Shown here one piece after another: positions 1 to 64,000 of a stretch of DNA of 64,000 nt (positions are counted from its first letter, which is position 1; each line of letters starts with the position of its first letter). The notes beneath the pieces were generated by a model, which saw only the letters and a list, made by a program, of their open reading frames with translations, did not search any database and had not been told where the DNA came from. The stretch spans positions 1 through 64,000 of the forward strand of contig JACPYM010000002.1 of NCBI GenBank assembly GCA_016196035.1, written 5' to 3'. The translations under genes and the position numbers were made by a program. The stretch is from Acidobacteriota bacterium. GTDB taxonomy: Bacteria; Acidobacteriota; Blastocatellia; RBC074.

Positions 1-27
1 CGAGCCCCGGCATCTGTTTTAAGGTAG

Positions 28-45
28 CCGTGACTACGGTCACGG
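28..45. repeat. Small perfect hairpin at the left edge
   Basis: A 7-bp perfect stem (CCGTGAC / GTCACGG) with a 4-nt loop lies about 120 nt beyond the stop codon of the first leftward gene. No T-run follows on either strand, so it is not a convincing terminator. The rest of 1-162 shows nothing I recognise. Confidence 0.4.
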
Positions 46-162
46 GTCGTGCGACAAGAGAAGGAGTTTTGGTAGACACCTTCTTTCTGGCAAACGACCC
101 TTTTCATTTCATTGCTACCCCGAAAAATGTCCACAGTATTGGTTGATGACAATTTACCTTTA

Positions 163-879
163 TTAGTAAGTCTGTATCTCTCTGGGTTGCCGACACTCGA
201 AAACAACCTTATCTGGCTTGATGATTAGGCAATATGGCGGCAACGCGCCGAGCGGATGGCCGGGGCAGGCAATAACTTCTTTGTTGAAAAACCTTCCGGC
301 ACAAAGCGCGCCTTCCAGCGAAACGTCAGGCAAAGTAACTTTTGCCCCTGGTTGTAAATCGAGGATTATATAATCGCAACCCCAACCCACTCGAAGATAA
401 TTGACAACTTGGTCCGTCTGATTAAGAACATAGCTATCTCGCTTGTCCGGGCGGTTTTTTGTCGCGCCACCAAGTACATTTTCAGCTATCCATTCCGGGG
501 GCGAGCATTTGACTGAAAAGGGATCGCTATGCTGGACGCTTCCGTCATACTTGCCAGTGCCAGATGAACCAATGATCGCATTATCGCAATAACTCAACTT
601 AGTAACTCTGTTTTTCTCCCAACGTAGAACGACCTTATAATCGTCGAAGATGTAATGCTCATCGCTCCATTTGGCCGCCTCTTTGATCTCGATTTTATAA
701 ATTCCGTTAGGTGATGCCGAGGCCAGCTTATAAGGAAACAGCAAGTTACCATTGCAATAGCAAGCATCATAAGCGTAGTGAGCAGCCAACATTGTCAGGC
801 TGACAATACAAAGGCCTTTCTTATATTTCAGAAACCAGCCTGCGGTTCTGATAATTACTTGAAGTATTTTTAAGCTCAT
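163..879 (-). CDS. Hypothetical membrane-anchored protein, paralogue of the next gene
   Basis: A 238-residue protein of unknown function. One hydrophobic segment lies near the N-terminus (about residues 22-35), after a basic stretch, so it is probably anchored with its bulk outside the cytoplasm. Just after the anchor comes the pattern NGNLLFPYKL followed by SPNGIYKIEI; the gene at 894-1685 has YGNILLTPYKL and SPTGVYRIAI in the same place, so the two are tandem paralogues. It is the last gene of a leftward run that starts with the Rhs gene. DNA here is clearly AT-richer than the Rhs body. Position and duplication suggest an immunity protein for the Rhs tip, but that is inference; I recognise no named family. 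Confidence 0.7.
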   Translation of the reverse strand: MSLKILQVIIRTAGWFLKYKKGLCIVSLTMLAAHYAYDACYCNGNLLFPYKLASASPNGIYKIEIKEAAKWSDEHYIFDDYKVVLRWEKNRVTKLSYCDNAIIGSSGTGKYDGSVQHSDPFSVKCSPPEWIAENVLGGATKNRPDKRDSYVLNQTDQVVNYLRVGWGCDYIILDLQPGAKVTLPDVSLEGALCAGRFFNKEVIACPGHPLGALPPYCLIIKPDKVVFECRQPREIQTY

Positions 880-893
880 TTGATCACAACAAG

Positions 894-1685
894 CTATTCT
901 CTTACTGGTTGCTTACATGTAGCCGCTCTTGGAATTCTCAGTTGGGGGTTGCTGGGTGGGCTGCCAGTAACCGGATCAGCATCACGACGATAGAAGCCTT
1001 CAAACTCTTCACTGCTAATTACTACTTTTCGCTCATTGATTGTTAAGCAATAATGAGAGGGCGACTGTTGAGGTTTAATAGCGTCAAAGGACAAATAAGT
1101 TTCGGAAATTTCTTTGCCATTAACGAATGCTCCTTGGCTATACAAGTGTGAGACGTTACTGGTCTGAGGTAGCGAATGAATGGTTATAGTTGCATGCGGT
1201 GGAAGGTCAAAAGCCAAAAACATTTCATCCGGCCTAAATAAGCTACAATCAACTCGAAGATAGTTAATGGCTGTGTCGGTATCATTATGAACATAGATAA
1301 GATCAGCTTCCCTGCCCGAGTTGATTGGCTGACTGGAAAACCGCACGATATTGTTTGCCACCCATATATGTTGAGTGAAGCGTTCAAAAAATCTTGGCTG
1401 GGCTTCATAACCAGAAAGTAAGCTAGCAGGCCGTCCCCACTCGCCCAGTACATATTCAGTCGTACCGATTGATTGTCTCTCATCACTTAACTGGCTGAGT
1501 AAAACTTTATAAGAGCTATCGTTGAATACTTTCTCTCTGATAGCGATGCGATACACACCGGTCGGTGAAAGGGTAGTTAATTTATATGGCGTAAGCAGAA
1601 TGTTGCCATAAAAAACGCCACACCCCACAATCATACCCATCAGTAGTGCTATCGCCAGTAATACCAAAATACCTGGTTTGTTCAT
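894..1685 (-). CDS. Hypothetical membrane-anchored protein, candidate Rhs immunity
   Basis: A 263-residue protein beginning with a short basic end and one strong hydrophobic helix (residues 5-25, ending near VGCGVFYGN). It could be a signal anchor or an imperfect lipobox around Cys22. The region after it matches the gene at 163-879 (YGNILLTPYKL, SPTGVYRIAI), and the remainder shares the general layout. A plausible ribosome site (AAGGTG, 5 nt before the ATG) supports the start. It lies directly downstream of the Rhs gene, separated from it by a hairpin at 1728-1787, where cognate immunity genes are normally found. Function otherwise unknown. Confidence 0.7.
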   Translation of the reverse strand: MNKPGILVLLAIALLMGMIVGCGVFYGNILLTPYKLTTLSPTGVYRIAIREKVFNDSSYKVLLSQLSDERQSIGTTEYVLGEWGRPASLLSGYEAQPRFFERFTQHIWVANNIVRFSSQPINSGREADLIYVHNDTDTAINYLRVDCSLFRPDEMFLAFDLPPHATITIHSLPQTSNVSHLYSQGAFVNGKEISETYLSFDAIKPQQSPSHYCLTINERKVVISSEEFEGFYRRDADPVTGSPPSNPQLRIPRAATCKQPVRE

Positions 1686-1727
1686 TGCTCACCTTACTTT
1701 CATTCAGCACGCAGGTTGGTCTATCAG

Positions 1728-1787
1728 AGCCATAGAGACAAAGGGCCTCTAAAAATAACGAGTCGCCAAGACTTTGTCTCTATGGCT
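1728..1787. repeat. Inverted repeat with 16-bp perfect arms
   Basis: Arms AGCCATAGAGACAAAG (1728-1743) and its exact complement (1772-1787) enclose a 28-nt spacer. It stands between the Rhs stop codon and the first downstream gene. It could weaken read-through from the Rhs gene into the candidate immunity genes, or be a small mobile element; no target duplication is obvious. Confidence 0.7.
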
Positions 1788-1844
1788 TTAGGCTTCACCG
1801 TTTCCGTAGCACACCAGGGCGATACTTATTTAAAGCACCTACCC

Positions 1845-4800
1845 CTAAAAGCAGAGAACATTATAGACATGCGGCAATAGATTTTTTCTGGTTGTGCCAG
1901 CCTTGAGCGCATTCCGCAATAAAATGCCAATAGTGCGGCCTGCAAGGTCATCATTTACCTCTTGCGCCGCCTCTACGCCATTTGGGTCTTGTGACCCGTG
2001 GGCGCCTGGTACATCACGCTCTCTTACATCCTGTCCTAATGCAAAATCCGTCAACTGTTGACCTGTAAACGGGTACTTATCCCCCACAAAACCACTTAAG
2101 CGAAATAGCGGAACAGACGCCAAGGGCAAACGACTATCTCCAATCAACGTTGCTCCAGCGTGGGCAAGAACATGCTGGTATACATCGCTACCCTGATAAG
2201 GGACATTTTGGCCGTTATTATCCTTCAACCCTGCCTGACCTACTAACTCTTCTCTAAAACCAGTGGGCATATTCTTGGCTGTAGTTAATTGGAATACCCG
2301 TGACTGTAGTAACAACGCAGTACCAAGTGAATAGGCATCCGGGCCAAACGCATAAAAACCAAGAATAACACGAACAAATCGAGAACAATTAGTGTCTGTT
2401 TTCTTTTCACAATCACACAACCCGGTCGGATCAGCTTTCCCAACTGGATTCCCACCTACATATCCAAACATATTCATTCCACCCTTCAATCCAATCGGAT
2501 CTTCACTGATAAACCGCCCCGCCTGCGGGTCGTACCACCGCGCTCGGTAATACAACAACCCTGTATCCAGGTCGCGCTCGCGCCCCGTATAGTCATAGCG
2601 CGTCTGCGCACTGCCCACGCTATTCCCATACGCATCGTAATCCAAAGCTCCGATCACACTGCCAGCCCCGTTTGTCAATGCCCGCGTACTGGTTTGCTGA
2701 TCGGTCACATACCAAGTCGGCAAACCACCATTCGCTTTTTGCCACAACTTGTTATCCATCCCGAACCCGTTGCCATATTCCAGCGAAACTCCGCCCGGCT
2801 GCCGATCCAACACCACATCCATCCCATCATAGGTGAACCGCGTCCATTCCCCCGGCCCCGTCCGCCGTTCCACTCTGCGACCCAATGCGTCGTAGCGGTA
2901 ATTGACCACGAATAGGTCGGGCCGTGTTACTCGAATCAGCCGGTTCTCGCTGTCCCAGTCATACTCCCAGGTGCCTTGCGCTGTTACTTTCGTCTTTAAG
3001 TTGCCGTTGGCGTCGTAGGTAAAATTGGCATCCGCCGTCGCCGACAGCCGATTGAATGAGAGGTAATTGTACACCGTGCTCAAGTGCGATGCCGTCCGGT
3101 TGCCCACCGCGTCATACGCATAGCTCTCTGACGCTTGGCCGGGGCGCGTCGCCGCCGTCAAACGGTTCAACACGTCATACGTATACGTGCGATTGCCTGT
3201 TGGTTCGGCGATCTGCGTGATCTGGTGCGCATCGTCGAATTGATACTGCCAATCGGCGATGGTATTTGCGCCCTTCGCATAGGTCAGCCGCGTCAACCGA
3301 TCCAACGGGTCATAACTCGCCGTCGCCGCCACGCCATTCGCCAGCGTGCGATTGGTCAGTCTGCTCACCGGATCATAAGCAAAGGTCGTCGCGCCCACAC
3401 TGTTATGCGCCATTTGTGTTACTCGATCCAGCACATCATAGGCATACGTCGTCTGGCTCGCGCCCAGCGTCATCTGCGTGCGGTTGTTATTGTTGTCGTA
3501 TTGATAGCCGAGCGTTTGGCCCCACACATCCGTCGTGCCAGTCACGCGGCTACGCGCGTCGTAACTCAACGTCACCGTGCCCGTCGCATTCGTCGCACCC
3601 GTCATCCGACCCAGCACATCGTAGGCATATGTTTGGGTGCCGCCGTTGGCATAGGTGATTGTGGTCAGGTTGTTCAGTTCGTTGTAGGCGTAAGTCGTCG
3701 TGTTGCCTTTGGCGTCGGTGCGCGTGGCGCGGTTGCCATCGCCGTCGTAGGTAAAGCTCCACTCGCGCCCGCCGCGCTTCGTTTGCAGCACCCGGCCCAC
3801 GGCGTCATAGCTGAATTCGTAGCGCTGATTGCGCGCGTCCGTCACCTGCAAGACCTGCGAACGCGGGTTGTAGCTGTACTGCGTGTCATTGCCCGCCGGG
3901 TCAAGCTCGCGCGTCAGCCGGTCGCCCACGTCGTAGGTAAACCGCGTCAGCCGCCCCGCCGTATCAATCCGCCGGATCAGCCGGTGGCCCGCGTCATATT
4001 CGTAGCGTTCAAACAAACCCAGCGGATAGTTGACGCGGCGTAAGCGATCCAGATCGTCGTAAACCAGATCGGTCACACGCACCAGCGGATCGGTGACCTT
4101 TTGCAGGTTCGACATTTTGTCGTAAATGTAATTGGTCGTGTTACTCGCCGCGTCTGTTTCGGTGGTCAGCCGATAGGCGTTGTCATAGGTGTATGTCGTC
4201 GCATTGCCGCGCGCATCGGTGGCTTTGGTGCGGCGGCCCGCCAGATCGTATTCAAACGCGGCCAGCGGCACGAAAGGCGGCGCGCCCAGCGTGTCGCTCA
4301 CCGTCAGCACATGGCCCACCAAATCGCGCGTGTAATTGGTCGAATGGCCGTTGGTATCGGTCACCTGCGCCAACCAGCCGCGCGCGTAGTATTGGTAATT
4401 CATCGTGTGCCCGCCATTCATGCTGCGGCTGGCGACCTGTCCGGCGCTGTACGTGAAGGTCGAGCTGATGCCGCGTGGGTCAGTGGCGCCGGTCACCAAG
4501 CCCTGCCCGTCGTAAACGAACGTGCTCGTTCGCCCCGTCATATCGGTGGTTGTGAGCAGATTGCCTTTGCTGTCATAACCGTTCGTCGTCACGCCGCTCA
4601 TACGGTCAGTGGCGATCAACACCTGGCCGAAGCTGTTGTAGGTGAAACTGAGCGTGCCCAGCACGTCAATGATCGTCGTGACATCGCCTGCCGGGTTGTA
4701 GCTATAAAGTGTCGTCCGGCCCAGTTGGTCAACCGCCTGTGTCAGGTTCTCGTTTGCATCGAGTACGAAGCTGTTGATCAGATTGCCTTCGACGCTCTGG

Positions 4801-6480
4801 CGTTCGGTGCGGATGATGGCGGCCCGGCTGAGCGGTGCAATCGGGCAGGCGTTGCCGTTGCAAGCGGCGTTGCTGCCGCTTATGAAAAAGTATTTGGTGA
4901 CACGATCCAGCGCGTCGGTCACGTCAGTTTCGCCGGGTTGATCGGGCGTCAAGGCACCTGATGACGGGGTGCGCACATAGTTGTAGGTCAGTTTTTCGAC
5001 GCCATTGGCGCGTTCGACCGAGATCAGTTGCCCGGTCACGTCATCGAAGGTCCATTTGGTCAGGATGTTGTTGAGGGCGTCACGCACCGTGGTCAAGCCG
5101 CGCTCGTTGTATTGATGGCGGTATTGCGAACCGTCGGCGTAAGTCACTTGCGTGTTGTTAAACCCGCCATAGGTGTAAGTCGCCACCGTTGCGCCGTTGA
5201 AAGTAATGCTGCTGACGCGCGTGCTGTTGAATCCGTAATTGACGGCAAAACTGCGACCGAAGGCATCCGTCACCGAGCCGACGAGCGTGCCGGTAAGGCC
5301 GGGCCGCGCCAGCGTGATGCGGTTATTATTGCGGTCAGCGATGGCGGTCAGCTTGCCCAGCGTGTTGAATTCGTAAACCCAACCGTTGCGCTGCTTCACC
5401 TTGAACCCAAACGGCCCTTTGGCAAGCGTGCCGTAAAAGTTGCGCGGCACCGTGGCGTTGTAAAGGTCACCGCCAGTTTCCGGGTCAATTGTCCCGGTGG
5501 CTTCAAAGAAAACCGTGCTGCCGTCATCGCGCAACATGCGCAACTGATTGCCGCCTTGCTCATTGATTGAAACGTCAAAGAGCGAGGTCCAGCCATAGCC
5601 AAACGCGCCATCGAATTTCGACAGTTTGTTGTAATGGCGCGCCAGTGGCACTGAGCCATCCACCAACGGCAATTCCAAATCCACTTCGTAATGATAGATG
5701 TTGGAATTGGTCGGATTGGCTTTGCTGGAAAGAGGCGCTGCGGGGTTGTTGGCAACCACCAAAGAGCCGCCGACCGCCGCGCCACCGCCGCCCACACTCG
5801 GCAACGAAGCAGCAGTCATCACGACTTGGCTGGTCTCGCCGCGCGTCCAATCGCCATTGTTGAGCGTGTCAATCGCGTCAATCACATGCAAGGTGATGCT
5901 GGCCGTGTATTGCGTCGGTTGAATGTCGCAGGGTGTCGCCTGTGTCGTCAGCACAAAATTGAATTTGTAAGTGCCTGGCGTTGTCGGCTGATAAAGCCCC
6001 GGCCCGCCCTGCGCATTCGTTGCTGTCGAATCCAGCAGGTGAAAGTCTTGCGGCAAGCCGGTGACGGGGTCTTTGCCAGTGACGGTCTTCAATTGCACGT
6101 TGCCGTCCTGCCCGGTGCCGGTGTTGATGTCTACTGAAATGGCGATGTCGCTGGCATAACGCTCCACGACCGCGCCATTGGTGCAATCGGGATTTTTAGT
6201 CTGGCAGGAACCGTTCGACACGCCCCGCGTGTGCAAGCGCAACCGCGTGCCGATGCGGACGCTGCCGCCCGGCGCGATGGCCGCGCCGTTGGCGTCGTCG
6301 AATACGCTGCCAGCAATTTCCTGGCTCACCCCGCTTGGTTCGGGCGGACATTGCGCGGCGGCGCTTGCGGCTAGCCGACTAACAGATGGGGGGGGTAAAT
6401 GACAGGCAAACGAAAGCCAGTGCCAAAATCAAACCTGAAAAGATGGTTGATTGAATGCTGCGATTAGGGATGCGTAGCAT
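1845..6480 (-). CDS. Rhs/YD-repeat protein with variable C-terminal tip (signal peptide out of frame)
   Basis: A large secreted or surface YD-repeat protein. The continuous frame runs from a GTG at 6329 to the stop at 1845 (1494 residues), but the better start is ATG 6478-6480, preceded by AGGAG at 7-nt spacing and encoding a classic signal peptide. That frame enters the body frame if the run of eight C (6388-6395, shown as G on the + strand) is read as seven, giving 1544 residues. Order: signal peptide, beta-rich N-terminal region, a DUF6531-like segment (YGYGWTSLFDV nearby), some thirty YD repeats, the Rhs core signature ending GRFISEDPIGL, then DPTGLC and a 190-residue tip (2417 down to 1848). 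The tip has HVLAHAG and QEVNDDLAGRTIG, faintly like DUF6973-type Rhs tips; its activity is unknown. Body DNA is GC-rich, tip DNA AT-rich, as expected for exchangeable tips. Confidence 0.85.
6388..6395 (-). other. Eight-base homopolymer that breaks the Rhs reading frame
   Basis: On the coding strand the run is CCCCCCCC. Upstream of it, the ATG at 6480 encodes a signal peptide in a frame that ends at TAG a few codons after the run. Downstream, the Rhs body is open in the neighbouring frame right back through the run. Removing one C joins the two exactly and makes the whole gene a multiple of three. This is either a sequencing or assembly error, or a slippage tract that switches secretion of the Rhs protein on and off. 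Confidence 0.75.
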
Positions 6481-6703
6481 AAACAAACTCCTGTTGGCTT
6501 GGGCAGGAAACGGCGGCTGGCTGGGCAGTGGCAATTGCTACCGTGCTGGGCCGAGGTTCCTGATTGGTTGATAAAACCCAACGGCAGCAAGCCGCTAGGT
6601 GGAACGGCAAAACTTGAGGCCGGAAGTGGCTTGGTATCTGCTGCAATGAACACAAAAGAGAAGAACCGGCTTCTTCCTCTCTCTTGCTGGTTAAGATTTT
6701 GGC

Positions 6704-7936
6704 CTATGTTTTCGGCACTACCTTCACACTGACCGGATTGGCCTCACGCCCTTCCACCCAGAGGCCGACCTGCAACATTTCCTGTTGCTGCAACTCTTTC
6801 GGCAGTTCGATGTTGAGTTGATCCAGGCCATAGCTGCCCGCCTGGGCGCCGACATAGCGCACCTTAACCGGGGTGCCGTTGACGCGGACTTCAACGTTTT
6901 TGATGTTTGAACAATTGCGCAAGCCGGTGCCATAAAGCACCAACTGCCGCTGCTCATCCTCAATAGACTTGGGTGACTTATTAGCATCCAGCGCCCGCGT
7001 GTTGCTATCGGCCAGCGAAGCAAACGGATAATAAGCGCTGCGCTGGGCCGACTCATTGGCGCGCATTCGCCCATCATTGACGATGGCAAACAAGCCGGGG
7101 CTGACGCGCTCGACATTGACCGAGCCGCTGGCAATGAGCTTATCACTGTTCAAAATCTCGACCGTCGCGCTCCCCGGTTGCGTATCCGCCGGGACTACAT
7201 AATGAATCTGGGCGGGCGCGACGGAATAGAGTCGCGCGACCTTGCCGTTGACCGTCACCGAAGTGCCGCATAGAGAAGTCGGCAAGGGCAAGGTATTCGC
7301 CACCACTGTGCAGGCGCTCAGCCCTTCGCCTGAAGCGATCGCGATGGATTCCGGCGCCACAGTGTTCGATTGCGTGGCGGCATTGACCGTCGCAACGTTC
7401 ATCACGTAATGCAGCGGCACTTCCATCGTGCCGTCTACATAACTGCCAAAGTCAGCGGCCCAATACCAACGCAATTGACTCTCGGGATCGTAAGCGCGCG
7501 CAATGCCAATCACGCGATAGGCGGGATCGAGCATCAACTTGTGGTGTTCAGGCGAGCCTTTCCAAAGCTCGAAGATGCGGCTGCCGTCGTTATAGCCAGC
7601 GGCCAGATTTTCACCGCGGCTGCCTTTATAGCCGTAGCTGAAAGCGGACATGCGCGCAAAGGGATCGCGGCGGGCACTGTCGGTATGACTCAGATAGTTT
7701 TTGTGGGCCATATCGCCTGACATCCATTCGGCACAACGGGTCAGGCTATAGGAAACGCGCAATTGCGAAAGCCCGCGCGCAGCGCGGTATTCGTTAATGC
7801 GGACAAGTAATGAACGCTCTTCGACATCTAACATAGATGTCGAAGCAGTCAAGGATTGGGACTTGGTAACGCTGGTTGCAAGACACAGGAACAGCAAGAG
7901 TCCAAGCGCAAACAGCGGTCTGGTACTCGGGGTCAC
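6704..7936 (-). CDS. Secreted CAP (SCP/PR-1) domain protein with TIGR03437-like C-terminus
   Basis: A two-domain exported protein of 410 residues. A signal peptide (about 25 residues) is followed by a CAP domain with the family's marks: RINEYRAARG near the start, MAHKNYLSHTD, GENLAAGY, and WKGSPEHHKLML, carrying the histidines and acidic residues of the CAP cavity. The C-terminal 200 residues match the TIGR03437-type domain common in Acidobacteriota (SVAPAQIHYVVP, LVLYGTGLRNC, YVGAQAGSYGLDQLNIELP). I chose GTG at 7934-7936 because GAGAGGAG sits 8 nt before it and the signal peptide follows directly; the frame stays open to 8023 but that extension is not signal-like. CAP proteins are extracellular; the ligand or activity here is unknown. 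Confidence 0.88.
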   Translation of the reverse strand: MTPSTRPLFALGLLLFLCLATSVTKSQSLTASTSMLDVEERSLLVRINEYRAARGLSQLRVSYSLTRCAEWMSGDMAHKNYLSHTDSARRDPFARMSAFSYGYKGSRGENLAAGYNDGSRIFELWKGSPEHHKLMLDPAYRVIGIARAYDPESQLRWYWAADFGSYVDGTMEVPLHYVMNVATVNAATQSNTVAPESIAIASGEGLSACTVVANTLPLPTSLCGTSVTVNGKVARLYSVAPAQIHYVVPADTQPGSATVEILNSDKLIASGSVNVERVSPGLFAIVNDGRMRANESAQRSAYYPFASLADSNTRALDANKSPKSIEDEQRQLVLYGTGLRNCSNIKNVEVRVNGTPVKVRYVGAQAGSYGLDQLNIELPKELQQQEMLQVGLWVEGREANPVSVKVVPKT

Positions 7937-8554
7937 GACCGGCACTCCTCTCGACACAAAACGGTCGACACAGATTGAATTGTGGTTCTCTCGGTAAACG
8001 TATGCCTGTCGCTCGTCAGGCATTTCTCTGCTAATGAGTCGCGATTGGAGGGGATGAAGTTAACGCGCCAGTGATGAGGAAAACGCGCGCAAATGTCTCA
8101 AGCCATAAAACCGGGGGGCCTAGCTGACACACTCGCTAAACAACTTAGAACAACGAATTTTTAGTTTGTCTTTGCTTGATTGCATATGCCAACCGCCCGC
8201 ACCTGCTGGGGAATGACGGAAACGTTTGTAGCACACGACCTAGTATCGGTCAACCACCAAAGTTTGGTTTAATGTTAGAAGTTTACGCGCTTGATATGAT
8301 CAATTCATACTGAAAGCCCATTTACTAGATTCTGTAGCATAGCTATCAACAACTAGATGGAATTGCCTCGGAGAATGGCCTTGCCGGGCATGTGACTATT
8401 GTAATAGCCCGTCAACTGACGGCTCGGCATACTGCGCCGCGTCGGCAGAAACGGCGTGGTAAACATTTTGCCCAACGAATCTGCCCAGCATTAACCAGCA
8501 GCGGCGCAACGACGCCGCTGCTTGAAGACGGAAAGAACCAAAGGAGATTTCAAA
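7937..8554. promoter_or_regulatory. Divergent intergenic region, 618 bp
   Basis: This gap separates two divergently read secreted-protein genes and should hold both promoters, but I see no convincing -35/-10 pair. A short palindrome TTGATATGATCAA lies near 8292, and a strong hairpin at 8497-8522 is listed separately. No coding region with a ribosome site is visible. It is somewhat AT-richer than its flanks. Confidence 0.4.
8497..8522 (+). promoter_or_regulatory. Perfect 10-bp hairpin in the leader of the next gene
   Basis: AGCAGCGGCG and CGCCGCTGCT pair around a CAACGA loop, ending 18 nt before the AAAGGAG ribosome site. No T-run follows, so it is more likely an mRNA-stabilising or regulatory leader structure than a terminator. 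Confidence 0.5.
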
Positions 8555-9178
8555 ATGAAGATCAATGCTTTGCTGAAAACCGGGATCGTAAAGATGAGTT
8601 TATTGAGCCTGCTGAGTGCCCTGCTGTTGACCGGCGCGGCTTTGGCGCAAGACGTTAAACGCGATCATAGCAAGACCGGTCAGGCCGCTGATGCCGCTGA
8701 TGACCTCAAGGTTTGGCCGAAACTTGACTCGAGCCTGGCCGAAAACTTCACGACCCAGGCGCTGTTGAGCGCGGCCCCGGGCGCGGCGACCTTTGGCGCG
8801 ACATTGACCGTGCAAGTGGATCACAGCTATTGCCGCACAGGCGGCGTGCAATGTTTTCTGCCGGGTCAAGCGCCGGGCGATCTCAATCGCAACCCGGTGC
8901 GCCTGGGGATTCAAGTGCTCAACGGCGGCGTGCCAGTGTTGGGCCTAACCGATGCGGACATTGATGTATTCAATCCGTTCGTGCCCGCGGGCGGTTCCGC
9001 TATCAATCAAATCGCGTGCGCGTCCTGCTTCCAACCCGCAGGCAACGGCATTTACACGATCTTCGTCGCGCCTGCCGTCGGCCAAACCTGGAAGCCCGGC
9101 TCCTATTTCGTGCAAGTGCGCGTCAACGTGGGCGGGGTCATCCATCGCGCGCTGGCACAGATCGAAGTCGAATTCTAA
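8555..9178 (+). CDS. Secreted protein of unknown function
   Basis: A 207-residue exported protein. The ATG at 8555 has AAAGGAG 8 nt upstream; the upstream TTG at 8522 in the same frame is not needed. The signal peptide ends at LLTGAALAQ, followed by a charged linker, then a domain with strand-like alternation (GATLTVQVD, VRLGIQVLNGGVPV, YFVQVRVNVGGVIHRALAQIEVEF) that looks like an immunoglobulin-like or invasin-like sandwich. Four cysteines in two pairs (CRTGGVQC and CASC) may form disulfides. It is monocistronic, with a leader hairpin and its own terminator at 9222-9257. I recognise no family. Confidence 0.8.
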   Translation: MKINALLKTGIVKMSLLSLLSALLLTGAALAQDVKRDHSKTGQAADAADDLKVWPKLDSSLAENFTTQALLSAAPGAATFGATLTVQVDHSYCRTGGVQCFLPGQAPGDLNRNPVRLGIQVLNGGVPVLGLTDADIDVFNPFVPAGGSAINQIACASCFQPAGNGIYTIFVAPAVGQTWKPGSYFVQVRVNVGGVIHRALAQIEVEF

Positions 9179-9221
9179 ACCCCGCCTCACCACCTGCGTT
9201 GCCCCACACGACGCCACAACG

Positions 9222-9257
9222 AGAGCGCCGCGTCATTGGTAAATGGCGCGGCGCTCT
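9222..9257 (+). terminator. Rho-independent terminator
   Basis: Eleven-bp perfect stem AGAGCGCCGCG / CGCGGCGCTCT with a 14-nt loop, followed by TGTTGTTTTG. It lies 44 nt after the stop of the secreted protein gene. Confidence 0.85.
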
Positions 9258-9375
9258 TGTTGTTTTGCAAGCACTGGATTTCCGGCCCTTTGCCGTGAGC
9301 TTCGCAAATCATCACGACGGCTGTTATGATCCTGCGCGTTCGATCAACCAGCAATACAATCAGGCACGATATCCT

Positions 9376-10065
9376 ATGAACACCGCGACCCACACGCCGA
9401 GTCGCCCAAGCGGACTCGGCGAAATTTCGCAAAAGCTGCTACTGCTTTCGCTGGCGTGCAGTGCGCTCTATTTCGTTACGAAAAGCTGGCAGCCTTTTGC
9501 CGGCAGTGTGGTGTTGAAGGGGTTGTGCATTGCGCCACTGGCTGTGATCGCCTTCCGGTTACTGCCACCGCCTAATCATTTGCTGCTCGGTGGCGCGCTG
9601 GCGTTTTCGACGCTGGGCGACATTTTCCTCGATCTGCAAGGTATGTTCGTGCAGGGCTTGGGCGCGTTTCTGATTGCGCATTTGATCTATGTCGTGCTGT
9701 TTGTGCGCAATCGTCAGCGGCCCTTGCGCCTGAGCGCGAATCAGCAGATTTCGCTGGCGGCGCTATTGTTTTTCAGCCTGGCGCAAACGATGTGGTTGTG
9801 GCCGGGCTTGGGTCAATTGGCCGTGCCGGTGGCCTGTTACATTGGCGCAATTACGTTGATGGTGGCGGCGGCCATTCTGGGGCGCTTCCGGCAAAGTTGG
9901 ATTGTGTGGGGCGCGCTGCTGTTTTTGATTTCCGACTCGTTGATCGGCATCAACAAATTCAAAACACCGGTGCCAGGGCGCGATTATCTGGTGTGGGCGA
10001 CGTATTATCTCGGCCAGTGCGGCCTCGCGCTGGGCTTTTTACGCGAGCAAGTGGAGCAAGACTAA
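9376..10065 (+). CDS. YhhN family membrane protein (lysoplasmalogenase-like)
   Basis: A 229-residue integral membrane protein with about eight hydrophobic helices. YhhN/TMEM86 proteins include lysoplasmalogenases that cleave the vinyl ether bond of lysoplasmalogens in the membrane. Visible signature residues are LGDIFLDL about a third of the way in and FLISDSLIGINKF near the end, the paired acidic motifs of the family. The ATG at 9376 is chosen because the protein then starts shortly before the first helix; no strong ribosome site is visible. The gene ends 7 nt before an alpha/beta hydrolase that resembles monoacylglycerol lipases, so the two probably form a lipid-turnover operon. The exact substrate cannot be told from sequence. 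Confidence 0.82.
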   Translation: MNTATHTPSRPSGLGEISQKLLLLSLACSALYFVTKSWQPFAGSVVLKGLCIAPLAVIAFRLLPPPNHLLLGGALAFSTLGDIFLDLQGMFVQGLGAFLIAHLIYVVLFVRNRQRPLRLSANQQISLAALLFFSLAQTMWLWPGLGQLAVPVACYIGAITLMVAAAILGRFRQSWIVWGALLFLISDSLIGINKFKTPVPGRDYLVWATYYLGQCGLALGFLREQVEQD

Positions 10066-10072
10066 AGACTGC

Positions 10073-11032
10073 ATGAGAACCGATCCTTTTCTGTTCACCG
10101 CCGATGACTGGGCGCAACTGTTTGTACACCGCTGGCTGCCCGATGACGAAGACGACACCAAAGCCGTTGTGCACATCGCACACGGACTGGCTGAACATGG
10201 TGGGCGTTATGAACGCGTCGCTAAATTCCTGACCGACAATGGCTATGCGGTTTACGCCAACGATTATCGCGGTCACGGGCGCAGCGCCCAGCGCCCAGAA
10301 GAATTGGGCCATTTTGCCGATGCCAACGGCTGGCAGCGCATCGCCACCGATCTGGTGCAGATGTGCACTGAAGAGAAACAGAAATACGAAGGGCTGCCGT
10401 TGATCCTGCTCGGCCACAGTCTGGGTTCGCAATTGGCGCAGCAGATGGCGTATGAACAGGGCGACCTGTTCGATGCGATTGCCATGTCCGGCCCGAATGG
10501 CAAGGTCAGTGGCTTGGCAAAAGTGGGCAAGCTGATTGCGCGTTTTGAACGCTTGCGCTTGGGCAAACGCGGGCACAGCCAGTTGCTCAACCGCCTTTCC
10601 TTTGACGCCTTCAATCAGGCTTTCGCGCCCAATCGCACGCCGTTTGACTGGCTCTCGCGCGATTCAAAAGAAGTGGATCAATACGTCAATGATCCGTTGT
10701 GCGGCTTCATTGCCTCCACGCAAACCTGGCTGGACATTCTCGACGCCATTCCCGAAATCGCCCGCGCAGAGAACCGGGCGCACCTCCGCAAAGATTTGCC
10801 GCTGTACCTATTCTCGGGGCACCGCGATCCGGTCAACGAGTTTGGCAATGGGTTGGAAGCGCTGGTCGTGGCCTATCGCCAACACGGCGTGCGCAGCATC
10901 CGGCACAAACTTTACCCCGACGCGCGCCACGAAACTTTTAACGAAACCAATCGGGCTGAAGTGCTGAATGACCTGCTAGATTGGTTGAATCTGGTGGTGA
11001 TTCAACTCGGTAATAAGATTCTTTCGCGGTGA
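10073..11032 (+). CDS. Alpha/beta hydrolase, monoacylglycerol lipase/lysophospholipase-like
   Basis: A 319-residue cytoplasmic alpha/beta hydrolase of the serine aminopeptidase S33 (Hydrolase_4) type. The oxyanion region HIAHGLAEHGGRY and NDYRGHGRS, and the nucleophile elbow GHSLGS (Ser116), are typical of monoacylglycerol lipases. Later FSGHRDPV supplies the acid and DARHETFNE the histidine. It follows the YhhN gene by 7 nt and is likely co-transcribed. Substrate is inferred to be a monoacyl lipid from the family; other esters cannot be excluded. Confidence 0.85.
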   Translation: MRTDPFLFTADDWAQLFVHRWLPDDEDDTKAVVHIAHGLAEHGGRYERVAKFLTDNGYAVYANDYRGHGRSAQRPEELGHFADANGWQRIATDLVQMCTEEKQKYEGLPLILLGHSLGSQLAQQMAYEQGDLFDAIAMSGPNGKVSGLAKVGKLIARFERLRLGKRGHSQLLNRLSFDAFNQAFAPNRTPFDWLSRDSKEVDQYVNDPLCGFIASTQTWLDILDAIPEIARAENRAHLRKDLPLYLFSGHRDPVNEFGNGLEALVVAYRQHGVRSIRHKLYPDARHETFNETNRAEVLNDLLDWLNLVVIQLGNKILSR

Positions 11033-11041
11033 GACGGGGCT

Positions 11042-11788
11042 TCAGTCATCCTCAACGGCGACTAGAGGCTTGGCGTATTGACTGGCCGAGCGCGCGGAAT
11101 TTTGCTGATACACGACAAAGAGCAGCAACAAGGCCCGCGCCTCCTGCCGTCTGACGCGCCGGAAGTTCAGTCCAAACGTCAGCAGGATCACCAACGCCAA
11201 CACAAACATCGTCAGTCCCGCCGGATGCGTGAGCGTTTGGCAACGTAGCGCGATAACCAGACTCCCCAACAATCCTACCCACCCCGCCCACAGCATCCCG
11301 GTAAAAAAACGCATGCGCGTCTCGAAACTTTGAAAGTAATCGAAGCCGTTGGCCGTGCCCACACACAACGCATTTTTCCAGTAGTTATACACATGCAACG
11401 GCACGCCGTTGCTCAAGTCCGGCAATTGCTCCGAGTCAACCAGCCGCGCGGCGGCGGCATTTTCAGTCAACGTAACAATGACTTCCTGTAACTTGTCGGG
11501 ATAGGGAAAGCCTTTTTTTCTGAACGGCGGCAACATTCGTTCCGCGAATTCGACGGGAATGGTGCGCACCAGATTGCCCAGCAAATACGCGGCAAACAGC
11601 ACGAAGACAAGCCAGGCCGGGCGCTGTTGCAACTGGTCGGTCAGCCCTTGCAACACCGCCCACAACGAGGCCGTCTGGTTATTCGTGCGATAGACCGCAT
11701 AGACAAAAGTGAAAATGACAAACCCCGGCGGGAGTACGGCAAAGAGATCGCTCTTGTTGAACTGGCTAACGATTTTTTCCGCAGGCAT
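11042..11788 (-). CDS. Four-helix membrane protein, last gene of the signalling operon
   Basis: A 248-residue protein with four clear hydrophobic segments (about residues 19-36, 57-76, 164-184 and 190-209) and a soluble insert of roughly 85 residues between helices two and three. I recognise no family. It starts 18 nt after the kinase-fold gene and so is very probably part of the leftward operon that begins near 21.2 kb. It could be the membrane effector or receptor end of that system, but nothing in the sequence proves it. Its stop faces the stop of the hydrolase gene with a 9-nt gap. Confidence 0.75.
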   Translation of the reverse strand: MPAEKIVSQFNKSDLFAVLPPGFVIFTFVYAVYRTNNQTASLWAVLQGLTDQLQQRPAWLVFVLFAAYLLGNLVRTIPVEFAERMLPPFRKKGFPYPDKLQEVIVTLTENAAAARLVDSEQLPDLSNGVPLHVYNYWKNALCVGTANGFDYFQSFETRMRFFTGMLWAGWVGLLGSLVIALRCQTLTHPAGLTMFVLALVILLTFGLNFRRVRRQEARALLLLFVVYQQNSARSASQYAKPLVAVEDD

Positions 11789-11806
11789 AGCTTTGCTCCG
11801 TCAGGC

Positions 11807-13663
11807 TCAGGCCACAGCAGGTTGATCGAACTGCAATTTGCGCAGGATTTCGCTGGCGCTGTAAATCGCCAGCAGCCGCTTCGGCAACGGCAAGTCATAC
11901 CCAATCGCGCGCACGGTGTAGAAAAGCAGCGCGGGCAAGTATTCGTCAAAAAATTCCGGCGGCTTCGGTTCACCGCATTTTTGCCCTTGTACCTCAACCG
12001 CAGCTTGCCTGATACAACGCAATAGCTCCCAACATAAAGCCGCGTTGCCGGAGTGGCAACGCTTCGGCTGCCACTGCTTGGCCTCGGCCAAAACGGCATC
12101 AGCCAGCAGGCGTTTTTCCAACTCGCGCCAGAGCGGCAATTGCGTCGGCGAATGATCCAGCGCGGGCAAGGGATGCTTGGGCGCGTTCAATTCCTGCCGA
12201 TCCAGCAGATAAAACTTGAGGTTGAATTCCAGCGAGGCCAGGTCTTGCACCGCGTGCCCCGCGTCCTGATACCACGGGAAATCAATCAGAAAGGGCCGCG
12301 CCTCTTTCAACCAAAGCAAAATGTTGTTGGCATTCAGATCGCCGTGGACGGGCGAGACGACCACCTGCAATTCACACCCTAACAAGCCGGCGACCGACGT
12401 GCTCGGCGGCCATTCGATGAATCGGCGCACGAGTTGCACGCGCGCGTCCCAGTCGTCAAAGAAATGCCGGCCAATCTCAGCATCGCGGTCAGCCAGGAAG
12501 TTCAAGATGTTACCCTTCGCTTGCCCCGGCAAACTGTAAGGCGGCATCTGCGGATACTCTTTCGCGGGACGGTCAGCCGCCTCCCACAAAACGCGCGGTT
12601 TGCGGCTTGCCTTCAGATACCAAGTGTTCTTCAACCAATCGAGCTTGGTTTTGAGCAACTCCACGCGGAGCTGAATATCGGAGTCCGATTTGAGTTGCTG
12701 ATGCGCATGCTGTGTTTTGGTTTGCAATTGCTCAGGCGCAATCACAATCGCGGAGGCCAAATCCAGAAAGGCGCCAAAGCGTTCGCCACCCAAGAAGTCA
12801 TAACAAACCGCATGCCAATTGCCGTATTCAACGATGTGCCTGGCCGGGTCGCTTTCAGGCTTACTCTTGTCTACCGTTACCAATTCCGCCACGTGAATCT
12901 TGTAAGCGCCGATGGCCCTTTTTGCCTGCCCGTGCCGGCTGATTTCCAAATCCAATTTCCAGCGCTCACTCATGGGTGAAAGTTTCAAGACATAATCATG
13001 CTCTTCGCCATCCGGCATACATGTAACAAACTGGAAAACCCGCGCTCCTGATTTACCTTGCCCTAATTTACTAACAAGCACATCTTTTCCGCCGAGATTG
13101 AGATTGCGAATCAAGTAACTAAGGATTTTGGTCCCTCGTTCCAAGTTACGTTCTCGCTCATCCAGCGCGCGAACTTGTTCGCGCAAGATCGGATCATTAT
13201 CGAGGCGAATTGCCGGGGCTGCCCCTTTGTGCTTCAACACCGTCTTAAATGTCGAAACAATGCGTACATACTCTTCTGAGGTCGGGCTGTTAAGCGGCAC
13301 ATAAAGATAAGTAAGGTTTTGGGTGTAGTAATGATCCTGATCCGGGTTTGACCAATTCTCCAGGCTGTGAATGCAGATACGCCGTATCTCAATACTGGGA
13401 TCAACAACGCCTAACACTTGTTGAATATGCAACGGGCCAATGACATCTTCTCCATAGGCGTTAAGCTTTAACTTGTCTGCCACAAGTACCAACCGCCAAG
13501 GAGATTTGCTTCCTCTCGCCTGGTAAACCATTGCCATAAGCAGATTGAAGTTGTCGGCCTCTTCAATCTGCTTATCGAACTCATCGGCCAGGATGTCTTT
13601 CAATACTTGGATTCTTTCCGCCTTCCAATCACCGATGAGGACAGTTTTCCGGTCATCACTCAT
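11807..13663 (-). CDS. Receiver-like domain fused to an APH/choline-kinase-fold phosphotransferase
   Basis: A protein of 618 residues. The first 110 or so start like a receiver (KTVLIGDWKAERIQVLKDIL) but lack its acidic pair. After a coiled linker comes a kinase-like domain: glycine loop GQGKSGARVF (about residue 202), lysine in YVLKLSP, the catalytic loop HGDLNANNILLW and metal site FLIDFPW, as in aminoglycoside/choline kinases. All key catalytic residues appear present. Similar phosphotransferase-like domains have been described among ternary-complex-associated domains of NTP-dependent conflict systems; I cannot confirm that assignment. The ATG at 13663 is set by AAGGAGG 6 nt upstream and overlaps the preceding gene by 8 nt, a sign of translational coupling. 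Substrate unknown. Confidence 0.75.
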   Translation of the reverse strand: MSDDRKTVLIGDWKAERIQVLKDILADEFDKQIEEADNFNLLMAMVYQARGSKSPWRLVLVADKLKLNAYGEDVIGPLHIQQVLGVVDPSIEIRRICIHSLENWSNPDQDHYYTQNLTYLYVPLNSPTSEEYVRIVSTFKTVLKHKGAAPAIRLDNDPILREQVRALDERERNLERGTKILSYLIRNLNLGGKDVLVSKLGQGKSGARVFQFVTCMPDGEEHDYVLKLSPMSERWKLDLEISRHGQAKRAIGAYKIHVAELVTVDKSKPESDPARHIVEYGNWHAVCYDFLGGERFGAFLDLASAIVIAPEQLQTKTQHAHQQLKSDSDIQLRVELLKTKLDWLKNTWYLKASRKPRVLWEAADRPAKEYPQMPPYSLPGQAKGNILNFLADRDAEIGRHFFDDWDARVQLVRRFIEWPPSTSVAGLLGCELQVVVSPVHGDLNANNILLWLKEARPFLIDFPWYQDAGHAVQDLASLEFNLKFYLLDRQELNAPKHPLPALDHSPTQLPLWRELEKRLLADAVLAEAKQWQPKRCHSGNAALCWELLRCIRQAAVEVQGQKCGEPKPPEFFDEYLPALLFYTVRAIGYDLPLPKRLLAIYSASEILRKLQFDQPAVA

Positions 13664-15113
13664 CACTTCCCTCCTTTGCGCTGAGCGGGCTGAGGCCGGC
13701 GTCTTCCCAACGTTTCCGAAACGTCTTCACGTCAATCCCCGCGTCTTTGGCGGCTTGCGTAATGTTGTGATGCGCGCGCGCCAGCTTGTAGGGCAGATAA
13801 CGCCGGTCAAAGGCCTGCACATAAAACTGCATGGCTTCGCGGTAAGACATTTCCAGCCAGCGTGCGGGCAATGACTGCGCCACTTCGCGTTGCAACGCCT
13901 GCCGTTCAGGGTCTACGCCTTCGTCCGTTGGCGGATTTGCGGGCGCAACCTCCGCCGTGTTGAGAAACGTGCCCATACTTTGCAAAGGCAAGTGATGCGG
14001 TAAAACCGTATCGCCGTCGCAGGCAATCACTGCCCCTTTAATGAGGTTCTCCAACTCGCGCACGTTGCCGTGAAAAGGGTAACTGCGCAAAATAGTCAAC
14101 GCCTCGCGCGACAGCCGCCTGACACGCACGCCGCCGTTCCGTTCGAGAAAATGGCGCAGCAACAATTCCACGTCGCCCTTGCGTTCGCGCAGCGGCGGCA
14201 ATTGGATCGTCACCTCCGCCAGCCGGTGATAAAGGTCGCGTCGAAACGCGCCTTGTGTCACCGCCGCCGCCAGATCACGATTGGTCGCGGCGATAATGCG
14301 CGCCTTAAAATCCAACAACACCTTGCCCCCGACACGGCGGAACTTTTTCTCCTGAATGACGCGCAGCAACTTGCCTTGCAAGTCTACGGCTAAATCGCCA
14401 ATCTCATCCAAAAAGAGCGTGCCCTCGCCAGCTTCTTCCAGCAACCCTTCGCGCTTGCTCACCGCATTGGTGAACGCGCCACGCTCGTGCCCGAACAGCA
14501 CGCTCTCGATCAACGTCGCCGGAATCTCACCGACATTGACGGCGACGCAAGCTTGCTCTGCCCGCGCGCCATTCCGATGAATGGCTTGCGCCAGCAACTC
14601 CTTGCCCGTGCCCGACTCGCCAATCAGCATGACGCGCGCATCAGCGTGCGCCATGACCTTGACGACTTCGCGCAACGTCGCCAGCCAGGCGGGCGATTCG
14701 CCGATGAGCTGTTGGCGCAGGTCATTGAATTCCTGCGTCTCAGGATGTGTTGCCAGCAATCTTTGCAAACAACCGCGCAACCGCTTTTCCTCAACCGGCT
14801 TTTCCAAAAAGTCACGCGCACCCAAGGCAAACGCGCGCGTCGCCAGCGAGGCATCCAACGAACCGCTCATCACGACGACCGGCATCTGCGGCCAACGCGT
14901 TCGGCATAAGGCCAGCAACTCCGCGCCAACCGGCGGCCCGGCCAGTTCCCACAAAATGAACACGGCGGCGAAACCCGCAGGCGCGCTGGCCAGCAACTGC
15001 GCAGCGGCTGCGCCCGCCTGACAAAGCTCCGCTTCGGCGCCATCCCGCGCCAATAGCTTGCCCACACGCTCAGCGTCGCGTGTTGAATTGTCTACGATGA
15101 TGACTTTAGGCAT
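13656..15113 (-). CDS. NtrC-type AAA+ regulator with pseudo-receiver domain
   Basis: A 485-residue bacterial enhancer-binding-protein homologue. Residues 1-120 form a receiver fold with Asp8, Ser83 and Lys105 kept, but the phosphoacceptor position carries Trp55 (FILWELAGP), so classical aspartyl phosphorylation is unlikely. The AAA+ domain has Walker A GESGTGKE (165-172), Walker B GTLFLDEIGD (231-240), arginine-finger region FRRDLYHRL and sensor II GNVRELENL. The sigma54-contact loop reads GAFTNA instead of the canonical GAFTGA. A Fis-type helix-turn-helix closes the protein (NITQAAKDAGIDVKTFRKRW). It overlaps the genes on both sides by 8 nt. Either it activates sigma54 promoters with an altered loop, or it has shifted to a sigma54-independent role. 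Confidence 0.88.
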   Translation of the reverse strand: MPKVIIVDNSTRDAERVGKLLARDGAEAELCQAGAAAAQLLASAPAGFAAVFILWELAGPPVGAELLALCRTRWPQMPVVVMSGSLDASLATRAFALGARDFLEKPVEEKRLRGCLQRLLATHPETQEFNDLRQQLIGESPAWLATLREVVKVMAHADARVMLIGESGTGKELLAQAIHRNGARAEQACVAVNVGEIPATLIESVLFGHERGAFTNAVSKREGLLEEAGEGTLFLDEIGDLAVDLQGKLLRVIQEKKFRRVGGKVLLDFKARIIAATNRDLAAAVTQGAFRRDLYHRLAEVTIQLPPLRERKGDVELLLRHFLERNGGVRVRRLSREALTILRSYPFHGNVRELENLIKGAVIACDGDTVLPHHLPLQSMGTFLNTAEVAPANPPTDEGVDPERQALQREVAQSLPARWLEMSYREAMQFYVQAFDRRYLPYKLARAHHNITQAAKDAGIDVKTFRKRWEDAGLSPLSAKEGSDE

Positions 15114-16326
15114 GGCGGGCTAACGGGATGAAGTACGTCACGCTGTCAGGTTGTTCCGCCGAACCGATTTGCAACCGCCCGCCGCCGCGCAAGGCAATGT
15201 GCTGCGCAACCGACAAGCCCCAGACCTGGCCGAATTGCCCGTCGTTTTGCCGTTGTCCTTTGGCAATCGCGGCTTTGGTCGGCTCATCGAAATGAAAAAG
15301 GTCACTGCTAAAAGTGACCTTTGCGTATTCAGATTCAGTAAAGGTTGAAATCGAGATTTCCAGCTTGCGCTCAGGCTCGCCGTAATTGGTCAGCTTGCAC
15401 AACCCGCCGAGGATCAGCTCTCTGAGTACGACGCGCGTGTCTTCGTAAAAGCTGAGTACTTCAACCGGTTGCCCTGATGGGATGTCCAATTCGACCTGCT
15501 TTACTTTCAAACAGGGCAACAATTCCGTTTCGATCTCGCGCAGTAGCTCAGCCACTACATAGCGCGTCGGCTCTTCGCCACCCTTTGGCAACATTTCCTG
15601 CAAATCAGCCCAAGCCTGTTTCGACTTGCGCACAGCAACCGACAAAGCCTCTAAATGGCGCACAAGCGAATCTTGCGAGTCGGTCTTGGCATCCAAGTCT
15701 AATCGCTCTCTAAATTCCTCTTCCAATTGCTCTGTTTCGTAAACGACATCTTGCGTGAGACCGGAAAAACAGGCACCGAAGCGGTAAGCCAGCACTTGCT
15801 CATCGTAAGGGAACAGGTCGCGTAAGCGCTGTTCCAGCAAAGCATCGGCATACTTGGCTTGCAAGCGTTTCAAGCAATCTTTCGTTTGATCTTGTAATGT
15901 CTTGAGCGTGTATGGTTTTGCGATGAAGTCCAAAGCACCACCAAGAAAAGCCGCGCGCGCATACTCAAACAGAGGGAACTTTGAAACGATAATTATTTGC
16001 ATTGTTGCACCGGAAAGCCGTGCATGTTCCAGTACTTTCAATCCAGTATCTTCCGGCGAACGTTCTGGTTCACCATTATTGATAGGCAAACCCAAATCTA
16101 AAAAGACTAAATGGTAAGGAGCTTTCTTGTCGCGAGCTTCATTGAGCAGCTTAACAGACTCAGTTACTGAATGGGCAAGTCGAATTTCAAAAAGCAAAGC
16201 ACCATATTTGCGTTTATCTTCTGAACTAATGGCAAGCAGTCCATCCCTAATCCCCTCTGCTTGTAATAGCTCGTTTTCAATTATCAAAACTCTGACCGTG
16301 TCTAGAGCTTGGGGATTTGTAAACAT
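15106..16326 (-). CDS. Response regulator receiver fused to a degenerate histidine-kinase ATPase
   Basis: A 406-residue protein. Residues 10-145 are an intact-looking receiver: IIENE for the acidic pocket, VFLDLGLP with Asp77 as acceptor, Ser115 and Lys137 in FIAKPY. A helical middle part follows without a recognisable H-box histidine. The C-terminal 150 residues resemble a GHKL ATPase (VVLRELILGGLCKLTNYG for the N-box; FGQVWGLSVAQHIALRGGG for the G2/F region), but the N-box asparagines and the DxGxG motif are poorly kept. It overlaps the sensor kinase gene by 25 nt and the AAA+ regulator by 8 nt. It is probably the phosphorylation partner of the upstream kinase, relaying to the regulator by contact. 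Confidence 0.8.
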   Translation of the reverse strand: MFTNPQALDTVRVLIIENELLQAEGIRDGLLAISSEDKRKYGALLFEIRLAHSVTESVKLLNEARDKKAPYHLVFLDLGLPINNGEPERSPEDTGLKVLEHARLSGATMQIIIVSKFPLFEYARAAFLGGALDFIAKPYTLKTLQDQTKDCLKRLQAKYADALLEQRLRDLFPYDEQVLAYRFGACFSGLTQDVVYETEQLEEEFRERLDLDAKTDSQDSLVRHLEALSVAVRKSKQAWADLQEMLPKGGEEPTRYVVAELLREIETELLPCLKVKQVELDIPSGQPVEVLSFYEDTRVVLRELILGGLCKLTNYGEPERKLEISISTFTESEYAKVTFSSDLFHFDEPTKAAIAKGQRQNDGQFGQVWGLSVAQHIALRGGGRLQIGSAEQPDSVTYFIPLARHA

Positions 16327-19300
16327 AAGCGTTCTCCTTTATCTGCCAGCGGCAAAGTTACTCTTACCTGCGTTCCAACACCAAGACTGCTTTCATATTT
16401 TAACTGCCCTCCCTGAATATTGAGAAGAACCTTTGCAATTAAAACTCCAACGCCTCTTCTACCTGGCCTATCATAAAAACCTGCCAAGGCCCAGTTAATT
16501 TGCTCTTCCGACATTCCAGTCCCACAATCCGAAATTGTGATTTCGACATCACGTCGATCACTCATAGTTTCTGCTGAAATCATCAGTGTCGGTTTTATAT
16601 CACGTTCAAATATATGAGGCGCTTCCCCTTCGCATTTTTTTTGTATAGCCCTTATCGCATTGTTCAAAAGGTTAACCAAAGCGTCCTTAACCAAATCAAA
16701 ATCTGCATATGCGACAATACTCTTTGAAATATCTGATACAAGCTTAATTTTCCCCTTAGCAAGCATAGCTTGTTCATCCGAGTTCAGTCCTAGCAAAGAT
16801 TCCTCAAGTAAATCATGTAAAGAAAACCGCGCAAGCGATGCTGTTAACAATCTCTGGCTAAATCCTGTAATTGAGTCATTCGAAATCTCAATTGCTTGGT
16901 TGATTTCACTTAGTAAATCGCTCAAGCATTTTTCTTGTTGAGTAACTAAATTCTGCTTAATTTTAAGTGCTGCAAACTGAATATTCTGAATCTTATTACC
17001 TAGACGATGAGAATATTGGAATGCGTGTGCGCCTGCTCCTTGTGCGGCAAGCTTACTCCGCTCAATTTCTAGTGCTTCTTGGTTTCCGCGATAAGCTGAA
17101 CCTACCATTGAGCCAAGTGCCAGCAATTGCCCTTCATCATGTTCCACATTGCTTGAATTAATTCGAGCAGTTCCCACCGTCCAATGTAGGTCTAAAATTC
17201 CAAATAGCTCATTTTTGCTGATAATTGGTACGCAAGCGCGTATCACCAACCCTTCAGCCGCCGCTAATGTATCTTTCTTGCGCTGATCTGCATTCAACTC
17301 AAACCGTTTTACTTTCACGGTCGGGCGGCGCCCCACAACTGCAAGATTGGCCAGTACGGACTCTTTGACCAACTTAAGTGGCAGAGAATCGTATTCAGGT
17401 GGTAGTAACTTCTCGTAACTACTGTCAGGCTTGTCGAGGCGACGATAGCCTTCAACCCAAAAGACACGGGTTTCATTCTCAGCCTGCTCAATGCGGTAAA
17501 AATGCGCTTGCCGGGCGTGAAATGACTTGAGCATCTCCTGACATACTTTGGTTTCAAACGCGCGCTTGTCATCCGGCTGGGTCAATTGCCTATAAAAATT
17601 CTGGCGCCGGCGCGCCTCACCCTCTCTCCACTGCCGTTCGCGCGTGGTCTGCATAACATGCACCAATCCGGCAATATCTGAGGCACCTTCTAAAAGAGCG
17701 TCCCTATTCCGCACTGCAAAACCGCTCAATGCACCGTCTTTCGGTCGGTGCATTGTAAAAAAGCCGAGCCTCTTGCCGCCCACCTGTAGAAGCAGGCCGA
17801 TTGATTCCACTGTTTTCTCCGGTGACAACTCAAAACCGAACGCCTGTTGCATATAACGCGGGGAGGTACCGAGTTCTTTATGGTACTCATACAGGTCGGA
17901 AATGATGTTTGGTTTGCTAGCCGAAGCGCCAGCGCCCACCCATTTATGGTCATTATCGTAGCGCGCGGCATGCACCCATTCAGGTTGCTGCCAACCGTAT
18001 TGCGCCCGCAATACGTAACATTGCCGGTCTTCATCCAGCAAATAGAGCGATCCCCATCGCGCTCTGGCCTGTCCGCAGAACCGCTCGACTGCTTTCGATA
18101 GCTCGCCACTGAAATCGCTAAGGTCAACGATGTCCGACAAGCGTGGGCTGGCCTTTATAACAAATTGCAACATGCGTTTATTGCGGAAATATCCAACCAG
18201 AAAGCCAGCGCGCTGGCCCAGCGCCTCTAACGCTTTCTTATGCGGGGAGAGAAACCCCCATTCTTTTGAGCGGTAAAGACTGAGCGCTCCCAGAGCCTCT
18301 TTTTCTTCGTCTTCGAACGCGATGGTGGCATAAGATTTTATCTGTTTTAACGCCTTTACTAAGGACGGGTGATGCTGACAGCTTTGGAGCATGTATTTGT
18401 GAGACTCATCATTCTTTGTATCATTGCGAATGGTGGTACCTCGCTTCTTAAAAGCCACCCCGATTGGCGAGTTGTCATCAAAATCTGTGTTATGACGAAC
18501 TTTCACTGCAGCCTCATAAAAATCACCAACACCTGCCGCCATCACCAATTTTTGCCGGTTATTATCAGCTAGGCGAATGTGCCCCATCTCGACATGAAAA
18601 GCTTTGACAGCTTGCTGAATAAGGTGCTGTAACCCTTCTTCCAAAGTTTCTTTCGCCAGGCTTTCCAACATTGCAGCATCAAGTTCTCGCCTGATACTTG
18701 CTTCAAACCAATTCATGAGGCGATTAAGCGTCGCGCTAATCATCGCAGCCAGGGATTCCAAAACCTCACGGGTTCTATCGTTCAGTTCGGGCGTATTTCC
18801 CAGATCAACTTGCAATACTCCCAGTACCCCTTGATTTTGCAATCTACGTAGAGGAATTACGTAATGGCTGATTATTTTTGCCTTCCTCGCTGCTTTCTTG
18901 TTACAAAGTGGGTGAGTGCGTGCATCACGTATAAACAATGACTCGCCTGTTCTAGCAACATGCGCAAGAACATCTTCCTTTTTACCGGCTTCTTTCTTTA
19001 ATAATCGTTTTGTCTCAGAGACAATCCTCCCAAAACGCTCTCCTTTGGCGCTCACCGCTTTGACATATTCCTGCTCGCCGTCTTTGAGAATGAGCGACAA
19101 CATTGCGCTGGAATATCCAGCTTTGACCACGATTCGCAAGGCCATTTTGATAGCCTCTTCGACACTTGGCGCCTCTGTCATGTCGGGGCCATATTCAGAT
19201 AATGCCTGAAATCCTTTATGCAAGGGTGTGCGCTCACGCATCTCATCACCGAAGATCGTCCCTGCAACCCCACCATTGCCAAATACGGAGCGTCCAGTAA

Positions 19301-20552
19301 CATCTTCGCCAGCCTCACCATCCACAAACCCACCCATACATGGCAACCCGGTCGCAGCTTCCAATTCGGCCAACGTCTGTTCAATATCCATTCCGGCGGA
19401 TTGATAAAACAGACGCCAGGCATTGCAGATCAACAGCAACACGGCGAGCGGAGTTTTGATGAGAAGGCTTTCCCGGGCTTGTTTGACACAATCCACTGTG
19501 GCGTTCAGGACCTGCTTATGCTCAGGCCGCAAGAATTCGTAATAATCCCCTTCACGAACTTCGTGAAAGAGCCGTATGGCTTTCTTATCAGGAGCAGCCA
19601 GCGGCATGCCAATCAATGATTCGCCGGCAGTAGAGAGCTTGCCCATCATCACGTTGCGCCCCAGCTCTTCGACGACTTGCACAGGCGACAAAGCGCCGTC
19701 GAATTCCGCAATGGTGTATTTGTCCGCGCCAAGTTTGCTTACGCGTACAACCCGGCCAGTCGGCGTTAAACCGTGATCCAGCCCAATGCCGATGGGGACG
19801 CCGGTGGTCACGCGGGCGGCGACTACGGCGTCGGTATGTATCGCACGCCCGGCAAAAAGCACGGGGGTCGCTTGACTGACCGGATTGTTGGCAGAAGCTA
19901 CGCCGCCCGCGATGCGAATGCGGGCGCGCACGCCTGCGCGCAAGCGGCGATGCAATTCGGGGGCGGGATAAAGCGCTGCGCCTTCATCGGCCTTGCCAAA
20001 GCCGGGAAAGAAAGACAGCAGAACACGATCAGCCAGCGGGTTGGGATCTTTGCCGCTCAAATCGAATTGCGTGAGCAGCGACTGGATAGCGCCTTCAGGG
20101 TTCTGGCGCGCATCGTGGCCGACGGCAATCTCCGCTGTGATTAAACGGGAAGCCAGGCAAATCAGCAGCGCGCCCTGTTCGTGAACGCGATTGGCATAAT
20201 CGGGATGTTTGAAGACGACTGCCGCGACGGAACAGCCGAGCAAGGGCACATCGCCCGCAGGCAAATCGTTTTGTTCTGAATAGCCCGCAAAGGCCTGTTG
20301 AATGCCAGTCAAGAGTTGCGCGGCATCCACCTGTTCCAGATAGGCGGCAGAGGCGAGCAGAATCAACAAGCGGGGCGGGAATTGTTTGGGGTCGTCATAC
20401 TGTTCAAGCTGGCTCAGGCATTGGCTGGCGAGTTCACAGCCGGCAGCGTGGGCCGCATTGGCCGTGGCAAAGCTGGCTGGCGGCGGCGGCGCGACGTGTT
20501 GTCCGTGTACGACTGCCAGATAGTTCACGCGGTTATGATCTGTCTCAGTCAT
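16302..20552 (-). CDS. FIST and multi-GAF sensor histidine kinase
   Basis: A soluble sensor kinase of about 1416 residues with no membrane helices. The first 400 residues resemble the FIST N and C sensor domains (LLGCSVAAVVF, GVPIGIGLDHG, GKLSTAGESLIGMPLA), thought to bind small ligands. Several GAF-like domains follow. The C-terminus is a histidine kinase: putative phosphoacceptor histidine in YSHRLGNKIQ, N-box NLLNNAIRA, G1 DCGTGM and G2 GRRGVGVLIAK. I start at ATG 20550-20552, which has GGAG 12 nt upstream; the frame is open to an ATG at 20630 without a ribosome site. The C-terminal two thirds are noticeably AT-richer than the FIST part, suggesting a composite origin. It heads the core of the signalling operon. 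Confidence 0.85.
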   Translation of the reverse strand: MTETDHNRVNYLAVVHGQHVAPPPPASFATANAAHAAGCELASQCLSQLEQYDDPKQFPPRLLILLASAAYLEQVDAAQLLTGIQQAFAGYSEQNDLPAGDVPLLGCSVAAVVFKHPDYANRVHEQGALLICLASRLITAEIAVGHDARQNPEGAIQSLLTQFDLSGKDPNPLADRVLLSFFPGFGKADEGAALYPAPELHRRLRAGVRARIRIAGGVASANNPVSQATPVLFAGRAIHTDAVVAARVTTGVPIGIGLDHGLTPTGRVVRVSKLGADKYTIAEFDGALSPVQVVEELGRNVMMGKLSTAGESLIGMPLAAPDKKAIRLFHEVREGDYYEFLRPEHKQVLNATVDCVKQARESLLIKTPLAVLLLICNAWRLFYQSAGMDIEQTLAELEAATGLPCMGGFVDGEAGEDVTGRSVFGNGGVAGTIFGDEMRERTPLHKGFQALSEYGPDMTEAPSVEEAIKMALRIVVKAGYSSAMLSLILKDGEQEYVKAVSAKGERFGRIVSETKRLLKKEAGKKEDVLAHVARTGESLFIRDARTHPLCNKKAARKAKIISHYVIPLRRLQNQGVLGVLQVDLGNTPELNDRTREVLESLAAMISATLNRLMNWFEASIRRELDAAMLESLAKETLEEGLQHLIQQAVKAFHVEMGHIRLADNNRQKLVMAAGVGDFYEAAVKVRHNTDFDDNSPIGVAFKKRGTTIRNDTKNDESHKYMLQSCQHHPSLVKALKQIKSYATIAFEDEEKEALGALSLYRSKEWGFLSPHKKALEALGQRAGFLVGYFRNKRMLQFVIKASPRLSDIVDLSDFSGELSKAVERFCGQARARWGSLYLLDEDRQCYVLRAQYGWQQPEWVHAARYDNDHKWVGAGASASKPNIISDLYEYHKELGTSPRYMQQAFGFELSPEKTVESIGLLLQVGGKRLGFFTMHRPKDGALSGFAVRNRDALLEGASDIAGLVHVMQTTRERQWREGEARRRQNFYRQLTQPDDKRAFETKVCQEMLKSFHARQAHFYRIEQAENETRVFWVEGYRRLDKPDSSYEKLLPPEYDSLPLKLVKESVLANLAVVGRRPTVKVKRFELNADQRKKDTLAAAEGLVIRACVPIISKNELFGILDLHWTVGTARINSSNVEHDEGQLLALGSMVGSAYRGNQEALEIERSKLAAQGAGAHAFQYSHRLGNKIQNIQFAALKIKQNLVTQQEKCLSDLLSEINQAIEISNDSITGFSQRLLTASLARFSLHDLLEESLLGLNSDEQAMLAKGKIKLVSDISKSIVAYADFDLVKDALVNLLNNAIRAIQKKCEGEAPHIFERDIKPTLMISAETMSDRRDVEITISDCGTGMSEEQINWALAGFYDRPGRRGVGVLIAKVLLNIQGGQLKYESSLGVGTQVRVTLPLADKGERLCLQIPKL

Positions 20553-20632
20553 CGCTTGTCTTCTCTCCGGAGCGTGGGTTGGAACGGGAGTAATTGCCTG
20601 GGAAACCGACGGCGGCAAGTACTCCCGCATTG

Positions 20633-20989
20633 CTATTGACCCGAGGCTTGTTGTTCGTCGTTCGGATTACGCGCGCGGGCACGCTTGTAGGCGGCGTTGG
20701 CGTTACGACGGGCCTGCTCCGGCGGCGGTTTCCCCGGGGGAGAAGCGGCCGGTTCAGCCTCGGCAAAACTGTTGATGCGCGTCAGGTCGGGCAGATAGTC
20801 GCGCAACATGATCCCTGCCGTAAAGGCCAGCCCGGCAGCCAGCAGCGCGGCAAACAAAATCATGCGGAACACCAGCCGCCGCACACCGGCGATGCCGGTC
20901 AACACGCTAAAGGCCAAATCAGAGACGAGCGCCGACCCATTTGAAATTTGTGGGGGCGCGGTTCTGATGATTCGCTGATTGTTTTTCAT
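20633..20989 (-). CDS. Small single-helix membrane protein
   Basis: A 118-residue protein with one strong hydrophobic helix (about residues 44-62) and a proline-, alanine- and arginine-rich C-terminal tail. The ATG is preceded by AAGGAGG at 4-nt spacing, the best ribosome site in the neighbourhood. It is read in the same direction as, and ends about 80 nt before, the sensor kinase start, so it is probably the first or second gene of the signalling operon. It could anchor or feed a signal to the soluble kinase; no family is recognised. Confidence 0.7.
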   Translation of the reverse strand: MKNNQRIIRTAPPQISNGSALVSDLAFSVLTGIAGVRRLVFRMILFAALLAAGLAFTAGIMLRDYLPDLTRINSFAEAEPAASPPGKPPPEQARRNANAAYKRARARNPNDEQQASGQ

Positions 20990-21040
20990 AATCCCTCCTT
21001 GCTCTGTTGTTGCGTCATTGGTTGCGTAGCCCTTTCATTT

Positions 21041-21169
21041 TCAGCCCGCCGTGTGCAGCGGCGGGCTTTGCGGCGGAGGCCGCGCCTCCGCCGCTTGGGT
21101 TGCGTTACAGATCACAAAAAGTCGCGGACGATTCCGATTCTGGCGTCTTTGTGCAGCTTTACTTTTCAT
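21041..21169 (-). CDS. Small basic ORF, 42 residues, with strong ribosome site
   Basis: A short ORF with AAGGAGG and 5 nt before the ATG at 21167-21169. The peptide is basic at the N-terminus (MKSKAAQRRQNRNRPR), then hydrophobic (LFVICNA), then proline-rich. Its last third is encoded by two strong hairpins. It could be a real small protein or a leader peptide acting on the operon downstream. The ribosome site is the main support. Confidence 0.5.
   Translation of the reverse strand: MKSKAAQRRQNRNRPRLFVICNATQAAEARPPPQSPPLHTAG
21044..21094 (-). promoter_or_regulatory. Two adjacent strong hairpins overlapping the small ORF
   Basis: Stem one pairs 21044-21050 with 21060-21066 (GCCCGCC / GGCGGGC). 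Stem two pairs 21070-21080 with 21084-21094 (11 bp, 3-nt loop). Neither has a T-run on the minus strand. They lie between the small ORF's start and the next gene's ribosome site, a layout that would suit attenuation or mRNA protection. Confidence 0.5.
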
Positions 21170-21727
21170 CGTTACCTCCTTGCTCTTCCTGCTTATGGCA
21201 TCTGCCGAATTTACCGGAGTTGCCATCTCCGCTTGACCTCGCGCCAGTCTATTTCAAGCACCGTGCCAAAGCCCGGCAGGTGCGAATAACGAGTGGCCAA
21301 TACTGAATAAAACTCTTTATTGACGGGCATTTCGTCGAATGACGGGGAATTATTGCGGAGGCGCGGAGGGTTTAGCGGAAGCGGCTGCAAACCACAGCGG
21401 GTGATTGGGCAAGGAATGATTTCCGCGTTTCAGGGAATCCAATGACGTGCTAAAGCGTCCTTCAATTTTGCTGGCATGCTTAGGGTCAAAACCAATACGT
21501 GCCGATTCAGCGCTAACATCAACCCCCATCGCCTCTGGTTGAAATAATCCACACCTTCAGTGATCTGTAGCGCCAAAATACCGCTCGCTGGCTAGCCCCA
21601 TCCCAGCCAGCCCTATTACGCACAGGCACGCCCTTTGCCCAAGAGAAGCCGTTGCGGACGGTTGCGCAATTCTCCACATCGAGACAACCGCCCGCGCGTA
21701 AATTCTCGCAGTGAAAGGCCCGCACCG
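21170..21727. promoter_or_regulatory. Divergent intergenic region, 558 bp
   Basis: This gap lies between the leftward signalling operon and the rightward oxidoreductase gene. It should contain both promoters. I see no convincing promoter pair, repeat or ORF with a ribosome site. Confidence 0.35.
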
Positions 21728-25279
<3,552 letters not shown>

Positions 25280-25303
25280 AGCAAGTGATCGGCGCTCTCC
25301 CTC

Positions 25304-25354
25304 GTAGTAACGAATTTATTCGTTATCCGACGTGGCGAATAAATTCGCCACTAC
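25304..25354. repeat. REP-like palindrome pair
   Basis: GTAGT and ACTAC flank two neighbouring small palindromes, AACGAATTTATTCGTT and TGGCGAATAAATTCGCCA, so the whole 51 bp folds as one imperfect long hairpin or two short ones. It sits between two genes that are normally co-transcribed. Confidence 0.75.
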
Positions 25355-25376
25355 AAGGAAAGAATGAGGTGACAAA

Positions 25377-26372
25377 ATGGATTTGACCACGAATTATCTG
25401 GGACTGAAGTTGCGCACACCGCTCGTGCCCTCCGCCTCGCCGCTCTCGCAAGACTTGGACAACCTGAAGCGTATGGAAGACGTAGGCGCGGCGGCCATCG
25501 TGCTGCATTCGTTGTTTGAAGAGCAGATCACGCACGAACGGCTCGAATTACATCATCACCTGACACAGGGCACCGAAAGCTTTGCCGAAGCGCTGAGCTA
25601 TTTTCCCGAACCTGAGACGTTCCACTTCGGGCCGGATGCGTATCTAAATCACATCCGCCGCGCGAAAGAGGCCGTGGACATTCCGATCATCGCCAGCTTG
25701 AACGGCGCGACGCTGGGCGGCTGGACCGAGTTCGCACGCCAGATGGAAGAGGCCGGGGCCGATGCGCTGGAGTTGAACATTTACTACATCCCCACCGATC
25801 CTGATCTAACTGCAGCGCAAGTCGAACAAACCTATCTCGACATATTGCACGCGGTAAAAAGCGCCGTGCAGTTGCCCGTCGCGCTCAAACTCGGCCCGTA
25901 TTTCAGCAACTTCGCGCAGGTGGCAAAACAGCTTGACGCTGCGGGCGCCGATGCGCTGGTGCTGTTCAATCGCTTCTACCAACCCGATTTTGATCTGGAG
26001 GCGTTGGAAGTGCGCACCAACATTCTTTACAGCAAACCACAGGCCTTGCGCTTACCGCTGCGTTGGATCGCGATTCTGTACGGACGGATTCATGCGCAAC
26101 TGGCCGCGACGAGCGGCGTGCATTCGGCCATTGATGTCTTGAAGTTATTGATGGCGGGCGCGGATGTAACGATGCTTTGCTCAGTGCTCTATGAACGCGG
26201 GATTGATTACCTGCAAACCATTGAGCACAGCTTGTGCGAATGGATGGGGCAGCACGAATACGAGTCAGTGGCGCAAATGCGCGGCAGCTTGAGCCAGCAG
26301 CATTGCCCTGATCCGGCGGCGTTTGAGCGGGCGTTGTATTTGCGCGCCTTGCAGAGTTATCACGTCGTCTAG
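25377..26372 (+). CDS. Dihydroorotate dehydrogenase-like flavoprotein
   Basis: A 331-residue TIM-barrel protein of the DHODH-like group that regularly follows nifJ. Visible barrel motifs are LGLKLRTPLVPSASPL at the start, IPIIASLNG, ADALELNIYY, VALKLGPYFSN, ADALVLFNRFY and the phosphate-binding HSAIDVLKLLMAGADVTML. GAGGTG lies 5 nt before the ATG. True pyrimidine-pathway PyrD enzymes carry additional conserved active-site residues, so I do not call it pyrD; it probably reduces another substrate using FMN and low-potential electrons. Its stop codon overlaps the stop of the opposing phosphohexomutase gene by 4 nt. Confidence 0.88.
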   Translation: MDLTTNYLGLKLRTPLVPSASPLSQDLDNLKRMEDVGAAAIVLHSLFEEQITHERLELHHHLTQGTESFAEALSYFPEPETFHFGPDAYLNHIRRAKEAVDIPIIASLNGATLGGWTEFARQMEEAGADALELNIYYIPTDPDLTAAQVEQTYLDILHAVKSAVQLPVALKLGPYFSNFAQVAKQLDAAGADALVLFNRFYQPDFDLEALEVRTNILYSKPQALRLPLRWIAILYGRIHAQLAATSGVHSAIDVLKLLMAGADVTMLCSVLYERGIDYLQTIEHSLCEWMGQHEYESVAQMRGSLSQQHCPDPAAFERALYLRALQSYHVV

Positions 26373-27739
26373 GCTGCCAACAAACGGGAAACCTTGGTAA
26401 AGACCGTATCAAGAATCGCGCGCGCCTGTGCCTCGTCACCCGCCTCCGCCACCAAACGAATGATCGGCTCGGTATTTGACCCGCGCACGTGCAGCCAGCC
26501 TTGCGGCAAAGTAACTTTGACGCCGTCGCGCAAGTCTTGTTCGTAGTCGGCGAACTCACGGCGAATCAGTTTCAGCACCTCGCTGATCTTGTCTGACGGG
26601 CATTCCAGCTTCTCTTTGACCATCCGGTAGCGCGGCTGTTCGGTCAGCAGTTGCGAAATCGTTTTGCCGCTCTCGGCCAGCAGATGCAGGATCAACGCCA
26701 TTCCCACGTGACTGTCGCGGCAAAAATTGATCTTCGGATAGATCACGCCGCCGTTGCCTTCGCCGCCGATGACCGCGCCCGTCTGTTGCATCAACTCGGT
26801 CACATTGGCCTCGCCGATTTTGGAACGATGCAGCGTGCCGTTGAACAGCCGCACAACATCATCCATCGCCATGCTGGTTGAAAGATTCGTCACGACCACA
26901 CTGTTTGGGCCCGGCGTTTTGCCGAGCACGTAGTGCGTCGCCAGTACCAGCGTATTGTCTTCGCCAACGGGTTCGCCGCATTCAGCCACAACCGCCAGAC
27001 GGTCGGCGTCCATGTCCTGCGCGAAGCCAGCCACCGCGCCGCTGTCTTTGACCAATTGGCACAGTGCGCCGATGTTCTCGGCGATGGGTTCAGCCCCGCG
27101 CGGGAACAAACCGTCCGGCGTCGTGTTGATGCTGACGACTTCAGCGCCAAGCGCCGCCAGCAACTGCGGCGCAAGCTGCGAACTCGCGCCGTTGCAGGAA
27201 TCGAGCGCGACTTTGATTTTTTGGGGAGTGGGCGGAAGCGGGCCAACCACGTCGAGGATGGCTTTGATGTGCAACTCAGCAGCACCGGTGAAGCTTTCGA
27301 CCTGCCGCATCTCAGCGCCGACGACTTTGGTGTAATCGCCCTGGTGATAAATATCGAGCAACTCGCGCGCCTGGCCTGCGCTCAGGAACAAGCCGTCCGC
27401 GCCGACGAATTTCAGCGCATTCCATTCCGCCGGATTGTGGCTGGCGGTGATGGCGATGCCGCCGTGCGCTTTGCGCTGCCGCACCAGCAATTGCACGGTC
27501 GGCACGGGCACGATGTCGAGATCAATCACGCGGCAACCGCTGGATACCAAGCCGGCGATCACCGCCTGGCGCACCATCTCGCCCGACGTGCGCGTGTCGC
27601 GCCCGATGACGATGGTGCCGGAACCGGCGTAGGTGCCGAAGGCCTGGGCAAAACGTGTGAGCAGCGTCGGCGAAAGCGAATCGCCGATGACGCCGCGCAC
27701 ACCGGAGATGCTGATTTTGAGGGAAGGGATTGCGCGCAT
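26369..27739 (-). CDS. glmM: Phosphohexomutase (phosphoglucosamine/phosphomannomutase family)
   Basis: A 456-residue alpha-D-phosphohexomutase. All four family signatures are present: the catalytic serine in ITASHNP (Ser100 from this start), the metal loop DMDADR (usually DGDADR), the sugar-specificity loop GGEGNGG and the phosphate site RGSNTEP. GEGNGG favours glucosamine- or mannose-type substrates over glucose. I start at the second ATG (27739), which has AGAGGA 5 nt upstream; the first ATG is only two codons earlier. If GlmM, it makes glucosamine-1-phosphate for UDP-GlcNAc and cell wall synthesis. The symbol is tentative since family members cannot be separated fully by motif. Confidence 0.85.
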   Translation of the reverse strand: MRAIPSLKISISGVRGVIGDSLSPTLLTRFAQAFGTYAGSGTIVIGRDTRTSGEMVRQAVIAGLVSSGCRVIDLDIVPVPTVQLLVRQRKAHGGIAITASHNPAEWNALKFVGADGLFLSAGQARELLDIYHQGDYTKVVGAEMRQVESFTGAAELHIKAILDVVGPLPPTPQKIKVALDSCNGASSQLAPQLLAALGAEVVSINTTPDGLFPRGAEPIAENIGALCQLVKDSGAVAGFAQDMDADRLAVVAECGEPVGEDNTLVLATHYVLGKTPGPNSVVVTNLSTSMAMDDVVRLFNGTLHRSKIGEANVTELMQQTGAVIGGEGNGGVIYPKINFCRDSHVGMALILHLLAESGKTISQLLTEQPRYRMVKEKLECPSDKISEVLKLIRREFADYEQDLRDGVKVTLPQGWLHVRGSNTEPIIRLVAEAGDEAQARAILDTVFTKVSRLLAA

Positions 27740-27840
27740 ATTCATCCTCTGAAGGTAGAAGCGATGCTGACTACAACTCGCTTTCTAAAGCTTCCAGACG
27801 AATTGCGCAACCAAGGCTCGTAAGACAGTGCGTGTAGGGC

Positions 27841-28224
27841 TTAACCCATCAGTTCCGCCATCATTGCCGCCGGATTCCAGTACCCTTTGCACATTTGAAT
27901 CGTGCCCGCTTCGTTGAGAACGAAAACATCTATGCCCGCGAAGCTTACCGTGCGGCCATTCTTGCCCGTGCCGGTGGCTGTCCATTTCACGCCCGCTTCG
28001 TTGCCGACGGGATGGATTTCAGTGGCACGCATCTCGATTTGTGCAAAGCCGCCCGCGATGCCGTTGAAAAACATGCGCAAGGCGTCGTGCCCGACGAGCG
28101 GCGGATTGCCCGGTTCATAGCTGGTCGCGTCGGCGGCAAACGTGGCGACCCAGCGGTCAGCGTCGAGTGCGCAGACGGCGTCAAAATATTCATTGATAGC
28201 GTTGGTGACAGTTTCGGCAGTCAT
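27841..28224 (-). CDS. SnoaL/NTF2-like protein
   Basis: A 127-residue single-domain protein of the NTF2-like (SnoaL) fold: an N-terminal helix (INEYFDAVCALDADRWVATF), the DATSYEPGNPPLVGHDALRMFF hairpin region split here by the typical helix, and a closing sheet (TVSFAGIDVFVLNEAG). AGGAGG lies 6 nt before the ATG at 28224. Such proteins are small isomerases, hydrolases or ligand-binding proteins; the substrate cannot be predicted. The gene stands alone. Confidence 0.85.
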   Translation of the reverse strand: MTAETVTNAINEYFDAVCALDADRWVATFAADATSYEPGNPPLVGHDALRMFFNGIAGGFAQIEMRATEIHPVGNEAGVKWTATGTGKNGRTVSFAGIDVFVLNEAGTIQMCKGYWNPAAMMAELMG

Positions 28225-28436
28225 GATGTTCCTCCTGAAAGCGGTTGCCTGAGATTGAATTCCACCCTGCTTACGGGCGCTGCACAATAAACAGATTCAT
28301 CGGCGCGACGGCGTGGATTAATTTCGCCGCCGGATTTTTTGCTTGCCGCACGCAACGGCCAATCGCTATAGTGCGGGCGCTTTGCGCATTCAAGTAGCGT
28401 CAAGCAGCCTGCAAACAACGCATCCCAACCACCTTG
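28225..28436. promoter_or_regulatory. Divergent intergenic region, 212 bp
   Basis: The gap between two divergent genes must hold both promoters, but I see no clear consensus elements or repeats in it. Confidence 0.3.
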
Positions 28437-29267
28437 ATGAAATCTTCCGCGACAAATCGCTGGTCACGCCGCGCGTTGCTGACTTGTCAGTGCGTGCTGC
28501 TGGGGCTGTGTTTAGGAAGGCTCCTGCCGTCACTTGCCGCCGCGCATCCTGGCGCAAACGATCCGCCTGCAATGGCCCCATCTACGGCGTTGGTCACGGT
28601 CAATGCGGCCAGTTATGCGCCCCGTTTGGCACCGGGAGCGATTGCCGCGCTCTTTGGCACGAAGTTGACCGAACGCGCCCAGGTTGCCGCCACCATTCCG
28701 TTGCCGACCAACCTGGATGGTTTGGGTGTGCGGTTGATAGACAGCCAGAACGCGGTCTTTTCGGCGCCGCTCTTTTTCATCTCGCCGGGCCAGATCAATT
28801 ACTTGCTGCCTGATCAAATTGCGCTGGGCGAGGCGCGCATCTTCGTCATTCGCGAAACCGAGTTGATAGCGCAAGGCACGCTGCTGATCACCAATTCCGC
28901 GCCCGCCTTGTTTACCTTCTCTTCCAACGGCAAAGGCATACCGACAGCGCTGACGACGTTTGATGGCGAGAACTTTGCTTCGGTGACTGACGCGAAAGGC
29001 GGGTGGCGCACGGTCGAACCGAGCACAGATCAACGCGCGAATTTCCTGCTGCTCTTCGGCACGGGCTTTCGTCACGCCAAAAAGTTGCGGGTGCAGATTG
29101 GCGAAGTTGAGCTTAAGCCGGTCTATGTTGGCGCGCAAGGCATCTTGGCTGGCTTGGATCAAATCAATCTGGCCTTGCCACCTGACTTAACCGGGGGCTT
29201 GGTCAAGTTGCAAATCATCAGTGACGGCTACACCAGCAACGTCGTGCAATTGCAACTGGCCGATTAA
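28437..29267 (+). CDS. Exported TIGR03437-domain protein
   Basis: A 276-residue protein: a twin-arginine-like or Sec signal (RWSRRALLTCQCVLLGLCLG, cleaved near SLAAAHP) and then an almost complete TIGR03437-type unit, a domain found in expanded families in Solibacter and relatives. Typical stretches are VNAASYAPRLAPGAIAALFG, VFSAPLFFISPGQINYLLP, FLLLFGTGFRHA and VGAQGILAGLDQINLALP. The same domain ends the CAP protein at 6704-7936. Function unknown, probably extracellular carbohydrate- or protein-binding. A strong terminator follows at 29290-29331. Confidence 0.88.
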   Translation: MKSSATNRWSRRALLTCQCVLLGLCLGRLLPSLAAAHPGANDPPAMAPSTALVTVNAASYAPRLAPGAIAALFGTKLTERAQVAATIPLPTNLDGLGVRLIDSQNAVFSAPLFFISPGQINYLLPDQIALGEARIFVIRETELIAQGTLLITNSAPALFTFSSNGKGIPTALTTFDGENFASVTDAKGGWRTVEPSTDQRANFLLLFGTGFRHAKKLRVQIGEVELKPVYVGAQGILAGLDQINLALPPDLTGGLVKLQIISDGYTSNVVQLQLAD

Positions 29268-29289
29268 CCACAACACGATTCAGAAAAAC

Positions 29290-29331
29290 AAAAAGGCGCA
29301 GGCCGGAAGCTTTTCCCGCCTGCGCCTTTTT
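29290..29331. terminator. Bidirectional rho-independent terminator
   Basis: Fourteen-bp perfect arms AAAAAGGCGCAGGC / GCCTGCGCCTTTTT around a 14-nt loop, T-rich on either strand. It lies between the convergent TIGR03437 gene and the receiver gene and serves both. Confidence 0.95.
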
Positions 29332-29350
29332 GTTTTTCCCGACAGCCGAT

Positions 29351-29710
29351 TTAAGCTACGGCCAAGCGCCGCACCGCTTCGATTAGATCGTCTATCTCAT
29401 AAGGCTTTTCAATAAAGGCGTCGGCGGAATCCTGCACCAGCCGCGCGCGTTCGCTATTGTGCTGGCCGCTAACTGCCAGCACCTTGATGCCTGCGAACCC
29501 CGGATCGGCTTTCAACCGCCGCGTAGCTTCGACGCCGTCCATCACGGGCATGTCCAAATCCATCACGATCACGTCGGGGCGTTCCAGCGCCACCGCTGAA
29601 ATAGCTTCCAGCCCATTGCTGGCCTGGCGCACGTCATAATCATCCTCCAGCGCATACAGGAGCATCCGCCGCACGCCTTCCAGATCATCTACGATGAGGA
29701 CCTTCGTCAC
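29351..29710 (-). CDS. Single-domain response regulator (CheY-like)
   Basis: A stand-alone receiver of 119 residues with all functional positions: Asp8-Asp9, phosphoacceptor Asp51 (VIVMDLDMP), Ser81 and Lys102 (FIEKPY). There is no output domain, so it acts by protein contact, for instance as a phosphorelay shuttle. It starts at GTG with GAGGTG 5 nt upstream. No kinase gene adjoins it; its partner is elsewhere, possibly the signalling operon at 11-21 kb. Confidence 0.93.
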   Translation of the reverse strand: MTKVLIVDDLEGVRRMLLYALEDDYDVRQASNGLEAISAVALERPDVIVMDLDMPVMDGVEATRRLKADPGFAGIKVLAVSGQHNSERARLVQDSADAFIEKPYEIDDLIEAVRRLAVA

Positions 29711-29862
29711 AGAATCACCTCAGTTCCTTTTCGTGTAGCTTGCGTATAGGTGAGCGCGAGCCGTAACTCGCAGGACAAGCCGAGTCCGGTCAGCCTTGGG
29801 GGAAAAGTGTCGGGGTCAGACAACGGATTATAACCAACGTGCGGAGAATTAACAGGGCTGGC

Positions 29863-30870
29863 TCAAGCGCCGAATTCGCGCTGCTCTTCGATGCGTAGCT
29901 TTTCCGCGCGGGCTGCGGCAGCACGCTGGGCGGCCTTGCTGAGCAAGCCAAGGCGTGAAAGCGTCACACCGGCAACGATCAGCAAAGCGCCGAGCGCGCT
30001 GCGTCCGCTCAGTTTCTCGCCCAAGATGAGCGCGGCAAAGAGCGCGGCCATCACCGGTTCGAGCGCATAAAACAAAGCGGCATGCGCGGGTGCGACTTTG
30101 CCTTGCGCCCAGGTTTGTACGAGTGCGGCAACGAAGGTCACGAGCAAAGCCATATAGCCGATTTGCGCCATCGTAGCCGTCGTCAAATGATTCGGGCGCG
30201 CTTCCAAAGCCAGCAATTGGGTCAATGGCCCACTGGACGCGGTGACCGCAAACTTGCTCAATACGAGGTGCGCTAAAACTGCCAACACGGCGACCACGAT
30301 AACTTGCCAAGCCGCCAGCAAGTGGATTTCGCTTTGCCGCGCAAAGGCGCTGGTTGCGGCGATATGCGCGCCCCAGGCCAGCGCGGCGCACAGGATCAGG
30401 CCATCGCCCCAATTGAACGTTGCGCCCGTTTGCGGATAGCTCAACAGCGCGAAGCCCGTGACGGCGATGAGCAAACCAGCCAGATTGTCCCGTGTGGGAT
30501 GCAGCTGGAAAAACAGCCACGCCAGCAACGGGGTGAAGACCAGATACAAACCTGTAATAAAGCCTGCTTTGGAAGCCTGGGTAAAAACCAGTCCGGCGGT
30601 GTAAAAGCTGATGCCCGTGAAGCTACAGACGCCTAACAATAATCCTTGGCGTATGGCTTGGCGACTGCTGCGCCGCAACGGCCCGGCATAAACCAGGGCA
30701 AACAGCACTGCCGCGATCCCAAACCGCAGACCGGTGTAAAAAAAGGGCGTATGCGAGAGCAGTACATTTTTGGTGATGACATGCGACGTGCCCCACAGCA
30801 GCGCCAGCGCCAACAGAGCGGCATCAGCGCGGGCATCGGGGACGTGCGATTGGTGCGTGGCAGGCTTCAT
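29863..30870 (-). CDS. EamA-family (DMT) transporter
   Basis: About ten transmembrane helices in two EamA repeats; the second repeat contains ALFYALEPVMAALFAALILGE, the family's best-kept stretch, and the first LVFTPLLAWLFF. The DMT superfamily exports amino acids or other metabolites. The ATG at 30870 is used; a GTG at 30906 is also in frame and neither has a ribosome site. A charged C-terminal tail of about 30 residues follows the last helix. Substrate unknown. Confidence 0.88.
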   Translation of the reverse strand: MKPATHQSHVPDARADAALLALALLWGTSHVITKNVLLSHTPFFYTGLRFGIAAVLFALVYAGPLRRSSRQAIRQGLLLGVCSFTGISFYTAGLVFTQASKAGFITGLYLVFTPLLAWLFFQLHPTRDNLAGLLIAVTGFALLSYPQTGATFNWGDGLILCAALAWGAHIAATSAFARQSEIHLLAAWQVIVVAVLAVLAHLVLSKFAVTASSGPLTQLLALEARPNHLTTATMAQIGYMALLVTFVAALVQTWAQGKVAPAHAALFYALEPVMAALFAALILGEKLSGRSALGALLIVAGVTLSRLGLLSKAAQRAAAARAEKLRIEEQREFGA

Positions 30871-30939
30871 GCAATCAATAATTTCGTTGGATACGTTGAC
30901 AGGCACAATAGCCGATGGCGCGCCCGCGTCGCAAGCAGG

Positions 30940-31869
30940 TCAAATTTGCCCCAATTCACGCGCAAACGGATTGCTATCCTGCCAACCCGTCTTGCCCGTG
31001 CGGCGATAATGTTCCAGCCGCCGCCGCGCAACTTCGGCAAAGAGCGGATCAATATCCATTGTCAGACAGCGCCGTCCGGTCAATTCGCACGCCAAGAGCG
31101 TCGTGCCTGAATGGGCGAAGAAATCAAGCACGACATCGCCCGGTTGCGAACTGGCTTCGATAATGCGCGTAATGGCCTTGAGCGGCTTTTGCGCGTAACA
31201 GCCGTTGACGTTCTCTGCCATACGGTAAAAGACTTGTTGCACATCAATCCAGACATTGCCCGCGCGTAAGGTCGGGGCTTTGCCGCGCGCGGCATTCTCG
31301 GTACGTTGCCCACCGACTTCTTTGAAATAGCCGCGCAGTGTTTTTGGCAGATCGGTGTATTGCGGCGTAAAAGGCGGCTTGCCTTTGGTGTAATAGAGCA
31401 ACTCCTGCCGCACGCTCATCCAGTTTTGCTGTGTGCCGTAACCGCGTTGGTTGCGCAACGTGATGAAGCTGCGCGCAGTAAAACCGGTCGCGCGCATCAT
31501 CAGCATGATTTCAGGCAAGGGTGCAAAATCAGCGCGCTGATCGGCGCCCAGCCACAGATACAAACTGCTGTCCGCCGCCAACACCTGTTCGGTGTGGTGA
31601 GTGACCCGCGCGCACCAAGCGGTGAACTCATCCACCTTGCGCTGTTCAAACGCGATGAAGTTGTAGGGTACATCGTGAATCGCCAGCACAGCGCGTTGCC
31701 GACCGCACAGCTTTTTCACGTCTGCCCATTGCGCCGCATCCAGGCAGCCGAGGCGATGCCCTTGGCGCTTGTCCTGCCAGATTTCGCCGGGTTGCAGACG
31801 GCAGAGCGGCAGCAGTTTTTCACGGATTTCGGACGGATGATCCAGGCGCGGCAGTGGGTGGTGAAACAT
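30940..31869 (-). CDS. DNA methyltransferase, beta-class N6_N4_Mtase
   Basis: A 309-residue solitary DNA methyltransferase. Motif IV comes first (HDVPYNF, a variant of DPPY), and the AdoMet-binding motif I near the C-terminus (VLDFFAHSGTTLLACELTGRRC), the order of the beta class. The catalytic tyrosine and asparagine side of motif IV is kept but the second residue is Val instead of Pro. No restriction gene lies beside it, so it may be regulatory, protective or a remnant. The frame opens upstream to 31971, but that part lies inside a repeat element, so I start at ATG 31869. Confidence 0.82.
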   Translation of the reverse strand: MFHHPLPRLDHPSEIREKLLPLCRLQPGEIWQDKRQGHRLGCLDAAQWADVKKLCGRQRAVLAIHDVPYNFIAFEQRKVDEFTAWCARVTHHTEQVLAADSSLYLWLGADQRADFAPLPEIMLMMRATGFTARSFITLRNQRGYGTQQNWMSVRQELLYYTKGKPPFTPQYTDLPKTLRGYFKEVGGQRTENAARGKAPTLRAGNVWIDVQQVFYRMAENVNGCYAQKPLKAITRIIEASSQPGDVVLDFFAHSGTTLLACELTGRRCLTMDIDPLFAEVARRRLEHYRRTGKTGWQDSNPFARELGQI

Positions 31870-31879
31870 CAGGCTCAAG

Positions 31880-32003
31880 CCTGGGTACGCACGCATCCTT
31901 GCGTGCGATCTTGGCAAAAGGCGGATAGATGCCGAAGGGAATCCTTTCAGCCTCAAGCCATCTGACGCCAAAGCAGCACGTTCACGAAGCGTGCGTACCC
32001 AGG
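31880..32003. repeat. 124-bp element with 15-bp terminal inverted repeats
   Basis: Ends CCTGGGTACGCACGC (31880-31894) and its exact complement (31989-32003). A second internal hairpin (CGCACGC / GCGTGCG) overlaps the left end. It has the size and shape of a MITE or palindromic intergenic element. I see no clear target duplication. It occupies most of the gap between the methyltransferase and the radical SAM gene. Confidence 0.75.
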
Positions 32004-32103
32004 GGAAAATTAGTTTGACTTTGCGTTGGCGGATAACGCTAAATACTTCGCTTAGTTACCACAACGCATTCAAATTGAAGCGGCGTATCTGAAAGAGAGC
32101 CTT

Positions 32104-33255
32104 ATGGATTACAACCTGGAATTAGTCAAACGCTATGGCAAAGTGTTGCTGGGCGGCGTGACCTCGCCCGTCATCTTGAACATTCTGATCACCTCGGTCT
32201 GCGACATGCGCTGCTCGCACTGCTTCTATACCGAAGAACTCGACGACAAGCCGCGCAAAAAACTGCAAATGACCACCGCCGAACTGCAACGCATTAGCGA
32301 AACGCTCGGCGGCAGCCTGCCGATTCTGATCATCGCGGGCGGCGAGCCTTTCACCCGCAAAGACCTGCCCGAAGTCGTGCGCGCCTTTTACGAAAACAAC
32401 CAGTTGGAATCGGTCTACCTGATGTCGAACGGCGGCATCCAGCAGCGCATCATGCCCGATGTGCAACGCATCCTGGACGAATGCCCGAAGCTCAACGTCA
32501 CTGTCGCGCTCGGCATTGACGGCCTGAAAGAAGACCACGAAAAGATTCGCGGCAAAGCTGGCAGTTGGGACAAGGCCATCTCGACCGCGCGCCAGTTGCA
32601 GGAAATCCAACGCGAGATTCCGCGCCTGGACGTGCAGACCTGCACCTGCTTTATGAACTCGAATCAGGAGCGCATCTTCGACTGGTACGACTTCCTGCGC
32701 CACGAACTGAAGCCCGACAAGATCAACGTCAATTACATCCGCCCGCCCTCCAAAGACGCGCGTGAGTTGAACATTGACCTCAACCGTTACCGCCAGCTTT
32801 CGGCGCTGATTGACGACGATTCGCAGCATGGCGTCATCAAGAACCACTACAAAGGCAAGGGCGGTTACTTCAAAGCGGCGGTGGATATTTACATGCACGA
32901 ACTGATCGCGCGCACCGAAGAGCAGCACAAAGCCCAATTGCGTTGCCACGCGGGCACGACGGGCGGCGTGATCTATGACGAGGGCACCGTGTCTAGTTGC
33001 GAGAAGCTCGACCCCATCGGCAACTTGCGCGATTACAACTGGGATTTCTGGGCGCTCTGGAATTCGCCGGAGATGAAAGTGCGGCGCGCGCACGTCAAAG
33101 ATGGCTGCTATTGCACGCACGAATCGAATTGTTATTACCCGTCGCTGGCGTTTAATCCGAAGCACTTGATTCAGATCAAGAAGCTGGAGCGGCAGTTGAA
33201 GAAGTCGCATCGGGGCGAGGTTGATGGCAAAATGATTCCAGCCAACGCTGTTTAG
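32104..33255 (+). CDS. Radical SAM protein with SPASM-like C-terminus
   Basis: A 383-residue radical SAM enzyme. The 4Fe-4S motif is CDMRCSHC (three, then two residues between cysteines), followed by the AdoMet-binding IIAGGEPF. The C-terminal part has six or more further cysteines (RCHAGTTG, SSCEKL, DGCYCTHESNCYYP) consistent with auxiliary clusters of SPASM or twitch type. Such enzymes modify peptides, cofactors or proteins. Three small genes of unknown function follow on the same strand. It may be a peptide-maturing or lipid-linked enzyme, but no substrate is evident. Confidence 0.88.
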   Translation: MDYNLELVKRYGKVLLGGVTSPVILNILITSVCDMRCSHCFYTEELDDKPRKKLQMTTAELQRISETLGGSLPILIIAGGEPFTRKDLPEVVRAFYENNQLESVYLMSNGGIQQRIMPDVQRILDECPKLNVTVALGIDGLKEDHEKIRGKAGSWDKAISTARQLQEIQREIPRLDVQTCTCFMNSNQERIFDWYDFLRHELKPDKINVNYIRPPSKDARELNIDLNRYRQLSALIDDDSQHGVIKNHYKGKGGYFKAAVDIYMHELIARTEEQHKAQLRCHAGTTGGVIYDEGTVSSCEKLDPIGNLRDYNWDFWALWNSPEMKVRRAHVKDGCYCTHESNCYYPSLAFNPKHLIQIKKLERQLKKSHRGEVDGKMIPANAV

Positions 33256-33287
33256 CTGTGGCCAACCAACTGAAAGGAGTCAAGACA

Positions 33288-33503
33288 ATGAACGAACCGA
33301 TTAAGGCTGAATCCGGTGAGCAGCTTTTTCCATTTACGCTTGAGCAAGCAGAGGCGGTAGGCCTCGGTGAATTTCTGCGCGCCGCAAACACTGAGTTGGC
33401 AGGCATTCTTCAGCGCATCGCCGCCTCCCGCGAAGAGAGCGCTCGACTCGCCGCCCAGAGTGAGGAAGTGATGAGTAAGCTCCGGAAGGATTGGCTATGT
33501 TAA
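33288..33503 (+). CDS. Small helical protein downstream of the radical SAM gene
   Basis: A 71-residue, mostly helical, charged protein (FTLEQAEAVGLGEFLRAA early, coiled-coil-like RIAASREESARLAAQSEE later) that ends in cysteine (RKDWLC). AAAGGAG lies 8 nt before the ATG at 33288. It overlaps the next gene's start by 7 nt, so both are translationally coupled. Function unknown. Confidence 0.7.
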   Translation: MNEPIKAESGEQLFPFTLEQAEAVGLGEFLRAANTELAGILQRIAASREESARLAAQSEEVMSKLRKDWLC

Positions 33504-33742
33504 AAGACTTCTTCGCTTTCTTTCAGCACACGCTGACGGTGGCAAAAGACCACGAACGGCTGCGGAAAGACATTGAGCAACTCGAGCGCACACAGGTTGA
33601 GCACGGATTGTTGCTGCAACGGCTGGCCGACCAAATCATCATGAACCAACGGCACGACCAGGATGCGCGGGAGAAACTGGCGTTGCAGCTTCAAGTTGAA
33701 CTGCTCAAGTTTGAAAAGCGTTTGCCACCTGCTGACAAATAA
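33497..33742 (+). CDS. Small coiled-coil protein
   Basis: An 81-residue protein that is nearly all helix: an amphipathic N-terminus (MLKDFFAFFQHTL) and a long heptad-like region (LRKDIEQLERTQVEHGLLLQ). GGAAGGA precedes the ATG by 6 nt. It overlaps the upstream small gene by 7 nt. The amphipathic start could sit on the membrane. No family recognised. Confidence 0.7.
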   Translation: MLKDFFAFFQHTLTVAKDHERLRKDIEQLERTQVEHGLLLQRLADQIIMNQRHDQDAREKLALQLQVELLKFEKRLPPADK

Positions 33743-33792
33743 TGATGGTAAAAAATCACCTGCGCAAAAGGTATTAACTAGAGGGGTTTATC

Positions 33793-34287
33793 ATGTGGAA
33801 TCCTCTGCAACACAGCGACGAAGAGAATACGCTCTGGAGTTGGTTAAGAGCCGTTGAGTGGGGACGATGGCCGATTTTCATGTCCCAGCCATTGGCTCCG
33901 ATAGCATTGCTATTTTTATCGTGGAAAGCAGTTGTTCTTGTAGTTGTCACCTTAAATATTTTGTGGGCAATGTTGATAAGGTACAACTTCGTTAGCGTCA
34001 GCGCAGCAGATTTTGGAGTGATTTTTATAAGGTTGAAATGGCTTGTTTGCCCTATGACCTGTTTCTATCTCTACCACAACGGCGAAACTACCAAAGCCGC
34101 GGTCGCTTTATTTTGGCCTCTTATCATTTTTGTTATTGGCATCATTCCAACCGTCCAGGTAGGCAGGATTCAAAAGATGTTTATGTATAGGTTGGGTTAT
34201 GAATTTAGTGAATCAGGGATAAAACCGAAAGACCAAAAACAAAGTGATGCTACTCAAATGTCAAATTTATTTTTCGGTGACCATTAA
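33793..34287 (+). CDS. Hypothetical membrane protein, AT-rich
   Basis: A 164-residue protein with three or four hydrophobic segments (about residues 34-64, 76-94 and 103-122). AGAGGGG lies 6 nt before the ATG. Its DNA is markedly AT-richer than the genes on both sides, which suggests later acquisition. No family recognised; read in the same direction as the radical SAM cluster. Confidence 0.7.
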   Translation: MWNPLQHSDEENTLWSWLRAVEWGRWPIFMSQPLAPIALLFLSWKAVVLVVVTLNILWAMLIRYNFVSVSAADFGVIFIRLKWLVCPMTCFYLYHNGETTKAAVALFWPLIIFVIGIIPTVQVGRIQKMFMYRLGYEFSESGIKPKDQKQSDATQMSNLFFGDH

Positions 34288-34368
34288 AAACCCTTTGGGG
34301 GTGAAAATCACTCGTAATCCAATGCATATTTCAGAGTGGATGTTAGACGTTGATTGTGACAGGTAACT

Positions 34369-35598
34369 ATGACCAGCGAAACCACCCCCAAATTTCTCAT
34401 CATCACCTCTGACACCGGCGGCGGCCACGCCTCTGCCGCCAGTGCGATTGCGGACGGCTTGAAACGCTTTGCCGCGCCGGAGTGTCTGGTCAATATCGCG
34501 CGCGCCATTGAGGAATCGCACCTGCTCGCGCAGAAGTGCGCCGATTTTTATAACTACCTGCTGCGCCATCATCAGCCGTTGATGAAGTATTACTACTGGG
34601 CCATCGAACGCTTCCGCCCCAACGAATCAAACTTTATCTATCGGGTGACTTCGCGTTATGTGAAACAGTTGTTCGAGAAATACTGCCCGCAGGTGGTCGT
34701 CTCGGTACATCCGATGACGCAGCACTTCTTTGGGCGGGCCTTGCGCGAATTGGGGCTGCTCGACCGCATTCCGCTGGTCACAGTCGTGACCGATCCTTGC
34801 TACGGATTTTGGCGTGGCTGGGCTTGCGAAGAAGTCAGCCTGTACCTGGTCGCCACCGAAGAAGCCCAACAGCAACTGCTGGATTACGGCGTGCCGGCGG
34901 AGAAGATCAAAATTTGCGGCATCCCGATTCATCCGAAATTTCAGCACCAAACTGATGATGAGCGCACCGCCGCGCGCGCCGAGCTTGGGCTTGATCCTGA
35001 AAAGTTCACGATGTTCATCAACGCCGGTTGGGTCGGCGGCGGCAATATCCCGCGTATCTTTGAACAGATGGTCGAACAGGGCGAGCAGTTAAAAAACGCC
35101 CAGGCCGTCTTTCTGGCTGGACGTAATGAACCGTTGCGCGCACAGATCACCAGGCTGGCGCAGCGCGCCGCTTTCCCGACCAAAGTCATCGGCTATACCA
35201 ACGCGATGGAAAAATTGATGGGCGCAGCAGATGTGATGGTCTCTAAGCTGGGCGGGCTGACGACGTTTGAGGCGTTGGCTTCGCGCTTGCCGATCATTGC
35301 CGACACGACGACTCCGCCCATGCCGCAGGAATCGCAGACGGCCGGTCTGGTCGCGCGCCATCGCGCGGGGATTTTGCTAAACCAGACCAAAGACATCGTG
35401 CCGATCATGCGCCGCTTGCTAAACGATCCGGCCGAACACGCGGCCATGAAACTGGCGGCGGCGAAAATTGCAATTCCCGATGCCACCCAACGCATCGTCA
35501 AAGAGTTGATGAAAAAAGTCGAAGAGCACAACCCCATCAAACCTTTCATCAAACCGCTGGCCAAACCGGCGGTTGAATTGGAGGCCGAACGCGGCTAA
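34369..35598 (+). CDS. MGDG-synthase-like glycosyltransferase (GT28 type)
   Basis: A 409-residue GT-B glycosyltransferase. The N-terminal domain has the diacylglycerol glycosyltransferase signature TSDTGGGHASAASAIADGL and the paired motif VSVHPMTQHFFGRAL; the C-terminal nucleotide-sugar domain has NAGWVGGGN, VIGYTNAMEKLMGAADVMVSKLGG split by its usual turn, and TTFEALASRLPII. Enzymes of this type transfer galactose or glucose from UDP-sugars to diacylglycerol at the membrane face. It therefore probably makes a glycolipid. Sugar and acceptor cannot be fixed from sequence. Confidence 0.88.
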   Translation: MTSETTPKFLIITSDTGGGHASAASAIADGLKRFAAPECLVNIARAIEESHLLAQKCADFYNYLLRHHQPLMKYYYWAIERFRPNESNFIYRVTSRYVKQLFEKYCPQVVVSVHPMTQHFFGRALRELGLLDRIPLVTVVTDPCYGFWRGWACEEVSLYLVATEEAQQQLLDYGVPAEKIKICGIPIHPKFQHQTDDERTAARAELGLDPEKFTMFINAGWVGGGNIPRIFEQMVEQGEQLKNAQAVFLAGRNEPLRAQITRLAQRAAFPTKVIGYTNAMEKLMGAADVMVSKLGGLTTFEALASRLPIIADTTTPPMPQESQTAGLVARHRAGILLNQTKDIVPIMRRLLNDPAEHAAMKLAAAKIAIPDATQRIVKELMKKVEEHNPIKPFIKPLAKPAVELEAERG

Positions 35599-35712
35599 CA
35601 CCAAATCGCACCACACGCTTCGCGCGTCTCCTCGGCAGCGGCTTTCTTGTCACTGACCACTACGCTATCATCCCGCCTTCTTTTCGGCATCTTCCAAACT
35701 TACTACTCAACT

Positions 35713-36462
35713 ATGGGACTCTTACTCGAAGGGAAAAAGGCACTCATCACTGGCGGCACGCGCGGCATCGGACGCGCGCTTTGCGAAATCTTCGCCCGCG
35801 AAGGCGCGGACATCGCTTTCAATTATAACCTGCGTGACGACCTGGCCGCCGAGGTCATCGCCAAGGTCGAAGCGTTGGGCCGCCGCGCACTGGCCTTCAA
35901 AGTGCCCGTCACCGACCGCCCCGGCATCAACAAAATGGTGCGCCACATTCGCGAAGAGTTTGGCCGCATTGACGTGCTGGTCAACAACGCCGCCATCAAT
36001 CGCGGTGACATCTTCGCCACCACCACCCCGCACGCCTGGGACGAAGTCATCAATACCAACATCAACGGTGTTTTCAACGTCACCAAGCCCGTCTTCAAAA
36101 TCATGCTGCGCCAGCGCGCCGGCAACATCCTGAACCTGACCAGCATCGGCGCGATCCGTTCGCTGCCGACCGCCGTGCATTACGCCACGTCCAAAGCCGC
36201 CATCATCGGTTTCACCAAATGCCTCTCGCGCGAAGCCGCGCCTTTCGGTGTCACGGTCAACGCGATTGCCGCCGGCCTCTTCGACACGGACCTAGCCGAC
36301 GCGCTGCCAGCGCGGTTGATGGAAATGCATAAGGTCTGGGTCGCGCGCAACCGCCTGGGCCATCCCGAAGAGCTGGCCGAATTCGCCGCGTTCATGGTTT
36401 CAGATCGCAACAGCTATATGGTCGGCGAAGTCGTAACGGTGGATGGCGGTAGTGTGACGTGA
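35713..36462 (+). CDS. Short-chain dehydrogenase/reductase, FabG-like
   Basis: A 249-residue classical SDR. Cofactor motif TGGTRGIG (13-20), NNAAINRG, and the active site Ser144, Tyr157 and Lys161 (HYATSK) are all in place; the C-terminus VVTVDGGS is typical. It reduces or oxidises a carbonyl/hydroxyl with NAD(P)H; FabG-type 3-oxoacyl-ACP reductase is the nearest well-known relative. The start ATG 35713 is chosen because the Rossmann fold begins right after; the upstream 22 codons are out of keeping with the family. Confidence 0.9.
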   Translation: MGLLLEGKKALITGGTRGIGRALCEIFAREGADIAFNYNLRDDLAAEVIAKVEALGRRALAFKVPVTDRPGINKMVRHIREEFGRIDVLVNNAAINRGDIFATTTPHAWDEVINTNINGVFNVTKPVFKIMLRQRAGNILNLTSIGAIRSLPTAVHYATSKAAIIGFTKCLSREAAPFGVTVNAIAAGLFDTDLADALPARLMEMHKVWVARNRLGHPEELAEFAAFMVSDRNSYMVGEVVTVDGGSVT

Positions 36463-36514
36463 TGCTTGCGGCTTGCGTGCTATAAGGCTTACGCAAAGTT
36501 GCAGACAAACGTGA

Positions 36515-36594
36515 CACAAGAGCATGGAGTTCAGGCTTCAGCCTGTGTGCACGCTCTCCAACACAGGCTGAAGCCTGAACTCCATGCTCTTGTG
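36515..36594. repeat. Long perfect inverted repeat, 34-bp arms
   Basis: Arms 36515-36548 and 36561-36594 are exact complements over 34 nt with a 12-nt loop; the arms start CACAAGAGCATGGAGT. A further short pair (TTACGCA at 36489, TGCGTAA at 36593) flanks it. This is a MITE-like or palindromic intergenic element that ends just before the PAP2 start codon. Confidence 0.85.
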
Positions 36595-36604
36595 CGTAAG
36601 TCCT

Positions 36605-37162
36605 ATGCTGAACCCAATCGCCGAATTTGATCGCACCTTCAGCCTGTGGGTTCACTCGCGCGCGCAACCCTGGCTGGATGCCTGGATGAGCGCGCTCACG
36701 CGCGGCGGCGAGCCGCGGACGTTATTGCTCTTTGCCTTGCTGTGCGGCGCGTTCCTGCTCATCCGGCAGCGGCGCAAACGCGATCCCGCGCTGTTGTTGC
36801 TGGCTTTCAGCCTGAGCTATCTGATCAATCCCCAACTCAAACTCTTTTTCCAACGCGCCCGCCCGCAACTCTGGGACACCCTCATTGTGCGGCCTGGCGA
36901 TTACAGCTTCCCCAGTGGACACGCAACGTCGTCAATGGCAGTGTATGGCATGGTGGCGCTACTGCTGGCGCAAGCATGGCCGCGGTGGCGTTGGTATTTT
37001 TGGTTGAGCGCGGCCTTGTTGATCTCGCTGATTGGCTTCAGCCGCGTCTATCTCGGCGTGCACTGGCTGACCGATGTGCTGGGCGGATTCATGCTTGGCG
37101 GCGCGCTGGTTTACGCCATCGCCTTCCTCATTCGCCACTCAAATAAACATAACGCAAAATAA
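36605..37162 (+). CDS. PAP2-family phosphatase
   Basis: A 185-residue membrane phosphatase. The three PAP2 motifs are present: KLFFQRARPQ (motif 1), PSGHATSSM (motif 2) and SRVYLGVHWLTDVLGG (motif 3), within five or six helices. Likely substrates are phosphatidic acid or undecaprenyl pyrophosphate at the outer membrane face. Start ATG 36605; the element at 36515-36594 supplies its immediate upstream DNA. Its 3' end overlaps the opposing permease gene by 35 nt. Confidence 0.92.
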   Translation: MLNPIAEFDRTFSLWVHSRAQPWLDAWMSALTRGGEPRTLLLFALLCGAFLLIRQRRKRDPALLLLAFSLSYLINPQLKLFFQRARPQLWDTLIVRPGDYSFPSGHATSSMAVYGMVALLLAQAWPRWRWYFWLSAALLISLIGFSRVYLGVHWLTDVLGGFMLGGALVYAIAFLIRHSNKHNAK

Positions 37163-38453
37163 ACAGCACCGCTAACACATACACCATCGGACTCGCCTCG
37201 CGCGCCCGCCCCGTCAACACTTTCAGCAGGGCATAAAAGATAAAGCCCAGCGCCAAGCCATTCGCAATCGAAAACGTCAGCGGCATCGCCAGCAAAGTCA
37301 GAAACGCGGGCAAGGCTTCGGTCAAATCGTCCCATTTGATCGAGAGCACGGAGCGGATCATCAACGCGCCCACCAGCACCAAGGCCGGCGCCGTCGCAAT
37401 CGGCGGAATCGCTCCGGCAAGCGGCGCAAAAAACGTCGCCAGCAAAAACAGAAACGCGACGACAACTGCTGTCAAACCGGTGCGCCCGCCTTCGCTCACG
37501 CCGGTCGCGCTTTCGATATATGTCACCACCGTCGAAGTCCCAAACAGCGAACCGGCAATCGTCGCAATCGCATCGGCCAGCAAGGCGCGATTAACGCGCG
37601 GCAGTTTGCCCTCCGCCGTCAAATAGCCCGCCTGCTGCCCCAAGCCCATCAGCGAACCAATCGTGTCGAACATGTCCACGAACAGAAACACGAAGACGAT
37701 GTCGAGCAGCCCCACGCGCAACGCGCCGCGAATATCCAGTTGCAAAAACGCCGACTGCCAATCCGGTTTTTGAATCAATGCCGTCGGCGGTTTCGCCACG
37801 CCCAGCGCCATCGCCGCCACGGTCACGGCCAGAATGCCGATGATGATCGCGCTCTTGTAGCCGCGCGCCATCAGCGCCGCCGTTAGCAACAAACCAATCA
37901 GCATCAGCACGACCGGCTTCGACGTGATGTGCCCCAGCGTCACAAAGGTCGCGGGCGAAGCGATCACGATGCCCGCGTTCTTCAACCCGATAAACGCGAT
38001 GAACAGGCCGATGCCCGCCGCCACCGAGGTTTTCAATGTCAGCGGAATCGCATCCACGATCAACGTGCGAATGCGCGCCAGCGTTAAGACCAAAAACACT
38101 ACGCCAGAGATGAACACCGCGCCCAACGCTACGCGCCAATCGTGCCCCAGCCCTTTCACCACGGTGTAAGTGAAATAGGCGTTCAGCCCCATCCCCGGCG
38201 CTAGCGCGAAGGGATAATTCGCCAGCACGCCCATCAACAGCGATCCCACCGCCGAGGCCAGACACGTCGCAAACAAAGCGCCGGCAAACGGCACGCCCGC
38301 TTCGTTCAGAATCGCCGGGTTGACGAAGATGATGTAAGCCATCGTCAAAAACGTCGTAACTCCGGCAGCAATCTCGGTGCGGATGTCGGTGCCGTGCGCC
38401 GAAAGCTCGAAGAAACGTTCGAGCCTGGCTTGGCAAGAAGTGATAGCAGTCAT
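37128..38453 (-). CDS. NCS2-family purine permease (AzgA/PbuG-like)
   Basis: A 441-residue transporter with 12-14 helices of the adenine/guanine/hypoxanthine branch of nucleobase permeases. The hallmark stretch LAPGMGLNAYFTY is present, along with TMAYIIFVNPAIL near the start and ESATGVSEGGRTGLTAV later. It imports purine bases with protons. The ATG at 38453 lies 2 nt after the stop of the selenoprotein gene, implying coupled translation and perhaps a common role in nitrogen-compound use. Confidence 0.93.
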   Translation of the reverse strand: MTAITSCQARLERFFELSAHGTDIRTEIAAGVTTFLTMAYIIFVNPAILNEAGVPFAGALFATCLASAVGSLLMGVLANYPFALAPGMGLNAYFTYTVVKGLGHDWRVALGAVFISGVVFLVLTLARIRTLIVDAIPLTLKTSVAAGIGLFIAFIGLKNAGIVIASPATFVTLGHITSKPVVLMLIGLLLTAALMARGYKSAIIIGILAVTVAAMALGVAKPPTALIQKPDWQSAFLQLDIRGALRVGLLDIVFVFLFVDMFDTIGSLMGLGQQAGYLTAEGKLPRVNRALLADAIATIAGSLFGTSTVVTYIESATGVSEGGRTGLTAVVVAFLFLLATFFAPLAGAIPPIATAPALVLVGALMIRSVLSIKWDDLTEALPAFLTLLAMPLTFSIANGLALGFIFYALLKVLTGRAREASPMVYVLAVLFILRYVYLSGE

Positions 38454-38455
38454 AG

Positions 38456-39196
38456 TCAATCCATGAATTCCGCGAGCACAGGCACATCATTGCGCGGCAA
38501 CAATGCCAATGCCGCTGCAATCACACGGTGTTGCAATTCGACATTGTTCGGCGCGCCCAGCGGAAACCCCAGCGGGAACGGCACAAACAACGTGCGGGGC
38601 GGTTTGATAATCGCGGCGACCTCACGCAACAACGACAGCGAAACTGTTGTGATCCCTGCGCGTTCGAGCGCCGCTTGCACCAGACCGACCGTCTGGTTGC
38701 ACATCGGTCAGACGGGCGTCAGCAACGCCACTTCGACACCATCGTCGCGCAACCTGCGCGCCACCGCCGGGGCCGTCTCTTCAATCAATTTGCCGGGGCC
38801 GACAATCGAACCCATAAAACTGAAATGCCGATAGTTCAACGCGCCGATTACGCCCTGCGCCGTCAACTCACGAAACCGTTCGAGCGGGAAGGCCAGATTG
38901 CGGTCGGCCTCGATGCCCGTGTGGTCAAAGGCGTAGCTGCGATGCGATTCGATCAGCGTCGGCACATCCACGTCATTCGGGATTTCCCGAAATGACGTAT
39001 CGCCCATTTTGATCGAATGATCGAACTCAGCCTGTTCAGGTGTACGCAATCCGGCGGTCGTGACGAGGGCCACGCGCGCTTGGCTGAGCGGCTTCCGCAA
39101 CGGCGCGCACGGCACGGGGTCAAGCGTGTAGCGCGCGAACGGATAGCCTTTCATAAACAGCCTGACGTGCAGGCTGAGATCGTCGTAAGTTGCCAT
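38456..39196 (-). CDS. GrdB/PrdB-like selenoprotein, UGA decoded as selenocysteine
   Basis: A 246-residue member of the glycine/sarcosine/betaine/D-proline reductase selenoprotein B family, split in an ordinary reading by an in-frame TGA at 38708-38710 (residue 163). Around it the protein reads VALLTPV-U-PMCNQTVGLVQ, where Sec and Cys166 form the UxxC redox pair, placed exactly where family homologues carry Sec or Cys. The rest fits without a break: N-terminal ARVALVTTAGLRT, DHTGIEADRN, and C-terminal VPFPLGFPLGAP. A SECIS-like hairpin begins 7 nt after the UGA. The start is ATG 39196; the frame opens farther up to 39304. Likely a selenol-dependent reductase; substrate unknown. No sel genes are in the window, so the decoding machinery must lie elsewhere. 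Confidence 0.88.
38676..38701 (-). promoter_or_regulatory. Candidate bacterial SECIS element
   Basis: On the coding strand, ACCAGAC and GTCTGGT pair around the loop GGTCG, extended by TGC/GCA past one bulged A. The apical loop starts 17 nt after the UGA at 38708-38710, within the spacing known for bacterial SECIS elements, and opens with two G as expected. The structure is inferred by eye. Confidence 0.7.
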
Positions 39197-39288
39197 TTTT
39201 TTGTGAGATGAACGTGCTCGAACTGCGCGTCGTGTTTCTAGCACAGCCCTTAGGCAATGCCAACGTTGACCTGAGCAAGGCATTCCCA

Positions 39289-39380
39289 ATTCTTCATTCG
39301 CCATTCTACCTTCTCTTGCAGGAGGGCCCTCTCCAACAGCCTGCCTACTGCAAGAGAATGGAGAATGGCGAATGGAGAAT
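39289..39380. repeat. Imperfect inverted repeat, 33-nt arms
   Basis: Arms at 39289-39321 and 39348-39380 (CTGCAAGAGAATGGAGAATG at the right) pair with a few mismatches around a 26-nt spacer. It lies between two divergent genes and resembles the other palindromic intergenic elements in the window, though its sequence is different. Confidence 0.75.
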
Positions 39381-39483
39381 GAAAAATGCTCGCCCGCTCA
39401 AACATATCAATCCTGCCGGTTTCGCTTTAGAATCGCGCCGTCAATCCATAATCAATCCGGCAGCACGTCCGCGTTTCGCGTTT

Positions 39484-41034
39484 ATGCGTCTACTCGAATT
39501 CTGGTTCCATCATCAGGCCGAATTTCTCACGGCCATCCTGCGCCACATTGCGCTGGTTGCCGTTTCGACCGGCATCGCGGTCTTGCTGGGCGTGCCGCTG
39601 GGCGTGTTGGCGCAGCGACGGCCACGGCTGGGCGTGCCGCTGTTGGGCGTGGCGAATGTGCTGCAAACCATTCCCAGCCTGGCGCTGTTCGGCTTTTTGA
39701 TCCCGCTACCGCTGATCGGCGGCATCGGGGCGAAGACGGCCTTGATCGTGTTGACGCTATATGCGCTGTTGCCGGTGATGCGGCTGACGGTCAATGGCCT
39801 GCAAAGCGTCGAGCGGCCCTTGCGCGAAGCCTCGATGGCGCTGGGGCTGACCGACGCGCAGACCTTGCGCTATATCGAATTGCCGCTGGCGCGCCCTTCG
39901 ATATTGGCGGGCATTCGCGTCGCCACCGTGGTCGGCGTGGGCACGGCGACCATCGCGGCAGCCATCGGCGCGGGCGGGTTAGGCGAATACATCTTTCGCG
40001 GCGTCGCCAGCGTGGATAGCACCGTGATCCTGGCGGGCGCGATTCCGGCGGCCTTGTTGGCATTGGCCGCGGACGGGGCGTTGGGCTGGTTGGAACGCTG
40101 GCTCGCGCCCGGCCACAAACGCAACCCGCGTGGTTTGCTGATCGCGGCGGCTTCAACGGCATTGGTTTTAGTCTTGCTAACAGGTGGATTGTTGCTGGCC
40201 GAACGCAAAGGCGGGCGCATCGTCGTCGGTTCTAAAAACTTCACCGAGCAAGTCATCCTCGGCGAATTGCTGGCGCAAGTGATCGAACGCAACACGCCGC
40301 TCGCGGTCGCGCGCAAGCTCAACCTGGGCGACACGCTGGTCTGCGAGACGGCCTTGCGCGCGGGCGATCTTGATCTTTATGTCGAATACACTGGCACGGC
40401 GCTGACGGCGATTTTCAAACAGCCGGTGCTGCTCGATGCCGACGAGGTCACGCGCCGCGTCGCCGCTGGCTATGCCGCGACGGAACGCACGATGCTGCCG
40501 CCGCTGGGTTTCAACAACACCTATGTAATTCTGGTGCGTGGCACAGAGGCCCGCCAGCGTGGGCTGAAAACGATTTCGGATGCGGCGCGCATTTCCTCGC
40601 AGTTGCGGGCGGGTTTTGGCGCCGCCTTTCTGGATCGCGAAGACGGCTATCGCGGCTTGGTGCAAGCGTATGGGTTGAAGTTTGCCGCAACGCCGCTCTC
40701 AATGGATTTGTCGCTGACCTACCGCGCGCTAGCCGAGCGCCAGGTAGATTTAATCTCAGGCGATGCGACCAATGGCTTGATCGCCAAGCTGGATTTGTTT
40801 GCGTTGGAAGACGACCGGCATTATTTCCCGCCCTATCACGCCGTGCCGGTCGTGCGGAACGAAACGTTGCAACAGCATCCTGAGCTGCGCCCGCTGCTCG
40901 AACGCTTGAGCGGATTGATTTCGGATCAGGAGATGCGGCAGATGAATTACGAAGCCGAGGTCGAACGCCGCGAACCCGCCGCCATCGTGCAGGCGTTTTT
41001 GGCGCGCCACCCGCAAACCTTGCGCAAGCCCTGA
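39484..41034 (+). CDS. Osmoprotectant ABC transporter, permease fused to substrate-binding protein
   Basis: A 516-residue fusion. Residues 1-210 are an OpuBB/ProW-type permease with about five helices and the EAA-like loop REASMALGLTDAQTLRYIELPLA. After a helix (LIAAASTALVLVLLTGGLLL) comes an OpuCC-type binding domain starting VGSKNFTEQVILGELLAQ, with LDLYVEYTGTALT and ISGDATNGLIAKLDL, the known quaternary-amine binding signature. Such fusions occur in glycine betaine, choline or proline betaine importers. The ATPase partner is not next to it and must be encoded elsewhere. Start ATG 39484, since the frame upstream runs through a repeat. Confidence 0.92.
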   Translation: MRLLEFWFHHQAEFLTAILRHIALVAVSTGIAVLLGVPLGVLAQRRPRLGVPLLGVANVLQTIPSLALFGFLIPLPLIGGIGAKTALIVLTLYALLPVMRLTVNGLQSVERPLREASMALGLTDAQTLRYIELPLARPSILAGIRVATVVGVGTATIAAAIGAGGLGEYIFRGVASVDSTVILAGAIPAALLALAADGALGWLERWLAPGHKRNPRGLLIAAASTALVLVLLTGGLLLAERKGGRIVVGSKNFTEQVILGELLAQVIERNTPLAVARKLNLGDTLVCETALRAGDLDLYVEYTGTALTAIFKQPVLLDADEVTRRVAAGYAATERTMLPPLGFNNTYVILVRGTEARQRGLKTISDAARISSQLRAGFGAAFLDREDGYRGLVQAYGLKFAATPLSMDLSLTYRALAERQVDLISGDATNGLIAKLDLFALEDDRHYFPPYHAVPVVRNETLQQHPELRPLLERLSGLISDQEMRQMNYEAEVERREPAAIVQAFLARHPQTLRKP

Positions 41035-41061
41035 CGCCCTGGCGCAACACCGTATGCCAGC

Positions 41062-44000
41062 TCAATCAAGTTCACGCACCAGCAAAAAGCTAAGCGCGAA
41101 ATTGCCGCTGATGTAGGCAAGCCGCTGGCCATCGGGTGAGAGGTCGAACCAATAGAGTTTCTGATCCGGCAATTCCAGCAACGTTTGCGGTGCGCCGCCG
41201 TCGAGCGGTTGAAGCCGGATAGTTTGGTAATAGCCTTGCGCATGGCCTGAGGCCCACAGCAACGCGCGGCCAGCGCGCGCCCAGCGCAACGCTCCATTGC
41301 CCACGGTGACGGGATAAGTTTGGCTGGGTGTGCCGCCGGTAACCGGGATAACCGCAAGCCGCCATTGCCCGGTGGCTGGATCGTGGTATTCACACGCGAG
41401 TTGCTGGCCGTCGGGCGAAAGCGCCGGATTGGCCGTGCCGGGTTGAGTTAATGGCGTGGGCGGGCCGCCGTTGATAGCAATCTTCCATAAGGATGCGGGC
41501 TGCGGCCGTTCTCATAAACGATCCATTGGCTGTCCGGCGCGCATTGCGGGCGGGTGCCGCCTTGTGTGGTTAGTTGCAGCGGATGGCCGCCATCGGCGTT
41601 GATGCGCCAGAGTTGTTCGCCGCCCGCTTGCGTGGAGGTGAAGACGATGTAACGGCCATCCGCCGTGGCACAGGGGTAATAATTGGCGCCGGTCGCGGTG
41701 GTCAGTTGTTGCGTGGTGCCGAGGCCGGGTGTGAGCCGCCAGAGATTGTTGCCGCTTTCGGCCAGTTGGTTGTAGAGCACCTGCCCGTCGGGCGTCCAAG
41801 CCAGCGTATCGAAAAAATTCAAGCCTGGGATGAGCGGCTGTGCCCGTCGCGGCGCGGCCAGCGGCGCCACCTGAATACTCCCAAGGCGGTCGAGCCGAGA
41901 CATCAGCAACGTCCGTCCGTCGGTGGTCAAGCCGTTGGCATAGTATTCGTCGGTGTCCTCGGTGAGCGGGCGCAGTGTGCCATCCGCATAAGAGGCGACG
42001 TAGACCTGATACGAGCCTGACGTTTCGCTACGCATTTCCACCAACAGGCCGCGGCGTTGGGGCAGCCAGAGCACTTTTCTGAGCGGTTGCGTCTGTGCGG
42101 GGATGATAATGTGTTCCGGCCCACCGCCCACCGGACGTTCCGCGAGATAAAAGTTTTTGCCCCCTGGGTCGTTGAGCTTATGCACGACATAAGCCACGGT
42201 GCGGTCATCGGGTGACCAGGCGCGGCCTTCCACGGTGGCGTCGGGCCAGGTGGCTAGCACTTGTTCGGCGCCGCTTGCCAGCGTCACCAGCTTCAAGGCC
42301 ATCCCACCTGTGCCCGGCAGCGGCTTACCGACCGCCACACGCTGACCATCCGGCGAAAAATTCTCGTTGGCAAAGATGGTGATTTTCGCGGGGAGTTGGC
42401 GCGGTGGCTGGCCGCCGAGTAGAGGCACTCGATAAAGCACTGGGCCTTGCGGTTCATTGAGGACGTAATAAACAAAATTGCTGTCGGGCGAGACCGCTAA
42501 TGACCAAACGAATTTATTACTACCCAGATCAGCAATGCGCGCACTGCCACCGCCATTGACCTGTTTGATCCAGAGGCTTCGACCGTCATTTTCGAGCGCG
42601 AGGTAAACAACACACTTGCCATCGGGCGACAGCGCGCCGCCTTCCGGTTCGGTCGGCACTGAGAAGCGCGTGATCTGCTTGCGCACGAAGGGTTGTTTAC
42701 GTGTGCCCGCCCCCCACCATTTGAGCGGCCCTATGGCCGCCGCCACGAGCAACATCAACACGCCCACCTAGGCCAGCGCCGACCTGAACTTGCGTTGGCG
42801 CAACTCACGTAGTAAGGCAAGCGCGCCTGTGGTCTTGCGGCTGGCTTCCGGATCAGTCGTGACAGCGCTGTCGCGCGTGACTGGCGGCGGGCGCAATTCA
42901 CCGCTCGCGCGGCCCCGCTCAAGCTGTGCGGCAAGCGCCAAATCATCTTTCAACTGTTTAAGCTGGATGAGCAATTCCTGGGCGGTCGAATAACGTTCGT
43001 CGCGGTCTTTGCTCAGTGCCCGGCTGACGATGGCTTGCAACGCGGCGGGCGCGGCGGGCCAATGTGCGGTGAGCGGCAGCGGCGCTTCATCCAGAATCGC
43101 CACCAGCACGTGATTGCGCGTCACGCCGCTGAACGGCCGCTTGCCCGTTAGCAATTCGTAAAACACCACGCCCAGGCTGAACAAATCTGTGCGCGCATCC
43201 ACTTTCTGTCCGCGCGCCTGTTCAGTCGACATGTAATCCACCGTGCCTAGTACTCCATCAAGCTGTAAGTGATGGATGCTGAGAGCGCATCCGGGATGTA
43301 GGGCGGGATTAAATCCCGCCCTACATCCCTCATTTTCAGCTTGATGGAGTACTAGCACCATGCCTGTCCGCGTCTCGAAACTCGCGGGCAAATCCGCTGC
43401 GCGTGTCTCGACCTCGCTCCCGCTGTCTTCCCCACTCTTTGACACAGGCAACTCGGTCAGCTTCGCCAGGCCGAAGTCGAGCACCTTCACGTAACCGTCA
43501 GGCCGCAACATGATGTTTTCGGGTTTGATGTCGCGGTGGATGATACCCGCCTGATGCGCTGTCGCTAGCGCACTGGCGGCCTGGCTGGCAATGTCCAACG
43601 CCTGCACAGGCGTGAAACGTTCCTGTTGCAAAACCGTGCGTAAGGTCCGGCCTTCGACGTACTCAGTCGCTATGAAATGCCGCCCGTTCTCCTGGCCGAT
43701 GTCGAAGATCGTGACGATGCTCGGATGATTCAAGGCCGAGGCGGCGCGCGCTTCTTGGCGAAAGCGATGCAGCCGTTCGGGGTCGTGGGTGAAGCGTGCG
43801 GGCAACAGTTTGAGCGCGACCTGGCGGCCCATTTTTTGATCGTGCGCCAAATAAACTTCGTCCATGCCGCCGCGCCCCAATTCACGCAAAATCTAATAGC
43901 CGCCCAACCGTGTGCCGATGACGGCGGCGGGCAAGGGCGCAGTGCTGGGCAAATCGGACATTAGCTCGGCGGCAAACCCGCTCAGCGGCTGTTCAACCAG

Positions 44001-44162
44001 CGCGCCGGCTTGGTCGTCGGCGGCGAGTAGCGCCTGCACCTCATCACGCAGTTCGTCATCCTCCTGACAGACTTGTATGAGAAAGGCGGTACGCGCGGCG
44101 GGCGGGCGGGCCAGTACGTCGTGGAAAAGTTGATTGATCTGTTGCCAGCGCTCTGGGGACAT
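41062..44162 (-). pseudogene. Broken Ser/Thr protein kinase with TolB-like propeller
   Basis: Remnant of a kinase-propeller receptor of the acidobacterial type, cut in four ways. The N-terminal piece (44162-43893: SPERWQQINQLFHDVL... up to RLGGY) ends in TAG at 43893-43895 in the same frame as the kinase, where relatives continue GxYEILRELGRGG. The kinase domain (ELGRGGMDEVYLA, HRDIKPENIM, DFGLAKL) contains a 105-bp in-frame insertion in the activation loop, and APE-loop residue changes (MSTEQ for MSPEQ). A second in-frame TAG (42768-42770) stands before the membrane helix. The propeller (PD40-type repeats, FSPDGQRVAVG, LSPDGQRLAYISG) suffers a one-base loss near 41500. Removing the insertion and restoring one base gives 999 codons exactly. 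The paired sigma factor gene next door is intact. Confidence 0.88.
43251..43351. mobile_element. 101-bp MITE with CTAG target duplication, inside the kinase remnant
   Basis: Terminal inverted repeats TACTCCATCAAGCTG (43251-43265) and complement (43337-43351) are flanked on both sides by CTAG (43247-43250 and 43352-43355). Inside is an 18-bp perfect palindrome GGGATGTAGGGCGGGATT and complement (43293-43310, 43312-43329). Excision plus one CTAG removes 105 bp and restores the usual kinase sequence TGMVLGTVDYMS. CTAG fits the YTAR duplications made by part of the IS5 family. Confidence 0.88.
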
Positions 44163-44169
44163 AGGATAG

Positions 44170-44237
44170 AAAGTGAAAAGTGAACAGTGAAGAAGTCTTC
44201 GGTCACTTTTCACTTTTCACTTTTCACTTTTCACTTT
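44170..44237. repeat. Tandem TTTTCAC heptamer tract and opposing copies
   Basis: Five consecutive TTTTCAC units run to the end of the sigma factor gene, facing GAAAAGTGAA-type sequence at 44172-44185, so the gap can fold back on itself. It lies between the sigma factor and the kinase remnant. Confidence 0.75.
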
Positions 44238-44836
44238 TCTCTCTCCATTTCACGTTGCAGCCAGGCCTTGGCTAGCCGCCATTCGCGTTCAATGGTGGAA
44301 TCGGAAAGGCCCAGCACGGTGGCCATCTCGGCGGTCGTCAGGCCGCCGAAAAAGCGTAGCTCGATGATCTGGCTTTTGCGGAGATCAAGCTCAGCCAGAC
44401 TTTTCAAGGCGTCGTCCAGGGCCAGAACTTCAATGGCCCGCCCGCTCGCTACCTCGGCGGCGGCGCTGAGCGAGACCGGTTGTTGCGCGCCGCCGCGTTT
44501 GAGCCGTTGGCGGTCGCGCGCGCGATTGACCAGGATTTCGCGCATCAGCCGTGCCGCAATACCGAAAAAATGCGCGCGGTTTTGCCAGGGTACGCTTTGC
44601 CCCACCAACCGCAAATAAGCTTCGTGAATCAGCGCCGAGGTTTGCAAGGTTTGGCCGGGGCGTTCGCGGCGCATGTGCTGGCGCGCCAGGCGGCGCAGTT
44701 CCTCGTAAACGAGCGGGATCAACTGGTCGCGCGCGCCTTCGTCGCCCTGGCCCCAGGCCAGCAGCAATTGGCTGACGCCCGCCGCTCCCGGCGTGCCCGT
44801 CACAGAAATTGTCGAGGGTGCAATTGCCATCGCCAT
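44231..44836 (-). CDS. ECF-like RNA polymerase sigma factor, TIGR02999 type
   Basis: A 201-residue sigma-70-family factor of the acidobacterial ECF-like group. Region 2 (LIPLVYEELRRLARQHMRRERPGQTLQTSALIHEAYLRL, in two family blocks) and region 4 with the helix-turn-helix (TTAEMATVLGLSDSTIEREWRLAKAWL) are complete. This family is usually paired with a Ser/Thr kinase-propeller gene, as here, where the kinase is broken. With its partner lost, the factor may be unregulated or itself drifting. The frame extends upstream to 44968, but family alignment favours ATG 44836. Confidence 0.9.
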   Translation of the reverse strand: MAMAIAPSTISVTGTPGAAGVSQLLLAWGQGDEGARDQLIPLVYEELRRLARQHMRRERPGQTLQTSALIHEAYLRLVGQSVPWQNRAHFFGIAARLMREILVNRARDRQRLKRGGAQQPVSLSAAAEVASGRAIEVLALDDALKSLAELDLRKSQIIELRFFGGLTTAEMATVLGLSDSTIEREWRLAKAWLQREMEREK

Positions 44837-45082
44837 GTGGGGGAAAGGTTGTGGATGTGCGCCTGGGAAAACGCGGCGATTATAGCAGCCCTGCCGCAAG
44901 GTCAAAATTCCGCACAAAACTGTTGCTGTATATGTTTCGGTGAAGGAATCCGCCGCGCGACGGTGCATGCCTCAGTGGAAGCGAAAAACGGACGCTTTCA
45001 GATGAGGCGGCGCGGACGGCGTCGCCTGCGCAATCCCGCTTCAACCCGCAGGCCCGCAAACCTGCAAGGAGGAACCGACTCA

Positions 45083-46993
45083 ATGAACGCTACGCTTCGA
45101 CAATCACTGCTACGCTTGGCCGTGCTGCTCGCCTGTTTGACCGGCAGCTTGGCAGCGCAGACCACTTCGTTCACCTATCAGGGCCGCTTGACCGACGGCG
45201 GCGCCTCCGCCAACGGGCCGTATGACCTGCAATTCAAACTTTACGACGCCGCCGTGAACGGCAATCAAATCGGCACAATGGTCACGCGCGACGATGTGAA
45301 TGTGACGAACGGCGTGTTTAGTACGACGCTGGATTTTGGCGCGGCAGCCTTTCCGGGCGCGGCGCGCTGGCTGGAAATCAGCGTGCGGCAGGGGGCGAGC
45401 ACGGGCACGTACATGACGCTGACACCGCGCCAGCCGATCAATTCGACGCCGTATGCGATTCGCGCCCTTAACGCGACGACTGCCGAGACCGTCACCGGCC
45501 CCATCCCGGCGGCGCAGATCACGGGCACCTTGCCGCCGGGCAGCTTGCCGGGCGGCGGCAGCTACATCAACAACGCGACGACGCAGCAGGCCGCGAGCAA
45601 TTTCAACATTGATGGCAACGGCACGGCGGGCGGCACGCTCAGCGGGAACGTGGTCAATACGGCGACGCAATACAACCTGGGCGGGCAGCGCGTGTTGAGC
45701 GCGGATAGCCAGCGCGGCAATGTTTTTGCCGGCTTGTCTGCCGGTGCGGCGAATACGACCGGCTTCAGTAATTCCTTCTTCGGAGTGAACGCAGGCGCGG
45801 CCAACACGACTGGCAGACAGAATTCTTTCTTCGGAGTGAACGCAGGCGCGGCCAACACGGGCGGCAGATTCAACGCGTTTTTCGGCGACCGCGCGGGCGC
45901 CAACAACTCGGGCGGCGGATCGAATGCCTTCTTTGGCAGCGCCGCAGGCTATAGCAACATGACCGGCAGCGCCAATGCGTTCTTTGGCGAAAGTGCCGGC
46001 AGCGGTAACTCGACCGGCGAGCAAAACACCTTTTTCGGTTTTAGGTCAGGCAGTTCCAACCAAACCGGCCAGGGAAACGCCTATTTCGGTGCCGAAGCTG
46101 GCCTGAATGGCAATGGGTTTGCCAACTCCTTCTTCGGCGCTGGCGCTGGCGCAAGTGTGGGAGCGACAAGCCTCAACTCCTTTTTTGGCCGCCGCGCAGG
46201 CATTATCACGACAGGGAGTAACAACGCCTTCTTCGGCGCAGAAACCGGGAGCGCGAATACCAGCGGCGCGGCGAATGCCTTCTTCGGCGCTTATGCCGGT
46301 GCGGTCAACACGACTGGCATTCGCAATACTTTCATCGGCTTCAGCGCCGCGCCGCAGCACGCCACCGGCGACTTCAACACCTTCGTCGGCTATGCCAGCG
46401 GCCTGACGCAAACCAGCGGCAGCAACAACACCTTGCTTGGCGCGAGCACGAACTTCGGAGCCAATGGCTTGTCATATGCCACCGCGCTTGGGGCGGGCGC
46501 GGTCGTCAGTGCTTCCGATACGATTATGCTTGGCCGCCCCACAGGCAATGTCATCGCCCCCGGCATTCTTACCCTTCCCGGGGTGGTCTACCTTACTGGC
46601 GTGAATGGCGGAGCCACCGATCAGTTGTGTTATCACTTCAGTTCAAAGCGAATTGGGGCTTGCTCGTCGAGTCTGCGCTATAAATCAAATGTCGAATCCT
46701 TGACCAGCGGCCTCAACGTCGTTCAGCGTCTGCGCCCCGTCACCTTCGATTGGAAAGAAGGCGGCGCGCACGACCTCGGCTTTATCGCCGAAGAGGTCGC
46801 CGCGGTCGAACCGCTACTTACCTACCGCAACGACAAAGGCGAGGTCGAAGGCGTCAAGTACGCGCAAATCAGCGCCGTGCTGGTCAACGCCGTCAAAGAG
46901 CAACAGGCGCAAATCGAACAACTCAAACGCATCGTCTGCGCGGATCCTCGCTTCGGGGCGGACGCGGCACTGTGCAAATCCAACCAGCAATAA
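45083..46993 (+). CDS. Secreted repeat protein with S74 (tail-spike chaperone) C-terminus
   Basis: A 636-residue exported protein. Signal peptide (to GSLAAQ), a beta-sandwich beginning TSFTYQGRLTDGG, then about fourteen 17-residue repeats of the form NSFFGVNAGAANTTGRQ, then a stalk and a Peptidase_S74 chaperone domain (SSSLRYKSNVESL, GFIAEEVAAVEP) followed by a coiled coil. In phage tail spikes S74 helps trimerise and then cleaves itself off; here the same machinery occurs in a secreted surface protein, as in many Acidobacteriota and Bacteroidota. AAGGAGG lies 10 nt before the ATG. Two repeats at 45772-45859 are nearly identical at DNA level, so copy number may vary. Likely trimeric adhesin or fibre. 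Confidence 0.88.
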   Translation: MNATLRQSLLRLAVLLACLTGSLAAQTTSFTYQGRLTDGGASANGPYDLQFKLYDAAVNGNQIGTMVTRDDVNVTNGVFSTTLDFGAAAFPGAARWLEISVRQGASTGTYMTLTPRQPINSTPYAIRALNATTAETVTGPIPAAQITGTLPPGSLPGGGSYINNATTQQAASNFNIDGNGTAGGTLSGNVVNTATQYNLGGQRVLSADSQRGNVFAGLSAGAANTTGFSNSFFGVNAGAANTTGRQNSFFGVNAGAANTGGRFNAFFGDRAGANNSGGGSNAFFGSAAGYSNMTGSANAFFGESAGSGNSTGEQNTFFGFRSGSSNQTGQGNAYFGAEAGLNGNGFANSFFGAGAGASVGATSLNSFFGRRAGIITTGSNNAFFGAETGSANTSGAANAFFGAYAGAVNTTGIRNTFIGFSAAPQHATGDFNTFVGYASGLTQTSGSNNTLLGASTNFGANGLSYATALGAGAVVSASDTIMLGRPTGNVIAPGILTLPGVVYLTGVNGGATDQLCYHFSSKRIGACSSSLRYKSNVESLTSGLNVVQRLRPVTFDWKEGGAHDLGFIAEEVAAVEPLLTYRNDKGEVEGVKYAQISAVLVNAVKEQQAQIEQLKRIVCADPRFGADAALCKSNQQ

Positions 46994-47015
46994 CCACGCA
47001 AACGGAGGCAGAGCG

Positions 47016-49332
47016 ATGAATACTCAAGTGACACCTCATTCACGGTGCCGCCGCTTGGCGCTGCTCGTGCTGCTTGCGGTGGCGTTGCAGGCCGGGCTGG
47101 TCTTCGGTACGGCGCGGGGCTTTGCACAAACCGCTCAATTTGCATAAGTCGTTCAAGGTTTGCACAAATCGGTTAGTTACATTGCCTTATTTTGCAAGGC
47201 GATATGGGTCCCCGATTTGTGCAAAAATCCGAGTTGCACAAATCGGGGACTGTTTTCGGGGCGCTTTGTGCAAAGCCACGGCGCGGGGCCGCGAATTCGC
47301 GCGCGCCCTCACCACGTCCATAACGCCGCGCGTGACGACAGCGCCTGCGCGGACACAAGAACAACCGCGCGTCGCGCCAGCCGTCCAAACGGAACCGAGC
47401 GCCGCGCCCGTGCTGACCGCTGCGCCTGCGGGCGTGATCGAAATGCCGCGCGCGGTCTTGCCCGGCGGCGGTGAATTCAGCAACGGCGGCAATTTCAACC
47501 TGGGCGCTTCGGTGGGCCAAAACCTGACCGAGCAATCCGGCGGCGGCCAATTCGCGCTCGCCAGTGGCTTCTGGCCCGATGGTGATGTGCCAACACCGAC
47601 GCCGACCCCAACTCCGACGCCGACGCCGACGCCGACGCCGCCGCCGACGCCGCCTTGTGGAACGGTGGTCATCACGCCGGGCACGTTGCCAGCGGGCGCG
47701 GCGGGTATTGCCTACAACCAAATGCTCAGCGTCGCACCAGCGGGCGCTTACGTTTTCAGCTTGGCGCAAGGCAATCTGCCCGCCGGGTTGACGCTCAATG
47801 CTGCAAGCGGGCTGCTCAGCGGTTTGCCGGTCGTGGTAGGAACCTACAATTTTACCGTCCGCGCGATGGCGGCCAATGGTTGTGTGGGCGTACAAAGCTA
47901 CGCACTTCAGATCGGCTGTCCGGCGGTGCTGTTGTCGGCGTTGCCTGTGCCGTCGCTTAATACGGCTTACAACCAAACGCTGACGGCTGCACCGCCGGGC
48001 GGCAATTATTCATTCGCAGTCACGGCAGGCGCGTTGCTGCCAGGCTTGTCGCTCAATGCGGCCACTGGCGTCGTCAGCGGCACGGCCACGGCATCCGGGA
48101 CATACAACTTCACGCTCACGGCGCTGGGCTTTGGCAATTGCACGGGCCAACGCGCGTACAGCTTCACCATCGGCAGCGGCGCGTGTCCGACGATCACGTT
48201 ACCGGCCTTGCCGAACGGCGCGCCGGGCCAGCTTTATTCGCAATCACTCACTGCCGCGCCCAGCGGTTCGTACAGCTACGCCGTGACGGCGGGCGCGTTG
48301 CCAGCGGGTCTGACGCTGTATGCCGCGGCGGGACTGCTTTACGGCTATCCGGCGGCGGCGGGCACGTACAACTTCACGATTACGGCGACGGATGCCAACA
48401 ACTGCACGGGCCAGCGAGTTTATGCGCTGACCATCGGCGCGAGTGCGGCGGCGCGCACGGCAGCCACGGCGCTGGCGCAGTTGGCCGATTACGACGGCGA
48501 CGGCAAAACCGACTTGACGTTGTGGGCGGCGAATGAAGGTCTGTGGCGCATCGTGAAAAGCAGTAACCAGCAAGCCGTCACGCAAAGCTGGGGCGCGGCG
48601 GGCGACGTAACGCTTTGCGGCGATTATGACGGTGACAGGAAAACGGACTTGGCGGTATTTCGTCCGGGCGACGGCACGTTTTATGTGAAACGCAGCAGCG
48701 ACGGCAGCGCGTTCGTCAAGCAATGGGGCCTGGCGACCGATGTGCCCGTACCCGGCGATTATGATGGCGACGGCAAAACTGACATCGCTGTTTGGCGCGG
48801 GTCGAACGGCGCTTGGTACATCGTGCGCAGTGCGGATGGGATGATTGACACGGTGACGTGGGGATCGAGCGCCGCGCCGTACAACGATGTGCCCATGCCG
48901 GGCGATTACGACGGCGATGGCAAAACAGATGTCGCGGTCTTCCGGCGTGCGACGGGCACCTGGCTGGTCAAGTACAGCAGCAACGGCCAATACTTCGTCA
49001 AGCAATGGGGCGTGGGCACGGATGTGCCGGTCGCGAGTGATTATGACGGCGATGGCAAAACTGACTTGGCCGTCTGGCGCGGGTCAAACGGCACCTGGTA
49101 CATCTGGCAAAGCGCGACCAATGATTACCGGATCAGTGTCTGGGGTTCGGGCAGCGATCCTTATCGTGATCAAGCCGTGCCGGGCGATTACGACGGCGAT
49201 GGGCTGACCGATTTGGCGGTATGGCGACCGGCGGAGAGCACTTGGTACATCAAAGCCAGCCGCAACGGCGCAGTCTTAACGCACAGACAAGGGCAGTCCG
49301 GCGATTTGCCAGTGCAGGTGCTGCGGCGCTAA
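47016..49332 (+). pseudogene. FG-GAP/He-PIG surface protein split by a mobile element
   Basis: Begins with CGGAGG 7 nt before ATG 47016 and a signal peptide (RRLALLVLLAVALQAGLVFG), then stops at 47145 because a 160-bp element with 9-bp duplication lies at 47118-47277. Removing element plus one duplication (169 nt) rejoins the frames as FGTARGREFARAL and gives 715 residues. The main part (open frame from the insertion to 49332) has an N-terminal segment with a bacterial lipid/surface-like domain, a PT-repeat linker (47594-47652), three He-PIG/Ig-like units (NLPAGLTLNAASGLLSG type) and six FG-GAP repeats (DYDGDGKTDLAVW type, calcium-binding). Unless translation restarts, the protein lacks its signal peptide, so the gene is probably inactive. 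It follows the S74 gene by 22 nt. Confidence 0.85.
47118..47277. mobile_element. 160-bp IS903-like MITE, copy 1
   Basis: Ends GGCTTTGCACAAA and its exact complement TTTGTGCAAAGCC, flanked by 9-bp direct repeats ACGGCGCGG (47109-47117 and 47278-47286). TTGCACAAA-like motifs recur five or six times inside, in both orientations. A 9-bp duplication with GGCTTTG ends is characteristic of the IS903 group of the IS5 family. No transposase is encoded. Confidence 0.92.
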
Positions 49333-49356
49333 TCCGCCAAAATCAGCGCTTGCAAT

Positions 49357-49402
49357 AACGACAGAGCCGCAGCGTTGCGCACAATACTGCGGCTCTGTCG
49401 TT
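49357..49402. terminator. Bidirectional terminator-like hairpin
   Basis: Sixteen-bp perfect stem AACGACAGAGCCGCAG / CTGCGGCTCTGTCGTT with a 14-nt loop, between the convergent FG-GAP and EI24 genes. The T-tract is short, but position and strength fit a terminator. Confidence 0.8.
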
Positions 49403-49418
49403 TCACTCTCTGCTGATT

Positions 49419-50192
49419 TCATTGCTGCTCAGGCCATTGATCGGTCAGCAATGTTGCGCCAATCACGCCCACCGGCAAAGACAGGATGTTGACCAGCGGG
49501 ATGTAAAGCAGCACGTAGCCCGCCGCCGCAAAACCGCATGCCAGCAATTTGTGGCGCCACAGCAAGCCGAGTTTCGCGCGCAACGGCAGGCCGCGCGCCG
49601 CGAGCGGCACATCCAGATAATCCATGCCGCACAAGACCATCGTCAGCAGCATCAAAAACAGCTGCCCAATCACCGGCAAGCCAAAACTGATGACCAAACC
49701 AACCAGCAGAACGGCCAGTTGCAACGCCACCAGTTTCAAGCCTTCCCACATTGCGCGCGCCCAGCCGAGCGAAGATTGATAGCGCGTGCCGGAGTGTGTG
49801 AGTTCATGCGTCTTGCGGCACAGCGTTTCGCTAAACGGCGCGAGCAACACGCGCGCCAACGGCAGATAAAACGTGCTGGCGAAAAAGAGACCGAGCAGGA
49901 ACGACCAGGCTTGCAACGTCAGCGCCAATTCCGGCGAGACACCTTTGGGCTGTCCGGCCAATCCCGCTAAAAAGGTGGCAATGCCAACCAGCAAGCCGCC
50001 TACGACCCAGGCAAAAAACGCTGCCAGCACGACCAGCATCACCACGGTCAGCATCAGCGGCACCAGTGACAGCCACAGCAATTGGCGTTGCCGAAAGAGC
50101 AAATTCAGTCCGGCAAAAAAGTGTTTTGCGCCCAGCCAAAGCTGGTCGAGCGCGCCGGACGCGGGCGTTGTGGGTTGAGCGTTTGGGTACAC
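49419..50192 (-). CDS. EI24 domain membrane protein (CysZ-like)
   Basis: A 257-residue membrane protein with about six hydrophobic helices. The EI24 signature region is visible: ARVLLAPFSETLCRKTHEL, ALQLAVLLVGLVISFGLPVIG and MDYLDVPLAARGLPLRAKLGLL. Bacterial relatives include CysZ, involved in sulfate uptake, but many members have other or unknown roles. Translation starts at GTG 50192, 6 nt after the lipoprotein gene, so the two are probably one transcript. Confidence 0.85.
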   Translation of the reverse strand: MYPNAQPTTPASGALDQLWLGAKHFFAGLNLLFRQRQLLWLSLVPLMLTVVMLVVLAAFFAWVVGGLLVGIATFLAGLAGQPKGVSPELALTLQAWSFLLGLFFASTFYLPLARVLLAPFSETLCRKTHELTHSGTRYQSSLGWARAMWEGLKLVALQLAVLLVGLVISFGLPVIGQLFLMLLTMVLCGMDYLDVPLAARGLPLRAKLGLLWRHKLLACGFAAAGYVLLYIPLVNILSLPVGVIGATLLTDQWPEQQ

Positions 50193-50198
50193 GGTGGT

Positions 50199-50756
50199 TT
50201 AGTCGAGTTTCAAGGTGAGGGGCGTGGGCAAGCCGTTGAGCGTGAGCGTCAAACCGGTCAAGGTCGTGGCATCGGCTTTCGTCTCAAAAAAGAGAAAACC
50301 GCGCAGTTCTTCTTGCTGGGCAAGGGTGGCGGTCAACGGCAGAGCAAGCGCTTCATAACTGGCGAGCGTTTGCGCATAGGCCGCCTTGGCATAGAGCCGA
50401 TTGCCGTAATAACGCATCACCTGTTCGAGCGCCTGTTTGGGCGTCAGCAGTTTGAAAAGCGTAGTGCTGTTGTCATGCAATTCCGCCCGCAGCGCCGCCA
50501 GTTGCAACGGGGCGGCGGCACGATTGACCAACCGCACATCCACGGCGACGAGGCCCGCCAACAAAAGATTGGCGTCAAATTGCTCCAGGGCTTCGTCGCC
50601 ACTTAAAGCCTTGGCCGCGACGCTCAAACCAGTCGCCTCCGCCAGCAACGGTGGCGCGGTAATTTTGGGCGGCGTGGCGACCTTGTAAAGCTGGCCGCTG
50701 CACGCGCTCAGCCAGAAGAGCGCGAGAATCGAACTCAAAATTTTGCGCCTTGCCAT
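50199..50756 (-). CDS. Lipoprotein of unknown function
   Basis: A 185-residue lipoprotein: a basic start (ARRKILSS), hydrophobic helix and lipobox LSAC with the lipidated cysteine near residue 19. The mature part resembles a LEA14/WHy-like beta-sandwich (DVRLVNRAAAPLQLAALRAEL, LTGLTLTLNG), a fold common in periplasmic lipoproteins. Two ATGs, 50762 and 50756, are possible. It sits directly upstream of the EI24 gene. Function unknown. Confidence 0.78.
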   Translation of the reverse strand: MARRKILSSILALFWLSACSGQLYKVATPPKITAPPLLAEATGLSVAAKALSGDEALEQFDANLLLAGLVAVDVRLVNRAAAPLQLAALRAELHDNSTTLFKLLTPKQALEQVMRYYGNRLYAKAAYAQTLASYEALALPLTATLAQQEELRGFLFFETKADATTLTGLTLTLNGLPTPLTLKLD

Positions 50757-50961
50757 CAGCATCGCCGCGCATCATCCGCTGAAACTGATTGGCGTGCAAC
50801 TTCCAGCCTACGGTGCGACAAGTGTCGTTTTCCTGGCGGCGGCGCTATAGTCTCAACCGAACGCCTGCAAGCCGCATCCCACACCGCGTTCAGAATCGGC
50901 CAAACGCCACCCTCGCGTTTTGGCCCGGCCCTTGACGCCGCCAAGTCAAAAAGGAGAAACC

Positions 50962-52512
<1,551 letters not shown>

Positions 52513-52582
52513 CCTTGGGAAATTTGGAGCGGAAAAACTGCTCCCAGAAATGTTAATGGGGGGCCTTTTCAGTCCCCCCGAT

Positions 52583-52626
<44 letters not shown>

Positions 52627-52729
52627 CTTTGCATTATATGCAGCAACCTAATTGTTGACAAGGGCACAAATGTACTATTTGCATATTAAGTGAATTTTTC
52701 TCTAAGTACAGAAATAGTTAGCCTTACGC

Positions 52730-55100
<2,371 letters not shown>

Positions 55101-55117
55101 AAAACTCCTTTGGGACG

Positions 55118-55188
55118 GTACCGCGCGCGTGAGCAAGCGGTGCTGGTTTGTTAGCATCCAAGCATCCGCTTGCTCACGCGCGCGGTAC
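55118..55188. repeat. Perfect inverted repeat, 23-bp arms
   Basis: GTACCGCGCGCGTGAGCAAG opens the left arm (55118-55140); the exact complement is 55166-55188, with a 25-nt spacer. It fills the gap between the formaldehyde dehydrogenase and DUF427 genes. No T-run; MITE-like or processing hairpin. Confidence 0.85.
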
Positions 55189-55193
55189 TGATT

Positions 55194-56393
55194 TCAAGCC
55201 GCCTTTTTCAACAGCCCGTGCGGATCAATCACGAACTTACGCGCCGCGCCTTTGTCAAAATCGGCGTAGCCTTTCGGCGCTTCGTCCAGCGTGATGACCG
55301 TGACATTGACGGCTTTGGCGACTTTGATCTTGTTGTACAAAATCGCGTTCATCAGTTGCCGGTTGTATTTCAGCACCGGCGTCTGCCCGGTGACAAACGA
55401 ATGACTCTTGGCCCAGCCCAAACCCAGGCGGATGCTCAAGCTGCCAATCTTCGCGTTGTCATCCACGCCGCCCGGATCGTCCGTCACATACAAGCCTGGA
55501 ATGCCCAACGCTCCCCCGGCGCGCGTAATTTCCATAATCGAATTGAGCACCGTCGCCGGACGCTCGACGCCCGCCAGCGACCCATGACCGCGCGCCTCAA
55601 AGCCAACCGCATCCACCGCACAATCCACCTGCGGCTCGCCGACGATCTGTTCGATCTGTTCGCCCAATGTCGCACTCTTCGACAAGTCCACGACCTCACA
55701 GCCGAACGACTTCGCCTGCTTCAAGCGCGCCGGAATCATGTCGCCCACGATCACGCAGGCGGCGCCCAACAGTTGCGCCGCAGCCGCTGCCGCCAAGCCC
55801 ACCGGCCCCGCGCCCGCGATATAAACAATCGTGCCCGGCCCTACGCCCGCCGACACACAGCCGTGATAGCCCGTCGGTAGAATGTCAGACAAGCAAGTCA
55901 GATCTTTGATCTTCTCCATCGCCTGATCTTTGTTGGGGAACTTCAGCAGGTTGAAATCGGCGTAGGGCACCAGCACGTATTCGGCCTGCCCGCCGACCCA
56001 GCCGCCCATATCAACGTAGCCATACGCCCCGCCCGCGCGCGCCGGATTGACAGTCAGGCAAACGCCGGTCTTCTGCTCCTTGCAACTGCGGCAACGCCCG
56101 CACGCCACGTTGAAGGGCACCGAGCACAGATCGCCGACCTTCAGAAATTCAACGCCCTTGCCGGCTTCGATCACCTCGCCCGTGATCTCGTGCCCCAGCA
56201 CCAGCCCGGCGGGCGCGGTCGTGCGGCCCCGCACCATATGCTGATCGCTGCCGCAAATGTTGGTCGAGACGATCTTCAGAATTACCGCGTGGTCAATCCG
56301 CTTGCCCTTGGGATTGGCAAGCTTCGGATACTTGATTTCCTGCACCTCGACCTGACCCGGCCCTAAATAAACGACTCCACGATTCTCTGCCAT
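55194..56393 (-). CDS. fdhA: Glutathione-independent formaldehyde dehydrogenase
   Basis: A 399-residue zinc-dependent medium-chain dehydrogenase close to Pseudomonas putida FdhA, which dismutates or oxidises formaldehyde with tightly bound NAD. Zinc ligands are in NICGSDQH, GHEITG and the structural cluster CGRCRSCKEQKTGVC; the Rossmann motif is AGAGPVGLAAAAAA. Ribosome site AAAGGAAA precedes ATG 56393. The gene probably detoxifies formaldehyde; it sits downstream of a restriction-modification pair with which it has no obvious functional tie. Confidence 0.93.
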   Translation of the reverse strand: MAENRGVVYLGPGQVEVQEIKYPKLANPKGKRIDHAVILKIVSTNICGSDQHMVRGRTTAPAGLVLGHEITGEVIEAGKGVEFLKVGDLCSVPFNVACGRCRSCKEQKTGVCLTVNPARAGGAYGYVDMGGWVGGQAEYVLVPYADFNLLKFPNKDQAMEKIKDLTCLSDILPTGYHGCVSAGVGPGTIVYIAGAGPVGLAAAAAAQLLGAACVIVGDMIPARLKQAKSFGCEVVDLSKSATLGEQIEQIVGEPQVDCAVDAVGFEARGHGSLAGVERPATVLNSIMEITRAGGALGIPGLYVTDDPGGVDDNAKIGSLSIRLGLGWAKSHSFVTGQTPVLKYNRQLMNAILYNKIKVAKAVNVTVITLDEAPKGYADFDKGAARKFVIDPHGLLKKAA

Positions 56394-56505
56394 AGCTGTT
56401 TCCTTTCCGATGGTTGTGATGATGGAACTGCTTTGATGGTTAATCGCGGGTGGATGTGGCGGACAACAGCGCTGTCGTGCCCGTTCGCGGCGGCGCTCCG
56501 CAAGT

Positions 56506-57075
56506 TTAAGAATCAATGCCCAGAATCAAGACAGGAATATCAATGTCCGAGACGCCCCGATGCTCCAAATCCCAAATGAACTGCTCGAAGTAAGAAACGC
56601 CGGTGGACATCTCTTCGGCAAACGCCTTGACCGGTACGATTTCGATGCCGAGATTGATGTGTCCGAGGTTGTGGAAGATGGTCATCTTCGCGCAAACGTT
56701 ATAGACCATGAACGCATACTTGCCGAACTGCACTTCGACGCCAAGTTTCTCTTTCACAAAATCCATTTCCCGAAACGCGCCGCGGCTCACCAAACGATTC
56801 TCGTAATCAGCCGAATAATGCTGTTCGGAGTATTGGCAAGGCACGCGCACCGGACTCCAAGCAAACTTGGCAAACTCCGCTTTGAACGATTTGTTCAGCG
56901 AACGTGGGCTGAAAAGCGCGCGGCCCGGCATCGTCTTTTCTTTGCTGACTTTGCTTTTATGATGAGGCGCGTGCACCTGTTTGATGACCGCAAGAACTTC
57001 GTCAAGCAAGCGCGGGTAGCGTTTGGCAATCACCTTTTCGCCATTTTTGAACGAGTAGGTACCGGCAACTTTCAA
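56506..57075 (-). CDS. BglII-like type II restriction endonuclease
   Basis: A 189-residue restriction enzyme resembling BglII. The active-site spacing matches: Asp105, then Glu114 and Gln116 (GVEVQFGKY), identical in distance to BglII Asp84, Glu93 and Gln95. The following region (AFMVYNVCAKMTIFHN; SYFEQF) also aligns by pattern, and the length is close. Relatives cut sites with a GATC core (AGATCT or RGATCY). It starts at TTG 57073-57075, chosen because AAAGGAG lies 6 nt upstream; 1 nt separates it from the methyltransferase stop. Together they form a type II restriction-modification system. The exact recognition site is unknown. Confidence 0.82.
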   Translation of the reverse strand: MKVAGTYSFKNGEKVIAKRYPRLLDEVLAVIKQVHAPHHKSKVSKEKTMPGRALFSPRSLNKSFKAEFAKFAWSPVRVPCQYSEQHYSADYENRLVSRGAFREMDFVKEKLGVEVQFGKYAFMVYNVCAKMTIFHNLGHINLGIEIVPVKAFAEEMSTGVSYFEQFIWDLEHRGVSDIDIPVLILGIDS

Positions 57076-57076
57076 G

Positions 57077-58039
57077 TCAATCTCCTTTGCTCAACCATTC
57101 CAGCGGAATCTGGCTGACCTTCTCTCTCCCTGTCGGTTGATGAACCGGTTTGCCCAACGGACGATAACGCAGCCTGCCCGTGTACAAATCTTCCACGCGC
57201 TGGCGCGCCAGCGTGACGAACTCTTCTTCCTTCTCGCAACCGAATGCCCGCCGTTTGTGGCGCAACGCCGCCAGCAACGCCGACCCCACGCCTGAAAACG
57301 GATCGAGCACCCAATCGTCTTCATTGGTCAAAGCCAGCACGCAGCGTTCGACCAGCTCAATCGGAAACTGGCACGGATGAATCGTCTTCTCTGGGTGATT
57401 GGCTTTGACGTTCGGGATTTCCCACAACGCCGCTTCCCAATCGCGCTCCACGATCTTCCAAAAATCGGCAGGGTTCTTGCCCAGCGGATTGCCCGACGGC
57501 TGGCCGTACTTCTCGCCTTTGAAATGCGTCTTGCCCGGATACTTCGACGGCACGCGCACAGGGTCGAGATTGAAGGTGTAGCTGTCGCCTTTGGTAAACC
57601 ACAGCAATGTTTCGTAGCGACCCGAAAATCGTTTCGTCGCGTGCAGCCCGTGCTCGAAATGCCAGATGATGCGGTTGCGCAGCTTCAATCCGCGCGACTT
57701 GAAAAACGGGTAGTAGAAAATATCGAGTGGAAAGACCTCACCCTCTTCGACGTAGTTCCCCACCTGCCAGCACAACGAGCCTTCCGGCGCGAGCACGCGC
57801 ACCAACTCATCCACAATCGGCGCAAGGGCTGTCAGATATTGCTCAAGCTCCGCCACCTTCTCGTAAACCTTGCCAAGGTTGTAAGGCGGCGAAGTAATCA
57901 CCAGCTTTGCCAATCCATCCGGCAGCGTGCGCAGCGTGGCGAGACAATCACCCGGCGCAATCACCACTTCCGCGTCAGGATCGAAAGCGCTGGCAATCTC
58001 CGGCGACCACAAGGCTTTTGTTCCGTTGATTCCTGTCAT
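57077..58039 (-). CDS. Type II DNA methyltransferase (N4-cytosine-like, beta class)
   Basis: A 320-residue methyltransferase. Motif IV TSPPYN (residues 49-54) precedes motif I DPFSGVGSALLAA near the C-terminus, the beta-class order. TSPPY is commonest in N4-cytosine methyltransferases, and BglII-type systems use N4-methylcytosine, so this is the likely partner of the endonuclease that starts 1 nt after it. Translation starts 4 nt after the stop of the enolase-superfamily gene, so the pair may be carried on that operon's transcript. No controller gene is seen. Confidence 0.9.
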   Translation of the reverse strand: MTGINGTKALWSPEIASAFDPDAEVVIAPGDCLATLRTLPDGLAKLVITSPPYNLGKVYEKVAELEQYLTALAPIVDELVRVLAPEGSLCWQVGNYVEEGEVFPLDIFYYPFFKSRGLKLRNRIIWHFEHGLHATKRFSGRYETLLWFTKGDSYTFNLDPVRVPSKYPGKTHFKGEKYGQPSGNPLGKNPADFWKIVERDWEAALWEIPNVKANHPEKTIHPCQFPIELVERCVLALTNEDDWVLDPFSGVGSALLAALRHKRRAFGCEKEEEFVTLARQRVEDLYTGRLRYRPLGKPVHQPTGREKVSQIPLEWLSKGD

Positions 58040-58043
58040 TGCT

Positions 58044-59150
58044 TTACTCGATCACTTCCGTCCGCACCGTCACTTCTTCAATCCGCTTCTCATTCACTTC
58101 GTACCCCAACCCCACGCCCATCGGACGCGGAATCGTCCCGCCCGATGTGACTTCGACCGGCGGCGTGATGATGTCTTCCGCCCAGTAACGCTGCGACGCC
58201 GACACGTCGCCCGGCAGCGTGAAGCCCGGCAGCGTGGACATGTGGATGTTGTGCGCGCGCCCGATGCCTGCTTCCAGCATCCCGCCGCACCAGGTCGGGA
58301 TGTTGCGCGCGTGGCAGTAGGCTTGAATCTTGCGCGCTTCGGTGTGGCCCGAAACGCGGCCCAGTTTGATGTTGATGATGCGGCAGGCGCCCAGTTGCAA
58401 GGCCTTGCGCGCGTCGTCTTCGCTCAGGATGGATTCGTCCAGGCAGAGGGCCGTCTGCAACTGCGGCTGCAAGGCGGCGTGGTCAAGGATGTCGTCGTAA
58501 GCCAGCGGCTGCTCGATCATCAGCAACTTGAACTCGTCCATCTTTTTGAGCAACGCAACATCGTTCAAGGTGTAGGCCGAATTGGCGTCCACCGACATCG
58601 TGATGTCGGGGTATTCGGCACGCAAGGCCCGGATCATCGCGTAATCGCGGCCCGGTTTGATTTTGATCTTGATGCGCTGGTATCCGGCGGCGACTTCTTT
58701 CTCGACCTTCTTCAACATCGCGGCGTCGCTGTCTTCCAAGCCCAGCGAGACGCCGCAGTTGATGACTTCCTGCGTGCCGCCCAACAGTTGCCAGAGCGGG
58801 ACGCCTTGCCGCCGCGCCTCCAAATCCCAGATGGCGCATTCAATGGCGGCGCGCGCCATCTTGTTGCCGCGAATGCGGGCGGTCAGCGCGGGCACTTCGG
58901 TCGGCGCGCTGATCTCTTTGCCCAAAACCATCGGCCCGGCGAAATCGCGCAGCACGAGCCAGGCCATGTCGGTGGCTTCGTGGTTGTAGAACGGGCCTTC
59001 GTTGCAGGTGCATTCGCCCCAGCCGTGCAGGCCGTCGGCAAAGATTTTGGTCAGAATGATGCGCCGCTCAAAGGTGCGCCCAAAGCTGGTTTCAAACGGG
59101 GCGATGAGCGGGAGTTTGATTTCGATGAGTTCAATGCGTTCGATTTTCAT
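58044..59150 (-). CDS. menC: Enolase-superfamily NSAR/OSBS-type enzyme
   Basis: A 368-residue muconate-lactonising subgroup enzyme. Catalytic residues fit the o-succinylbenzoate synthase/N-succinylamino acid racemase type: Lys in KIKIKPG, metal ligands in VDANSAY, MIEQPL and CLDES, and the second lysine in [10 protein letters not shown]. No other menaquinone genes are near, but a GNAT-like gene and dapD are. In Geobacillus a GNAT succinyltransferase, a racemase of this type and a deacylase convert D- to L-amino acids; the same logic may apply here. The symbol is provisional. Start ATG 59150. Confidence 0.85.
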
Positions 59151-59271
59151 GGCTTTCAAAAGGCAAAAGGCAAAAAGCAAAAGGCAAAAAGCAAAAGGTC
59201 GGCACTTTTCTTTTCATTAAAGATCAGTTCCGCATTTTTGATTTTTGCCTTTTGATTTTTGCCTTTTGCTT
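59151..59271. repeat. AAAAGGC/GCCTTTT repeats, inverted
   Basis: The left half repeats GGCAAAAAGCAAAAGGC-type units (59160-59200) and the right half repeats their complement TTTTTGCCTTTTGATTTTTG (59235-59265), so the gap folds into a long imperfect hairpin between two genes of one operon. Confidence 0.75.
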
Positions 59272-60036
59272 TCACTCTTTCTCCTCTACGTGTTCGTTTT
59301 GATAAAACAAGTACCGGCTATTGCCGCCCTCGCGCCCGGCTTCAAAGCCCGCGCAATACAGCCCGTCGGCAAGCAGCGATTGAAAGCCGCTGCGCACTTT
59401 GAATTGCCATTCGCGCGCCGCCTCCATGTCTTCTTTCTTCAACGTATCAATGTCATAAGGCACTTCGACAACCGCTACCGGCGCATCCGCGCGACGCTTG
59501 CCCGCCAGCGCGTTGGCGACGTGTTCAGATTGCACCCACCATTCAACAAAGAGCCGGTCGGTATCCAGCCCGCGCCACATCTCGCTGGTGCTGAAATTGC
59601 CGTAGTAGTTGACGTGATACGTCCGCACCACCGCGCCCAGCTTGTTGATGTTCAGATTGGCGTTGCGCGAGAGCAGCGGATCGAACGTCCACTTGACCGG
59701 CCAGACGCCGATGCGCCGCGCGTGTTCGTGCTGCGCCAGTTTCAGCTTGTGGCCGATGCCTGAGTTTTGCAGCCCCGGCAACACGGCGGCCATGTGCGAA
59801 TAAATGAACGGGCGCTTGGTCGTGTCGAAGGCGGGCAGCGCGTGCGAAAAGCCCAGCATTTTTCCAGCCGGGTCAAATGCGCCGTAGGTGAACCCGCCGC
59901 TATGCATGGTGATGACAAAGGCGCGCACAGGCGTGACTTCGGCGTCGGGAAAGCGCCAGACAATGCGTTGCATCTCGACGCATTGATCGAAATCTTCGAT
60001 GGCTTGGCACAGCCGGATCGTGTAATCAGATGTCAT
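59272..60036 (-). CDS. GNAT-like acyltransferase (COG3375 type)
   Basis: A 254-residue protein of the GNAT-like group that is typically found beside the enolase-superfamily racemase. The acetyl-CoA-type core is visible ([27 protein letters not shown], in two blocks), with the pattern GIGHKLK taking the role of the pyrophosphate loop. Downstream residues [19 protein letters not shown] are a family signature. It may succinylate amino acids for the racemase. Start ATG 60036. Confidence 0.82.
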
Positions 60037-60069
60037 AACGTGTGTGATTTGGTGAAGGCAAAGCAATCG

Positions 60070-60154
60070 AACCACGGGGGACACGGGGAACACAGGGAAA
60101 ACCTGAGCAGAGCCTGTTGTTCTTTCTTCCCCGTGTCCCAGTGCTCCCCGTGGT
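60070..60154. repeat. Imperfect inverted repeat, 20+ nt arms
   Basis: AACCACGGGG at the left and CCCCGTGGTT at the right are exact complements; the arms continue inward with CACGGGGA / TCCCCGTG-type pairing. About 85 bp, intergenic inside an operon. MITE-like. Confidence 0.7.
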
Positions 60155-60174
60155 TTATTCCAGCCAAAATCGAA

Positions 60175-61026
60175 TTAGCGCAGAAAATCTTCCAGCCGCA
60201 CCGCCGCCTCGGTCTTTTCATCCCGGTACTTCACGATGATCGGCGCGTAAACCGACAGGCCCCAGTCTTTGGCCGCGCCGACGGTAATCGCGCGCGCGCC
60301 GGGCACGACAACCGCGCCCGCCGGGACTTCCAGCGGCTGATCGCCCGCGCGCCGGTAAATCGTTTCGCGCACGGCGTCAAAAATCGGCGTCGAGCCGTTC
60401 AGGATCACGCCCGAACCCAGGATGGCGCGTTCGCGCACGATGGTGCCTTCATAAACGCCGCAGTTGCCGCCGACCAGGACTTCGTCTTCGATGATGACGG
60501 GCAGCGCGCCGATGGGTTCGAGCACGCCGCCGATTTGGGCCGCCGCGCTGATGTGGCAACGCTTGCCGATTTGCGCGCACGAACCGATCAGCGCGTGCGA
60601 ATCAACCATCGTCCCGTCATCCACATAAGCGCCGGTGTTGATGTACGCCGGCGGCATGATCGTCACGCCCTGGCCCAGATAGGCGCCGTCGCGCACGGTC
60701 GTGCCACCCGGCACAATGCGCACGCCGCTGGTGACGCTGAAGCGTTTGGTCGGATAGGTGTCTTTGTCGAAATAGCGAAAGGTGTTGTCTATCGAATAAT
60801 CAATCAGCCCGCCCAAGCGGAAGCCAAGCAGGATACCGCGTTTGACCCATTGGTGAACCTGCCACGCGCCGCTTTCGTCGCGGCTGGCGGCACGGATTTG
60901 GCCGCGATTGAGCGCGGTTTTGAATTCGTCGAAGACAGCTAAGGCTTCTTGTTTGGTCTCGTCGCTCAGTTCGGCGAGTGGGAGAGAAAACCATTTTTCA
61001 ATTTGAGATTCGAGATTTGCTGCCAT
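60175..61026 (-). CDS. dapD: Tetrahydrodipicolinate N-succinyltransferase
   Basis: A 283-residue DapD, the succinyl-CoA-dependent enzyme of lysine/diaminopimelate synthesis. Left-handed beta-helix hexapeptide repeats run through the middle (GAYVDDGTMVDSHALIGSCAQIGKRCHIS region), with the family's PPAYINTGAYVDDG and GGNCGVYEGTIV. The C-terminus SVYAPIIVKYRD is typical. It starts 3 nt after the acyl-carrier-like gene. Confidence 0.95.
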   Translation of the reverse strand: MAANLESQIEKWFSLPLAELSDETKQEALAVFDEFKTALNRGQIRAASRDESGAWQVHQWVKRGILLGFRLGGLIDYSIDNTFRYFDKDTYPTKRFSVTSGVRIVPGGTTVRDGAYLGQGVTIMPPAYINTGAYVDDGTMVDSHALIGSCAQIGKRCHISAAAQIGGVLEPIGALPVIIEDEVLVGGNCGVYEGTIVRERAILGSGVILNGSTPIFDAVRETIYRRAGDQPLEVPAGAVVVPGARAITVGAAKDWGLSVYAPIIVKYRDEKTEAAVRLEDFLR

Positions 61027-61029
61027 AGT

Positions 61030-61479
61030 TCAAACCAAATTTTGTTGCTGCACTTTGCGCCAAACGATTTCGACTACTTGGTTAAAGGTGTTCATTTGCG
61101 CGGCTTCCTGGCGCGAGATTTCAATGCCAAATTCTTTCTCAATTCTGCAAATAACCTCTACTGAAGCCAACGAATCGAGTTCCCAGAGTAGCTTCAAGTC
61201 TGTTGATAAGAAATCGTCATCAGCCGCAAGCCGCGATAAATCTATCCCGGCACAAATTTCTTCCTCAAAGATGGCGCGAACTTTTGCCACAGTCTCGGCT
61301 GGGACGGTTTCGCCTTTGAAGAATCGTTCGTAAAAGCTTTCTGGACTCAGCCGCTCTCTGTCGGCCAGGATAGCTTCAACTCTTTGCTTTTTGGCCTTCC
61401 GATCTTTGTTGAGACAGCGCCAAAAAAACAACAACAACAAAGCCAAAACCAACCCAATGGCGGAGAGTGCTAATTGCAT
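61030..61479 (-). CDS. Membrane-anchored acyl-carrier-like protein
   Basis: A 149-residue protein: one N-terminal membrane helix (ALSAIGLVLALLLLFFW), a basic charged linker, and a C-terminal acyl-carrier-like domain with the phosphopantetheine site LDSLASVEV and the typical continuation IEKEFGIEI. The serine of DSL is present. An anchored acyl carrier beside dapD and a GNAT protein is unusual; it may hold acyl or aminoacyl groups at the membrane. GTG 61482 just before ATG 61479 is also possible. Confidence 0.85.
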   Translation of the reverse strand: MQLALSAIGLVLALLLLFFWRCLNKDRKAKKQRVEAILADRERLSPESFYERFFKGETVPAETVAKVRAIFEEEICAGIDLSRLAADDDFLSTDLKLLWELDSLASVEVICRIEKEFGIEISRQEAAQMNTFNQVVEIVWRKVQQQNLV

Positions 61480-61491
61480 CACGCTGAACCC

Positions 61492-62175
61492 TCATTGGCT
61501 ATGCTGAATCAGCCATTCATCAATCACCGGATACGTCTCACGCGGCACCTCGTGTCCGGCGTCAAACGCGCGCAACGTCACCGATTTGGCGCGGCGTTCC
61601 AGCGCCGCCGCATTTTGCCCGATACGTTCGGGGCTGTAAAACTCATCGCGTTCACCTGCCACAATCAGCACATCCACCGCGCCGCTGGCGTACTTCCCTT
61701 CGCTGTCCCAGTCGCCCGGAATGCCGCCGCAGATCGCCACGACGCCGCGAATCAGTTCGGGATGTGTGAAGGCAAAGCGGAAGTTCACGCCGCAGGCTTG
61801 CGAAAAGCCGAGCAGGAAGACGCGCTGCGCATCAATGGTGCCCGCCGCTGATTGCTCGGCGATGATTTGCCGTACCAGGCGATGATGCAATTCAACCGAC
61901 TCTTCCGGCTTGAAATTGCTGAGCCAGCCGAAGCCGTAACCGAGTTTGGGACTCTCTTTGGTCGGCATGACCAGATGTTGATGCGGGCCTTGCAGCGCGG
62001 CGATGACGAAGTCGGTTGCGTTGATGCGCCGCATCAATTTCAGCATCGAACTTTTGTCGCCGCCGTAACCGTGCAGCGCGATGACCAGTGGTTTGGGTTG
62101 CGCGCCGCCGGGCACATAGAGGTCGTAATAACAGGGGAACTCTTGCACGACGCGGCATTCGATGGGTTCGGGCAT
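61492..62175 (-). CDS. Alpha/beta hydrolase (carboxylesterase/phospholipase type)
   Basis: A 227-residue cytoplasmic alpha/beta hydrolase: oxyanion loop LHGYGGDKSSM, nucleophile elbow GFSQACG, acid in AGERDEFY and histidine in DAGHEVP. This is the dienelactone-hydrolase/phospholipase-carboxylesterase branch. Start ATG 62175, with AGAAGGAG 12 nt upstream. It is the first gene of the leftward operon that continues through the acyl-carrier-like gene, dapD and beyond; it could release an acyl or thioester product. Confidence 0.85.
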   Translation of the reverse strand: MPEPIECRVVQEFPCYYDLYVPGGAQPKPLVIALHGYGGDKSSMLKLMRRINATDFVIAALQGPHQHLVMPTKESPKLGYGFGWLSNFKPEESVELHHRLVRQIIAEQSAAGTIDAQRVFLLGFSQACGVNFRFAFTHPELIRGVVAICGGIPGDWDSEGKYASGAVDVLIVAGERDEFYSPERIGQNAAALERRAKSVTLRAFDAGHEVPRETYPVIDEWLIQHSQ

Positions 62176-62229
62176 GTTTGCTTGGCGCTCCTTCTCAGCT
62201 TGGCTTTTCAAACCGGTGCTCAAGATAAA

Positions 62230-62299
62230 ACGCGGATGGCGCGGGCGCAACGGCTGGCGAATTGATTGTTCGCCAGACCGTGCGCCGCGCCATCCGCGT
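62230..62299 (-). terminator. Large rho-independent terminator hairpin
   Basis: Outer 15-bp perfect stem ACGCGGATGGCGCGG / complement (62230-62244, 62285-62299) and an inner imperfect stem. On the minus strand TTTTATC follows. It terminates the TonB receptor transcript, although a mobile element now lies between stop codon and terminator. Confidence 0.85.
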
Positions 62300-62326
62300 C
62301 GTCAGCGGGAAGCGGTTATTCCACGG

Positions 62327-62464
62327 GGCTTTGCACAAAAACCTCTAAAAATGACGGACTTTTTGTGCAGGTTGAAAAAAAGCGGCGATAAGTCATTTGG
62401 ATTTGCGCGCGCTTCTACGCAATCACTCGACTTTTTGTGCAAACGGGACTTTTTGTGCAAAGCC
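62327..62464. mobile_element. 138-bp IS903-like MITE, copy 2
   Basis: Ends GGCTTTGCACAAAAA and TTTTTGTGCAAAGCC, flanked by 9-bp duplications ATTCCACGG (62318-62326 and 62465-62473). Internal GACTTTTTGTGCA motifs repeat three times. It shares ends and duplication length with the element at 47118-47277 but not the interior. It lies directly after the stop of the TonB receptor gene. Confidence 0.93.
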
Positions 62465-62473
62465 ATTCCACGG

Positions 62474-64000
62474 CTAGAAATTCAGCCGCGCCGCAAACTG
62501 GAACGCACGCGGCCCGCCCGTGCCAAAGATTTGATTGACGCGGTTGCTGGGCTGGCCGAAGGTCGCCTGTTGTACCGTCCCTGGTGCTGCGACAGCGTTC
62601 AACCCGCTGCCGTAACCGGACAAATTGGCGATGTTGAAGATGTTGAAGCCTTCGGCAATCAACGAGAGCCGCCGCTTTTCGCCAAGTTGAATCTGCCGCG
62701 TCAGCCGCACATCCTGCGAGAGGAACGGATCGCCATTCGCGATTTTATCCGGCAAATAAATCAGCGGGATCACCTGGTTTTGCGGGGTGCGCGCGCCGCA
62801 CATCCGCGTGCCGTTCACAAAGACCGTGCATTGCGCGATCTGCGCCGCCGTCGCCGTGGCGGGCACGGGTTTGGCGCGCGCGATGACATCGGCATTATGC
62901 GCTTCGACCGCTTTGCGAATGTCGCTGGCATCCAGGCCGCGTCCGAACTTGTTCCAGCCAATGCCGGGCAGCAGGTAGCGCGAACTGCCGTCGCCATCAA
63001 TGTCCAAACCCAAATTCGGATTCAGCGTGGGACGGCTGCGCATATCCGAAATCAGTCCGACCATCCAGGTGTTGAGCAATCCGCGCAACAGTTTGTTTTC
63101 ACCCTTGAAGCGCGGCACTTCATAAAAGCCGCTGAAGGTGAAGCGGTGCGGCACATCGTTGCCGGCGATGCCGCGCGTTTCATATAGATTCGCCGGCGTC
63201 GTCGGGTTGGCAATCGTCGTATTGACGTTGCTCACATAACGCGACAACGCATACGACCCGGTGAACTGCCAGCCGTTGGCAAAGCGTTTGTCGAGCTTCA
63301 TCAACAGCCCGGTGTAGCGCGTGTTGATGCCCGACCAATAACCGATGATCGCGCCCGATGAGCAAGGGAATTTCGGCGTATTCAGTTGCGTGGCGTTCGC
63401 GCAGAACGGAATGACGGGCGTTTGCGCGAAGGTCACGACTTGCGTGATGGGATCAGTGGCAACGACCGTGGGCCGCGTCGCACGATTGAGGTCGGTGCCA
63501 AACCCGGCTTCGGTGCCGCCGAAATGCACGGCGCGCCGCATCACGAAATCCGCCGTCAAAATCATGTTGCGGCGAATCTCGCGCTGCACTCCGGCGGTGA
63601 TGTGGAAGGTGTAGCCCGTCGTCAAGTCGCTCATGAAGATGCCTTCACCAGCGGCCCCCAACGCTTGCTTGGTGACTTCGATGCCGCGAATCGAAAGGTC
63701 AGTGCCGCCGCCCCAACGCGCCAACAATTGCGTGCGCAAATCCGGGATGATGGCAATCGCGTTCTGCCCGGTGAACGAAGTCGGCGCGGTGAAATTCAAC
63801 GTCACCGGCTGGGGCGTCGTGCTGCCCGGCGTCGGCGTGCCCGCAAACGGATTGGGCACGAGTTGCGAATTGAACGGCACGAGGCCATTGCCCGCCGGCC
63901 CGATAAAGCCGCGTTCGCCCAGCCGTGTGTAAAACGAATTCGGCGAAGCGTGATAGATGCCCGACCCGCCGCGAATGACCGTCTTGCTCTGTTTGCCCAA
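62474..64000 (-). CDS. TonB-dependent receptor, Oar-like, C-terminal part
   Basis: The 508 C-terminal residues of an outer-membrane beta-barrel; the start lies beyond the window's right edge. The pattern of alternating strands, GVQREIRRNMILTADFVM, WQFTGSYALSR, RLSLIAEGFNIFNIAN and the terminal phenylalanine in FAARLNF are typical of the large Oar-like (carboxypeptidase-regulatory plug) receptors abundant in Acidobacteriota. It probably imports oligosaccharides or other large ligands. Nearest neighbours downstream are a MITE and the terminator. Confidence 0.9.
   Translation of the reverse strand: MGKQSKTVIRGGSGIYHASPNSFYTRLGERGFIGPAGNGLVPFNSQLVPNPFAGTPTPGSTTPQPVTLNFTAPTSFTGQNAIAIIPDLRTQLLARWGGGTDLSIRGIEVTKQALGAAGEGIFMSDLTTGYTFHITAGVQREIRRNMILTADFVMRRAVHFGGTEAGFGTDLNRATRPTVVATDPITQVVTFAQTPVIPFCANATQLNTPKFPCSSGAIIGYWSGINTRYTGLLMKLDKRFANGWQFTGSYALSRYVSNVNTTIANPTTPANLYETRGIAGNDVPHRFTFSGFYEVPRFKGENKLLRGLLNTWMVGLISDMRSRPTLNPNLGLDIDGDGSSRYLLPGIGWNKFGRGLDASDIRKAVEAHNADVIARAKPVPATATAAQIAQCTVFVNGTRMCGARTPQNQVIPLIYLPDKIANGDPFLSQDVRLTRQIQLGEKRRLSLIAEGFNIFNIANLSGYGSGLNAVAAPGTVQQATFGQPSNRVNQIFGTGGPRAFQFAARLNF

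Follow-up and report, generated by a model that had tools for sequence, protein, structure and literature searches.

Two adjacent open reading frames on the minus strand, lying in one frame and parted by a TGA, raise the question whether they are two protein fragments or one selenoprotein, and, if one, whether it serves amino-acid reduction as its clostridial namesakes do. The window, by which we mean the whole stretch of 64,000 nucleotides that was analysed, belongs to a host genome of 9.6 Mb whose nearest relatives are Acidobacteriota, several of them labelled Blastocatellia.

The in-frame UGA and the selenocysteine machinery

When the region was read with translation table 11, two ORFs in one frame were obtained, 39304..38708 and 38704..38456, split by TGA CCG as the first-pass annotation had claimed. 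Readthrough of this UGA, from the ATG at 39196 to the terminal TGA at 38458-38456, gives a 246-residue protein containing VALLTPV-U-PMCNQTVGLVQ, and the UxxC site that the annotation had obtained by joining the two ORFs was thus confirmed by translation. The protein had also been described as uninterrupted on both sides of the UGA, which agrees with the open frame and with a predicted structure that is confident across the site (mean pLDDT 96.5). The features concerned are:

38456..39196, minus strand: PrdB-like gene, predicted to contain selenocysteine (Sec) by UGA readthrough at codon 163, 246 residues
38708..38710, minus strand: in-frame UGA, assigned as selenocysteine 163 from translation and comparison with relatives
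38699..38701, minus strand: codon of Cys166, which completes the UxxC motif and did not vary in a 37-sequence alignment

The same codon was UGA in every relative of at least about 49% identity that covers the site, and in-frame TGA was found in seven phyla, namely Acidobacteriota, Poribacteria, Planctomycetota, Myxococcota, Actinomycetota, Schekmanbacteria, and Latescibacterota. The gene was present in all 11 genomes of the host's order, with one in-frame TGA in the site-covering copy of each. Within the phylum 396 genomes were sampled, and the in-frame TGA was present in each of the 27 whose match reached E < 1e-60. It was likewise present in all the relatives fetched from other phyla, and the more distant matches in the sample were a mixture of TGA-containing and TGA-free genes. 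If the gene were decayed, if the TGA were a sequencing error, or if two separate proteins were made, the two ORFs of the standard reading would be accounted for. However, the identical TGA occurs in independent assemblies from many phyla, the sequence flanking the UGA is strongly conserved on both sides, and the hairpin described below covaries, and therefore we consider this explanation to have a negligible probability.

In the TGA-free distant relatives that were examined the Sec column holds Cys, Ser, Asp or Glu. It had been expected that Cys homologues would align at residue 163, and Cys was indeed found there in several distant relatives (L174, L176, L177, L178, L179, L181, and L184); the residue at this site of L127, L129, and L135 is U. 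A Cys/Sec redox exchange is thus visible at the codon-163 column, and from the Ser, Asp and Glu forms it would seem that the chemistry has been lost or altered in some distant branches. Class-mates of the host have a Ser-for-Sec homologue with the site S-R/K-LC-H/Y-QT/S (L168-L173, L182, and L183), in most cases downstream of a conserved small membrane-protein-like gene. The function of these Ser-type homologues may have changed, and the position of the Ser group in the tree was left unused because several long branches meet there.

A search of the genome for selA, selB, selC and selD had been proposed as a check, and the absence of all Sec machinery as the result that would count against the claim. 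What was found instead is the full set: selA with 582 bits, selB with 364 bits, which is above its cut-off, tRNA-Sec with 66.9 bits and anticodon TCA, and selD with 362 bits. In the 396-genome sample selA exceeded its cut-off in 241 genomes overall and in 26 of the 27 that carry a TGA orthologue, counts that come from related and hence not independent genomes. The exception (G102; 91% complete, 750 contigs) has a TGA orthologue and no selA was seen in it. In five genomes (G183, G198, G221, G282, and G383) selA was not over the cut-off and the homologues were all TGA-free. Decoding of the UGA as another amino acid, through a suppressor or general recoding, has nothing in its favor beyond the open frame. 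Against it stand the use of TGA as the terminal stop of the same gene, the presence of SelB and of a tRNA-Sec with a UCA anticodon in the genome, and the Cys found at the site in several homologues, and we regard it as having scarcely any chance of being right. The host selD gene (locus L030, C88:97181-98110) has one in-frame TGA of its own and for this reason SelD is probably itself a selenoprotein.

The hairpin downstream of the UGA

Bacterial SECIS elements are hairpins located just downstream of the UGA with a G early in the loop, and the hairpin found in the window has both of these properties:

38679..38697, minus strand: SECIS-type hairpin of 7 bp with loop GGTCG (stem 38697-38691 with 38685-38679, loop 38690-38686)

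The stem starts ten nucleotides after the UGA and the loop 17 bases past that codon, so that the GG-starting loop reported 17 nt downstream by the first-pass annotation is indeed present. When the window hairpin alone was examined under synonymous recoding it was not significant (P = 0.13) and the case for it therefore rests on comparison. For this, 93 distinct ungapped sequences were used with columns numbered from the U of the UGA, and the seven-pair helix is made by columns 14-20 with columns 26-32. Pairing was observed in 97.1% of the cells compared to 86.5% in shuffled alignments and double changes in 69 cells compared to 24.9, both counts being inflated by the relatedness of the sequences; out of 500 shuffles none was as high as the observed pairing or double changes. 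When the partner was slid by one to three columns, pairing was at most 45.8%. RNAalifold, unprompted, recovered six of the seven pairs. Between columns 19 and 27, scored in 95 sequences, the pairs were T-A in 45, A-T in 37, T-G in 5, and G-C in 4; column 19 is the first base of a Thr/Ser/Ala codon and column 27 is the third position in a Gly/Ser/Cys codon further on. Synonymous recoding that kept the protein gave an expectation of 4.8 out of 7 pairs compared to 6.8 observed, and out of 13 TGA-free homologues in the same register 12 had 3 or 4 pairs and the remaining one had 6. An Rfam search at the hairpin gave nothing above chance. The reading of the UGA as Sec is thus backed by the conservation of the TGA, the covariation of the hairpin, and the full set of Sec genes, and on this comparative evidence it is close to certain that 38456..39196 encodes one intact selenoprotein, and not two fragments, with Sec inserted at codon 163.

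Family assignment and the search for partner subunits

The protein had been called GrdB-like. The name is only loosely right. The C-terminal part of the Pfam GRDB profile (PF07355, profile positions 210-345) matched with 31.3 bits against a gathering score of 22, but the protein is closer to PrdB: the best NCBIfam match was PrdB (TIGR04483) with 134.6 bits and all the Grd models scored lower, GrdB (TIGR01917) giving 39.0 bits for a protein of 246 residues compared to about 430 at full length. None of the Grd/Prd subunit models was matched at or above its cut-off (300 for PrdB, 602 for GrdB, and 65.45 for the subfamily). By these scores the protein is nearer to PrdB than to GrdB and we call it PrdB-like, identity with true PrdB being unsupported by the cut-off. 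It resembles PrdB, the 26-kDa Sec subunit of D-proline reductase, in length, in the UxxC site, and in alignment over residues 27-233. It differs from PrdB in its score, in that no PrdA partner was found, in lying outside any prd cluster, and in that none of the members found here comes from Firmicutes. With GrdB and its relatives GrdF/GrdH and FarB it shares homology to their C-terminal part and Sec in the same column, but it is about half as long as GrdB (431 residues) and no GrdE partner was found. The sequence at the Sec site is UPMCNQT, compared to UGTCTRC and UATCSRC in the GrdB-type proteins of genomes G127 and G335.

Neither PF09338 (glycine reductase component B, GrdE type) nor TIGR04480 (PrdA) had a match in the host genome and ten family members; the positive controls, G127 and G335, matched PF09338 with 414-418 bits and cover that model only. 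Among the other gene-carrying genomes that were searched, matches to the two models were confined to G335 and its family-mate G127. These two genomes have apparent clusters of the glycine/sarcosine-reductase type, with long grdB and grdE-type genes (L164-L167 and L186). Given that neither kind of partner was found, the PrdB-like protein is probably not a D-proline reductase.

In glycine and D-proline reductase, Sec is the nucleophile that acts on a carbonyl-held substrate, and a pyruvoyl group is used in D-proline reductase (PMC10298544). The GrdB family extends to other substrates, for example in FarB, for which an attack on the C-F bond of fluoroacetate with FarE as partner has been proposed (PMC10838667). 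The family TIGR04483 is listed in a 2026 review (PMC13188914). In two metagenomic surveys, selenoproteins with UxxC named 'Proline reductase PrdB' number 42 sequences from the Sargasso Sea (PMC1088965) and 235 in the GOS survey (PMC2398784), which found the family to be abundant in surface seawater. These are UxxC selenoproteins, like the window protein, and were found in oxic environments; they differ in that they come from metagenomes and took their name from the clostridial enzyme. Very likely they include proteins of the window type. PrdB-type selenoproteins have been catalogued since 2005 and the window protein adds a member, so that of the 'hidden' selenoprotein announced by the first-pass annotation what stands is that standard annotation splits the gene, the family being already known.

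Genomic setting and proposed function

The neighbors on the two sides of the gene are:

37128..38453, minus strand: purine permease (Xan_ur_permease, PF00860), its ATG at 38453, two bases after the PrdB-like stop
39484-41031, plus strand: ABC permease fused to an OpuAC glycine-betaine binding domain, oriented away from the PrdB-like gene

The gene does end 2 nt before the purine permease gene, as had been noted, and because of this gap the two are probably co-transcribed. The permease is downstream of the gene in 9 of the 11 genomes of the host's bacterial family, adjoining in most of the nine and separated by as much as about 1.1 kb in the others, and the linkage was not seen outside this family; judged from these loci, it is old and conserved there. 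That this is an unusual setting for a clostridial reductase was not upheld, the PrdB-like family being widespread outside Stickland fermenters in the Acidobacteriota sample, in other phyla, and in the marine surveys (PMC1088965, PMC2398784). In Poribacteria (L062 and other loci) there is a conserved cassette in which the Sec PrdB-like gene is flanked on each side by a Gfo/Idh/MocA oxidoreductase, and elsewhere the neighbors are GcpE, an E1 dehydrogenase component, and others. No neighbor is common to all loci and therefore no general function was drawn from context. The glycine-betaine ABC transporter was dropped as a clue to the substrate; it is unlinked in every relative examined. Upstream of the gene is a long imperfect palindrome, MITE- or REP-like (window 39289-39380), at which Rfam gave only sub-threshold miRNA matches.

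That the protein is a subunit of a genuine Stickland-type D-proline (Prd) or glycine/sarcosine/betaine (Grd) reductase could be argued from PrdB as its best family match, from the UxxC site they have in common, and from the divergent glycine-betaine type transporter gene. However, its scores are below the cut-offs at all three levels, a PrdA/GrdE-type gene was missing from the host genome and ten relatives even though the PF09338 positive controls worked, and the transporter gene does not accompany it in the relatives examined, and hence we hold this to be very improbable. Clostridial Stickland chemistry is accordingly an unlikely assignment for the window protein, and the joint claim that it is a selenoprotein of the PrdB-like family and not a Stickland reductase is one we would make with high confidence from sequence comparison.

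Because no PrdA/GrdE-type partner was found, the protein would most likely work as a selenol/thiol reductase, alone or with an unrelated partner, and not as a D-proline or glycine reductase; a partner from another protein family is conceivable. No significant hit came from PDB sequence searches, whether the query was the single sequence or a profile built on 37 sequences, and when the predicted model was run through Foldseek no hit fell below E 0.001. A second look with VIA-align gave a best Z of 8.6, to LacI-type and other alpha/beta folds, and since these matches are only middling the fold was not used to assign a function. In the mechanism that we propose, SelB and Sec-tRNA(UCA) would read the UGA at codon 163, steered by the hairpin just downstream, and the product would have a compact alpha/beta fold and a U-P-M-C site. 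The selenolate of Sec163 would attack an electrophilic or oxidised substrate, resolution by Cys166 would yield a selenenylsulfide, and the site would then be restored by a dithiol of the cell. We consider a UxxC selenol reductase mechanism with such a selenenylsulfide step to be evenly balanced between right and wrong.

One concrete form of this reductase mechanism, and compatible with it, is that of an antioxidant helper using thiol/selenol chemistry, such as a peroxiredoxin reductase or relay, acting against oxidative damage. The host genome has a second PrdB-like gene (C109:22652-23278) with an in-frame TGA, the site UPNVC, and 202 bits with TIGR04483. It is located just downstream of a Sec-type peroxiredoxin gene with a TPVU active site, and the pair is kept across the host's bacterial family. 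The pair in locus L009 is:

1180-1884 and 2036-2767 of the locus, both on the minus strand: C109 pair of PrdB-like and peroxiredoxin genes, both needing UGA readthrough

This pairing and the abundance of the family in surface seawater favor an antioxidant helper, but no peroxiredoxin gene adjoins the window gene in any orthologous locus examined and the neighbors of the window gene vary by phylum. The idea is therefore a tentative one for the window protein, and the general selenol/thiol reductase is the reading that we carry forward.

Standard gene calling breaks the protein into two pieces, and transfer of a family name would mark it as a proline or glycine reductase of the clostridial kind. 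It could equally well be true or not that a widespread PrdB/GrdB branch has left amino-acid reduction and become a stand-alone selenoenzyme free of a pyruvoyl partner, with a possible link to purine uptake in the host's bacterial family. Importantly, an intact and conserved selenoprotein that lacks the usual partner subunit makes the role of PrdB-like selenoproteins in PrdA-free bacteria testable in Acidobacteriota.
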